Program-made: the position numbers and the translations under genes
Shown: positions 1 through 64,000 of the stretch, one piece after another
How the letters are laid out: every line of letters starts with the position of its first letter
How positions within the stretch are numbered: the stretch's first letter is position 1
Notes under the pieces: generated by a model
Databases searched by the model: none
Told to the model about the DNA's origin: nothing
Seen by the model: only the letters and a program-made list of their open reading frames with translations
Source: Panopea generosa
Taxonomy: Eukaryota > Mollusca > Bivalvia > Adapedonta > Hiatellidae
Direction of reading: 5' to 3'
DNA: 64,000 nt
NCBI GenBank assembly: GCA_029582155.1
Contig: CM055907.1
Span: forward strand, 13,857,992 to 13,921,991

Positions 1-118
1 CACATCGAATCTTGATAGAACCAGCATCCTCGCAAAAGTCACATGTAAAGCTCTGAGGTGAAAGTTAAGTGGTCATCAGAGAACAGTGACTTAACCCACT
101 CGGCCACGGAGGACAAAA
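1..118 (-). mobile_element. tRNA-derived SINE, family S1 (minus)
   Basis: Read on the minus strand, this begins with a tRNA-like head (GTGGCCGAGTGGGTTAAG, an A-box-like start) and ends with the tail shared by other copies, a GGTTCTA-containing stretch. The same family is seen at 7197, 10930, 48765 and 49197. The copy at 48765 lies at the same distance upstream of the paralogous tail exon, so this insertion was probably duplicated together with the gene. Confidence 0.7.
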
Positions 119-180
119 TAAAAAGATAACAAACTTTTTTTTAATTGATTCTTTAAAAAACATTTTTTTTTACTTTACAG

Positions 181-1045
181 AACTTGAACATGCCAAAGCT
201 GTTCATACCAATATACCACCAACTACTAGGTAACACATTATAATTTGATGCTTTTTATTTGAATTATAGACATCTCTAAGCGAGTATTTTCATTAATTTC
301 AATGTTAAAAATACTGAAATTGCCAGAAGGTATTTTCACTGTTTTCACTCATAAAACAAAAAAATAAAGAAACAGTTTATTTCAGTGAAAAAGCAATAAA
401 TAGGTCATGAACATTGACATATCTAGAGTTTTACTTTTTAATATTGTAGGAGAAGGTCAGGGAATACAACTGATAATTAAACTAACCAATATGAGATTCT
501 GCTTGCTGATCCTTCTGATGCTGTTGATGCAGAACTCGAACACGCCGAAGCTGTTTATACAAATGTACAACCAACTACTAAGTAATGATATTGTCGTAGC
601 AAACAATACGCTTAACGATGATACGGATGACGTATACGACACTACTTAAAAGAATAAGTCGAGTACTCAAGCTAAAGTACATATGAGTGAAGATACGGGA
701 AATGCGTATACTACGTTTAATGACGTCAGTGGCAACTACACAACGTTAGAAATAGAATCGGTGGTACTCTTTTTACACAAAGCAATCACATACTGTCAAT
801 AATGCTAGCAGCGGAGGTGAAAAAGATATCTGTGGAAACACGTATAATCATTTGGATGGACATGTCATTCAGTCTAATAAAGAAACAACATTTAAAGGGG
901 GAAATGCCGCAGCAAATCTCCCACAAGGTGAAACTCGTGGTATCATAACTTTGACAGCACTTACACTCATGTAGTAGTAGCCGAATTGTCAAATCCTAAA
1001 TTCAGAGGATTAAGAAGCTGTGTGTACCATTTTTATAAACTAGCA
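181..1045 (+). pseudogene. Decayed 3' end of a receptor gene with a Tyr-rich cytoplasmic tail
   Basis: Two copies of one tail exon are visible: a 5'-truncated one at 181-233 and a fuller one at 450-585. The fuller copy is codon-for-codon collinear with the exon at 48960-49093 of the D8C receptor gene, but its tenth codon is TAA (478-480) where the other has GAA. Downstream, 600-1045 reads as tail sequence in three successive frames, with the short motifs VYDTT, AYTTF, NYTTL, TYNHL and TYTHV. Such repeated YxxL/V-like motifs are typical of cytoplasmic tails of invertebrate scavenger and MEGF-like receptors, where they can serve as phosphotyrosine docking sites. The frame changes and stops indicate a broken gene. 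A multi-exon live gene with very short introns is less likely. The upstream part of the gene is outside the window. Confidence 0.6.
450..585 (+). pseudogene. Duplicate tail exon with in-frame stop
   Basis: The acceptor (ATATTGTAG) and first base match the acceptor ATATTTCAG before the exon at 48960. All 44 codons align without a gap to that exon. Shared residues include the ILLA.PSDA core and the terminal PTT/PTS motif. Codon 10 is TAA here. The Tyr of the YAEV motif in the other copy is His here, and a Tyr appears five residues later. A GTAATG donor-like site overlaps a terminal TAA, so an intact ancestor could have been spliced or terminal. Confidence 0.65.
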
Positions 1046-1384
1046 TTCATGTTCTCATTCAACAAATAGATAATATTTATGGAGATAATTTATGGTGTAT
1101 CCAAAGCATTCCGAAGTCTTGATATTTATTTGCAGGCAAGAGCCAATTCAAATTATAGTCGAGCTTTTATATCTTGTATATTTTGTTATATGCATCTATA
1201 TAGTTGAATGCCTTGCCTTTTTCGATTTTAAGATTTTTTAATTTGTCTTAATACTGTTGACGATTTATTTGTTTATTTATAAAACTATTAGATCAATTAT
1301 TTGATATTTATTTAAAAATATTTTGTCATATTAACCTTTATTGATATTTCGGCAACACGAGTTTTTAAATTTTATGTTTTAGCC

Positions 1385-1565
1385 AAAGTATATGTACCAA
1401 AATGGGTTCGTTCGAACACACGATCCAAGCAGTGAAAAGTAAGATATATTGAGAGTCTTAAACCAATCGGTCAATGAGAACCGTGGGGTTAGCGATCTCG
1501 CAGTTTGTAAGTCTAGCTGGCATATCACCGTTGTCATCCCGTGTAACCTGGTCAAAAGTGGGGCA
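1385..1565. repeat. Left copy of duplicated gene flank, part 1
   Basis: The segment with AAACCAATCGGTCAATGAGA followed by GGCATATCACCG is similar, in order, to 49345-49445 (AAACAATCGGTTAATGAAAA, then GGCTTATCACCG). It follows the pseudogene tail as the right-hand copy follows the live tail exon. I read it as part of one segmental duplication, not as an independent repeat. Confidence 0.5.
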
Positions 1566-1897
1566 ATCTTACACTATTTATTAGTCTGTATAACGGACCC
1601 AGCTCTACCGATTGGGTCGGTGAAGTAGCAACTCATTTGAACACGTTGATTGGTCAGTTACTTTAGAGAAAGTGTTAATGGCGTCATAGTTTAGTAAGCG
1701 TTCAACTGATATAAATTGTGGGACAGGCATACAATTCTCTGGGTTTTTTTCAGTGGGGGTTAATAGACATTTGTTCACGTGGATTAACCAGTATTGGTTT
1801 AAACATATTTTATTTCCAGTATTTACAGATAAATAAGTATATTTTTCAAAATATAAAGGATTATAATGAAAGAGTACCATTCATATAGAGTTCTTCT

Positions 1898-2464
1898 CCA
1901 AAATAGCTTAATATGTACAGTGTAACATAGTGATACATTTAGGGATACGATAACACAATAGCTTAATATGTACAGTGTAACATTGTGGTACATTTAGGGG
2001 TATGATAACACAATAGCTTAATATGTACAGTGTAACATAGTGGTATATTTAGCGATACGATAACACAATAGCTTAATATGTACAGTGTAACATAGTGGTA
2101 TATTTAGCGATACGATAACACAATAGCTTAATATGTACAGTGTAACATTGTGGTACATTTAGGGATACGATAACACAATAGCTTAATATGTACAGTGTAA
2201 CATAGTGGTATATTTAGCGATACGATAACACAATAGCTTAATATGTACAGTGTAAAATAGTGGTACATTTAGGGATACGATAACACAATAGCTTAATATG
2301 TACAGTGTAACATAGTGGTATATTTAGCGATACGATAACACAATAGCTTAATATGTACAGTGTAAAATAGTGGTACATTTAGTGATACGATAACACAATA
2401 GCTTAATATGTACAGTGTAAAATAGTGGTACATTTAGGGATACGATAACACAAAGCTTAATATG
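1898..2464. repeat. 55-bp tandem array, about 10 copies
   Basis: The unit starts CACAATAGCTTAATATGTAC and contains GATACGATAA; the spacing measured between successive units is 55 bp. Variants alternate between TTTAGGGATAC and TTTAGCGATAC, suggesting a two-unit higher-order pattern in the middle. No coding potential was seen. Confidence 0.9.
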
Positions 2465-2492
2465 TAACTGATACAAATTTGTAAATAAACAA

Positions 2493-2498
<6 letters not shown>

Positions 2499-2546
<48 letters not shown>

Positions 2547-2547
2547 A
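2499..2547. repeat. (AG)n plus G-run microsatellite
   Basis: This is a pure AG dinucleotide tract followed by a run of G. A second (AG)n-G tract of the same form lies at 43328-43382. Confidence 0.95.
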
Positions 2548-2639
2548 CATTCAATATGGATTTTGATGTTTTACTATTTGAAGTTTTCAAAATATGACTT
2601 CGTTAAAGAACATTAGGGGACTTCTGGCGGGGGGATCAG

Positions 2640-2985
2640 TGATATCTGGGTTCATGGTGTATATGTTTGTATCTGCTTATATTACGTTTACATAATACAA
2701 TATATGACATATTGCGTAAAAATATCCAGCGTTACTCTATATAGAAATTATATATTTTATTATAGCTTTTTTACTACAAATTGTTTTAACATGTATATTG
2801 TATTATTGAGGAGGTATAAGAAGCTATCATAGCTTTATGGATGCGTCCATGAGGATGTACGCGTAATTGTGAGTCAGTTTGGGTGCTACATATAAAAATG
2901 GATATTGATTCAAATATATGTAACGATTATTTCAGATCTTACAGTCTTACATGAACTGATTTTGACGGTTTTTTATGACTTTTTT
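2640..2985. repeat. Left copy of duplicated gene flank, part 2
   Basis: This is similar in order to 49700-50030. Shared landmarks are an ATGTGT/ATATGT stretch, an AACATGTATATTGTA-like stretch, GCGTCCA, GGGTGC, GGATATTGATTC and ATTTCAGATCTTA near the end. With 1385-1565 and the exon copies, this extends the paralogy between the left edge and 48.8-50.0 kb. Confidence 0.5.
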
Positions 2986-3225
2986 GTTCAATCGTGTTCA
3001 AGAGTGTGTTAACGGACGACAGAATTATACTGACATGTTCACGTGTGTTCGTTATGCTGTTTTGTTTTATTAAAGAAACATGGAAGTATGATCAGATATA
3101 TATATAGTGTACAAATATCTATAAATAAAACCAACATTCTGTTCTATTCTAGAATGTCACATGACTGGTGTTTTTTTAATCCTGTATATATGCGCGCCTC
3201 ACCATAACGTATTTTACACCAAATT

Positions 3226-3330
3226 GATCTGACGCAAGCTGTCAATCAAACAATTCGATAATCCAATCAGCGATGGATATTGGTTGCTATCTTCCATTTT
3301 CCTTAGATAAATTAACGGTATCTATGTAAA
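3226..3330 (+). repeat. CCAAT-containing module, copy 1
   Basis: The core is CTGTCAATCA, then GATAATCCAATCAGCGAT, an ATTGGTTGC arm and TTCCATTTTCCTTAGA. Related copies are at 7655-7828 (minus), 15164-15300 and 51486-51610. It may be a dispersed repeat or a shared regulatory segment. The CCAAT and inverted ATTGG boxes resemble NF-Y sites, but that reading is inference. Confidence 0.5.
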
Positions 3331-3462
3331 TCATATATTATATTGTTCTCGTACGTATTGTGGTGAAAATCTCGTTCGGCGTCTCGTTCGATATGGTTTC
3401 CACCATAATATGTACGCGTACAATATAATCCAATATTGTATGAACGCTGTAAAATAACCTTT
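3331..3462. mobile_element. Degenerate small inverted-repeat element (family P)
   Basis: It shares the CGTACGTATTGTGGTGAAAA stretch, the mirrored CCACCATAATA arm and the end GCTGTAAAATAAC with the better copy at 23031-23300. The sequence folds back on itself. It is probably a non-autonomous DNA element. Confidence 0.5.
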
Positions 3463-4232
3463 TAATATCAATCCAGCTGGAAGACAGAAAATAAAGTAAC
3501 AATAGTAAATATACATTTTAATACAACCATTAATTACATTAAGTACGATAACTCTCTCTAGTTTACTAAGTTAGAAATTGTACATCAACTAATCGTTTAT
3601 ACAATTAAAGGATAATACACATTGCTATACATGTACAGAAGTGTCAAATCGTAAAAATAGTTATATACAGAAACATATACGTAGAAAAAAGGAAGTTACG
3701 TCGCTTTCTGACGTCACGTAGAATAAAAGGTTTTTGTTCGACTTGTATCCCAATATTGTTATGTTTACTCATATATTGTTTCATACAGAAAAAATATAAT
3801 AATGTCGTTATTAAATAAAGACATAGGTTATGTAAGAGACGTGTTTTAAGTCAAACGCTTGAACCAGTGTTAGAAATCGGAACAAGGTACAGAGCATAAT
3901 TCGTTTTAAAGTAAAGGTCTTTCAATATTGACGCAATAAAACAAATCTTTAAATAGTTAAAAGTCTATAATGTTAATATAATGTATAATTTTCAAAAATA
4001 AATAATGTTTTGTCAATATGGTGGTGGCCAGACAAATTGCTCAAATATATTTAAACCATTCATACATAAGTGAATATCAACGTTATTTTAAGATCATTTT
4101 GAGAGAAAAAAAGAAAACCACATGAATGTCAATGCGTATTTTATGCCGATCTACATCCCCTGAAGTCGACATCAACGTCGAATACTGCGTATCAAATACC
4201 CGAGGATTCGGTAACCGATACGAAATATCTAA
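3463..4232. other. AT-rich spacer, nothing recognised
   Basis: No exon with plausible splice sites, no RNA gene and no repeat shared with the rest of the window was seen here. Confidence 0.5.
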
Positions 4233-4661
4233 GGTCTCACTACACTGTAGAATTTTGTTCTTTGTACTCCATAAAATAAGGTCTACGGTTTCTACGGTAA
4301 TATAGATTCCACATAGATTATTTTAAAGTATTTTTTTCATAGCAGAAATCTATCCCCACCTCAAAAGTCACAAATAACTGGTTGGCTTACTAGCTTTTTT
4401 GTTTTTAAAAACAGTGCAGTGACACCCCAAGATAGTTTTTAAGTCCACAAATGCTCATAAATACATGTATATGTTAAAATCTTATAAAAGTCACTGTTTT
4501 AACACCAGTGATATCGTAGTGCATTATATGATATGCCAGCTTTTGCTCTGCTCATCTGCAGCAAAAAAACACAACCACTATGAACCATTTTCATAAAAAA
4601 AATTTAAGCATAAGAATCATGTTACCGTGGCAAAAAAGTGGCACAACTGTGTAGTGAGACG
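4233..4661. mobile_element. Small inverted-repeat DNA element, family T (about 430 bp)
   Basis: The left end reads GGTCTCACTACAC and the right end reads AACTGTGTAGTGAGACG, which is the reverse complement of the family's left end, so the terminal inverted repeats are about 16 bp. The interior (GTGACACC, ACCAGTGAT, CATCTGCAGCA, ATGAACCATTTT) matches the element at 63124-63576 along its whole length. No coding capacity is present, so it is a MITE-like non-autonomous transposon. Its left end is the unit of the array at 12628-14487. Confidence 0.8.
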
Positions 4662-5076
4662 TATTAACAATAGATGTCATGCTATATTGGATGTAAACGG
4701 GGATCTACTCAATATCACGGTCTATGATTATTGTTTGTTTACCCACAAATAGTTACAATGTATATTTATGTTTGGTTCATTAATAGTTTGTATGTGCTTT
4801 GTATGGTTACAAAATTCAAATATATGAATATACTTTACGTCTACTGCCATAAAAACACCATCATAATTAAGATTGTTTACAAATATGCAATAACAATCAA
4901 ATAAAATCATATAGATGGACAAATAACAGACGGTTATCGAGAGTTTGAGCAAAGCTAATAATTTATCAATAAACTAATCATCATAATTACAACTATTCAG
5001 AAGATTAAAGAAATAATAAAAACAAATATTTATTAATTACAAATGATTACACAATTATGTAAAATATGTACAATCT

Positions 5077-5343
5077 GGGTTGCGTTCAGATCGCTTAAAC
5101 AGTTATTTTGTTTGCAAACATTTGTTAACAGAAGTCAACTAAACGACATGTTCGCTTTAAACGTTTGCTAACAGAGCAAACACGTTTTGTGACCTGTTAG
5201 CGTGTGTGTTTAATCCTGTGATTTAAAGAAAAATTGAGGGATAGCGCCGATGTAGTCCGATTTCCATTTACATTTTGTTATTTTTGTTATCGTTTGCGTT
5301 TACGAACATAGTTCACATAGTTAACCGTATTGAACGCAGTCCT
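5077..5343. mobile_element. MITE-like element with imperfect terminal inverted repeats
   Basis: The left end GGTTGCGTTCAGATCGCTTAA pairs imperfectly with the right end TTAACCGTATTGAACGCAGTCC. The length is about 267 bp and there is no open frame. The superfamily cannot be told from one copy. Confidence 0.5.
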
Positions 5344-6190
5344 GGTTAAGTTTTAAATCATGTATTAATGTAATTTAAACACCCGCACATGAATTGACCT
5401 AGTTCGATGTTTAAGCGTTTGTTGTGTGTTTATGTTTCCTTTTCATACTATAAAACAATCTTGAGATTTTATATGTAACGGTTTCTATTTACCGCATGCA
5501 TAAATATTTAGTACGCTTTTGAACATATCCGTTTCTCGATGTTCAAAATATTCATGTGTAGGAGTAACCCATGATTGCGATACAGTATATAAACAGCAAT
5601 GTGCTACATTGTATAGATATGTGATATAAAATTGGTTCAAGATATGTAATGTTATATTTTATATATAGTCTCTTATAATTCTTTATAGAATGGTGTGGCT
5701 TGTTGTTTAATGTATTTCATATAGTGTATAAACTGTGTTTTAATCATGATGATAATTAAATAAAGAAATTTCTATCTACAATTGGCATCGCTATTATCAT
5801 TACCTCATGTCTACGAAACTATATCGTCGGTCTCCATACCGTGCTATGCCTTCCATCCGTGTGATAGTGGCCTTTTTATCAAACACAAAACATGTGTATA
5901 GTTATAATAAGCTATGACACAGCTTAGACCAAATGATTCACTTGATTATCACCTATAATCTTATCGCCTAACATTTCCCTTGACTTAACTGGATAATGTA
6001 CTGAACAGACATCTGTATATTATTTGCCGTTCTCTTATCCTAGTTGTTCAAATTAATTCTATAGCAGTTAAAGACCATTTCTTGATAGATATAATTATCT
6101 AACTGTTACATTCTATTGCGGGTGACAATGATATGACAAAATCATTATCACCCTTAGCAAAACGTATTATGTATCCATTATGTACAAACT
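5344..6190. other. AT-rich spacer, nothing recognised
   Basis: No supported exon or repeat was found. Confidence 0.5.
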
Positions 6191-6195
6191 ACGCT

Positions 6196-6625
6196 TGTAT
6201 GTTTCTGTTGTTGTAGTTGTTGCTGTTGTTGTTGTTATTGTTGTTGTTACTGTTGTCGATGTCGCAGTTTTTGTTATTGTTATTGCTGCTACTGCTGTTA
6301 TTGTTATTCTTTTTGTTGCTGTTGTTATTGTTACTGTTGCTGTTGCTGTTGTTGTTGGTGGTGCTGTTGTTGGTGGTGGTGTTATTGTTGTTGCTGCTGC
6401 TGTTGTTGTTGTTATTGCTTTGGTTGTTGGTGGTGGTGTTATTGTTGTTGTTGCTCTGCTGATGTTGTTGTTGCTGCTGTTGTTGTTGTTGTTATTGTTG
6501 CTGTTGTTGTTGTTGTTGGCGGTGGTGTTGTTGTTGTTATTATTATTGTTGGTGATTTTGTTGTCTTGGCTGCTGCTTTTGCTTTTGCTGTTGCTGCTGC
6601 TCTTGTTGTTGCTATCAAGCCGATA
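6196..6625. repeat. GTT/GCT trinucleotide array
   Basis: This is imperfect (TTG/TGC)n over about 430 bp. It produces long Leu/Val frames on the plus strand and Thr/Ala frames on the minus strand, which I regard as repeat translations, not genes. Confidence 0.95.
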
Positions 6626-6933
6626 CTCAATATTGCCACAGCATCACCGACAATGTTATGTGTCCTCGTTCTTCATTTACATAGGAGAATATCTAACGAT
6701 ATTTCCGCTAGCACGCACATCTTGCGAACTACAATTAAACGAAGGGTTTTCTATTCCAGAATCGAAGTTTGGCTCGTCTTTACCTGGGTCGGGAAACGTT
6801 ATCCGATAAAATGTATCTACCCGTGAAGTGTCCTCAACAAGCAAATCGTGTCGTATTGAAGTACGTCTGAACCTGAAAGAAAAAAATTATTATCTACTTT
6901 ACATCTATAATGTTTAAAGTTAAATTTGTGATA

Positions 6934-7122
6934 TTGTGGTAGAGCACCGGTCCCACGATCGAACGGTTGTTGGTTCGATCCTCCGCCATGACTATATATG
7001 TGTGGTGTTTTGGGAAAGACACTCTTTCCGCATATGCTTAGTACTAGCTGTACCAAGGAAGACTTCGACCGTGATAGGTATGAGTTGTAATAAAGTGTTT
7101 CACAATAGAAGTAAAATAAAAA
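6934..7122 (+). mobile_element. tRNA-derived SINE, family S2
   Basis: It has a tRNA-like head with the B-box-like GGTTCGATCC. The family tail includes GGGAAAGACACTCTTTCC, GCATATGCTTAGTACT, CAAGGAAGACTTCGA and CACAATAGAAGTAAAATAAA. Related copies are at 25778-25966, 29035-29150, 47490-47708 and 53905-54078. Confidence 0.75.
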
Positions 7123-7196
7123 ACTAGAGTTCAATCGAGGTTTAACAACATGTTCAACACATTTCAGATTATCAATGGCATATCCGGTTTTATTTG

Positions 7197-7368
7197 TGAA
7201 GGAAGACCTCAGAATGAATCTTAGTAGAACCACCGCCCTTCCACAAGTAACTGGAAAACTTTCTCACATAAAGTTTTTGGAGCGAGCGGAACTCTAACCT
7301 ACGACCCCAGAGGTAAGTGATCTTGAGACGACGCCTTAGACCACACCGCCACGTAGGACCCTCTTCAA
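7197..7368 (-). mobile_element. tRNA-derived SINE, family S1 (minus)
   Basis: On the minus strand it has a GTGGTCTAAGGCGTCGTCTC head (Leu/Ser-tRNA-like), a CTCGCTCCAAAAAC body and a GGCGGTGGTTCTACTAAGAT tail, the same layout as 10930-11105. Confidence 0.8.
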
Positions 7369-7654
7369 AGTTTAAATAAACGCCATGATTCAAGTTGTGT
7401 TCAGCATTTTAATTTATTTCCACAATACTTAACAGAAATTGAAATGAAAATGGCAAAGATAAATTTGATGTTATACTTCATAAAACTATAGACAATGAAT
7501 GTATAAACAAAAAGAAAGATTGTGTTACAAAGTATAAAAGTATTCTGTTTGAAACGTAAACTAAAAAGAGAGGGAAAATGTTCGACTATATGAATGGACT
7601 CTTCCGTAACCTTTTTCATATGTTTCATTAATTGACCTGGCATGAGAGCGACTA

Positions 7655-7828
7655 AAGCTCCACCCACTGACCACGTGGCGTTGTTTGTCCAAGTAAATAC
7701 AATGTAATACGATGTAGTGTTCACTTAGATACGGTTCGATTGTCTAAGGAAAATGGCAGTACAGCAACCTATTTCGATTGCTAATTGGATTATTATCTTG
7801 TTTAACAGCCCGCGTCAGGTCAGCTAAT
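7655..7828 (-). repeat. CCAAT-containing module, copy 2 (minus)
   Basis: Read on the minus strand it contains CTGACGCGGGCTGTTAA, ATAATCCAATTAGC, GGTTGCTGTACTGCCATTTTCC and TTAGAC, then ACATTGTATTTACTTGGACAAA and GTGGTCAGTGG. The second half matches 15248-15290 and the first half matches 3226-3330, so this copy joins two parts that the others carry separately. Confidence 0.55.
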
Positions 7829-8225
7829 CTTGAATGACATATTTACATGTAACTGATTGGTATTAACGTCTTACTGCTCCTAGGACATAGACCAACATTT
7901 AAGAACTATATCCTTTGTTAGAATTCATGTAAAACCACTTTTTTAAAAAGCTGTATACAATGATTGCTTCGATTTAGTCTCCTTCATATGATAATTCTTC
8001 AGATCACATACCTCATGACGCCAATATGGAAACTAACTTTATAAGATTTTATATTCCGTTCTAATCCATATTTGTTCCTAAACTTATATGTACATTTGAA
8101 TGAATAAATATGTTTAAACCAAGACGACAATAGGAATAAACATATATTGATGATGGTAATAAGTTTATTTATCATCGTTTCCGATTTCCCATATGGGCAA
8201 CGCCTCCAGAAGAGTATTAGTAATT

Positions 8226-8286
8226 TTAGATTTTTGGAGGAAAGTGAAGATAATACAGAAGACGTTTTTCTGTAGCGTCTCTGGTT
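8226..8286 (-). CDS. Possible terminal tail exon of the LRP-like receptor
   Basis: After a weak acceptor (TTAAAG), the frame required by the transmembrane exon gives 19 codons rich in basic residues and then TAA. It is one of three possible readings here, and the acceptor is poor. The true tail may lie further down or be lost. Confidence 0.2.
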
Positions 8287-8359
8287 CTTTAACATGCCTA
8301 GTGTTAAGCACCGATACATGTGACTTCAATTGTTGTTAAAGTCTCATCTGAAAATATTT

Positions 8360-8430
8360 TTTTAATTGGAGGAGCGTGGTATCAAACCTGCGACCCCTGG
8401 GTTCGCAGTCCAAGGCCTTAACCACATATA
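8360..8430 (-). mobile_element. Degenerate tRNA-derived SINE head (minus)
   Basis: The minus strand reads GTGGTTAAGGCCTTGGACTG, then a B-box-like GCAGGTTTGATACC. It has no intact tRNA cloverleaf, so it is a SINE head, not a tRNA gene. It sits in the intron just after the transmembrane exon. Confidence 0.55.
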
Positions 8431-8447
8431 TTGGTAAAATAACGTAC

Positions 8448-8535
8448 CTTTTATACACATACACCGCTACGAATGCTATTACCAACACAGCTATGACGTC
8501 GAGAACAGATAAACCAATAGCCATTGCTGTACTCT
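8448..8535 (-). CDS. Transmembrane exon of the LRP-like receptor
   Basis: It lies between a strong acceptor (TTTTTTCCAG) and donor (AAAAG|GTACGT). It encodes a hydrophobic run (VLDVIAVLVIAFVAVYVY) followed by Lys-Arg, a stop-transfer signal. The start phase accepts one base from the stalk exon. The size, phases and ending AAA-AG are the same as in the transmembrane exon at 43778-43859, suggesting that both genes descend from a common membrane-anchor cassette. Confidence 0.65.
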
Positions 8536-11500
8536 CTGGAAAAAATAGGGTCATAATAAACTTACGTATTATAATAATAAAGCATAAAAACTAATCTTAA
8601 AATATAAAAGATCACCGAAATGACACAATTTCTAACTCAACAAAACAGTTAAGATCTATCTTTTGTGATACATATATCTAATGTACAAGTCAGGTGAACA
8701 TTTGTGTTTGACCACCGATAACAGTGTCAAAAGATAATGTACGTACGCCAAAATTGATGCTATTGTTTTTTTTTAATTTCAAACATTAAATGGTGGTACA
8801 TTTAGCCACCCATTTAATCATCCCGTGATAGGTGTATGAAGGTCGGGGCGAGCCCTCTCTCTATACACCTTACAAAGTTACATATGATATAAAATAAATA
8901 TAGTTGTTAAAGTTGTAATAGAAAAATTATGTGTTGTTTTCTTTTCCTTTGAAAATTATGTTGAAATATATTTAGTTTAGTGTTTAATCTCATTTGACAA
9001 CCAATAAAATCGCTTCAATTTTTAAAATTGTGTCGCTCTTATTTGTTAATACAGCCTACAAAATAATTTAATAATTAAGTGCGTTCTAAATTATTAAGAA
9101 GTTATCACTGCGCACGCTTGAATGGCAGTGTACAGACACCGCCCTTGATTCAATTCTGGGCGAGTCATCTATAAAATACAAAGCCGCGCGAGCTATGCTT
9201 AGAAACGGCCTTAGCAAACGTCAACTTCAAAACGTCTATCATCTCATCATTCATCGTAGCTCCATCGTAATTCCTTCATTATATCAACACGACTCATCCG
9301 TATTGTGTAATGTACAAATGGTTGCTAATTACATGTTTGTGTATGTATTCTGAGAAATAAGATACGTTTTATTATTATTAGTTAAAAATAGTAAAAGATA
9401 GTTTAGTTAAAAATAGTTAAAGATAATTTAGTTAAAGATAGTTAAAGATAGTTTTTTTAAAGATAGTTAGGATAGCTAAAGATAGTTTTGTTCAAGATAT
9501 TTAAAGATAGTTTAGTTAAAGTTAGTTAAAGATTGTTTTGTTAAAGATAGTTAGGATAGCTAAAGATAGTATAGTTAATGACAGTTAAAGATAGTTTTGT
9601 TAAAGATAGTTAAAGATAGTTTTGTTAAGGATAGTTAAATATAGTTAAAGATAGTTTTGTTAAAGATAGTTAAAGATAGTTTTGTTAAAGATAGTTAAAG
9701 ATAGTTAGATATAGTTTTGCTAAAGATAGTTTCAGACAAAAACGTATGTAACTATTTACCTCTTTCATTTTGCAAATGGCTTTTAGCAGACGCAATACTA
9801 TTATTTACATGTTCGACTTTTCGGTCCGCGAATGTTCAAAATAGTGAAAATAAGGTCAAACGGTCCAATGTAAGTATTCAGGAAACGCCATGGTGGTAGC
9901 TGACCATTTGAATAATGCTTAAATAATTCAAATTCTAACAAAAACATATGTAACTATTTACCTCTTTCATTTTGCATATGACTTTTAGCAGATGAAACGT
10001 GGACATCTATTTCTGCAACATAAACAAAGTATCAACATTACACAAAATCTAAAAGCAAGTTATAAAAAAATACAAGGTTAGTGCCTTTCCGTACAAAGTT
10101 TATTAGGTGAGGCTTAGAAAACGCAACAATTGCGAGGCTCTTCCGGGCCATTCATGCGTTTTCGTGCTGAACCTTATACACTTTGTAGAAAAAGACATTG
10201 TATTTATACTGTTAAATAAGCAAGTAACGTTTTGAAAGAATAGAGGATTGAGCTAGCAGAACTAAGCTTCTAATTATTAACTAAAAATAAAAATTAAGTA
10301 TGTTTATTTGTTATGTATTTTATTATTGTATTTGTTATGTAAGTTGTTGCATAATATCAGTCGAAAGTGCCAGCTTCAGTCGCAACATCTCGGACAATGA
10401 AATTTACACGAAGAAATCCAGGTAATATGAAATTGATGTTTATTGTTTACCTCATTATTATATCGAATAATGACTGGTGATAGGATGAAAGCTTTTACAA
10501 ATCTTTCTCTCTCTTAATTCCATATTATCTTTATCGGAAAACAACAGCGTTAATACGGAATGTCAAACATGTAAACAATAGCTCAGAGCTCGGTCCGCTC
10601 TTTTAAGAAATACACATTTATATAGTTATTTATTTACTCGCTTTTTAAAAAAAACAGTCACTAAAGAGTCTTTAGGTATGGTTGTAACAATACTATAAAG
10701 TTAACCCATTTATTTACGATTATTTTTGTTATTATTGTTATTACAAAAATGTGCATTTCGGAAGTTTAACGAGTCTTTAAGACCATCATTCAACGATAGC
10801 CTATGATATGTAATAAAAGGGTCATGTTCGAAGGACAGAATGCTATAAAGAAAAGCATAACTTTAATGATTCATATCAGTATGCTAGTCTCACATTAAAC
10901 ACACTTTCGTACAAACTGTATATTTACAATACGTGGCCGAGTGGTCTAAACGACGTCTCAAGATCATTTATCGCTCACCAATAAAGTCGTTGGTTTAAGT
11001 CCCCCTCGCTCCAAAAACTTCATGTGAGAAAGTTTACCAGTTACTTGCGAAAGGACGGCGGTTCTACTCCGATTCATTCTGAAGTCTACCTCCAACAAAT
11101 ATAACATGAAATGTGTTGAAAATGGCGTAGAACCAAATTAAAAAACTATATAAAAAAAAATAAAATGATATACATAATTATATATCATGCGTCATACTAT
11201 TCATTACCCTGCAGGGAACATTGCAGCGTTTCCTTCGTCTAAGCATGCGCACTTGTCTTTTTTAGAAATCAGCAAACATAAATGGCTGCAGGTACTTTGT
11301 AGGCATTTACTAAATGCTGATAAAAGAGATGATATTGTCATGTCATTAACAGTATAACTTTGAACTGAACTCGACAAACATGATATTGTCCACATACATT
11401 GTTGAGTTCAGAACAAATATTTTATCTCGAATCTTATTTAATTTATCTGAATGGTAATTACTATTTCCTTATTATATCCCCTTTAAATCATTGTGCATAA

Positions 11501-14500
11501 AGCAATGGGTATGTACCAACTTTCATTCAAATCCAGACAGGAATAAGCAAGAAACAAACTTTTTTATATTCACCACCTACTAAGTAAAAAAACACAATTA
11601 CATAAGGGTCAGGTATGTAGACTATTTGCAGCGTTTAGAAGTGTTATTCCATGCCTGGTTAACATTCGAATAAAAATGCATCAAAATATGTGGATGAGAA
11701 AGTTGTCTTGTTTTTTAAACAAACATCATACATATTAAATTGGGTCAAGGTCAATGAGGTCGGGAAGTATCGCCTTGTTACTAATGCAATTGTGAATTTT
11801 GACTTTGCGAGTGGTACATTTAAAAAATGTTTAACATGCTTATTCCTGTCTGAATTTAAATGAAATTTTCTAAAAATATGCCCAATGAATATGTTCAGTG
11901 TAAATTAAAATATCGAATTATTAACTAAAAATAACGCTTGACGAAATGTCAATATATGCAGGTAACCGATTACAACTTTTGTTGAGTATACTCTACTATT
12001 GCAATGAAACATATCCGTCGTGGGTTCGATTCCCCGCACCACTAAATGTGAGATGTCCTGTAGTAAAATAAACAGAAAAACTATACCCAACAGGAGATGC
12101 AGTTTTTAAAAGACGCCTCCACAAAAGAAGTATGAACGCAATTAATATACGGAATACTTAAAATTGGAATAAAAGTACAATGCATATATAGATAAGAAGC
12201 GACAACAGCGGTCAACGCTTTCGAATGGCCAGTAACAAAAACGCCACTGGGGAGCTCAGACCTCGATAACAGATGCACCCAACCTCTCTCCTTCCCCCGG
12301 CGTCACATCATAAAACGAGATATTGTAATCAAATGTATACCCCGTCAGACTAGAATATTACTTTTACAAATACGACAGCATCCACATGTGTATATTGTAC
12401 AACAAAAAAATGCTCAGTAACAGATATATATTTCAAACATAAAAGAAAATGGTGCTATATGAAGAACACTTTATCCGCATATTAATTAATTGTTATACAC
12501 AAGAACACTTTAAGGGTGACTCGATTGGTGTAAAACAAACCGTTTAAAACAATAAAAAAACACAGTCAAATTATACAGATAGTGACGAAGAAAGTGCTAA
12601 TGTTATGGACAAGTATATGGAGCATTCAGGTATCACTACACAGTTGAATTTTGTTCTTGGTTCTATATAAAATAAGGTCTAAGATTTCAACGTTAAAATT
12701 TATTTCCCATAGACTCTTTTTTAAAGTATTCCTTACATAGCAGGAATGTATCTGTACATAAAATTGGTTATATAAATTAAGGTCTCACTACACAGTTGAA
12801 TTTTGAGCTTGGTTCTACATCAAATAAGGTCTCACTACATAGCTGAATTTTGATCTTGGTTCTATATAAAATAAGGTCTCCCTACACAGTTGAATTTTGA
12901 GCTTGGTTCTATATAAAATAAGATCTCACTACGCGGTTGAATTTTGATCTTGGTTCTATATAACAGAAGGTCTCACTACACAGTTGAATTTTGTTTTTGG
13001 ATCTATATAGAACAAGGTCTCACTACACAGTTGAATTTTGTTCTTGGTTATATATGAAATAAGGTCTCACTACACAGTTGAGATTTGATCTTGGTTCTAT
13101 ATAAAATAAGATCTCACTACAGAGTTGAATTTTGATCTTGGTTCTATATAAAATAAGGTCTCACTACACAGTTAAGATTTGATATTGGTTCTATATAAAA
13201 AAAGGTCTCACTACACAGTTGAATTTTGATCTTGGCTCTATATAAAATAAGGTTTCACTACACAGTTGAGATTTGATCTTGGTTCTATATAAAATAAGGT
13301 TTCATTACACAGATGAATTTTGTTCTTGGTTCTATATAAAATAAGGTCTCACTACACAGATGATTTTTATCTTGGTTCTATATTAAATAAGGTCTCACTA
13401 CACAGTTGAATTTTGAGCTTGGTTCTATATGACAGAAGGTCTCACTACACAGTTGAATTTTGTTCTAGGTTCTATATAACAGAAGGTCTCACTACACAGT
13501 TGAATTTTGTTTTTGGTTCTATATAAAATAAGGTCTCACTACACAGATGATTTTTTATCTTGGTTCTATATAAAATAAGGTCTCACTACACAGTTGAATT
13601 TTGAGCTTAGTTCTATATAACAGAAGGTCTCACTACACAGTTGAATTTTGTTCTTGGTTCTATATAACAGAAGGTCTCACTACACAGTTAAATTTTGTTT
13701 TTGGTTCTATATAAAATAATGTCTCACTACACAGATGAATTTTGTTCTTGGTTCTATATAACAGAAGGTCTCACTACACGGTGAGAATTGATCTTGGTTC
13801 TATATAAAATAAGGTTTCACTACACAGATGAATTTTGTTCTTGGTTCTATATAAAATAAGGTCTCACTACACAGATGATTTTTTATCTTGGTTTTATATT
13901 AAATAAGGTCTCACTACACAGTTGAATTTTGAGCTTGGTTCTATATAAAATAAGGTCTCACTTCACAGCTGAATTTTGTTTTAAGTTCTAAATAAAATAA
14001 GGTCTTACTTAAAAGCTGAATTTTGTTCTTGGTTCTATATAAAATAAGGTCTCACTACACAGCTGAATTTTGTTCTTGGTTCTATATAAAATAAGGTTTC
14101 ACTACACAGTTGAATTTTGATCTTGGTTCTATATGGTATAAGGTCTCACTACACAATTGAGATTTGATCTTGATTCTATATAAATTAAGGTCTCACTACA
14201 CCGTTGAAAATAGGTTCGCACTACACAGTTGAATTTTGTTCTTGGTTCTATATAAAATAAGGTCTTACTACACAGTTGAACTTTGAGCTTGGTTCTATAT
14301 AAAATAAGGTCTCACTACACATCTGAATTTTGTTCTTGGTTCTATAGAAAATAATGTCTTACTACACAGCTGAATTTTGATCTTGGTTTATATTAAATAA
14401 GGTCTCACTACACAGTTGATTTTTGTTTTTTGTTATACATCAAAATATATCTCAATACACAGTTGAATTTTGTTCTGGTTCTATATAAGCAACAACCTGT

Positions 14501-17500
14501 CTTAAATGGACACTTTTGGTCCTTCCCTTGACGGGCTGCTTAAGACAGGTTTGACAGTACTCGGTAATTAAAAATAGGGGTATTTTAAACAACGTAACTG
14601 ATATTTAAATAAGATGGTACAGTAATTTGAAATAGATTACCAGTTCTAATGTTCTTTTTCGGGTATGCAACGATTCCATTCAATCTTGCAAATTGTGGTG
14701 GACCAACTTGCTATAAAGATTTCTTTCCATTTATGGTTATTCTACGAACATACCTGTAATACCAAAATTGACAATTATTCAGGATGGGATGTTGCAATGT
14801 ACAATGAACTGCAACACTGTTACAGGAGTTATATCAAACACTAATAGTGTACATGTGGAATGACATCATATCCAATAGTAAATTTCACAGATTGAATTGC
14901 TTCAATTTCTGATGGATAAAAGAGCATTGTGCAATCTTAAATCATTGTAGTTGTTATGGAATACTGGTTGTTTTCTCCGTGTCAAAGACATACTGTCCAT
15001 AGAAATAAGGAGTTCAACTGACTAATTGAAATGCAGACAGGTAAGCATCATGCTAAATGTAATTGAGACTTGCATATAAACAGTATGAAACGAATGCACA
15101 AAACTTGATTTTTTAAGTATAAGAATCGGCAGTGAAGAGTGTAAATATATATACCTGACTTGGGCTGTCAATCAGAAGCATCGATAATCCAATCAGCGAT
15201 CAATGTTGGTTGCTACGAAACCACAAGAAAGCTATGCCGAAGCAAACACTACATTGTATTTACTTGGACAAAGAGGTTTGTGGTCAGCGGACGGGAGTAA
15301 TACTTGTTGTTACACAAAGTCAATTATAATCAGCCCTTTGCAGTAACAATAACAGCCCATTGAAATGCTACTGTATGTAGGTGTAATCTTAAATAAGTAC
15401 AAATAATTTATAAAATACAAAGCATCGAGTTATCAACAAGAAAGGATGCTACAATACTGCAAACGTGCCACTGCGGAGTAAAATCTGGTCACCGTCGCAC
15501 ACTTATATTGAAATAAAAGGTTTTCTGTGTTCGAGAAATCCAGGGCGCGGACGGTATCCAATCATTTACATGTACGAAAGAACGGTGGTTCAACTCAGGT
15601 TCATACTCGGGTCTACCTCAACTAATAAAAATGTAACGTGCAAATATACCAGGATTTTTTCAAAATTTTAAAGTTGGTTAAAAACATTTGTTTTTCAATA
15701 TACCAGGCCTATATATACTCACTGAACCCGTATTGCCGAACAAACGTATACAATAATACATTGAAAAAGGATTCGCAGACCTTCTAAAACCAGTCAAACC
15801 TGTGTAAGCGGTCACCTCTATTAAGCAGCCATTTGTCTTAAGCAGCCATATTTTCTATTTCCCATTTCTATGTTTTCAGAGTAAATTAACCTGTATTAAG
15901 CAACAACCTTTCTTAAAATGTCAATTTTGCCCCTTCTCTTGACTTGCTTCCTAAGACAGGTTTCACTGTAAGTGCAACATTGACGTTCATGTAAACCTAC
16001 ACACTACTATCTGTCTATCTACTCATACTGCATCAACCTCTTGCAATGACCACGTGCAGGCCGAATGTGTACAGGATTACTGGCACTTGCATCACTGATT
16101 GACAAATAGTTCAGTGAGATATTTCATGTACACTGGGTATGACTCTCGCTGTACACGGGCTGACTGCTTTAAATTGTCTCCGAAGGATTGCATACTTTCA
16201 CAGTCCCTTGCCAAAGCAGGTACTGTGGAAATGCGTTTGAAAATTTCCGAACGAAACTAGGAACACGAATGCTTAACCAGATAGATAAAGTACGTGAACA
16301 CCGGTTGGGTTTGTTTACCTTTGTGAGCGATAAAACTTTGGGTTATAAGTGATAAAATGTGGACTATTTTTCAAACAAAAAAATATACGAACATATGGGT
16401 AAAGGTATACATTTTATGTTGCCTAGATGATTTAAAAAATAATTAGTTACTTAGAAACTATTGACTTTTTTCAATACCAACGCTATATATATAAACACTA
16501 TTGATACAACCGGTTTAATAACATTGTGTTCATTGTGATAGGCTGTAATTATCAACCGTGTCTATTGTTACGAGTACAGTTAACCGACTCTTTAAATATA
16601 GACGAAATCTGATTTAAAAAATAAAATCTACGGAAGCCTATTATGGTCAGCCTGAAACACCAATTGTACAAAATGAACATTGAAATTAATACTTACAGAA
16701 AAGCGCATAGGATCGTTTGGACCAGGAAGGGGATTTAGCTGTTATACGTGCAGCACTCATTATAAACCATATAGTACCTGTGGATCAGACATACACTATC
16801 GTACATTTTTTATATGTTTGTTAGTGACATTTACACTTTTGACAAGTCATGTCTTAGTTAAATACCTGAAGTCAACTGCTACCGTTGGCAATGAAATACG
16901 TTTTACAAGCCAGGAGTGCCATTTAACAATTATGGGTGATTGTCAAATCAAAGTGTGCAGATATGTACATGGTGAAATGTTTTGGACCCAATCAACATAC
17001 AATACCTACTCGTCGAAGAGACTATTGCTGTCTAGGATATCGAAACAAACCCAGGTCCATTAACCGATGAGGATGAAATATTAAATGCAATATATACGAC
17101 AAGTAAAGATCTTAAGTCGGAAATCCAACATGTAAAATCTGATATAGTTATTATTAAATCAGAAATGGAATCAATGCGGCTTACATGTACGGAATTAAAA
17201 ACGGCTATCTTAAATAATGAAGAGAAACAAAAAAGTGTTGAAAATAGGCTCGATAAAGATGAAATTGAAATAAAATGTGCTCGTGACAATCAAGAAATGA
17301 TTCAATTAGAAATTAACGCCATTCAGTATATTGTGGTGTGGATGAAAATACCGATTGTGTTAACAAAATAGAAGACCGGTTTGAAAAGATAGAAGCGAAA
17401 TCAATACAATCAAATATGCGTATATTTGGGTTAAATTAATTTCTAAATGAACATAGTGAAGGTCTGTTAAAGAAAAAAGTGATTGAAAATGTATTGAATG

Positions 17501-20500
17501 TAGCATGTCCTCTAAATAGTTGGTCCGAAAATTGCATATTAGATGCTTTTAGAATTGGAAATTCGAGCCCAGGTCAACCAAAAGTAACAATAATTGTAAA
17601 ATTTTCCGAATTCACAGATAAGGTTAAAGTGTTCAGAGCAAGAGATGTTCTCAGAGAATCTGGCATACAAATTAGTGATGATTCGACATTTAAACAGAGA
17701 TCAAAATTAACTGAATTGAAAAATAAACGGGAAGTAGGTTATTATAAAAAAGGCGAACTAAAACTTAGAAAAAAAAGAATGAAGGTTTTGAAAACAGTAA
17801 ATCACGAGTTTTTGTAAATGCCAAACGAGGTCGACAAATATCCGCTCAAGTTGAAATAGATACAGAGTCCCAGAACTCTCGTAACTCGGATATGCATGTA
17901 AACAGCGAATACTCTGACGTATAGGAAAGCAGCCGAAGTCCATGCCGTTTAAAAACTGAATTAAATATTGCAAATTGGAACATAGAGGGCTTATTACAAA
18001 AAAATGAATTTATAGACTTTGTTTAATACAATTTTTTTTAAAATTCGCGTGATCAGAAACCTGGGAAGAAAATAATAATGAAACCAAACATTTGAAATCA
18101 ACGCATGAATGTTTCTTAACCTGCTAAAAAAACATGCTAAACAAGGGCGAGCAATGGCGGGAATGTCTGTTTATATCAATAAAAACATTTTAAAACTTGT
18201 GAGTAAAATCCAATATGAGTGTACCATCGGTTTAGTATTCCAGCTTTATAAATTGTATACACAATTTGAAACAAACAAACGTTGTATTATTATTTTCATA
18301 TATCCCCCCTAATGACTCGCCATTTTACAATAATAAGCAATTGAAATATATTGAGCTTTTAGAAGATGTTATAACTAATATCACAATAAATTTCGGTTTA
18401 TCCGATTTTACAATCTTAAGTGACCTAAACGCAAGAATAGGTGAACAACGTGAATGTATAAAAACAGTTGAAAATGTAAATGAACTTGAAGATTACAATA
18501 ATTTTTTTAGTAGCTCTGTTGAGGAGACACGTGTATCCAGTGACAAAACTGTAAATACATGTGGTAGAAACTTGATTGAATTATGTAAATTGTATTCAAT
18601 GTACATCCTAAATTGTCGTGTTGGAGATGACAAAACAGTTGGAAACTTTACATACACATCGACGATTGGTTGCAGTGTTATTGATTATTGTTTATGTTCA
18701 GGAAATCTCATACAGTGTGTCAATAACTTCCGAGTTGGACATCGATGTGATTCTAAACATTTTCCAATAATTACGTCATTAACAATACCAACACTACACA
18801 CTGATAACAATCTAAAAGATAATATACATTATAGAACATATCCGTGTTACAATATACCATTGCATATGAAGGAAACATTTCAAGAAAACCTTGCAAATGT
18901 ATTTAAAAACAATTTCATTAATGATATGTGCATTGGAATAGAAAATACTAACTCTGATATAAATCAAATTTTATCATCGTTTACTGATATGCTGGAATAT
19001 GCTGGTAAACAATTTGAAAGTCAACCAAAACGGTATGTTAAATCACAGCCAAAATGGTTTGACTAGAGTTGTTTTGAAAGCAAACGTTTAAAATATCGTC
19101 TATTGTGACAATATAGACAAAATAACACTGAGCAAAAATAACAAAGATATATAAGTGCCAGAAACGAATTTAAAAATATGTGTAAAATTAAACAAAATAT
19201 ATACGCTGAAAAACAATTAGATGCATAAATAGTTAATATAAATGATTCTAAGTCATTCTAGTCTAGACTCAAATCAATGACAAAACGCGGTCGCAAAATT
19301 GAGAACAATATAACGACTGAGGAATGGGTCAATCATTTTGATAAACTTTTGAACCCAGAAACTGGAAACCTAATGAAGAAGTAAATATGCTGATAGACAT
19401 AGAGTTCAACGAACCAATAGATGACATTGAAGATTTTATATTTAATACTGAGATAACCGAAGATGAAATTCGATTGGCCATCAAAAGGTTTCGGAAGGGG
19501 AAAAAACCAGGACCAGACTGTTTACTGCCAGAATTTTTTATATGTGGTATTGATGCCATTGTACACGTCTTAGTTAAACTTTTTAATAGATTGTTTTTCA
19601 CAAGTGAATACCCAGAAAGTTGGTGTGAATCCCTTATTGTGGTACTTCACAAAAAGGGTGATATAAACAATATAGATAATTATGGAAGTATTTCATTGCA
19701 AAATGTTTTAAGCAAATTATACTGTGCAGTATTGGTAGCTAGACTAAATTTCTTTGCATACATGTACCAAAAGATTTCTGAACGTCAAAGTGGGTTTAAA
19801 GTTAGATATTCTATTGTCGACAATGCTTTTGTTTTAAGATCCATTATTGAACGTTACTTAAATCGTAAAAGAGGTAAACTATATGTAGCATTTGTCAATT
19901 TTCAGAAATGTATTGATACTATTGATAGATCTTTATTGTGGCAACTTTAGGAAATGCTGGAATAAAATGTAGACTGTTTCATGCACTCCAAAGTATGTAT
20001 AGATCTGTTAAAGCATGTGTAAGATTGAAAAGCACTAGCAGTGAATATATGAACTGTACAATAGGTCTAAGCCAAGGGTGTCTGGCCAGTCCAATATTAT
20101 TCTTATTTTTTATTGATGAGCTTGAAAGTATAATGAACAATAGCAATATTCAAGGTATTTAATTACACCCAGACATAACTCAGGTATTGTCGTTAATGTT
20201 CGCAGATGATCTAGCTCTCCTTGCAGACACTGTTGTTGGATTACAAAGACAGTTAAATGTGTTGTTTGAATTTTGTGATACAAATAAGCTGAAAGTAAAT
20301 GAATCAAAAACAAATGTTGTAGTGTTAAAAAATGGCGGTATTTTGTAAAGGCATGTGACATGGATTTATAATAATGTAAAACTTGACGTAGTAAATAGTT
20401 TTTATTATGTTGGTCTTACCTTTACAAGACAATTATCATTTACAAACATGGTAAAGGAACTTTGTATTAAAGGTAAACGTATTCTTATCTCAATCTTAAG

Positions 20501-22290
20501 CTCCTTATATGGTTCTGGACAACTGCCCAAAACCGTATTTTTCAAAATATTGATACTAAAATCTGTCCACAGTTGTTATACAAAGCCGAAGTGTGGGGTT
20601 TAGAAACGTTTATCGATTTAGAAAGTGTCCAATATTACGCTTGTAAGCGGTTCATGTGTGTAAAACAAAAAAAATGTTATGCTTTTGCTTTGGTTTTAGA
20701 TTCCCACTTTTTATTGAAACATACAAAAGTTGTATAAAGTATCGGTTTAAAATACTAAAAATGCCAAAAGAAATATTTGTTAGAAAGTGTTATTTGATGA
20801 TGGTAAATGATGATAGAAACGGTAATAAGAATTGGGTATCCATACTTAAACATGTTTTACAAAGTAACGGTTTTGGTAATGTATGGGAAAATCAAGATGT
20901 TGGTCATGAGATGTATTTTATAAAAACATTTACAAGTAGGTTAAAAGATCAATATCTACAAGACTGGAATGGAACTGTTACTTCTAACTCGAAACTCAGT
21001 ACTTACTATATAAAGTTTAAACAATGTTTTGCATATGAAAAGTATATCGATGTGCTAAATATCAGAACATTTCATCTTATCTATGCAAGCTTCAGATCGA
21101 GTTCTCATGACCTGGAAATTGAAAGGGGTCGTTACAGAAATATGGAAAGAGAAAGAGATCGAAGGTTATGTACATTGTGCGATGCAAATGTTGTAGAAGA
21201 TGAGTTTCACTTTTTACTGTGTTGCAATATATATATACAGTTTTAAGGGAGAAGCATATTTGCCAGATAAATATTTTAATAATCAAACTGACCATAAGTT
21301 TACCATTTTAATGGCATCACAAAATGACAGTTTGATAAAATCGGTAGCAACTTATCTCCATTATGCCTTTAAGAGACGAAAAGTTATATGTGTTACTAAT
21401 TAAAATATACCATTATGTCTTCAAAAATACTAAAAGAAGTTTTATGTGTTACTAGTTAAGCTATACATTAATGTATATGTTCTATGCTATAATATTTCTG
21501 TTTTATACATGTATAACTGTGTATAAATGATGTAATACTTCGTGTAATCTTGAAAAATCACGTACTGTTTTGTTAACATTTATTTGTATAAAAACATGTT
21601 GCATGGGCTGGTGGCCTTAAAGCAAATAAACTATTTGTCATTGCCATTTGTCAACCACTAGAACACCTCCACTCCTGTACAACATGCCATTTACAAGATA
21701 AAATTACGTTGTTTATGTTACTCTTTCATTTTAAAATCTACAACAAAATTGTTATAAAGTGGAGAAGGGATGGGTGCTTGGTGAAACATTTCACATATTT
21801 AAACACTTGCTGAACGACCATATCAGCAGCATGATAAACGTATAAAAGCCGGGTAGGAACTTAAGATTCCAAGATTCCATGACATTAGTTGTGCCAAAGA
21901 GACCGGCACAGTGATGTGTGGTAATCAAAGGTTTATCTTATCTGCGAGTTATGGAATGCTCTACCTAGCAACATTAGAGATGTCAGTACACTGACTGCAT
22001 TTAAAAGGGTTTTCTTTCTTCTTTAGATATATATATATATATCGTTACTGATGTTTGTTTTAATCAGATTTGTAAGCAATATTTTACTACAAATCTTACA
22101 ATGTTTTTTATGTAGTCATTTATATTACTTTGCATGTACATTTCTTTTTCTTTTAATAGTTTAATCAAATAAGCAGCATTTTATCCCAGGTCTATGAATA
22201 TATAAATATATCTTTAATTGTTTATATTAGATTGCATGTATATTCTATTTTGTAATCACTCTTGAACGTGTACGCATAAAAAAATGATAC

Positions 22291-22322
<32 letters not shown>

Positions 22323-22367
22323 TAATAACAATAATAATAATAATAATAATTATGTAATAATGATAAT

Positions 22368-22404
<37 letters not shown>

Positions 22405-22502
22405 AATAATGATAATAATAATAATGATAATAATAATTTAATGATAATAATACTAATACTAATAATAATAATAATGAATAATAATATAATAATAATAAAA
22501 TG

Positions 22503-22534
<32 letters not shown>

Positions 22535-22714
22535 TAATAATATTAATATGTCGATGAAAACAATGATGCTATGTTACCATTATTTTTTGTATCTAGTGCT
22601 ATATTATTTGACCAGGAGCCGTTTTGTAGACGTTTGATGACGCTTCGGTTCCCACCATCCGTGGTTGCAACTTCAATCTTCGGCTCCATACCGCAGTCGG
22701 TCCAGTATTTCTTT
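8448..22714 (-). CDS. LRP-like single-pass receptor (YWTD propeller, EGF, stalk, TM); partial model
   Basis: The exons in order on the minus strand are: 22714-22578 (YWTD repeat), 11316-11208 (LRP-type EGF), 10012-9962 and 9816-9760 (two versions of a stalk exon), and 8535-8448 (transmembrane). LDL-receptor-family proteins use a six-bladed YWTD propeller followed by an EGF module to bind and release ligands at the cell surface. Here only one propeller blade is recognised, so several exons are missing from this model. The EGF exon ends in phase 2 while the stalk starts in phase 1, so at least one exon is missing there too. The stalk-to-membrane junction fits (phase 1), and the membrane exon ends in phase 2, like that of the D8C gene. 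The large intron holds a 47-bp array and an antisense LINE. Start and tail are unknown. A decayed gene cannot be excluded. Confidence 0.5.
8870..9369. other. Spacer with a TATA-like stretch
   Basis: It is AT-rich except around 9110-9240. There a CTATAAAATAC box at about 9170 is followed by a GC-richer stretch (CCGCGCG) and a pyrimidine-rich leader. It could be a promoter or a remnant of a mobile element. No downstream plus-strand exon was recognised. Confidence 0.25.
9370..9732. repeat. Short-period array of GTTAAAGATA units
   Basis: Units of GTTAAAGATAGTTTT with variable period (about 10-25 bp) run up to the downstream (minus-strand donor) side of the 9760-9816 exon. Confidence 0.9.
9760..9816 (-). 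CDS. Second copy of stalk exon, LRP-like receptor
   Basis: It encodes about 18 residues ending ASAKSHLQNER. The 3' half, the donor and the following intron (GTAAATAGTTACATACG) nearly match the exon at 9962-10012. The acceptor is weak (CCGAAAAG), so it may be skipped or dead. Confidence 0.35.
9962..10012 (-). CDS. Stalk exon of the LRP-like receptor
   Basis: Good acceptor (TATGTTGCAG) and donor (AGAG|GTAAAT). It encodes 16 polar residues (IDVHVSSAKSHMQNER) in a phase 1-1 exon, so it can be skipped or duplicated without a frame change. Joined to the transmembrane exon it gives ...NERESTAMAIG. It is judged a membrane-proximal spacer. Confidence 0.5.
10013..10929. other. Intronic AT-rich spacer
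   Basis: No exon or shared repeat was recognised. This stretch should contain an unidentified exon if the EGF exon is to be joined to the stalk in frame. Confidence 0.4.
10930..11105 (+). mobile_element. tRNA-derived SINE, family S1
   Basis: The head is GTGGCCGAGTGGTCTAAACG, with a B-box-like GGTTTAAGTCC, a body CTCGCTCCAAAAACTTCATG and a tail GACGGCGGTTCTACTCCGAT. It is the best plus-strand copy in the window. The internal promoter boxes are recognisable, but the rest does not fold as a tRNA. Confidence 0.8.
11208..11316 (-). CDS. LRP-type EGF-like exon
   Basis: The acceptor CTCTTTTATCAG is followed by a frame containing FSKCLQSTCSHLCLL, then KCACL. The spacing C-x4-C-x3-C-x8-C-x-C and the CSHLCLL and KCAC motifs are those of the EGF module that follows each YWTD propeller in LDL-receptor-related proteins. 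The donor is GG|GTAATG (phase 2). The start phase (two bases) equals the end phase of the YWTD exon, but a propeller closed by more blades would need further exons between them. Confidence 0.6.
11497..11895. mobile_element. Inverted-repeat element of about 0.4 kb
   Basis: The left arm (CATTCAAATCCAGACAGGAATAAGCA, given in full only by position, 11522-11547) is mirrored by 11837-11862, and CAATGGGTATG by CATGCCCATTG-like sequence further out. The interior has GTCAAGGTCAATGAGGTC, a motif common in molluscan repeats. It has no coding capacity. Confidence 0.55.
11975..12065 (+). mobile_element. Degenerate tRNA-like SINE head
   Basis: GTGGGTTCGATTCCCCGCACC gives a clear B box and acceptor-like end, but the A-box side is decayed and no cloverleaf forms. 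Confidence 0.4.
12628..14487. repeat. 47-bp satellite derived from the end of MITE family T (about 38 units)
   Basis: The unit is GGTCTCACTACACAGTTGAA, then TTTTG.TCTTGGTTCTATA and TAAAATAA, with a measured period of 47 bp. The unit equals the first bases of the elements at 4233 and 63124. The array opens with a longer piece (12628-12778) that continues into the interior of that element (CATAGACTC, TTAAAGTATT, CATAGCAGGAATGTAT), fixing the direction of origin. It lies in the large intron of the LRP-like gene. Confidence 0.9.
14487..14556. mobile_element. Truncated element, family C
   Basis: It contains AGCAACAACCTGTCTTAAAT and CTTAAGACAGGTTTGACAGT, the second matching the right end of 15783-15973. 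It abuts the 47-bp array directly. Confidence 0.55.
14557..15163. other. Intronic spacer, nothing recognised
   Basis: No exon with usable splice signals on either strand was recognised. Confidence 0.4.
15164..15300 (+). repeat. CCAAT-containing module, copy 3
   Basis: It contains GGGCTGTCAATCAG, GATAATCCAATCAGCGATCA and GTTGGTTGC, then ACACTACATTGTATTTACTT, GGACAAA and GTGGTCAGCGG. The order of parts is the same as in the minus-strand copy at 7655-7828. Confidence 0.55.
15545..15640 (+). mobile_element. SINE S1 tail fragment
   Basis: GAACGGTGGTTCAACTCAGGT and TCTACCTCAACTAATAAAAA match the S1 tail. The tRNA-like head is absent. Confidence 0.5.
15783..15973. mobile_element. Small inverted-repeat element, family C (about 190 bp)
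   Basis: The left end is CAGTCAAACCTGTGTAAGCG and the right end is CTAAGACAGGTTTCACTG, giving an imperfect terminal inverted repeat of about 17 bp. The interior repeats TTAAGCAGCCAT. It is a non-autonomous DNA transposon with no frame. Confidence 0.65.
15974..16659. other. Intronic spacer upstream of the LINE
   Basis: No exon was recognised. The exact 5' boundary of the LINE lies somewhere in or just after this stretch. Confidence 0.4.
16680..17817 (+). pseudogene. LINE ORF1 with 2A-like motif, broken
   Basis: An N-terminal part of about 118 codons runs into the motif DIETNPGP (17036-17059), which fits the 2A ribosome-skipping consensus D-(V/I)-E-x-N-P-G-P. The frame is shifted just before it. 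After the motif comes a charged heptad-like region (17060-17340, coiled coil), a second frame change near 17340, the motif MRIFGL (about 17418) and a basic C-terminal part ending at 17817, resembling the RRM-like and C-terminal domains of LINE ORF1 proteins. 2A-like sequences are known at the start of ORF1 in CR1-group elements of sea urchins and molluscs, where they can separate or relocalise the product. Confidence 0.7.
17940..21246 (+). pseudogene. LINE ORF2 (endonuclease and reverse transcriptase), broken
   Basis: The endonuclease start reads NIANWNIEGLL (about 17965), then a stop. The endonuclease core at 18266-19066 has SDLNARIG and, further on, IDYCL and RCDSKHFPI. Reverse transcriptase starts at 19387 with KGKKPGPD and LHKKGD, then LSQGCLASPIL (about 20070), and FADD, the catalytic box, at 20199-20210. 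The C-terminal part at 20656-21246 ends with CTLCDANVVEDEFHFLLCC, the knuckle found in CR1-group elements. The usual IxLQNxLSKL motif is present at about 19693. The pieces lie in shifting frames. Confidence 0.85.
21850..22025 (+). mobile_element. LINE C-terminal fragment, unrelated to the copy upstream
   Basis: The frames read LVVPKR and then LWNALPSNIRDVSTLTAFKR, the usual C-terminal ending of many CR1/L2-type ORF2 proteins (a LWNSLPxxIR-like motif). It is interrupted by a stop and a shift. It is a short 5'-truncated remnant. Confidence 0.65.
22278..22550. repeat. TAA trinucleotide array
   Basis: Imperfect (TAA)n with GATAATAATA interruptions, ending next to the downstream side of the YWTD exon. 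Confidence 0.95.
22578..22714 (-). CDS. LDL-receptor class B (YWTD) repeat exon
   Basis: After the acceptor ATCTATTGTAG the frame gives KYWTDCGMEPKIEVATTDGG, then NRSVI and a closing IALDTKNN before the donor G|GTAACA. This is one complete YWTD blade: the YWTD box, the E-PKIE strand, the DGGNR turn and the closing IALD. In LDL-receptor-family proteins six blades form a propeller; only this one was found, so the others must lie upstream, downstream or outside the window. Start phase 2, end phase 1. The open frame has no stops. Confidence 0.75.
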
Positions 22715-23030
22715 CTACAATAGATCATGAATATTATTGTATACCTGTAAGTGTATAACCAATTACCTACTTCAGATGCTACCACGTGAAAATACAAGAT
22801 GGTGGTTAAAATAAAGGAAATAATTTAGTAGAAATTTCAACGATAAAAACAACCGACAAAATGTTCAGCATGACAATGACGATGAGAAAATTCGAATATC
22901 TGTCACTGCAACTTCCGCTATTCGTCTGCCGTTTTGAACTCACGCTTTATTTATTTAAAAGGATCTTTATATTTCTTTACTCTTTTGATAAATTCTTTTC
23001 AGATTGAGGTATAGAATAAAAATATCATTT

Positions 23031-23300
23031 TACAGTGTTTTCACAATATGGGAATAGTGTACGAGTACGTATTGTGGTGAAAACCATATTGGACGAATCG
23101 CCGTAGTACGTATTGTGGTTTTGTGGTGAAAACCATATTGGACGAGACGCCGTTGTAAGTATTGTGGTATAAACGATATTGGACGAAACGCCGTAGTACG
23201 TATTGAGGTAAAATCCATATTGGACGAGATGCCTGCTATGGTTTTCATCACAATACGGACGAGTACATTTTTCCCATATTGTACAAAACACTGTAAAATA
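23031..23300. mobile_element. Inverted-repeat element, family P (about 270 bp)
   Basis: The left end ACAGTGTTTTCACAATATGG mirrors the right end CCATATTGTACAAAACACTGT. The interior has four degenerate repeats of TACGTATTGTGGTGAAAACC followed by ATATTGGACGA, then the inverted form TGGTTTTCATCACAATACGG. It is a fold-back non-autonomous element; a degenerate relative is at 3331. Confidence 0.7.
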
Positions 23301-23481
23301 ACTTATATAAGTATTGATCACAATGTCAGTAACGGTCACTATTGAACTATCCCATGACGGTGAATGCTGTCATACGTTGTACTAATTGTAATGGTGATAT
23401 CCACTACAAAACAAGAACATGTTGCGCTTTCCAAGACCTACTAAAATACTTATAGTTATATTTATGTCTGTGTGTATATAA

Positions 23482-23486
<5 letters not shown>

Positions 23487-23519
<33 letters not shown>
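23487..23519. repeat. (TG)n microsatellite
   Basis: Pure TG dinucleotide tract. Confidence 0.95.
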
Positions 23520-23524
<5 letters not shown>

Positions 23525-23550
23525 GTGACATTCATATGAATACACACCTT

Positions 23551-23574
23551 CCAACCGGGGACGTCCCCGGTTGG
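23551..23574. other. Perfect 24-bp palindrome
   Basis: CCAACCGGGGAC is followed directly by its exact reverse complement. It is unusually GC-rich for the surroundings. A loose echo (CCCCGGTTACCAGG) occurs about 100 bp further on, so it may be the tip of a small element. Confidence 0.8.
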
Positions 23575-23927
23575 ACAAAAGTGCAAAAAACATAAATTAT
23601 GCGATCTACGTCATTTTTCCGTAACCATAATCCGGCATTCGTCTATTTCGACAATGGTCCCCGGTTACCAGGTCTTATACCGTACCTAGGAAAAATCGTA
23701 AGAGTTGTCTCCCTTTATGTGTTAGAAATGTTCAAAGAGACAAACTAATAGGGAAATGTTGGCTAGTCTGTTGAAAAGAGACCCTTAGAGTGACCTTTTC
23801 ATAAAAAAAGAAGACAATGATATTGGTGAGATCTATATATAAAATAGGTGAATTACTGTCAATTATTGGAAGATTTTATTTTGTATATTTGTTTCTAAAA
23901 ATTGATTAAGTTTTTGTGTTCTTATCG

Positions 23928-24112
23928 TAGTTTATACTAATAGATTTTAGCTCGAGATTGCAATGAAAGCTCAGCTTATATGAACTGCTCTCGAGTCCAT
24001 TTACTGGGTAGAACCAGTGTTGTTTTATGAGAAGCTTCGGATCGAGCAGGGTATTGAACTCGCACCCTCTGGCATGGGCAGTAATTCTCATTATCTCACC
24101 ATTACTGACACA
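23928..24112 (-). mobile_element. tRNA-derived SINE, family S3 (minus)
   Basis: The minus strand has a tRNA-like head with B box GCGAGTTCAATACCC, then CTCATAAAACAACACTGGTT, CTACCCAG, AGCTTTCATTGCAATCTCGA and TTAGTATAAAC. It matches 25537-25710. Confidence 0.75.
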
Positions 24113-24246
24113 TATCAAAGCTTTTTAAAATCAAATCAATGGCAACGGAAGGACGTACAATAAAACACTATGTTCGAGCTTTTTTCGTTTTTAAGCGATA
24201 ATTGTATTAGAAACAATACTTATACTAAAACACCAATTAAGTCAAC

Positions 24247-24320
24247 CAATGAACCGGTGGCATAATGGTAAGACTTCTGACTCCTACATCAGATACAAAC
24301 GGTTCGAATCCAGTTCCGTA
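24247..24320 (+). mobile_element. tRNA-like sequence (SINE head or tRNA pseudogene)
   Basis: GGTGGCATAATGGTAAGACT gives an A-box-like start and GGTTCGAATCC a perfect B box. The T-arm stem and acceptor stem do not pair, so I do not call a tRNA gene. Confidence 0.45.
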
Positions 24321-24412
24321 TATTTTATTGCTATATTTTTAATATAAGGTAATGTAATTTTCTTGTTATACACCGAATATTCATAAATACTTACGCCCAA
24401 TATATGTTTTAC

Positions 24413-24524
24413 CTGGACCGGAAATTGCGTAATAATACATTTTGTTTCTGTTGAGTTCTTCATGTTGCCGCAAAGCAATGTTGATTTGAAACAGTCCGTA
24501 GTTTCCACAACACAAATGCCTCCA
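24413..24524 (-). CDS. Candidate minus-strand exon, Cys-containing
   Basis: It lies between an acceptor (TTTGTTTATAG) and a donor (GTCCAG|GTAAAA). Two frames are open: one begins GGICVVETTDCFKS and contains four Cys and an NST glycosylation site; the other begins WRHLCCGNYGLF. It would lie upstream of the YWTD exon of the LRP-like gene. Its end phases (0 or 1) do not directly fit the phase-2 start of that exon. No family was recognised. Confidence 0.3.
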
Positions 24525-24700
24525 CTATAAACAAAGAATATCATTTCAATGTAAATTTGTGGATTTTGTCCGGATTTGTTAAAATACCTAAATCTGTTTT
24601 GCCCGAAAGGCTCTGGCATTCATGGGCATACATAGCTTTGTACAAAACGGAATTTATCAGGATTTTTCGAACTTTTTAAATTTGTTTAAACTTTTTTTCC

Positions 24701-24704
<4 letters not shown>

Positions 24705-24754
<50 letters not shown>
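24705..24754. repeat. (AT)n microsatellite
   Basis: Pure AT dinucleotide tract. Confidence 0.95.
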
Positions 24755-24758
<4 letters not shown>

Positions 24759-25536
24759 CTAATTGACACGTATTGCCAAAAGAATATCTTTTTAAACATG
24801 TCAAAATCATATATTGAACTGAACGGGATTTCCTAACTATGGCTACGCGCGTAGGTTAGACTAAAATGTATTTTCCGCTTAAAATTAACATATTTTGTGA
24901 CGTATTAAATGAGTGACGTGATGATATTTTGATTTCAATATGATCCATTATACAGATTTACAAGTAGTAAAAATTGTTTCATCTTATAGAGAGCCCAAAT
25001 GACGATATAAATGTCGTCAATCAGTATTCAAGTGTTGTCTATTTTTAGAATGGGGATTTCGTTTCCAGTTTACCGCTCAAATCAGTTTAAATATCGATTT
25101 TGTCAAGTTTTGATTGATTTGCCATACCAAAACATTCGGATTCTATTTATTAATGATAATGAGATACTTTTTTTCCATTTAAATACTTATTTATTTTTTT
25201 CGGATATGTTATAGCGTTTTTCCTCATATATTTCCTTTAAGTGTTTGTTGTTCTATATTGATGTGTGAACATAATTGAAATATAGTTCAACTGTGTCGTG
25301 AGCCACTTTAGATAGTAACAAATATCGATTGATAGAATAGTCAATCGAAATATAATTAAAGTGAAATCACTCAAATGTGTGGTAGATCTACGTTTGGAAA
25401 ATTAACATGTTATTTTGATTCCTTTCTCAGGAACATTTAGGGGAAGCAACTGCTCTGCGATTTACTGCACCAATAAACACGTGATTATCTATCTTGTATA
25501 CGTAGCATGCAAAAGCGGGGCAGTAATGTAATGAAT
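24755..25536. other. Spacer between divergent genes, nothing recognised
   Basis: AT-rich with no supported exon. The 5' ends of both the LRP-like gene (minus) and the D8C gene (plus) may lie in 22.7-29.5 kb, but I could not place a signal-peptide exon. Confidence 0.4.
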
Positions 25537-25710
25537 AGAGTAATGGCCGCTCACGCCAGAGGTTGCGGGTTCGATCCCCCAATTGACCTAATGCCTCTCA
25601 TAAAACAACACACAGTACTGGTTCTACCCAGGAAGCGGAATCGAGAGTGTATCATATAAGCTCTGAGCTTTCATCGCAATCGAGCTAAAGTAAATTAGTA
25701 TAAACTCAAA
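25537..25710 (+). mobile_element. tRNA-derived SINE, family S3
   Basis: The B box GCGGGTTCGATCCCCC is followed by CTCATAAAACAACACACAGT, ACTGGTTCTACCCAGGAAGC, ATATAAGCTCTGAGCTTTCA, TCGCAATCGAGCTAAAGTAA and TTAGTATAAACTC. Confidence 0.8.
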
Positions 25711-25777
25711 AAGGGGACATAATTCCTGTTTAAAATTGTCACTTAACACGTACCACAGTAGGAACTCGTTACTGGCG

Positions 25778-25966
25778 TAGTTTTAGCTTAATTTACATCG
25801 ATTGTAAAATTGGTTCTTACAACTCAGACAAATCAAGCTTGGATGCAGTACAATGCATGTGCAGACAAAGTGCCTTGCTCCAAGAATGCAGTATACATGG
25901 CCCAGGAGAGGAGAGGGCTCGAACCCACTACTCGCCGCTTAAATGCTCTACCACTTGTCTAGATCT
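25778..25966 (-). mobile_element. tRNA-derived SINE, family S2 (minus)
   Basis: The minus strand has GTGGTAGAGCATTTAAGCGG (A-box side), GTGGGTTCGAGCCCTCTC (B box), a GGAGCAAGGCACTTTGTCTG tail and TTACAATCGATGTAAATTAA. Confidence 0.75.
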
Positions 25967-26164
25967 ATTGGTTTAATCTGTTTACATATGTGATTGGAAA
26001 TGAACTGATTTTTGTTTTGTGATTCAACAATATGATGAAACATAAAACATGTACACAATACTTATGCAATATGTTTATTGTACTTTTATCTATTGATGTT
26101 TATATACAGTGCATACTTTCTATTTCCTTTCACTGTAGTTTAATTGTAGTGTATACATATTTTC

Positions 26165-29045
26165 GAATACCCATACCATATAACTAGTATAAAATCAAGT
26201 TCCGTACCGTATAACTAGTATAATATCAAGTTCCGTACCGTATAACTAGTACAATATCAAGTTCCGTACCGATCAATCAGTATAATATCAAGTTCCTTAC
26301 CGTATATCAAGTTCCGTACCGTATATCTAGTATAACATCAAGTGCCATACCATATAACTAGTATAACATCAAGTTCCGCACCATAAAACTAGTATAAACT
26401 CAAGTTCCGTACCGTATAACTAGTATAACCAAGTTCCATACCGTATAACTTGTATAACATCAAGTTCCATACCGTAGTATTACATCAAGTTCCGAACCAT
26501 ATAACTAGTATAACATTAAGTGCCATACCATATAACTAGTATAACATCAAGTTCGATACTGTAGTATAACATCAAGTTCCGTACCGTATAACTAGTATAA
26601 CATTAGGTGCCATACTGTATAACTAGTATAACATCAATTTCATACCATATAACTTGTATAACATCAAGTTCCGTACCATATAACTAGTATAAACTCAAGT
26701 TCTGTACCGTAAAACTAGTATAACCAAGTTCCATACCATATAACTTGTATAACATCAAGTTCCATACCGTAGAATTACATCAAGTTCCGAACTATATAAC
26801 TAGTATAACATTAAGTGCCATACCGTATAACTAGTATAACATCAAGTTCGATACTGTAGTATAACATCAAGTTCCGTACCGTATAACTAGTATAACATTA
26901 AGTGCCATACCGTATAACTAGTATAACATCAATTTCATACCATATAACTTGTATAACATCAAGTTCCGTACCATATTACTAGTATAACTTCAAGTGCAAT
27001 ACCGTGTCTGTACCGTATGACTAATATAACCTCAAAATACCTACCGTATAACTAGTATAACATCAAGTTCCGTACCTTATAACTAGTGTAATATCAAGTT
27101 TCGTACCCTATAACTAGTATAACATTAAGTTCCATACCATATAGCTAGTATAACATCAAGTGCCATACCGTATAACTAGTATAGCATGAAGTGCCGTACC
27201 GTATAACGTGTATTACATCAATTTCCGTACCGTATAACTAGTATAACATCAAGTACCATACCGTATAACTAGTATAACATCAAGTTCCAAACCGTATAAC
27301 TAGTATTATATCAAGTTCCATACCGTATAACTAATATAACATCAAGTTCCGTCGCGTATAACTAGTACAACATCAAGTTCCATTCCGTATAACTAGTATA
27401 ATTTCAAGTTCCGTACCGTATAACTACTACAACATCAAGTTCCGTACCCTATAACTAGTATAACATCAAGTTTAGTACCGTAAAATATCAAGTTCTGTAC
27501 CGTAGTTTAACATCATGTTCCATACCATATAACTAGTATATCATTAAGTGCCATACCGTATAACTAGTATAACATCAAGTTCCATACCATATACATGTAA
27601 CTATTATAACATCAAGTTCCGTACCGTATAACTAATATAACATCAAGTGCCATACTGTATAACTAGTATAACATCAAGTACAGTACCGTATAACTAGTAT
27701 AACATAAAGTTCCGTACAGTATAACTAGTATAATATAAAGTTCTGTACCGTATAACTAATATAACATCAAGTTTCCAACCGTATAACTAGTATAACATTA
27801 AGTTCCGTACCATATAGTTAGTAAAACATCAAGTTCCGTAGCGTATAACTAGTACAACATCAAGTTCCATACCGTATAACTACTATAATTTCAAGTTCCG
27901 TACCGTATAACTACTATAAAATCAAGTTCCGTACCTTATAACTAGTATAACATCAAGTTCCGTACCGTATACTATCAAGTTCTGTACCGTAGTATAACAT
28001 CAAGTTTCATACTATATAACTAGTATAACATTAAGTGCCATACCGTATAACTAGTATAACATCAAGTTCCATACCATATAACTATTATAACATCAAGTTA
28101 CGTACCGTATATCTAGTATAACATCAAGTGCCATACCGTGTAATTAGTATAACATCAAGTGCCATACCGTGTAACTAGTATAACATCAAGTGCCATACCG
28201 TGTACCTTGTATAACATCAAGTGCCATACCGCGTAACTAGTATAGCATTATGTTCCGTACCTTATAACTAGTAAAACATCAAATTCTGTACCGTATAACT
28301 AGTATAACATCAAGTTCCGTACTGTATAACTAGTATTGTATCAAGTTCTGTACCGTATAACTAATATAACATCAAGTTCCCAACCGTATAACTAGTATAA
28401 CATCAAATTCCGTACCTTATAACTAGTATAATATCAAGTTCCGTACCGTATAACTAGTATAACATCAAGTTCCTTACCGTATAATTAGTATAACATCAAG
28501 TTCCGTACCGTATAACTAGTATTATATCAAGTTCCGTACCGTATAACCAGTATAACATGAAGTGCCATTCTGTATAACCAGTATAACGTCAAGTTCGATA
28601 CCGTATAACTAGTATAACATCAAGTTCCGTACCGTATAACTAGTATAACATCTAGTGCCATACCGTATAACTAGTACAACATCAAGCTCCGTACCGTATA
28701 ACTAGTATAACATCAAGTGCTGTAATGTATAACTAGTATAACATTAAGTTCCGTACCGTATAATATAAATTTTCGTACCGTATAACTAGTATTACATCAA
28801 GTGCCATACCGTATAACTAGTATAACATCAAGTTCCGTACCGTATAACTAGTATAATATCAAGTTCCGTACCGTATATATAGTATTACATCAAGTTTAGT
28901 ACCGTATAACTAGTTGAACATCAAGTGCCATACCGTATATAACTAGTATAACATCAAGTTCCATACCGTATAACTAGTATAACATCAAGTGTCATACCGT
29001 ATAATTAGTATAACATCAAGTGCCGTACGTATAACTAGTATATAT
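26165..29045. repeat. 31-bp satellite, about 90 units, with higher-order duplications
   Basis: The unit is GTATAACTAGTATAACATCA followed by AGTTCCGTACC (31 bp), centred on the palindrome ACTAGT. Variant units (GTGCCATACC, missing GTATAACTAG) recur in blocks: one block repeats with an offset of about 295 bp (26421 and 26716), another with about 487 bp (27361 and 27848). The array lies between the divergent LRP-like and D8C genes. Confidence 0.95.
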
Positions 29046-29150
29046 AAGTGTTTTGCTCAAGGACACAACATATATCGCCATGGAGAAGGGTCGAACCCAC
29101 AATACCCCGATCTTGGAGCTGCACACATTTATTCAATTGATATGATGCTC
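29035..29150 (-). mobile_element. SINE S2 fragment (minus)
   Basis: The minus strand has GTGCGGAGCATCATATCAAT, a GTGGGTTCGACCCTTCTCC B box and TGTGTCCTTGAGCAAAACAC. The 3' tail is missing. It joins directly onto the 31-bp array. Confidence 0.6.
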
Positions 29151-29524
29151 CGCACACCATATATACTACACGAGCAAATAATGTTGACCAACACGTTTTG
29201 TAAAAGCAATGATATTGAAATTAGTCGTCTGTTTGTATATACTAAACGAAATAGCTAACGCCTCACTTTTGCAATTCCAGTAACTGTAAATTTTATTATC
29301 GTGTGTGATTTGACTTTCCTTTCAATAATTTTGAATTTTATTTAATAAAAACTTGCTAAATTCAATAATAAAGACCTGGACATTGTTTTCCTAAATGCTC
29401 TTTCTTACTAAAGGCCAAATTTTAAGGAAATTGCTTTAACACTTTTTGAGAAAATACATAAAATGTCAGGTGGCTGGTTAGCTGTTCCGTTCAGTATACT
29501 TGACATTTTGTTCTCTATTACCAG

Positions 29525-29727
29525 CGGCAGACCCTTGCACACAGTAAAACCTTCTAGACGAACCACGTCGAAGCACCAAGTACAACATGTCCGTGGAAAT
29601 ATGTGATCGGCTTTTAGCCCCGGGATGGTACAGATTTAAAAATGCTGAGATGCCGTTCAATAGCTGTGTCCGGGTTTATCATTGCGGGGAGCACATACTT
29701 CTATGGGTTGCTGGCCAATCTCCAAGA
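29525..29727 (+). CDS. D8C domain, first exon (with in-frame TAA)
   Basis: After CTATTACCAG the frame reads ADPCTQ, then TAA, then NLLDEPRRST, followed by EICDR, GWYRF, SCVRVYHCG and LLWVAGQSPR up to the donor A|GTAAGT (phase 0). The DPC...LDEPWRST...GWYRF...CV.VH.C...WL.G.HP pattern is that of D8C domains in uromodulin and OIT3. The stop falls between DPC and LDEP, where family members have an ordinary residue. A downstream AG at 29558 could serve as an alternative acceptor in the same phase, which would remove DPC and the stop. Confidence 0.7.
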
Positions 29728-32700
29728 GTAAGTGTATCAATTTTGATTAAACTTAACCCCACCCCTGGTTTAAGCCCAACCCCCATAGCGTCTTTGACAA
29801 CTGACCGTTCCGGTGCGACTATGTTTTAATTATTGTCAAAAACACCAAAAATCGATGAATAACTTCCCATACAGTAATTCTTTTCACGTGACTGTGTTGT
29901 TAAGCACATTTATGTTAATACTATTTATACCGATTAGCTCGTTCGGTAGCATGTCTGACTATCAGCCCATGGGTCGAAAGATCGAATCCCCGCCCGGTCA
30001 CAATGTCCGTGATGTTTGATATACGACATTGTGTCTCAATGTCATTCTTCTTTCACCGCAAATAAGAAAGTTATCCGTTACTTGCGAAGCTTGGTGTGCT
30101 CTAGTACTGGTTAACATGCCAGACTCCCAGGAAAGAGTGGGAAGGTCTGATGGGCTGTTAGCCCTTGACGGTATAACAATGCCGCTAGATATTCAAACAA
30201 ACGAACGAACAGTTTTATTTAGCTTTTATGCATCAACATTTTATTGATTTACATTTCCACTTGCCTTGTTATCGCCCAATTTTCAGCTTATTACAATTGA
30301 CTGGAGTTCTATATTTTTTTATAATTTTAATATACTAATTAAAAATGTTCCATGATGAAGCTGCCATTTCAAAATTTGCTTCAGTCCGGTGAAGGTATTG
30401 TGAACAGACCGGCTTGTGGTGATACAAGAGCCGGTTACCCTAGCTGCTGCGGCTACACGAGTTGGATAAGAGTGAAAAACTGCGGCGACTACATGGTGTA
30501 CGACCTCCAGTCCTTGCCCGGATGTTCCATGGCTTACTGTGCAGGTTTGTTTCGATGCTTGCCTTAAGTGTATAAATCAAGTTGAGGATCTTGATTGACT
30601 TGACTCTTTTCGTCGACTCTATCCAGATCATTGCTGAATAAACCATGGCCTAGTGGTCTAAGGCACTTCTTTTCTTTCTTCCTTCACCAGTTCAAATCTC
30701 CCGTCCGGCCACAGTTTCCTTGACAACTGATATAAGGCATTGCATCACATTTTAATTCGTCTCTCACCGCTGCTTCAAGTTGACAAGTCATCAGTTACTT
30801 GCGGAGATAGGTGTGCTCGAGTACTGTTTAATCCTCTATGATCCCATGAAAGAATGATAAGGTTAGCTGACCGTTATTTAGCCCTCGATGATGCGAAATA
30901 TTCACACACATTCTTCCACAAATAAATCTATGCCATATATCACCAGTTTCGCATTGCGAATGACATGTATTATTTAAAGGTAGCGGACCGCAAATTATAG
31001 ACGACACAAGTCATTCCTCTTTTCCGGAAGTGACCTCTTTATGAAAATGAGAGGTCAGTGAAATTCCAGAACGGCAGAAAAGGTTTGCCTATTAATTTTT
31101 TAATAAACTATGCAAATAAATATAGGGTATTTAAATTTATCAGAGGAAACAGTTATATACAAAACATTTTACTTCTAATTCAACATGATTGAGCCCAAAA
31201 TAAATGCCGGCCTTTTTTCACTGCGAATTTGAAATGTTTGTAAACAAAAAAAGCGGCATAGTAGGAAATTTTCGATAGCTCATTTTTGTGTGTATTAAAC
31301 GATAGGATTTGATTGTTTCTTTGAGCTTAAAAGGGAATGTCTATTTTAGACGCTTTTTTCCTTGCGGCTGTTCCTTTTGTACAAAGGCTTATGGGAAATG
31401 AATAACAGAACCGCAGTCTAAATAACCTGCATACAATAGCCAGTTTAAGCATCTTGACTGTGACTCCTGCTGCAAATGGCGTCCATTTAAGTTGGGAATA
31501 ATAAAATATGGCATGCATGCATTAATCTTTTAGCACTTTTTCTTAAAAGTTCTAATGTTTATTTTATTTTTAGAAATACTTATACTTATATATATTGTTT
31601 GATTTTTTTTGGTTACATCGGCATTCACTTTTCACATATCAATAAAAATGCAAACCTGAACAAGTATTATGGCACCATACAGATATGTTAATAATGTTAA
31701 ATTCTGATGCAGGAAATATCTACCAGAATGGGTCGTGGGTGTGTTCGTTTCTTGTTGATAATCGATCGGAATTCCTCTATAATGTTCGCATATTTGCATA
31801 GATTTGAGGATAGTTTTAGGGCTACGATTTATACCCCGCACTCAATGTAAGATTGACATGGAGCTGGTAACCAGCATTCTTTTGAATCGTAACAAAAAGA
31901 ACAAAATGACTGTCAAATGCAGGAGTGTTCACTTTTTTCGAACAGAAAGTAGAGTGAAGCAGTCCATTGGAGTATGCGGCCTCAACTTAATTACATGTAT
32001 TACTTAGATATGTGTCTAAAGCACGACTGAGAAATGTAATGGATATATGACGCAAGACACGTGATATAGAAAGTGTTTTTTTAAGTTAATGTGTGTTGCA
32101 TTGATATTTGGAAATATTCTATATAGAACAATCTCTCAATTTTCTAGCTTATAAAAAGATTATTTGATACCGTCGACAATGCTGCATTCCTTAATGATTT
32201 CTTTGTAGGATCTCTTAGCCCGTGTGAAAATGACGAATATTCAGTGGCTCATCTACTCACCCTTCAGTAATATAAGGGCTCATCTAATCATCCTTCAGAA
32301 ACATAAGGGCTCGTCTACTCATCCATCAGAAACATAAGGGCTCATCTACTCATCCTTCAGAGACATAAGGTCCCATCTACTCATCTTTCAGAAAAATAAG
32401 GGCTCATATAGTCATCCTTCAGAGACATAAGGTCCCATCTACTCATCTTCCAGAAACATAAGGGCTCATCTACTCATCCTACAGAAACATAAAGGCTCAT
32501 CTATTTTACCATAGAAACATAAGGGCTTATCCACTCATTCTTCAGAAACATAAGGGCTCATCTACTCATCCTTCAGAAACATAAGGGCTCATCTACTCAT
32601 CCTTCAGAAACATAAGGGCTAGGCTACTTATCCTTCAGAAACATAAGGGCTCATCTACTCATCCTTCAGAAACATAAAGGCCAATCTACTCATCCTTCAG

Positions 32701-35700
32701 AAACATAAGGGCTCATCTACTCATCCTTCAGAAACATAAGGGCTCGTCTACTCATCCCTCAGAAACATAAGGGCTCATCTACTCATCCTTCAGAAACATA
32801 AGGGCTCGTCTACTCATCCTTCAGAAACATAAGGGCTCATCTACTCATCCTTCAGAAACATAAGGGATCATCTACTCATCCTTCAGAAACATAAAGGCCA
32901 ATCTACTCATCCTTCAGAAACATAAGGGCTCATCTACTCATCCTTCAGAGACATAAGGTCCCATTTACTCATCTTCCAGAAACATAAGAGCTCAGCTACT
33001 TATCCTTCAGAAACACATGGGCTCATCTACTCATCCTACAGAAACATAAGGGCTCATCTATTTAACCATAGAAACATAAAGGCTTATCCACTCATCCTTC
33101 AGAAACATAAGGGCCCATCTACTCCTCCTTCAGAAAAATAAGGGCTCATCTACTCATCCTTCAGAAAAATAAAGGCCAATCTACCCATCATTCAGAAACA
33201 TAATGGCTCATCTACTCATCCTTTAGAAACATAAGGGCTCATCAACTCATCCTTCAGAAACATAAGGGCTCATTTATGTGTCCATAGAAACATAAGGGCG
33301 CATCTACTTATCTATAGAAACATAAGGGCTCATTAACTCATACTTCAGAAACATAAAGGCTAATCTACTCATTCTTTTGAAAGTTAAGGGCTCATCTACT
33401 CATCTTTCAGAAACATAAGGGCTCATCTACATATTTTTCAGCAACACAAGGGCTCTTTTACTCATCCTTCAGACACATAATGGCTCATTTACCCACCCTT
33501 CAGGAACATAATGGCTCATCTACTCATCCATAGAAACATAAGGGCTCATCTACTCATCCTTCAGAAACATAAGGGTTCATCTACTCATATTCAGAAACAT
33601 AATGGCTCGTATACTTATCCATAGAAACATAGGGGCTCGTATACTTATTCATAGAAACACAAAGGGTCATCTACTCATCCTTCAGAAGCATAAGGTTTCA
33701 TCTACTCATCCTTCAAAAACATAATGTCTTATTTACTCATCCTTCAGCAACATTTGCGATCATTTATTTATCCATAGAAACATAAGGGCTCATCTACTTA
33801 TCCATATAAACATAAGGGCTCCTCGTCTCATATTCCAGAAACATAAGGGCTCATCTACTCATTCATCAGAAACATAAGGACTTATCTACTCATTCTTAAG
33901 AAACATAAGGGCTCATCTACTCATTCATCAGAAACATCAGGCCTCATTTACTCATCCTTCAAAAACATAAGGGCTCATCTTCTCATTCATCAAAAACAAA
34001 AGGGCTCATCTACTCATCCTTCAGAAATGGCTTATCTACCCTCCCTTCAGAAACCTTCCCTTTTGGCAGCCATTGAGTATATTTGGTTACGTAGTTAATG
34101 GATTGCTTGTTGCCAGCTCCGTCACAATCCTACATTGAATGCTGGGTAAAGTACGCAATCTCGTCTGCAATGCATATCGGAGAACATATAATGCACAACA
34201 TAAACCTGCATTTCTGACACATATCGCACAACACAAACTTTACTTTCAGACACATAACACAAAAGCTTAAATGATGTTCTAACACAAACATTACTTTTCA
34301 ACACATAACACAACACACACCTGACTTCTAACACAAAACACAAGACAAACCTGACTTTCTAACACATTGCACAACACTAACCTGACTTCTTACACAAAAC
34401 ACAACACATACCCGACTTTCTTACACATAACACAAACCACACCGGACTAATAACAAATAACTCAAACCTGACTTTCTAACACATAACACAAACCTGAAAT
34501 TCTAACACATAACACAACACACACCTTACTTTCAAACATATTACACAAACCCGACTTTATAGCACATAACACAAACCTAAATTTCTAACACATTTCACAC
34601 AACACAAACCTGACTTTTAACAGATAATACATAACACAAAACTGACTTTCTAACAGACAACACACAACACAAGCCTGACTTTCTAACAGATAACATACAT
34701 CACAAACCTGACTTTCTAATAGATAAATACAACACAAACCTGACTTTCTAACAGATAATACACATCCCAAATCTGTCTTTCTAGCACATAACACGCATCA
34801 CAGACCTGCCTTTCTAACACATAACACAAAACACAAACCTGACTTTCTGACACGTAACACACAACACATAAATGCCTTTCAAACACATAACACACATCAG
34901 AAACTTGACTTTCTAACACATAACAAACATCACAAACCTGACTTTCTAACAAATAACACACAACACAAACCAAACATTCTGACACATAGCACACAACCCA
35001 AACATGTCTTTCTAACACATAACACACATCAAAATCCTGATTTTTTGACACATAACACACACCACAAACCTGATTTTTTTACAGATAAACACACATCACA
35101 AACTGACCTTTTTAACAGATAATACAAATCACAAACCTGACTTTCTAACACATAACACACATCACAAAGCTACCTTTCTAACAAATAACACACATAACAA
35201 AACTGACTTTCTAACACATAATACATATCACAAACATGACGTTCTGAAACAAAACAAACAACATAAACCTGCTTTTCTTACACATAACACATATCACAAA
35301 CCTACATTTCTAGCACATAAAATACATCACAAACCTACCTTTCTAACACATAACATACAACAAATACCTGACTTTCGAACACATAACACATCAAAAACCT
35401 GACTTTTTGACACATAACATACAACACAAACCTGACTTTCTGACACATTACACACAACATTTACCTTACTTTCTGACACATAACACACAACACACAGACA
35501 CGCCTTTCTAACACATAACACACATTACCTACCTTCCTTTCTAACACATAACACATATCACAAACCTGCCTTTCTAACACATAATACACATCACAAACCT
35601 GACTTTTTCAACCGTAACACACAACGCAAACCTGACATTCTGACACATAACACACAGCATTTACCTTACTTTCTGACACATAACACACAACACATAGACA

Positions 35701-38700
35701 CGCCTTTCTAACACATAACACACATTACCTACCTTCCTTTCTAACACATAATACACATCACAAACCTGCCTTTCTAACACATAACACACATCACAAACCT
35801 GACTTTCTGACACATAGCATACATCACAAACCTGACTTTCTGACACATAGCATACAGCGCAAACATGACTTTCTAACAGATATCACACAGCACAAATATG
35901 ACTTTCTAACACAAAACACACAACACAAACCTGATTTTCTGACACATAATACACATTACAAACCTGATTTTCTAGCACATTACATACAACTCAAACCTCA
36001 CTTTATGACACACAACACATAACACAAACATGCTTTTCTAACACATAACACAAAACACAAACCTGACTTTCTGACACGTAACACACAACACATAAATGCC
36101 TTTCAAACACATAACACACATCAGAAACTTGACTTTCTAACACATAACAAACATCACAAACCTGACTTTCTAACAAATAACACACAACACAAACCAAACA
36201 TTCTGACACATAGCACACAACCCAAACATGTCTTTCTAACACATAACACACATCAAAATCCTGATTTTTTGACACATAACACACACCACAAACCTGATTT
36301 TTTTACAGATAAACACACATCACAAACTGACCTTTTTAACAGATAATACAAATCACAAACCTGACTTTCTAACACATAACACACATCACAAAGCTACCTT
36401 TCTAACAAATAACACACATAACAAAACTGACTTTCTAACACATAATACATATCACAAACATGACGTTCTGAAACAAAACAAACAACATAAACCTGCTTTT
36501 CTTACACATAACACATATCACAAACCTACATTTCTAGCACATAAAATACATCACAAACCTACCTTTCTAACACATAACATACAACAAATACCTGACTTTC
36601 GAACACATAACACATCAAAAACCTGACTTTTTGACACATAACATACAACACAAACCTGACTTTCTGACACATTACACACAACATTTACCTTACTTTCTGA
36701 CACATAACACACAACACACAGACACGCCTTTCTAACACATAACACACATTACCTACCTTCCTTTCTAACACATAACACATATCACAAACCTGCCTTTCTA
36801 ACACATAATACACATCACAAACCTGACTTTTTCAACCGTAACACACAACGCAAACCTGACATTCTGACACATAACACACAGCATTTACCTTACTTTCTGA
36901 CACATAACACACAACACATAGACACGCCTTTCTAACACATAACACACATTACCTACCTTCCTTTCTAACACATAATACACATCACAAACCTGCCTTTCTA
37001 ACACATAACACACATCACAAACCTGACTTTCTGACACATAGCATACAGCGCAAACATGACTTTCTAACAGATATCACACAGCACAAATATGACTTTCTAA
37101 CACAAAACACACAACACAAACCTGATTTTCTGACACATAATACACATTACAAACCTGATTTTCTAGCACATTACATACAACTCAAACCTCACTTTATGAC
37201 ACACAACACATAACACAAACATGCTTTTCTAACACATAACACACAACACAAACATGCTTTTCTAACACATTACACACGTCACACACCTACCTTTGTAACA
37301 CATAACACACATCATTAACATGACATTCTAACACAAAACATACATCAAAACTTTACGTTCTAACACGGAACACACATTACAAACCTTCCTATCTAACACA
37401 TAACACACATCACAAACCTGACTTTCTAACACATAACACACATCACAAACCTGACTTCGTATCACATAACACACAGCACAAACCTGACTTTCTAACACAT
37501 AACACACAGCACAAACCTGACTTTCTTACACATAACACACATCACAAACCTGACTTTCTGCTACATAACACACAACACAAACCTGCCTTTCTAACACATA
37601 ATACACAACACAAACATGACTTTCTAACAGATAACACACAACACAAGCCTGACTTTCTAACACATAACACTCAGCACAAACCTGACTTTTTAACACAAAA
37701 CACACAACACAAACCTGAATTTCTAACAGATAACACACATCACAAACCTGACTTTCTAATAGATAACAAACAACACAAGCCTGACTTTCTAACACATAAC
37801 ACACAAAGCAAACATGACTTTCCAACAGATAACACATAACACAAGCCTGACTTTTTTAACACATAACACAAGTCTTACTTTCTAACAGATAACACACAGC
37901 ACAAACATGACTTTCTAACACAAAACACACAACACAAACCTGATTTTCTGACACATAACACACATTACAAACCTGATATTCTAGCACATAACATACAAAT
38001 CAAACATGACTTTATAACACATAACACACCTCAAAAACCTGACTTATAAACACATAACAAACATCACAAACCTGACTTTCTGAAACATAACATACAACAC
38101 AAACCTGACTTTTTAACACATAACACACAATACAACCTTGACTTTCTGACACATTACACACAAAACAAACCTGCCTATCTAACACATAACACAGATAACA
38201 AACATAACAAACCTGACTTTCTAACAGATAACAAACAACACAAGCTTGACTTTCTAACACATAACACACAACTCAAATATGATTTTCCAACAGATAACAC
38301 ACAACACAAGCCTGACTTATTAACACATAGCACACAACACATGTCTTACTTTCTAACATATAACACACAGCACAAACATGACTTTCTAACAGATATCACA
38401 CAGCACAAACATGACTTTCTAACACAAAACACACAACACAAACCTGATTTCTAACACATAACACACATTACAAACCTGATTTTCTAGCACATAACATACA
38501 ACTCAAACATGACTTTATAACACATAACACACATCAAAAACCTGACTTTCAAACACATAACACACATCACAAACTTGACTTTCTGACACATAACATACAA
38601 CACAAACCTGACTTTTTAACACATAACACACAATACAACCTTGACTTTCTGACACATTACACACAACACAAACCTGACTTTCTAACACATAACATATATC

Positions 38701-41531
38701 ACAAACATAACTGTTTATCACATAACATACATCACAAACCTACCTACTGACACATAACAAACATCACAAGCCTGACTTCCTAACACATAACATACATCAC
38801 AAGCCTGACTTTCTTACACATAACACACATCACAAACCTGACTTTCTGACACATTACTAACATCACAAGCCTAAATTTCTAGCACATAACACACATCACA
38901 AACCTGACTTTCTAGCACATAACACACAACACAAACTTGACTTTCTAACACATAACACACATCACAAACCTGTCTTTCTAACACATAACACACATCACAA
39001 ACCTGACTTTCTAACACATAACACATGACTTTCTGACACATAACACACAATACAAACCTGACTTTCTGACACATAACACACATCACAAATCAGACTTTCT
39101 CACACATAACACACATCACAAACCTGACTATCTCACACATTACGCAAAACACAAACCTGCCTTTCTAACACATAACACACATCACAAACCTGACTTTCTG
39201 ACATATAACATACAACACAAACCTGACTTTCTAACAGATAACATACACCTGACTTTCTCACACATATCACACAACACAAACCAAACTTTTTGACACATAA
39301 CACACAACGCAAACCTGCCTTTCTAACACATAAAACACATCACAAACCTGACTTTCTAATACATAACACACATCACAAACCTGACTTTTTAACACATAAC
39401 ACACAACACAAACCAAACTTTCTGACACATAACACACAACACAAACCTGACTTTCTAACACATTAAACACATTCATTTATTTCATACTGATTGACAACAC
39501 AGGTCAAGTGGGAAAGGAAATTCAGCAATTTTGTTACCTGGATATAGTGGATATCACAGAAGTTGTAAAGTTTACAACAACATCTACTGTATTCTACAAA
39601 TCGATTTGCCAGAATGGTAATACAGTTTTTAAATCATAAATACAGTTTTCCCATTGTTTTCTCGTGCGTGATATATCCACTGTAAAACTCTCTTGCCTCC
39701 TTGACTGCTTACTACCCACACTAAACGTTACCTCCTCAAATCCTATTTGATAAAATAGACATTGAAAGCAAGTATTCACGATATTAAACTAGCAAATAGA
39801 AGAAGACTCTGTGTATTATGTAGTCTGTCCATGAGATTAGTGGAATAAGTGCATGTAACACCCCTCACACAACCTAGTACCACCTTAAATACACGGGACT
39901 GTACTTGTAATATACTGACCAGCAAGCAAAGGTAGATAGGCAGGAGTTGAGACTCCAGATCACTGTTTCCTTATACCATGTAAAACAACACAGCTCGGTT
40001 TTAAATGAACAAGATACAGAAACCATGATTTATATCATTGTGTACACAGTATATCTACATGAATACAAACTACCAAAGTACTTTAAATGTGCACAGTTTT
40101 TGGAAAGAGATCATTAACTATTATTCATTTGACCTTGTTTCTGTTATCTTTGAGGATGAAACATTTTATTCCAAAAACTACGGATTCATAAATGATAATA
40201 AATACATGAATAAAGTATTGGGGTGGAAAGCTTTAGATTAATATAAAATAATAACACTTACTGGAAAACGATCATAGTAATATACAAGTAACAACAGTCA
40301 GCCTTTAAACATGTGATCATTTTCAACCAAACACCAAGTTAGATGTGTAGTCAAGGCTTTATTCGTACAACAGCTACGATAATACTAGCTCTCTACATGT
40401 ACAACTACTAAAGAACATGTTGTAAACATTTAGATGGATTTATCAAATTATTTCTCCTAAATTGTGTTGAGCCTCTGACGTTATAATTATACTGTATAGA
40501 ACAAGAGTGGCAATTTCTATAAATGTATATCTTCACCGTTTGGCATTTTTCAATCCCGGTAAAGTATATACATTTCTATATATCCACAGTTTCCTTTTTG
40601 TCCCAAGACTGTTATAGTGTCTTCTTATTTTTTCTTCTTTCTATTGAGTCATTTTACTATTAACGATATACAATAAAGTCGGTACAAAATGCTGGAAATT
40701 CGAATCGAAGACAAATGCTCAAATTTTGATATCATTTTTCGGATTATTCAATGTAATAAACCCGGTTTGTAATGTAATGTTTCAATGGTGTTTATGCTAT
40801 TTCAACACAACACAGGATATATATGGTAAGTTTTCTATTGGCGGGAATTACCTCAGAATAAACCTCCATAGACAACGACCTTTCCACAAGTATCTTTCTT
40901 ACGTAAAGTATTTGGACTAAACCTGCTGACATTGGCGGTGAATGGTAAAGGATATTGAGATAGCCCGTTAGACCACTTGTTAGGGTGGGTAGCATTAAAA
41001 TAAATTATCGAATATATTATTTTCTTTATTGTACAGCACGTATGTATTGTTTGTTAGCCATTTTAAATACAGTGTACGTTTTTCAATAGTATTTCAATGG
41101 CCAATTTTCTAATATTCAGTTTAATGGTATGGATGATGTTGATAAATGTGAATGTCACAAACGTTCCCAGAAAAAAAAATGAATATATTATTAAGGCTTA
41201 TGTTAGAAGAAGCAGTACAATATATAATCAATGACATTCCAAACAGCTGTCAATAATATGTTGTTATGTAACTACATTGTATCTATTATAAATTGTTTGA
41301 TGTTTAATTTCAAGCATAATTTCATGTAAAACATATATCTATTTATTTGTATATGTGACTTATAAGTCCATTAGGCCGTGTGTGTGTTTTAAAATTCAAT
41401 ATCTGTATATCATGTTACTCACTTAATCACTTACCTACCTGCCTTCATGCCTTCCTGCCTGCCTACCTAGCTGTCTACATACCTACCTACATACCTACCT
41501 ACCTACCTGACAGCCTATCTACCTACCTACG

Positions 41532-41590
<59 letters not shown>

Positions 41591-41804
41591 CTGCCTTAAT
41601 GCCTACCTACCTACCTACCTACCTAACTAACTAACTTACTACCTACCTACCTACTTTCCTACCTTTCTACCTACTTACTTACTTACCTATCTACCTGCCT
41701 TAACGCCTACCTACGTACCTACTTACCTACTTACTTACTTACCTACCTGCCTTGAGGCTATCCTGCCTGTCTACCTGCCTGTCTACATACTACCTACCTA
41801 CCAG

Positions 41805-41835
<31 letters not shown>

Positions 41836-42032
41836 ACCTACCTATCTACCTACCTACTTACTTACTTACCTACCTGCCTTAATGCCTACCTACCTACCTA
41901 CCTATTTACTTACTTACCTACCTGCATTAATGCCTTTCTACCTACCTACCTGCCAACCTACCTACCTACTTACTTACTTACTTACCTGCCTGCCTTGATG
42001 CCATCCTGCATGCCTACATGCCTGTCCACATG

Positions 42033-42075
<43 letters not shown>

Positions 42076-43322
42076 ACCTGACTGCCTGCCTGCCTACCTA
42101 CTTACCTACCAACCTACCTGCCTACCTGCCTACCTACCTATATACGTACTTACCTAACTAACTAACTAACCTACTTGCCTGAATGCTTGCCTGCCTGCCT
42201 GCCTACCTTCCTACCTACAATGTACCTACCTACCTACCTGCCTGCCTGCCTGCCTACCTACTTATCTACCTACCTACCTACTTACCTACCTAACCTACCT
42301 GCCTGCCTGCTTACCTGCCTGCCTACTTACCTACCTAGCTTCCTACCTACCTACCCACCTACCTACTTACTTATGAGATCATTAAAGCGTGTTTTATAGT
42401 AGTATTATGAAAAGGTTGTTAGTTTCTATCTTTATTTGTGTGTTTGTTAAGTTGGTAGTCCTTAAATGTCGGTAATAATGACCGACTTTGAAACCAGATC
42501 ATCCTATATTTTCCTTATCGTACTTCACACCCAGAAACAATACGATCAACATCACCGACAACTACAGAAATTGCCACCAGAGATACTGAACCAACAACAA
42601 TATCAACGGCTGAATCTATAGAAGGCAAACAACTCACTAATGATAATGCAAATCGTATGTTACGTAATTATTGTTTCTGTAATATATATATATTCCATCT
42701 AAATAATTACATCCAGTATGTTGAATGGTTACTTGTTTGTCAATGTTAAATATGAAATTGAATACTGTATATCTATTTGTGTTAAGTAAGCGAAGTTTTA
42801 ATATTTAATGAATGACCGTGCATAACGTTGTTAACACATTGTCCGACCAACGAATGTCAACTATATCAAATACGTTTATCAAGTAAAGGCAGCATGTTTC
42901 TGAAAATAGATGACAGTGTCTAAACATCAATTAAAATTAATAAAAAGTATATAAATATCTTTTATAATGAAAATGTTAATGATTTGGAATTTGGAATTCG
43001 CAAAACCATGACAAAATACGATATTTTGATTACAGATGAAAATTGACATGAACTCTCTATTGTTAATATAAACATAACGTACCTCCACCTAGCCATTATG
43101 ACCCAGGTGTTACACTTCATATTACCACCGAATAGCTCATCCAGCGTAACTCTATAGATAAAGTAAAACACCTCTTAACCTGTTAACAGCGAACTTCCAG
43201 TCATAGGTGAAGCCGCCTGGCGAATTACATAATTGGATAGTAAATGTTATATCGCTGTAGCGCTGCCATGATTCGTCCTGTGACTCTGAGACGAGATATA
43301 AAAGTACAAGTTACTCTGTCAG

Positions 43323-43365
<43 letters not shown>

Positions 43366-44956
43366 GAGAGGGGGGGGGGGGTATTAAGAGAGTGGGTAGT
43401 TTCAGAGTGGGGTTCTGGGAAAGTAAGGAATTGTGGAACTATGCTGACTTAAATAACCACTGTACGATCATACAATTGTAGAATGATATTAAAATGTAGA
43501 AATTTAATTTGCCTTGTGAAAAGTTAATCACTACATCAGACGACATGGTGTAACTCTCTTTTTAATATAACCAATACTAAACCACGTGACTCATGTGATA
43601 TGTCACAACATATGTCACAGCATACGTCACATCAAACGTTACAACATACGTTTGGAATCTATCTAAGTCTAACCTGACCTTGTACACCAAAAATAGTAGA
43701 TAGCATTATGTTTTGTAAAACGTAAGCGAATGTTACAGTTGGAGATGAATTCTTTTTTTTTTCTTTTCTTTTTTCAGATTATATTTACATAGTTGTTGGA
43801 GTTGGCGGGCTGTTGTTAATAGTAATTATAATCACAGTAGTGGTTATAGTAAGAAAAAGGTAAAACAATTTACTATGCTTTTTGATGAAAAATAGACATT
43901 TGTTTGAGGGTATTTTTTTATTATTTCATTGTTAAATACGCCAAGTATTTTCACTGTTTTCATAAAATCAAAATACTCAAATACTGGAGCCGGGCTTGCT
44001 ATTAGACGTTATAAGTTGTTGTTGTACAGGGTAAAGCATCGCTTTCAACTTAACAATTTTTCAGTTATATCACCGTAATATTTGCATAAGACAGTTTTCT
44101 AAGCGCTGTCACATTGAAGTATCATATCACATGGTATGGTACCCCATCCAGTCACAGTATACTGACACTGACTTCAAATATCGAATCAATGCAGGAGACC
44201 ATTAAAGTAATTTGTGGTATCGATGTATTATGCTCATCAACTCATAATTGAATGAAATCTAAACTGCATCCATATCTAATGTCCACATTATGTTTTAAAA
44301 ACGTATACATATTTCTCTAGTAAAGTGAGATATTGTCAGATTGGCTCTTCCTTAGTAAACACGCTAGACATTGTTTTTGAAAATATAATTTGAAAACAAT
44401 TCAAATGGTAGATTGGTAGTAATTATTGACAATAATACAGGTGTTAGAATAACATCGTAATTGAAATTATCGAGTATGATTTATTAAGTTGAATAACACG
44501 TATTCAAACTGTGCAAATATATAATCACGCTAAAGATATTTTTTCAATCAAAGGTTCTATCACCAACACTGGCCTGTGTAGAGTACATCAGGAGGTTTTC
44601 GATACCAAGTTAGCATGATTTATCTAATTTGTAATGTACAATTGTTTCATCAATATGTTCTCTCTATTCATATGATTTGATTTCTTCTCCAAGTAATTTC
44701 AATTCCTTCCGGCATCATTTTTTTAACATTGACTTAACCTATTTCATGTCTGATTCACAAAACTAATTCGTTTTGGATAGGAATAATCAATATTGTTGTT
44801 GTTACTATTGGATTTTGTTGTTGTTGTTGATGATGTAATGATGATGATAATGATGATAATGATGATGATTATGATGACGATGGTGGTGGTCGTCGTCGTT
44901 ATGATGATGATGCTGACGATAATAATGATGATTATGATGGTGGTAGTACTGCTGCT

Positions 44957-44989
<33 letters not shown>

Positions 44990-47900
44990 TATGATGATGA
45001 TGGTGATGATGATGATGATGATTTTGTAGTGGAGACGGTATTTGTGATTCTATTATATCGTCACCTTAACGTTTATATTCCATTGGTGACTAAGTTTCTT
45101 TTTTAGTAAAATACCCGTATGTAGAGTAGGCAGGCCCGTAGCTAGACCTTAAAAACCGGGAGACCGCTTCTAAAGGTATGTGGGGACATGCTCCAACAAA
45201 GTTATTATCCTACATTTCAGAACGTATTTTGCACATTTTGAGGCATTTACTTTTGATATATTTTTTAATCTCAAGACTAAACATTTTTTTTATAAATATT
45301 CACCAAATGACAACAAAATCACAAAATTCACAAAGGCATCGTTTTTATTAGATCTATTGTCATGCAATACGCGTTCATGCATGTAGATCCACATCAATAT
45401 ATTTTACAACTGTGTAATTTGCTAATTATTAGTCTATTGATGTCATCGTAGGCAGACACACACAGCAATAGTTCATACAGTCATAGTTAGTACTTTTCCC
45501 AAATGTATCATGATTAAAATGAAATGTAATAAATTATGTTCCTCAAAACAATATTAACCCTTATTGAACTGAATTGGGTTTTACGGCACACCAACTCTTA
45601 CACTATACGGCGCCAAACAGGACCGGACATTTTGGTTCAACGTCTCATTCACATCGAGATAAAAATCAAGAAATATGGCACCAAAACTTTTATCTTCAAA
45701 AAGGTGCAGTTCATTCCAAGTTTTTAAACTTAAGTTTAAAGAATGATTTATTCACAATATACATGGTAGTCATACATTCAATAAACATATTAAGCAACAA
45801 GCGGAAAGGGTTCAGAAGAAAGCTATCATAGCTTAATATATATGTCCCTGCTCATTACTATGATGCAAGGGTTCAGACAGTAAATCATGTTATATAGCCA
45901 ATGAGGCACCCCCGGGTCCACACAGGGCAAAGAACATAATACAAGCGTTGCTAAATGTATCTTATATAGTAGCAGTATGTCATTAATAGATAATCATTTA
46001 CATGGTTCCATTGTCACATTGCACATACATATCTATTACATATTGCGTTAATATTTACTGTTGTAATGTTAATCAAAAGATAAGGAAATTCTTCTGTGCC
46101 CAGAAGAGTGTCATAACTTTCAAGGTTATTGATTTCAATGTTCAAACATCATTGCTTTACTATTATAGCAGTCTTCCATAAGTGTAATTTCTTGACCACG
46201 TCTTGCGCTGAAGCTTATTTCACATGGACTAGAACCAACTGACAATGACATAATCAGTTAAATATGGGATTGATATTTAAGACAATATTTAATATATATA
46301 TATATATATATATATATGGTTTATGATGTTTTTAGCTCGACTATTCGTAGAACAGGGGCGGGCGAAGCTATGCTTCGTTCGTTCGTTTTTCAGGTTAATT
46401 TTTTTCATCAAGTAGAATGTCTATGCATTCACTCGTTTCATATGAATGAAACGTCACATGTGTATTCAGCATCATCAATGGAACTCACAGATATAAAAAA
46501 AACATAACTCTCGGATGCATTTTGACAGAGTTATGGCGATAATTTTTCAGGTTAGAGTTTTTTAACACATACGATATGAATTAAACTTCACATGTGTGCT
46601 CAGTATCATCAAAGGAACGCACAGAGATAAGATCCATAACTCGGTGTTGCATTTTTACAGAGGTATGGCCTTTTTGGACTTAGAAAATGTAGTTATAGAT
46701 TTTGAGAGGTTGACATTTTTGATTGTGTACTTATTACATCATCCTATCATTGAACAGGTACTAAACTTCACTTCTGTGTTCAACATCCTCTAGGTACTAG
46801 AGACAATTATCATAACCGTTACTCTTGATTGCATTTTGGCAGAATAATCTTCCATCTAGATTTAGTAATTTTGTTATTAGCAAGTTAAAGTTTGTAGTAC
46901 AAGGCCTTGATCTAAGATGTTTGACAAATAGAGCAAGCTTGTGGTCCTTTCTAAAATTTGTTAAAAACCATGGCACGCCCTAAGTTGTGTTGTTTTTTAT
47001 TAAAGTTTAATCCTTTTTTTTCTTTTTTGTAAAGTTCAATCCTTTTTTTAAAAAAAAGTATTTTCTTCATTTTCATGGTACCGATATATTGCCCTCTTAG
47101 CTGAAGTTAGTGCATAGGCCAATATGTCATGCTGAATTAATTAATATAAAGGCAATACGAGCTATCCATTCACTATGTTGTTTTGAAAAAAAAACCTGTT
47201 GATAATAAAAATAAATAGTGTTGATAAATTATTTTGCTAATTTATTTTTAACAGATAAGCAGTAATTATAGTTTAAATTTAACATCCCTGAGTTTTAATT
47301 GTCTTCCATTTGGTACTTATTTCCTGAAGAACTGTTGTTTTAGAACAGCATCGAAAAAAGTCGAGCACGTTGTCCCTGCGACAGCTCTTGTTTAATTTAT
47401 TTTAAAAACAAATATATGACAAAAGTCCATGAACACGTCTGACTCATGATAATTTGGCTTCAAGCACCATCAGGAAAGAAAAATAGCAACAACCTCTTCA
47501 GAAGGAAGAGGGGCTGCGATAAACACAGGTGGAGCATACATAAGATCCTATGTTTAGATCTTACATATTATATCCTATATATGTTTGTTGTGTCCTTGAG
47601 CAAGACATTTTTCCGCGTATGCTTGGTACTGACTCTACCCAGGAAGACTTTGAGCATGATTTGCCTAAGTTGTAAGAACTTGTTTCACAATCGAAGTAAA
47701 ATAAATTAAGTTTAAACTAAATCATATTTAAGGGCCATTGAAACGAAAACGAAATTCAAGTTGTTCATTATTGACATTACAGAGATGCACTTAAGACCAT
47801 AATAATATCAAGTTTCTAGAACAAAGTCTTAGACTACTGGGTATGCTGGTTTAACTTTTAGGATTCCAGGAAATAGTGATTAGGTAAACTGTTAGTCTTT

Positions 47901-49093
47901 AGTCCTCGATGACCTAGTTTCTTCAATCTTGCTCATATTGCAAATACTTGGTTTATCAAGAGGCATATACACATTAATCCATCATAAAAGCAGAGTTTGC
48001 ATTCCATGCATAATTTGGTACCTTACAATGAAAAGTATCATTTAAATTTGGAATACTATATAAGTGGCTATCAGGCGATAACAGGCTCATTTAACTGTAC
48101 AGTATACATTTGTATTATCATAATTACATACAGCAGGGCGTAGGAAGAAAACGTGTTTGCGCTATTGCATTATGTAACACAACAAGTTTTATGGTTAGCT
48201 GTAGCATAGCCCATTATAGACTATGATACATTAATATATCCTTTTTAAATTTACTAATAAAATAATGGGAAAGGATTTTCCACTATCACTATTGTTTATA
48301 CACGATTGTCTAGATTAAAATAAACTAGTAAAAAGAATGTTATCGTCTGCTACAGTTCAAGTTATAGACCAACACTATACACGTTACATCGCCGTGTCTT
48401 TGATTCATAAAATATACACAATCTACAATTTCATATATATTCAACATAATTACGTTATTTACACATTTGATACAAACAAATGAATATTGATTTATTCATG
48501 TATCTAAATTAAGTTGTTTATTTGTCTTTATATGTTAAATATTATGTACTTTTTGGAATTTCTTTGCACTATATTTTTGGTTTGTTGGTACACTGAGTAA
48601 TGAGGTATATACACTTTTTGACGCTGCTTCAGTTTTCGCATGTCGCATGAGTTGCAAACGCAGCCAACAAATAAAAATAAAAAAAACATAGTTTAATTCA
48701 AAGCATATTAGTCTTATAATTTAACATAAAACGTATTATTTATTGCGCATTGTTTTGTTTTGGAGGAAAACCTCATAATGATTCTGGGTAGAACCAGTAT
48801 CCTCCCGCAAGTCACTTACAAAGCTCAGCGGTGAAAGTAAAGTGAGCATTAGAGTACAGTGACTTAATTCACTCGACACGAAGGACAAAATAAAAGAAGA
48901 AAATAACAATTTTTTATTGATTCCATAAAAATCATATTTTTTACTTTTTAATATTTCAGGAGAAAGCCAGGGAGAAAGAATTATATTGAAACTAAACAAA
49001 ATGATATTCTGCTTGCTGGTCCTTCTGATGCTGATGATGCAGAAGCTGAATACGCCGAAGTAGTTTTTACCGATATACCACCAACTAGTAAAG
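29525..49093 (+). CDS. D8C-domain single-pass receptor-like protein (uromodulin-type domain, stalk, TM, tail); 5' end missing
   Basis: Six exons join with matching phases: 29525-29727, 30385-30544, 39503-39616, 42535-42654, 43778-43859 and 48960-49093. The first two encode a D8C domain, the Cys-rich module of uromodulin, GP2 and OIT3. A short Cys-containing region, a Thr/Ser-rich stalk, one transmembrane helix and a cytoplasmic tail with a YAEV motif follow. Such proteins are surface or secreted molecules; a role in recognition is inference. A signal-peptide exon ending in phase 1 must lie upstream. One in-frame TAA (29545-29547) sits near the start of the D8C domain; it could be a true null allele, an error, or a sign of a pseudogene. 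The later exons are all open. The introns hold two large satellites, a CTAC array and SINEs. If the last exon is not spliced, the protein ends at 49128. Confidence 0.65.
29935..30205 (+). mobile_element. tRNA-derived SINE, family S4
   Basis: TAGCTCGTTCGGTAGCATGT and a B-box-like AAGATCGAATCCCCG form the head. The tail has GTTACTTGCGAAGCTTGGTG, TGCTCTAGTACTGGTTAACA and a GGGCTGTTAGCCCTTGACGG fold. It lies in intron 1 of the D8C gene; a second copy is at 30640. Confidence 0.75.
30385..30544 (+). CDS. D8C domain, second exon
   Basis: After TTTGCTTCAG (phase 0) the frame begins SGEGIVNRPACGDT, then SCCGY, WIRVKNCGDYMVYDL and PGCSMAYCAG, ending G|GTTTGT (phase 1). The CC pair, the VKNC.DY.VY.L strand and the PGC..AYC ending are diagnostic of the C-terminal half of a D8C domain. 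No stop is present. Confidence 0.8.
30640..30925 (+). mobile_element. tRNA-derived SINE, family S4
   Basis: The head is CCATGGCCTAGTGGTCTAAG. The tail has CAGTTACTTGCGGAGATAGG, TGTGCTCGAGTACTG, GAATGATAAGGTTAGCTGAC and TTAGCCCTCGATGATGCG, matching 29935-30205. Confidence 0.75.
30926..32224. other. Intron of D8C gene with a weak alternative exon
   Basis: Mostly featureless. At 31713, after TTCTGATGCAG, the phase required by the D8C exon opens a frame beginning NIYQNGSWVCSF and ending in TAG near 31800. This could be an alternative terminal exon giving a protein without a membrane anchor. It has no other support. Confidence 0.25.
32225..34055. repeat. Second 31-bp satellite, about 58 units
   Basis: The unit is AAGGGCTCATCTACTCATCC followed by TTCAGAAACAT (31 bp). 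It is unrelated in sequence to the array at 26165-29045 despite the equal period. Divergence is highest toward the right end. It lies within an intron of the D8C gene. Confidence 0.95.
34812..37230. repeat. Near-identical 1.2-kb tandem duplication inside the 33-bp satellite
   Basis: 34812-36035 reappears at 36036-37230 with an offset of 1224 bp, shrinking to about 1191 bp after one 33-bp unit is lost in the right-hand copy (between 35800 and 35846). Shared private variants along the block show a recent block duplication. Confidence 0.85.
37915..38665. repeat. Older block duplication in the 33-bp satellite
   Basis: The run of variants from about 37920 to 38160 (AAACCTGATTTTCTG, ATTACAAACCTGAT, TACAACCTTGACTTTCTGAC) recurs at about 38420-38665 with more differences than in the 1.2-kb block. 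Confidence 0.7.
39503..39616 (+). CDS. Membrane-proximal exon of the D8C gene
   Basis: Phase 1-1 exon between TTGACAACACAG and AATG|GTAATA. The frame dictated by the D8C exon is open and reads QVGKEIQQFCYLDIVD, then FTTTSTVFYKSICQN. The two Cys could pair. No known domain was recognised. Only this frame fits both neighbours, although one other frame is also open. Confidence 0.6.
39617..40849. other. Intron of D8C gene, nothing recognised
   Basis: No additional exon or shared repeat was seen. Confidence 0.4.
40850..40985 (-). mobile_element. Degenerate SINE S1 (minus)
   Basis: The minus strand has CTAACAAGTGGTCTAACGGG at the head and a TACGTAAGAAAGATACTTGT, GGAAAGGTCGTTGTCTATGG tail, similar to S1. 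Confidence 0.5.
41430..42378. repeat. CTAC/CTGC/TTAC tetranucleotide array
   Basis: About 0.95 kb of CCTA/CCTG/CTTA tetranucleotides giving long Tyr-Leu-Pro-Thr frames. It lies about 155 bp upstream of the stalk exon of the D8C gene. The same type of array is at 59375-60985 in the WSC gene. Confidence 0.95.
42535..42654 (+). CDS. Thr/Ser-rich stalk exon of the D8C gene
   Basis: Phase 1-1, from CTTCACACCCAG to AATC|GTATGT. The frame begins TIRSTSPTTTEIATRD, then TEPTTISTAES and ends LTNDNAN. It is rich in Thr, Ser and Pro, as expected for an O-glycosylated stalk lifting the D8C domain from the membrane. Confidence 0.75.
42655..43327. other. Intron of D8C gene, nothing recognised
   Basis: No supported feature. 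Confidence 0.4.
43328..43382. repeat. (AG)n plus G-run microsatellite
   Basis: Same composition as 2499-2547. Confidence 0.95.
43778..43859 (+). CDS. Transmembrane exon of the D8C gene
   Basis: A strong polypyrimidine tract and TTTTTCAG lead into a frame reading YIYIVVGVGGLLLIVIIITV, then VVIVRKR across the donor AAAAAG|GTAAAA. A hydrophobic helix of about 24 residues is followed by Arg-Lys-Arg, so it is a type I anchor. Phases 1 and 2 match both neighbours. Confidence 0.85.
43860..44789. other. Intron of D8C gene, nothing recognised
   Basis: 43925-43980 (GTATTTTCACTGTTTTCA) resembles 330-350 next to the tail pseudogene, weak further evidence of paralogy. Nothing else was seen. Confidence 0.35.
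44790..45025. repeat. GAT/GTT trinucleotide array
   Basis: TTG, then GAT, GCT and GATGAT runs over about 235 bp. Confidence 0.95.
45570..45665. repeat. Dispersed repeat with TTTTACGGCACACCAAC
   Basis: GGGTTTTACGGCACACCAAC and CGGCGCCAAACAGGACC occur here; the same 18-base core occurs at about 52545. It is probably part of an unclassified SINE or MITE. Confidence 0.45.
46289..46318. repeat. (AT)n microsatellite
   Basis: Pure AT dinucleotide tract at the edge of the dispersed repeat that follows. Confidence 0.9.
46330..47395 (+). repeat. Dispersed repeat of about 1 kb with three internal subrepeats
   Basis: It starts TTTTTAGCTCGACTATTCG and ends AAAAGTCGAGCACGTTGTCC, then GCGACAGCTCTTGTT, ends I associate with a very common molluscan repeat. 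Inside, a unit of about 150 bp (AAACTTCACATGTGTGCTCA, GCACAGAGATAAGATCCATA, TTTTACAGAGGTATGG) is present three times. It has no coding capacity. The class is unknown. Confidence 0.6.
47490..47708 (+). mobile_element. SINE S2
   Basis: It carries TGTGTCCTTGAGCAAGACAT, CGCGTATGCTTGGTACTGAC, ACCCAGGAAGACTTTGAGCA and CACAATCGAAGTAAAATAAA. The head is decayed. Confidence 0.7.
47825..47950 (+). mobile_element. SINE S4 tail fragment
   Basis: CTTTTAGGATTCCAGGAAAT, GGTAAACTGTTAGTCTTTAG and TCCTCGATGACC match the S4 tail. Confidence 0.45.
47951..48764. other. Intron of D8C gene, nothing recognised
   Basis: AT-rich with no supported feature. Confidence 0.4.
48765..48897 (-). mobile_element. SINE S1 (minus), shared with the left-edge paralogue
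   Basis: The minus strand has GTCCTTCGTGTCGAGTGAAT, CACCGCTGAGCTTTGTAAGT and GATACTGGTTCTACCCAGAA. It lies at the same place relative to the tail exon as the SINE at 1-118 relative to 181, with similar sequence up to the acceptor. Confidence 0.7.
48960..49093 (+). CDS. Cytoplasmic-tail exon of the D8C gene
   Basis: The acceptor TAATATTTCAG completes the Arg codon from the transmembrane exon and gives RRKPGRKNYIETKQNDILLA, then GPSDADDAEAEYAEVVFTDI and PPTSK. The acidic run and the YAEV motif could serve as a phosphotyrosine docking site; this is inference. The donor is AAAG|GTAATA. If not spliced, eleven more codons lead to TGA at 49126-49128. Confidence 0.75.
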
Positions 49094-49196
49094 GTAATAC
49101 CAATATTAGAATGGATAAGTTTCCATGATGTGATGGGCGGTCGATTGTTGAAATGGTTGTTATGTAATTTACAAGGCATTTCTGACATTTAGTTAT

Positions 49197-49340
49197 ATTG
49201 GTTAAGGAAGACGCCGGGATAATTCAATATTGAACCGTCTTTCTTCTGCAAGTCATTGGCAATATTTCTCACATAAATTACTTGTACCGAAATAGACTTG
49301 AGCAAATGACCACAAACGTGAAATATAAGTGCCCTAGGAG
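49197..49340 (-). mobile_element. SINE S1 (minus), decayed head
   Basis: The minus strand has AATTTATGTGAGAAATATTG, CCAATGACTTGCAGAAG and GGCGTCTTCCTTAACCAA, the S1 body and tail. Confidence 0.55.
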
Positions 49341-49473
49341 TCCTTAAACAATCGGTTAATGAAAACATTTGGGTGAGCAATTTCTATGTCTTCAGATCAG
49401 TGGCTTATCACCGAAATCATCAAACGAAACCAGATCGAAGGTAAGGGAATATAACACTATTGTATTGGATGAC

Positions 49474-49918
49474 TTCATATCACATTTGTTGATATGGATT
49501 TACCTATATGACGTTTACCTTATTTGATATATTACATTGATATAAATACTTAGATTTATAATATGGAAAATGTTACATATGTTTGTTATTTTATCTTTGT
49601 TGCTATAAATATTTGCTTTTCATAACATGTACATTTTGACAATGACGTTGTATTGATGAGGAAGTATGAGAAACGAATAAAGATTAATATTTTTCAGCAT
49701 TTCATATCACATTTGTTGACATGGATTTATCTATATGACGTTTACCTTATTGGATATAGTACATCATTGTATACATAGTTTCTCCATATAGAAAGTATTA
49801 CATGTGTTTAAGCTCTCTTACTATAACATTTACTTTTCATAACGTGTACACTGTGACAATGACATTGTACTCTTTAAGAAGTATGATAAATTATTTAAGC
49901 TTAAATAGTTTTTTAACA
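49474..49918. repeat. Tandem duplication of about 220 bp; right copy of duplicated flank
   Basis: TTCATATCACATTTGTTGAT at 49478 recurs at 49701, followed in both by GGATTTA.CTATATGACGTTTACCTTATT, ACTTTTCATAAC.TGTACA and TGACAATGAC.TTGTA. The second copy and its right flank align with 2640-2985. Confidence 0.75.
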
Positions 49919-50532
49919 AATGGTATTAACAAGCGTCCACTTGGGTGCGATAATAAGAGTATTTATTGGATATTGATTCCAATTGATGCTACATGTACAA
50001 ATATTTCAGATCTTAAAGTCATGCATACAATTATTTCGAGTTTCTTGGTGATTTCATTCATTCAGCATTGTATTCAAGGACGATAAAACTGAAATATTGG
50101 AATTATTTGTTAGTTTTCTTTGTAAATACAACATAAAAGTACATTTAAAACATAATTGATCTATAAAATCGAGTTGTATTCTTGAACGTCCATGCATACA
50201 TTAAGGTTCGATTTCATTTATTACACGTAAATTAAATGCATGGGATTGAGCCAACAACGACACACTGCATTTATATCATGAGTCCAGAAACTGCGAGATT
50301 CTCAATAAGGAAGATTATATACCTCTCCATATACTGTACTACATGCGGAAAACGAAAGTTGGCTCAATTCGATTCATTTGTTTAAAAGCCACTTTACAAT
50401 GATAATTGTATAAACGGACATTGACACTTTAAGAGGTATTTTTGTTTTTTGCCAGCTTTGTCATATTTCATTCACTAGTGGAAAGTTACCGATTTCATTA
50501 ACATTTAAATAATTGATACTACAAGACCGCTA

Positions 50533-50608
50533 ATGGATTATTTACGAGTATTAAATATTGCGCGTTTTATTTGTGTGTATGTACTCCTATCATCGACGGT
50601 CGTATCAG
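50533..50608 (+). CDS. Signal-peptide exon of the WSC gene
   Basis: It starts with ATG and reads [20 protein letters not shown], then STVVS|G. It has a hydrophobic core, small residues at the likely cleavage site and a donor G|GTACGT in phase 1, which is exactly the phase needed by the exon at 58378. Many secreted-protein genes have such a phase-1 leader exon. Confidence 0.6.
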
Positions 50609-53600
50609 GTACGTGACTACACTATAGTATATACTCAACAAAAAATATATTGTGTATTTGTAGTTCTTTATTGTGTATTACATAATATGTTTTACATGTT
50701 TTGCCTTATTTATATTATGTCAGTTGTAAATGGCCAAACGCAAATAGTTGTCAATCAACTTGAAACTTGAAATCAATCTAGAAATAAGTTAATAAATGTC
50801 GGCGCCAAGCTCACTTGTCTCTTTCATTAAATTATATGCCCCCAAAAAGGACAAATATAGAGAAGGAAAATGTAAATTATTGAGATGTTATGAACGCTCA
50901 TGTATTCAAGCAAAATCCGCGAAATTTCGTTTTCAAATATCCTATTCATGCAAGAAATACCAATCAATTATTAAATCTTTTCACAATGGAATTCTCTACA
51001 AAATGAGAAAAATTAAAATTGTTGAAGAACTTACGATTACAAAACTACAAATTCAAGGGTTCAAGGGAAATTTTTGAAAATGTACAAATGGCAATATTTA
51101 CAATTCAAGATCATTTTTCATGTTAACACCCTTATATAACATCTAAGGTTACATTAACCTTACATTTTATGAGAAAATATAAGTTGCCTGTGAAATTTAA
51201 ATAACAAATTTGCAAAATTATTAATTCTTCGTACGCTCTTTTATCAACATTTAGTAGAGAGATGCAAGTTTCCTGTCTTTTTTGTATATGAGTCCTTGGC
51301 ATAATGAGGCGTTCTCGTTACAGAGTCATCTTCCATATAATTCTAATGAAACGTTCGGAAGCTCATTACCAATTGTGTGTATAGTTATGGGATATAACCG
51401 ACCTTTAAACTCTTAACAAAATAGTACTTGATTTAATACAAAACAACATAACATGTTCCAACGCAATAATTAAATATCAGAACAACTGACCTTACATGGG
51501 CTGTCAATCAAAGAAGCCGCAATTCCAATCAGTGATCGACATTGTTTCGAGCTCCGCTGTTATCCTTAGACATATTGACGGTGTCTAAGCACAGGCGACA
51601 TTATCGGCGTTTACACCACAGTTATACCAACTTATTGCAATCAACTATTTCACAGCTCAAATTTAGAGGTTTATCCACGAAGCTAAACTAGTTAACACTT
51701 CAAATGGTTATAGTTTCCAAAACTGAAAACAAAAGACGATTTCCTTTACCGTTCTCCTTAATAAGTCGAAAAGCATGAAAAATATCCAAACATTTATCGT
51801 AAGTCGAAAAACCTTTGGAACAGTAAAAATGCCAATAAAACTGCGATTGATCAATAACTCCCAAAATTTGCCGGTATAATATATTCAACTACACTAGACA
51901 CCCTATGTCAAACAAATGTATAACGTTATTGTGTTTGTTTACATAGATCAGTAATTATGTACCATTAGAATTTAGTTTACCCTAAAACGCTTAACTTCTG
52001 TATCAATGACAGAGTCTTTCGATATCGTAGTTAAACGTGTACTATCACTCGTATCACAATCAGGAGACTGGGAAGATCGTGCATTCATATATCCGCACAC
52101 CAGTAAATTAACACAAATATCTTACTGAGGGTGAGCGTATAAATCAGTTATAAAATTAATCAAACTGTCAATCAATAACATCTACCATAGATTGCCGACT
52201 ACTTTTATCTGGCACCACATAACACAGGCGAACAATAAAACACAGTTGCCCCTGTCTCAGTGGAAAAATGCATTGTCATTATCAAAACAAATAATTTGGA
52301 CATTTTGTAAAATCAACTTATGTATTATTTATTTTTAAAGAAATGTCTTGAATGCCTGACAGCTCAATCCGTAATGAAACCTTTTCTGGTTTATCCTAAG
52401 TTTACGATTCTTGACCATATGGACCAATTGAACTGGATTTGTTCCGTAATCAATTTAAAGCTACATTCTGATTGCAAAGGCCTATTTGCCCTGGAAGTCG
52501 ATGGAGCAATATGCGCACGACCTTTATCTAACAATGAATGAATGAGGTTTTACGGCACACCAACACATTGTAAGATATTCAACGTCAACAAAGGAAATTT
52601 TCAGGTTCGCCTTACACGTACCAGAACAACACATAAACATACAGGTTAAATAAATCGTATCAACAAATTAATATGCAGATTGAACATAGAACCTTGATAC
52701 CTGCTAAACTGCAGAGTTTCAGCAAACTCTATCGTTTCACTCAAAGTATTGCTTCTTCCGACATGAGCCACATTGATCCTGTTATTTCAATTATCATAAA
52801 TTTTATCGGTATTGTGCTTACGTATTTTCTAGGCAATCGTTATTCTTCATCAATATGTTCCGAAGTTTAAACGCCCAATCAGAACAACTATTCGTGAATC
52901 CGATCTGATGCGAATTTATAATTTATTTGAATCGGTTTATCAACGGCAATATCAGTATTTACGTTCGGCCACCGAACATTAATTTACGGATATACCCGGA
53001 GCTTTCATAAGTGCGCAGTGAAAGCTAATAGACACTATCACTAATACGTTGACGTGATTTACTATTATCAACGGTAGAAAAATATTGAAACGTAGGTTTA
53101 TCACATAGCAAAGCAGAACGTCATCAGTATATGTGTTAATGCAAGATAAACAATTCCTGCTGATAAAGCAAAAGTTTATCTTACCACCGCTTTACTATGT
53201 ACAATATAACATAATATTATGCTTACTTACATCTGGTTTTTATTACCATATGGGTGATACGGATACACTTTTGCAGGTGATGTGTTAAATGGAATCCCCC
53301 TGAAATTAAAGAACATAAGTATAAAAACATGAAACACAACAGAAAGTTGAATAATATGAATAGAAAACGAAGAACACATAAAAAACCAGCGTGAGCAAGC
53401 AAATATTTGTTTGTTCTTATTATGGTATATAGTTTGTTACGACGCCCAGCTAGGTCAGAAAACAAACTGAAAGTGATGTCACTTTAGATGTTGACCTACT
53501 TTCTCAGCCATTAAAATCGCTCAGATTTTTCAAAATAGAACGTTCCATGAAATATAGAACGTTCTATTTTGAACCAAATTCCGAAGCTGGAGACAATGCT

Positions 53601-56547
53601 ACATTTTTTACTACGGTTCCGAATCCACGTGATCAAGGAAAAATGCCCGTTTCTAGTAACATTTTTGTAGTTTACTTTCTTAAAATTAACATTTCATGGA
53701 AAATCACAACACGATGACGAACACAAGGTCTGTTAAAATACAAACATTTGGTACTATTAACAAGCCACGGAAACCTTATTTTTTGACAAAATGTGTAACG
53801 GCGTATATTATTTTTCTGTAAACGACACCAACCCACCTTTTCAACTGAGCAAAATAAGACATTGTACATTTCCATGGCAACTTAGTCAGTTTAGTTTAAA
53901 CTTATTTCTTTTTACTTCGATTGTGAAACAAGTTACGCTCGAAGTCTTCCTTGGCAGAACCAGTATTAAGCATATGCAATAAGACAGTGTCTTACATATA
54001 TAACAGTGACGGGGATAGAACCAACGACCCTCTGATCATGGATCTGATCCCCTACCACTGGACCACGTGCTCCACTTAATAGTATCGATAGGTTCATCTC
54101 CATGCAGAGACGGCGTTCGTCTTTGTTATGTGAATTTCATGAAATATTAAGAAAGTGATTAGCAAAATATTACCTGTAGCGGACACTTTTCTTTTGATTT
54201 TTACACCAGTCCATATCATAAGGTCACGTCGATTCGCTGTCGAATGCTACTACATAATGATTGCAATTCCTAACTTCACAATCAACCCCAGTGCTGACCA
54301 CGCCCCCTTAATCGATTTAATCCAATGAAAACTTACGAGGAGCGCGCGAAATATACATTTGAAACAAACAGTGCTAACGCGCACACGCTCGTGTTTGAGT
54401 TTGTTTATCAAAGTTTGTGTCTTTCATCGGCTTAATTCTATAAATAAAAATTATGTAACAAGACCATGACTGGTACCCAGGAACGAGAACATAGAACAAC
54501 ATCTAAGCCGTTTAGCGTAGAAAATACCATATAACCTCTAATCTATACAAAATTATCAGTGTTTTATTTCCTTCATTTTCTATTCGTGTTGTTCAACTTT
54601 CTATTGTGTTTGATGTTTTTTATATGTATGTCCATTGTTTTACATTCTTGTCGTTAAGTTGTATATTGTGTTTGTTGATTTAATTTCCATGTTCTCAATA
54701 TTTATTCCTTTTGTTTAATTAAATTTGTGTTCGTTAATTTCATATAGAACAGAACAGATCATAACATTATTCAGACTTGTATATAGTACATCATCATAGT
54801 ATACAAACAAATATACAATGTTAAGTATATATATTCTTTATATCCTCCATATAGGAGAGTTCAACATGAATACAACAACACATCAAAACAAATTTACAAT
54901 ATCTACAAAGACAATATTATACAATTATTCACAATGTTACAGCAAGAAAATATAGATATATTTACATAAATATAAATACATCATGCATTTTTTTTTTTTT
55001 TTTTTTGCTGTTTGTTTTTTTTTTTTTTTTTTTTTTTAATCCTTTCGTTTACGATATGATAATCCAAAAGTTATTAGATTAATTCAAATAGTTTCATTTG
55101 TAGTTTTCATTAATTCAATGAACTTAAACATAGAAGGTATTTGGAAAAAGTATCGTTTTATGTAGCATTTTCTAAGATCATTAAAACGCAGATATATACA
55201 TATAAAGTCGTATTAATCTTTTATGTCATTACAACAAACAGTATCTTCAACTACCCTCTTGTATCCTCAGAAGATGTGAAGCTTACTTCATTTTCGAAAT
55301 AAAAACTCTCAAGCTACTTGATAATGAATCAAGATAGGGTTCATTTTTAAGATGTTTGTAATTTTCAAGCACGATGCTTCTTTCTATTGAGCTCTGCAAA
55401 TTATTTTTGAAACAATCAATTACTCGTTGATAAAAAAAATGTATGGAAATGTTTTTGGGTCTACATGATAATTATCCTCAAATACATATGTATATCCATA
55501 ATCACTTAGCACATTTTAAATATTTGATTCCCAGTTGGTTAAACCTTTATTGCAATCTTGTAAATCTTGATCAAACACTTGTTTATTAAGATATTATCAG
55601 ATTTTATTACATTGCGCCAATATTCTATGATTCTAAAATAACGTATGATATATAAAAGAAATACTCCAAGTTCATTAGAACCAGTATTTGATCTAACATT
55701 TAAAATTCGTTTACAGAATTTCAAATGTCTACGTTCTATTTCTTGATATCGACTAAATCCCCATATTTCTACCGCAAAACCCTAATTAGATCCCGGAAAT
55801 GCATCAAGTAATTGACATTTTGTTTTAGGTTTTAAATTAAATTCATTGCACTTTGACAATAAATTGTTCAAGCTTTTAATGACTTCCTCATTAAATGCTC
55901 CTGATTTAATGCAAATTTACCCGTGTAGTTAATAACTCCTTGATAGTTCAAATCATTCAACGATTCCAAGTTATAACCATTGTAATTCCACTCTTCGTTC
56001 TATAATAATCATCCCCTTTTCCTGAACACCATAGTTTTTGTTTTGTCGGCATTTACCTCAAAACCCAGTTTCTAACACTAATCAAATAAAATATCTAACT
56101 TCGCTTATAAATCTTGGTGATTTACCTAAAATAATCATATTATCAGCAAATAATAATAATAATATAAGTGCAATGTCATCTATTTCTATACCCGAATTAT
56201 TATCATCTTGTAAATAAAGCTCTTAGTCTTCTATAAAAAGGGGAAGTACTATGGGTGAATTTACCTCCCTTTGCCGCAAGTACACTGCGTACGCAAAATA
56301 ATCAGTATAACAATTGCAACACATTACACATGACTTGACGTTTTCATACATGTCGCGTATTATGCATAAAAGCTTTCCTTTGATGCCGGATTTGTAAAGT
56401 TTAAACCATAACGCATTTCTATATATAATATCAAAACATTTCTTTAGATCTACATATGCTACGTATAAGTGTTTATTTTCATTCAAATATTTTGTAACAA
56501 TAGGATGTAAAATATACAATGCACCAACGGTTGACTGACCTTTACAT

Positions 56548-56635
<88 letters not shown>

Positions 56636-59600
56636 GGGATAATTCAAATCACAACAACGGAATTTCCGATTTCAGATGCAAATTTACAATTTATGATATA
56701 TATATGTGGAGATAATTCTTTGTGAACAACCAACCATAAATAAATGTCCAGACCAGACTACGGCGTGCGCGCCTAGCTACAATGCAAACCTTAGACACAA
56801 TATCAAGGCATCTCCCTTTATTTACATATATAAAAAAAAGATAATTGAAACCGCAACAACGGAATTTCCGATTGTTGTTATCATTTCAGATGCACATTCA
56901 CAATGTATAATATATAGAGATAATAGTTATTTGTGAACAACCAGAAATATTAAATGTATTAGGATGAGTATAGTTGGCCAATATCTATAGGGTTAGGTAA
57001 TTTTTTTCCATTGTTCGACCGTCCGCACGAACATATGTCTCTACGTCAGACTTTCAGGACGACATCAACTATACTATTATATGAGTATTGACATCTTATA
57101 CGCCTTCAACATGGCAGTATATTTTCTAGATCTTAATAAACTATTCTCATTTTTGTTATGGAGAAACATACAAAAGAAAGTTGATGTATATTTTAAATAA
57201 TAAAGTTATCAAAATATAAAACATTATATTCTGTCACCAAAATCACGAAGAATGGCTACCTCAAAGATCAAGGTTACGTACAGGACTGATTGGTGTTTTG
57301 TATTATATGTTCAATACACTGCGATGATAGTCGTGTCCAGGCTGTAACTGCCAAATGCATGGACCAATTTTCAAATTAAATCATACCACAGCATGACTAC
57401 GTGTAGTGTGCAATGCCTAAGTAGCTACCCCAAGGGTCAATGTCGCGGGTCTAAGTCGCGTATAGAAATTAGGCATGCGGCAGCTGTGTATTTCTATTAT
57501 GTCATGACAATGAATCATACGTATGGAGTGATGTTTATGGAGTAAAGTTTAGCCAAATTACCTGTCGGCAAATCCCCTGGCGCGTTTTGAACAGTTTCTT
57601 CTGCATGTAAACTATCACGACAGTCGGTCTACGTATGAACCTACTTTAATTAGTGTTGTCAAGCGGTAGGAAAAAAAATTGTATCCATGGCAACACTTAA
57701 TTCACTTGTGTATTGTTCAATTCCAAAGTTGTAAAGGAGAAATATTTTAGACGCTTGATAAAGATCGGTGCATTTGTTAGATTTATATCTGTAAAGAACA
57801 TATTGAAACAGACATTTCAAACACTTTGGTAACAATTATCTTTTATCCTAATAGTACAAGCTATATTATGACAAGGGATAATATAAAAACAACTACATTG
57901 TTGATAATATTGTATGACTAAGTATATATTTTCATTAGGACCACCTTGCCGATTATTCTAATCTTATACCGAAGGATGACGGAATTAGCCGAGTATGTAC
58001 GAATTTTTCTATCGCTTTGGAAGTATAATTTCTGTGATACGAATATTTTCAATGAGATAGAGTGATAGACACCAGTTGTAAGTTCATAGGTCAGATGTAG
58101 AGAAAGTATAAGGGCACATACATACACAGAGTAATTGATTTAATAGTGAGATTCAAGTATTAAATACGGTATATTTCCAGAACAGCTTTTTGTTTTATTT
58201 GCACTTTTGTTCATATGTGATTGTTTTTGTCATGTTAATAAAAAAGTAAAACATAATCTTCATTTGCCTTTGATGAGTCCTTTACCCCTGTTCGTTTTGT
58301 TAAACAGTATATATTATGTTGTTTTGTTTTATTTGAAATTTTGCCTGTATTTAAACTTTTAAAAAATACATTTTAAGGCCGACCAGACTACTTTGTTAAC
58401 TCAACTAAAGCGACATGGGATACTGCCGTCTCTAGCTGTACGCTGGCAACTCCTGACATTAAATTCTCACCAGAGGGTAACACATTTGATATTGAAGTGC
58501 CGGGACTAGATCTGACCGTACGAGACGAATTTTGGCTGGGGTATATCTTGACGTACAATATATTTCAGTATATAGGTATGTGGAAGCTGCCGGTCCCGTA
58601 TTCACATCTGAATCGTAGCATGGCACCAAACAAACTAAAATTTCAAAACTGCTTCATTCAAACAATTGTGTATTATAGTATTTATATATAAACTGTTCTA
58701 AAGACAAGGCCTGTACATAACAAAGCATATCATTACAGTTCAGTTTTATTTGGAGCTTTTTCGACAGAAACGGTAATGTCAACTTAGAAATGAACGTTGA
58801 GCTGAGTTCATATATGAGATGTTTTAGGTTGTCTATCCAATTGAGAAAAAAAATCGGTGTCCGATTTTTTTATTTACCTCTACTTTATATAATTATATTT
58901 TTATAAATAAATCAAATTATTTTTATTTCAGGTAATTTTGACCAAAATAAACACCTGAATTATGTTATGTAGTTATAGATTTTGATTTTTTTGCACTCTT
59001 TATGTATGTTTTACTGTCGTTTATACACTAATATTATTTATTTTTACTATTTGTATATCCCCGTGCTTTTAGGTTGTGCAAAGTCAAATTATATCAACAG
59101 CATTGCTGAAGAACATTTCATCCTATGGTTATCTCGGGGACTATGTCTCTGGAAATGTGAACACACAAGATATTTTGGGCTAGAAAAGACCAAGGTAGCG
59201 TTGAGATGAATGTTTCTGATGACGTATCACTATGTTAGTAGCATAAAATGTCGGATGATATGATTGAAGGCGACACAAGATTTCAACTCGTAGACCCTCT
59301 GTTGAATCCTTCAAGGAAAACTAGATTGTTTACTTCTAACATACTCGTGCAAAACGAACTAGCTACCGAACTACTAACCAACAACCTACCTACCTACCTA
59401 CCTATTGAACTACTTACTTACCTACCTACTTACCTATCTAAATACATACTTACCTACCTACCTACATACCTACCTACCAACCAACCTACCTACCTACCAA
59501 TACCCACCTACATACCTAACTACCTACCGAACTACCACTTACAGTCCCACATACCTACCATTCTAACTACCTGCCTGCCTGCCTGTCGTACCGAACTGCC

Positions 59601-62600
59601 CACCTACCTACCCAACTGCCAACCTACCTACTCACCTGCCCACTTATCTACCCACCTACCTTAACATCTACCAACCTACCCTACCCACATGCACACCTAC
59701 CTACCCACGTACTAACCCAACCACCCACCAACCTACCCACCTAACAACCCACCCACGTACCTACCCATCCACCTACACAACCACAAACCTACCCACGCAA
59801 ATCCTACCAACTCAAAGCCTACCAACCCACCTACCTACAAACCGAACTACCGATCAAACGAACAACCGAACTACCTATCTACCTAACTACGTACGTACAT
59901 ACGAACTTACGTACCTTCTTACCGAACAACTCACCTTCTTACCTACCTAGACCCACCCACCCACATACCTCCCTCCCTCCCACCTACCCACCTACTCACT
60001 TACCTACCTACCCACTTACCTACCTACCTACCCACTTACCCACCTACCCACATACGTACCTACGTACCTACCTACCTACCTACCATACTACCTACCTACA
60101 TACCTACCTACCTACCGAACTACTTACCGAATTACCTACCTACCTACTTCCCTACCGAACTACCTATTGAATTACATACTGAATAACCACCTACCTACCT
60201 ACCACCCCACCTTCCTCCCTCCCTTCCTCCTACCTACCTACTTATCTACCTACCTATCTACCTACCAACCTACCTACCTATCTACGTACCTTCCTACCTA
60301 CCTACCTACCTACCTACCTACCTACCTAATTACCAACTTACCTACTAACCTACAGAACTTCCGAACTACCTACAGAACTTCAGATCTATCGAACTACATA
60401 CCAAACTACATAAATACCTATCGAACAATCTTTCGGCCGAAATTCCTACCTACTTACCTAACTACATACCGAGCTGCCTTACTACCTACTGAACTTCCTA
60501 CCTACCGAAATTCTTACCTACCTAACTAACTACCTACCGAACTACATAACTAGATATCTACCTACCTAACTATCTACTTACCTACCTACCTACCCCTCGA
60601 ACTACCTACTTACCTACCTACCTACCTACCTACCTACCTACCTACCAACCTACCTACCTACCTACCTACTGACCTACCTAACGACCTACCTACTTCCTAC
60701 CTGCCTAACTACCTACTGAGCTACCTACCTACCTACCTACCTTCCTACCTGCCTGCCTACTGACCTACCTACCGACCTACCTACCTTCCTACCTGCTGAA
60801 CTACCTACGAACTAACTACCTACCTACTACATACCGAACAACTACCTACCGAACTATGGAACTATCTAACTACCTACCTACTACCTACCGAAGTATTACC
60901 TACCAAACTACCTAAATACCTACCTACTACCTACCGAACTACCTACCTACTACCTCTCGAACTAGTTACCGAACTACTGAACTATAACATTTTGAATGGC
61001 GTTGAAAATATATATTTGATTAATGAACAGGGACACGTCGAATCTATTTCAATAATAATGATTGTAACTTTTGTAACGAAATTGAGTATTTGATTTTTTC
61101 TTTTCCATTTTAATCTGTGATTATATATTTTCGGAATATGTTGTGTTCAAATTAAGTTGCGAATAAAATAATATAATTGACACATTTGTTCAATGATAAA
61201 ATTAAAATCAAAATTATTTTAATTCTCAAAGGGAAACTACGTGTGTTATTGTGTATACAGTCTACTAAATATAACAGAAGCCCGGGAAACAGAATGTAAA
61301 CAACCATGCGACTTTGATAGACTTTTTCTTTGTGGAGGTGACAATTTTGTGTCATTATATGAGACAGGTAATCCCAAATGTGTATTACTGTTTATTGCGT
61401 AATATATCTTTTATAACTTTGGTCGCGCGGATAATGTTATATCACCGCTTTTTATAGACTTGCTAATTCAGTTACGTATATGTACACATGTACATATTAT
61501 GTACCTGTATAACTGCCAGTATAAATTTCACTCACGAGTGTTGAAAGAGATGCGGGGTCTCGCTTTTAAAATCAAGCTCGCAACTTTTGAACTTTTAATG
61601 CAGCAATTTATAATACCGTATTCCGTGACCTAGTTGTTAAAGCGAACCCCCTCCACAACCCCCTCCACTCCACCACGGAAGCGGGAAGTCGTAGGTTCAA
61701 ACTTGAGTTTTTCTACCTTTTGCGGCCGGTAGCTCATAAAGCACCTAATTAAAATAAGAGGTACCGTATGTCTAACAGCCTGGAAAGACTGGCTTTCGGG
61801 AAGAAACCGTGTACAATATTGTGGTTATAACGTTTTATGTTTTATCTATAGTGTCCTTTTCCATTCCTTAACACAGATTTTTGAGTAAATACAAATCAGT
61901 TGGCCTTCGTCGAAAAATCGATTTATTAGTGAAAATCAGTAGCATTTTTTTTAATTCTGTTGAATAATATTGGAAATATCTGAAACATTATTTTGCTGTG
62001 CCAAGTCAAAATTATGGTTCATGAAAAGTTTGCATTTTATTTGCTCAGAAACTACATTTAAAACTACAATATACTGGGAATTACTGTTTTATCAATTCCT
62101 GAAATTATATCACAACATGTTACGCTTCAATACATTGTTTATTGAAAAAGGGTAGTACTCGCTGTAATGTTGTAATGGATGCTAGGTTTTGGTCGTGCTA
62201 CACTAACACTTTTTAACTAATCATATACTTAAAAACATAAAGAGTTAATGTCTATAAAGGCATTTAAGTTTTAATATATCACTACATATTTCTGTATACT
62301 TTAAAAAGTATATTTAACAGAAAAGCTAACACACCACTTGACATTTTATGTATTTCTTAATTGAACGGAACAACAAAACCTGTCATTTAACGTATTTTCT
62401 CAAAAACGATCAAAGCAATTTCAGCGAAATTTGAACTTAAATAAGAAACAACATTGAGAATAACAATGACCAAGTCTGTATTGTAAAATCTGTTATAATT
62501 TCATTTTAATTGAAAACGTTATGCTATCCAATATTTTGGCGAATTAGCTACTCCGTTCAGTATATTTACTCATCTAAGTTATTATGGGGAATACTTGATC

Positions 62601-63040
62601 TTTCCTAAGTTGCGTCTCATGCTTCTAATGGGTCCTTCTTTATTCACATACATGTATTATTAATGGGAGTTTTATACATACGACAACATTTCGTTATTTT
62701 CTAGTTCCAGATTTATCTGTTGATAACGATATTATCGGTAATGGTTTACACGATGACGAGTGTATTGTCTATGATACATCAACCGATACCTTCAAGTGGT
62801 TTGTATGCGACACCAATGGTACGGCGAGTTTTAGTTCGTTGTGTCAAACCGATAACGGAACACTTATTGTTGATTCTCTTCTTGTTGCAAACATGAACGA
62901 GGCGGTTAAGAGATGCTTCGAGACTAATAGTTTTCCTGCCAGACACCACTACATTTCGTCGATACCTAAACAACACATAAAGAATAGTAGCATGCTGTGG
63001 ACTTCAATGTTCAGACATCACGTTTTCAGTAAATATACTG
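50533..63040 (+). CDS. WSC-domain protein with lectin-like modules; 5' part, continues past the last exon seen
   Basis: Five exons join in phase: 50533-50608 (signal peptide), 58378-58575 (lectin-like), 59073-59194 and 61232-61367 (WSC domain), and 62705-63040 (linker and second lectin-like region). The joined 289 codons have no stop. WSC domains are small Cys-rich carbohydrate-binding modules. The two flanking lectin-like regions share an A.W.A..C / W.....FxY.G pattern and may be repeats of one unit, so the full protein is probably a longer string of alternating modules. It is secreted or membrane-bound; later exons are outside the window. Intron 1 (7.8 kb) contains an antisense LINE fragment and the CCAAT module; intron 3 contains a CTAC array. 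The signal-peptide assignment rests on phase and composition only, over a long intron. Confidence 0.65.
50609..51485. other. Start of intron 1, nothing recognised
   Basis: A 93-codon open frame at 50796-51077 has no splice context and AT-driven composition. I do not call it. Confidence 0.4.
51486..51610 (+). repeat. CCAAT-containing module, copy 4
   Basis: GGGCTGTCAATCAAAG, AATTCCAATCAGTGATCGAC, then TCCTTAGACATATTGACGGT and GTCTAAG. It is closest to 3226-3330 in order and spacing. Confidence 0.5.
51750..51840 (-). CDS. Candidate exon of an unknown minus-strand gene
   Basis: The acceptor ATCAATCGCAG is followed by an open frame starting [20 protein letters not shown] and ending FRLIKEN before AACG|GTAAAG. 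It starts in phase 0, matching the end of the exon at 51981-52067. No family was recognised. The Cys and aromatic content suggests a folded protein. Confidence 0.3.
51981..52067 (-). CDS. Candidate exon of an unknown minus-strand gene
   Basis: Between GATCTTCCCAG and TTTTAGG|GTAAAC lies an open phase 0-0 frame of 29 codons: [20 protein letters not shown], then IDTEVKRFR. It is rich in Ser, Thr and Asp. The plus strand also has a short open frame here, so this is a weak call supported mainly by splice sites and by phase agreement with 51750-51840. Confidence 0.3.
52068..53904. other. Intron 1 of the WSC gene, mostly featureless
   Basis: 52545-52640 carries the GGTTTTACGGCACACCAACA repeat core seen at 45577. 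At 53240-53297 a short minus-strand open stretch ([17 protein letters not shown]) lies between TAATTTCAG and a GTAATA donor. This is too little to call an exon. Confidence 0.3.
53905..54078 (-). mobile_element. SINE S2 (minus)
   Basis: The minus strand has GTGGAGCACGTGGTCCAGTG, TCGTTGGTTCTATCCCCGTC, AAGACACTGTCTTATTGC, CATATGCTTAATACTGGTTC, CAAGGAAGACTTCGAGCGTA and CACAATCGAAGTAAA. It is the best minus-strand copy of S2. Confidence 0.8.
54079..54984. other. Intron 1 of the WSC gene, nothing recognised
   Basis: 54340-54400 is locally GC-rich (GAGGAGCGCGCG, AACGCGCACACGCTCG). No exon was seen. Confidence 0.35.
54985..56520 (-). mobile_element. 5'-truncated LINE fragment with poly(A)-like tail (minus)
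   Basis: On the minus strand, 56519-56223 reads as a reverse-transcriptase segment: [42 protein letters not shown] and VKSCVMC. It resembles the YVAF.NFQKCIDTIDRSLLW region of the LINE at 19.9 kb and so belongs to the same broad group. The rest of ORF2 down to about 55050 is decayed (a [10 protein letters not shown] stretch is recognisable). It ends in two long A runs (T runs at 54989-55038 on the plus strand). It is inactive, with its upstream part missing. Confidence 0.7.
56550..56632. repeat. (TC)n(TA)n compound microsatellite
   Basis: About 45 bp of TC followed by about 35 bp of TA. It lies at the truncated (5') end of the LINE fragment. Confidence 0.95.
56633..58377. other. End of intron 1, minor repeats
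   Basis: A diverged pair of about 120 bp (56640-56720 and 56840-56940) shares ACAACGGAATTTCCGATT and TTTGTGAACAACCA. 57010-57070 (CGACCGTCCGCACGAACATA) and 57250-57290 (CAAAGATCAAGGTTACG) look like pieces of common molluscan repeats. No exon was seen. Confidence 0.4.
58378..58575 (+). CDS. Lectin-like exon of the WSC gene
   Basis: The acceptor CATTTTAAG (phase 1) leads into [20 protein letters not shown], then [10 protein letters not shown] and [17 protein letters not shown] before ATAG|GTATGT. The WD.A...C and FW.G patterns recall C-type-lectin-like folds, but typical calcium-binding motifs are not seen; the family call is tentative. An NST glycosylation site is present. The exon flows directly into the WSC domain. 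Confidence 0.65.
59073..59194 (+). CDS. WSC domain, first exon
   Basis: It completes GC after the Gly split codon and reads [20 protein letters not shown], then [22 protein letters not shown] at the exon junction, the L.C...C spacing and the YFGLE motif are the signature of the N-terminal half of WSC domains (YxGC ... C...C ... Y.GLE). The donor AAG|GTAGCG is phase 0. Confidence 0.7.
59375..60985. repeat. CTAC/CTGC tetranucleotide array, about 1.6 kb
   Basis: CTAC, CTTAC and ACCGAACT variants with long Tyr-Leu-Pro-Thr frames. It fills most of intron 3 of the WSC gene, between the two halves of its WSC domain. It is compositionally like 41430-42378. Confidence 0.95.
61232..61367 (+). CDS. WSC domain, second exon
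   Basis: After ATTCTCAAAG (phase 0) the frame reads [40 protein letters not shown] and SLYET before ACAG|GTAATC. CYC, the EC...C pair and CGG...SLY are the expected second half of a WSC domain, so the domain is complete across the two exons. NIT is a possible glycosylation site. Confidence 0.75.
61368..62704. other. Intron 4 of the WSC gene
   Basis: 61625-61720 is a tRNA-like remnant (CCTAGTTGTTAAAGCG, then GTCGTAGGTTCAAACTTGAG with a B box) and continues into a short SINE-like tail. The rest is featureless. Confidence 0.4.
62705..63040 (+). CDS. Linker and second lectin-like exon of the WSC gene
   Basis: After TTTTCTAG (phase 1) an open frame of 111 codons reads [20 protein letters not shown], then [37 protein letters not shown] and [16 protein letters not shown] before ACTG|GTAAGC. 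The NMNEAVKRC ... [11 protein letters not shown] pattern echoes [10 protein letters not shown] ... [12 protein letters not shown] in the exon at 58378, so the module is repeated. Another WSC exon would be expected to follow, outside the window. Two NGT sites are present. Confidence 0.7.
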
Positions 63041-63123
63041 GTAAGCCAGCTATGGGTGGATCAAATGTTGAAATCACATATCATCATAACGAGACATACA
63101 CCTGTTTTGGGGGAAGACAATTT

Positions 63124-63576
63124 AGGACTCACTGCACAGTTGAATTTTGTTCTTTGTTCTATATAAAATAAAGTCTAGGATTTCCATGGAAAAAATGAAT
63201 TTCACATAGAATGTTGTCTAAAGTTTTCTCAGCAGGAATGTATATCCACATACAAATAACTGGTAGGTTGACCAGCGTGTTGTTTTTTTGTAGAGGGTGT
63301 AGTGACACCCTGATAATTATTGAAAAAAGAAGTCCTCAAATGCTCGTAAATACACGCTTATGTTGAAATCCTATAAAAGTCATTTTTTAACACCAGTGAT
63401 GTCTTATTGTAGTATATGCTATGCCAACATTTTCTCTACTCATCTGCAGCAAGAAATCACAACTATTATGAACCATTTTGAAAATAATTAAAAACTAAAT
63501 TACATGGACCTTTTTTAAAGCGTAAGAAGCATATTACCGTGGGGGGGGAAAAGGGGCGTAACTGTGTAGTGAGACG
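63124..63576. mobile_element. Small inverted-repeat DNA element, family T (second full copy)
   Basis: The left end is GACTCACTGCACAGTTGAAT and the right end is TAACTGTGTAGTGAGACGT. The interior matches 4233-4661 throughout. It lies in the intron about 80 bp after the donor of the 62705-63040 exon. Confidence 0.8.
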
Positions 63577-64000
63577 TAAAATATATCGGTAGATGTCCAA
63601 GATAAGAAATAGTATTCACGAGTCATGAATATACATATGTAATGAACTAAAATAGAAACGCTCCTCTCTGTTTAAAAACATCCAGAAATCCCAAAAGGTT
63701 ACGGTTATAAATCATAAACGATACATAAAGTTTATTGATTTGTTGAGGATCGATACTAATTGAGTAAATCTTGTTAGCACGAGCATTTTTATGGTAATAT
63801 CAGACACTCGTTATGTAATATCGTTTAGGCCATCGAATTTTATTCAACAACTTTTGTTAATAACCACGAGCAGTAGAACTATTGCGTGTATCCAATCCTC
63901 ACAATGTGTGTTTCTATAGTGTCAAGTATAAATGTATTTACACTTGACTGTCTAATGGAATTATGAAATAAAGAATATTTATTGTTTAACAGGACACTTG
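63577..64000. other. AT-rich right edge, nothing recognised
   Basis: Continuation of an intron of the WSC gene; no exon was seen. Confidence 0.4.

Follow-up and report, generated by a model that had tools for sequence, protein, structure and literature searches.

Probable repeated in-place expansion of the left end of a small transposon into 47-bp arrays in Panopea generosa

Transposon ends are listed as sources of satellites in two reviews (PMC12628747, PMC9659126), and several described systems come close to the arrays reported here. In Drosophila virilis, tandem repeats derived from the terminal inverted repeats (TIR-220) of Tetris, a non-autonomous DNA transposon like ours, seed satellite-like arrays (PMC4079207), and for the D. 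virilis group a table entry in one review pairs the pDv terminal repeat with the pvB370 satellite, likewise the terminal part of a transposon turned satellite (PMC9659126). Among MITEs, miDNA4 of Xenopus tropicalis and Xstir/Xmix of Xenopus laevis similarly carry one or many monomers, and microhomology-driven changes in copy number have been proposed for them; Xstir is described as internal in one of the two reviews and as derived from the terminal inverted repeat in the other (PMC12628747, PMC9659126). In human minisatellites derived from transposons, as probably in our case, the segment between short direct repeats was duplicated in place after insertion and the units are mutually closest; that study describes no hotspot in AluJ and AluY and two over-represented regions each in AluS and LTR12, attributes only 6% of cases to the two known mechanisms, and cites the direct-repeat model of Haber and Louis (1998) as well as Jurka and Gentles (2006) (PMC3389668).

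Given the precedents of Tetris and the human direct-repeat minisatellites, together with the reviews on transposon ends, the class of mechanism is already known; the present case stands out by how often a single cassette has apparently given birth to arrays, and by periods specific to individual copies. The element concerned, which we call family T, has short ends and one left-end unit, whereas Tetris is a foldback element with long terminal inverted repeats that already contain repeats (PMC4079207). The miDNA4 monomer is internal and thought to have been captured, whereas the T unit is the element's own end, with births that are apparently many and separate (PMC12628747, PMC9659126). In contrast to the human minisatellites, all T births seen (in a search by unit) use the same 40–51 bp at the element's end, inverted repeat included, and arrays of up to about 142 units occur (PMC3389668). 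We noticed no report of family T in the literature searches that we made, which is not proof of absence.

The window analyzed here is a stretch of 64,000 nucleotides (C14:13857992-13921991), and the genome searched comprised 1.474 Gb in 39 contigs. Array places and T copies are designated by L numbers, and the array of the window by W. The original prediction had located the array and its related T copies correctly to within 1–2 bases; the relevant features are:

4233–4661, + strand: T1, a complete single-unit copy of T, with a second GGTCT at 4280–4284, 47 bp after the first (G4233)
11980–12627, no strand assigned: segment between block flank and head, present whole in 13 blocks, partial at C14:14767581 and unmatched in L012 and L015
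12629–12675, + strand: head unit, the 5′ end of a T copy, directly after TTCA (which fits the TNNA target-site pattern) and with T31G already present
12676–12763, + strand: T interior fragment, element positions about 48–131, ending at a TTGGTT common to the unit
12764–12780, + strand: partial unit 3′ of the junction, from unit calling
12781–14488, + strand: 47-bp array with 37 unit starts, its consensus differing from the family unit by T26A and T31G
about 14189–14213, + strand: one 25-bp partial unit inside the array, from unit calling
63125–63576, + strand: T2, a complete single-unit copy of T, whose second repeat lies 47 bp from the first and is changed to AAAGTCT

T1 and T2 are 72% identical. 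The inverted ends of T1 form 15-nt arms that are 93% complementary; those of T2 are similar in sequence, but the left one carries changes (GACTCACTGCACAG), and their pairing is not reported by the repeat finder. All 22 full copies, which measure 429–467 bp, have ends within four substitutions of GTCTCACTACACAG/CTGTGTAGTGAGAC. No open reading frame of at least 110 amino acids lies over T1, and one enters the left end of T2 from outside. T copies are flanked by a TNNA target-site duplication of 4 bp, whose two middle bases are the same on both sides in 65% and 58%, as compared with 40% and 39% in mismatched partners (55 of 58 copies tried, the left flank in the L089 row being array sequence). 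Taken one by one, these sites are weak: 4/4 identity was seen in 6 of 22 single copies and in 6 of 40 array places (L013, L018, L019, L049, L054, and L062) as against 7.6% of mismatched pairs, and agreement at three or more of the four bases (10/22, 7/20, and 9/20) lies little above the 33% null. T thus combines the features of a MITE—short inverted ends, a fixed-length target-site duplication, short length without a transposase frame, and high copy number—and is a non-autonomous DNA transposon of about 430–465 bp, although TNNA sites of 4 bp do not settle its superfamily. We also considered a foldback element and rejected it, as the inverted arms of T span only about 15 bp.

To judge abundance, we counted junction 21-mers with up to two mismatches: the unit–interior junction occurs 5,786 times genome-wide and the unit–unit junction 1,510 times, with a single match for each in the reversed-pattern control. 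All 22 full copies—T1, T2, and 20 of the 40 listed T places, with T2, L029, L030, and L031 sharing flanks and hence copies of one insertion—have a single unit. A sample of 20 junction copies from C1 (taken in irregular steps from the first 66 rows of the 100 exact matches listed, all on C1) contained 19 single-unit copies, one truncated element, and no array; C1:6667916, a row outside this sample, belongs to the dimer L049. Two pairs of unit–interior junctions on this contig lie only 70 and 209 bp apart (C1:71645252/71645322 and C1:69194392/69194601) and are perhaps nested or tandem T copies.

Arrays were found at no fewer than 88 distinct places among the matches listed, 12 of them in a cluster on C14 (13.3–15 Mb) and one on C28; as they were located via their unit, births elsewhere in T would be missed. 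We fetched 60 of these places (L009–L028, L049–L068, and L089–L108), among which L012 and L015 are C14 blocks and L049–L068 derive from a list of exact matches to the unit consensus. The original prediction had read the polarity of the system from the order unit, interior, array in the window. However, in L009–L028 the T interior lies 3′ of the array at 17 of 20 places and 5′ of it at none, which makes the window the exception. Interior resembling GGTCTAGG directly follows the last unit, by a loose match, at 13 of these 20 places and at 17 of 20 in L049–L068; by eye, it does so at about 14 of 20 in L089–L108, not including L090, L093, L099, and L100, with L101 and L103 ambiguous. Matches to the right inverted repeat exist at 14 of 20 (L009–L028) and 15 of 20 (L049–L068) places, although those at L014, L024, L025, and L060 lie at odd distances and are doubtful. 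With the interior 3′ of the array and the right inverted repeat at most places, the common form is array, interior, right end—that is, a T copy with an expanded left end.

The size of these arrays is graded, from 2 called units up to 142, with a continuum at 2–13 plus single cases to 142; the largest seen spans about 7 kb (L025), lengths being dependent on the quality of a single assembly. Many arrays across the range of 2 to 142 units keep the interior and the 3′ end attached. The same genome therefore holds both a unit homologous to part of T and the transitional forms from element to array, and the claim that family T supplied the 47-bp unit from its 5′ end, and that arrays grew there, is well supported genome-wide.

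T starts on the left with GGTCT and has (AA)GGTCT again at base 48, and the unit is the interval between them. As T1 carries its second AAGGTCT 47 bp inside the first and T2 the equivalent AAAGTCT, short direct repeats already delimit the unit where it is present only once, which is what the Haber–Louis model calls for. In 41 single copies the spacing from GGTCT to GGTCT was 47 bp in 34, 40 bp in six, and 46 bp in one. Three single copies (L077, L078, and L085) show the same shortening as the arrays with a 40-bp period, and may be one insertion copied, since their flanks are alike. A prediction of our own from the direct-repeat model, that longer homology (TAA before GGTCT) should favor arrays, found no support in a small sample (7 of 30 arrays versus 12 of 39 single copies, p 0.59).

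Do the arrays share one origin, or did they arise separately? Counting L012, L015, W, L003, L005, and L007 as one lineage, and calling a substitution private and fixed when it is present in at least 60% of the units of its own lineage and in less than 30% in every other, we found private fixed substitutions in 10 of 19 lineages, each absent from single copies or present in less than 10% of them (for example T24C in L018, T40C in L021, A42C in L023, and T26C in L024); the other nine lineages have none. The nearest relative of a unit lay in the same array for 0.55 of 159 units, versus 0.044 in label shuffles (up to eight units per locus from 20 loci, with L012 and W taken as one lineage). Between 13 short arrays, units of the same index did not correspond (0.0922 for same and 0.0917 for different index). 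Most arrays have a 47-bp period, and others have periods of their own: 40 bp in L089, L090, and partly L091–L094, 42 bp in L102, 46 bp in L099, 48 bp in L107, and 51 bp in L104. The breakpoint of the last differs from that of the 47-bp arrays, its unit including GGTCTA, ending in ...AAGGTCTA, and joining GGTCTC; L105, with intervals of 47, 50, and 51 bp, may represent another distinct breakpoint.

The outermost units are the most diverged: first and last units differ from their array consensus by 0.080 and 0.118, as compared with 0.038 in the middle (19 arrays; p 0.008 and 0.0016), which fits unequal exchange. In L022 (C10:66.46 Mb; 63 called units), 14 intervals measure 54 bp and are interspersed with 47-bp ones, a hint of a sub-variant spreading inside one array. 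A tree of interiors (37 arrays, 20 single copies) intermingles array and single-unit copies, though with slight clustering (12 changes versus a shuffled mean of 16.7; 5 of 500 shuffles gave so few). Its supported forks are few, its starred branches number 3 of 54, and interior is missing from several rows, so that we used this tree only to show that array copies are not one clade. Taken together, the span from 2 to about 142 units, the private substitutions, and the individual periods suggest many separate births in place, at many insertion sites.

The reading we favor, and regard as probable, is therefore that the left-end cassette of T expanded in place, independently at many sites, and that the array of the window is one rearranged lineage among them. 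Slippage or unequal exchange would find a ready unit in the first 47 bp, which the direct repeat delimits and which comprise the terminal inverted repeat and some 30 bp more. Once inserted, a T copy would now and then duplicate this stretch, passing from one unit to two, and further unequal exchange would enlarge and homogenize the array, up to about 142 units. We infer that growth followed insertion, rather than expanded copies having transposed, and that microhomology drives the first duplication step. Underlying this reading are the derivation of the unit from T, the graded series of sizes, the private variants and periods at many loci, the diverged edge units, and the order of array then interior, which is the order that in-place growth gives.

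The window array itself has a more complicated structure. TRF reports a 47-bp array at 12769–14208 (30.7 copies, 87% matches) that continues at 14207–14488, and 37 unit starts were called between 12781 and 14448, with intervals of 47 bp in 33 cases, 46 bp in three, and 25 bp in one. The head (12628–12752/12763) is 80% identical to T1 across 125 bp and 78% identical to T2 across 141 bp, both with E near 1e-26, and blastn (E 1e-3) found no further T sequence 3′ of the array, past 14488. Directly 3′ of it, at 14489–14560, lies a dispersed repeat (CTGTCTTAA...AAGACAGG) that recurs at 15897–15970 and also occurs in L008, L012, L014, L015, L016, L024, and L026.

T31G marks this lineage: in the C14 blocks examined for it (six loci plus the consensus of L001–L008), it is present in 73–94% of the units of W, L003, L005, L007, L012, and L015, and in none of the 22 single units. 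T1 and T2, which had been proposed as the founders, lack it along with all other single units and are thus relatives of the array rather than its source. Interior and array meet at TTGGTT. The corresponding interior sequence is ACTGGTT in T1 and ACTGGTA in T2, and only T31G gives the unit of the window lineage its CTTGGTT. The window array would accordingly be described as one T31G lineage of in-place expansion that was probably rearranged later: a T31G array may have recombined with T interior via the short TTGGTT match that T31G itself had created, after which the right half would have been lost, the array being cut on its 3′ side, and the whole copied along C14 with its block.

We searched for such blocks with window positions 11700–12790 (flank, segment, head, and array start, with only 10 bases inside the array). 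Among the matches listed, all four parts are contiguous at 12 or more places including the window, at 91–100% identity, 11 of them on C14 (13.40–14.94 Mb) and one on contig C28 (0.71 Mb). L005 is one more block, split at query position 965/966 by 7.5 kb between flank and head. Partial blocks end at query position 280 (window 11979) in L012 and L015 and at position 532, within the segment, at C14:14767581; no block with the whole segment and without the head was seen among the matches listed. All 13 blocks with the whole segment have the head, and C14:14767581 matches only the first part of the segment, so that for L012 and L015 a loss of segment and head by deletion seems simpler than the retention of an older state. 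Within the lineage, arrays count about 10 to 12 units in L006–L008, L012, and L015, 30 in L005, and 37 in the window and L002, with longer runs at C14:14.024 and 14.943 Mb.

The original prediction had expected most arrays to start with the same interior junction. Among the matches listed, the contiguous structure was seen only in the C14/C28 blocks, as was the combination of T31G, flank, and junction, and the window junction is thus one event copied by block duplication. As a founding junction of arrays generally we rejected it, since it is confined, among these matches, to one duplicated lineage. The C14 region at 13.40–14.94 Mb together with C28 at 0.71 Mb forms a large segmental-duplication cluster with the window inside. 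T2 has eight other copies, 90–100% identical, at C14:13.59–14.92 Mb, and in L005 the 47-bp array (1–417) directly abuts a 33-bp repeat (417–1837) that by eye resembles the one at 34477–39471 of the window.

Arrays and single copies are distributed differently over the contigs (36 versus 43 places, permutation p 0.004). The former are 50 places minus the 12 of the C14 cluster and minus one of each of two paralogous pairs, the latter 47 exact 61-mer matches minus four at array places; both sets consist of exact matches, the array set was drawn from 100 of 104 matches, and duplications may remain among the arrays. Four contigs picked after seeing the data—C12, C17, C19, and C9—hold 26 of the 36 arrays and 7 of the 43 single copies. 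Loci on the same chromosome also share more unit variants (0.21 per pair, versus 0.08 on different chromosomes; p 0.007), so some spread between arrays by local exchange or duplication is likely. Would such spread—ectopic exchange or gene conversion among nearby T copies plus local duplication—account for most arrays, leaving true births far fewer? Besides the uneven distribution and the shared variants, some places are plain duplications (L012/L015, L050/L051, L089/L090, and L091–L094, with L064/L065 weaker at 79%). However, when up to 245 bp of 5′ flank was compared between the 60 places (E 1e-10; L099, with hardly any flank, aside), no further pair matched, sharing is low in absolute terms at about 0.2 variants per pair, and the neighbors L099 and L100 on C9 differ in period (46 versus mostly 47 bp), so that we consider this account unlikely.

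Rather less probable still is that a few T copies became multi-unit early and that these expanded forms transposed, each array then being homogenized locally. Target sites with 4/4 identity around expanded copies at six places and the mild clustering of array copies on the interior tree would agree with it, and homogenization within arrays could yield private variants after transposition of an expanded copy, which counts against taking such variants as separate births. Yet intact target sites are equally expected if growth came after insertion, no group of more than two rows composed only of arrays reached a support of 80 on the tree, and the lack of positional correspondence between the units of different loci, the locus-private periods, and the one different breakpoint all speak for births in place. 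Selection for arrays because repeated inverted ends bind transposase, an idea discussed for Galileo and Tetris (PMC4079207), appears very improbable. The description of the window array as a run of potential transposase-binding sites holds in so far as each unit does carry the inverted-repeat sequence, but these bases are not more conserved than the rest inside arrays (mean divergence 0.043 versus 0.036 in 27 arrays), so there is no sign of a binding function, and no group of copies descended from one expanded copy was seen. Scarcely credible, finally, is the reverse order of events, in which a pre-existing 47-bp satellite was captured by the transposon as proposed for a tandem repeat and the MITE miDNA4 in Xenopus (PMC12628747): the unit carries T's own terminal inverted repeat, the single-unit form is the rule in the sampled copies of a family with 5,786 junction matches, and the arrays differ in period and, once, in breakpoint.

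If in-place expansion is taken one step further, family T might constitute several thousand latent satellite seeds dispersed through the genome, almost every copy having the same direct repeat at its end, with repeated births at this cassette, copy-specific periods and breakpoints, and the chromosomal region deciding where they occur—a generalization that we put forward tentatively, as somewhat short of probable. Were it true, the family would offer satellite birth as a natural experiment with replicates, every stage between 1 and about 142 units being present within one genome. Whereas the origin of satellites is usually inferred from one lucky array, T offers many apparent births at the same short cassette; thousands of single-unit copies can serve as controls, intermediate stages are present, and separate events are distinguishable by their differing periods. 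With such controls, the rate of satellite birth and the role of microhomology length and of chromosomal region become measurable.

The window holds several further minisatellite arrays, at 1902–2466 (55 bp), 9378–9731 (25/84 bp), 26174–29042 (31 bp), 32246–34027 (31 bp), and 34477–39471 (33 bp), and the region is thus generally rich in tandem repeats. Inside the 33-bp array, 35049–35402 and 36273–36626 contain identical translated stretches, which suggests a higher-order duplication of about 1.2 kb. Between 17036 and 21246 lie several open frames, one of them beginning with DIETNPGP, a start that we take to be typical of LINE-like elements.
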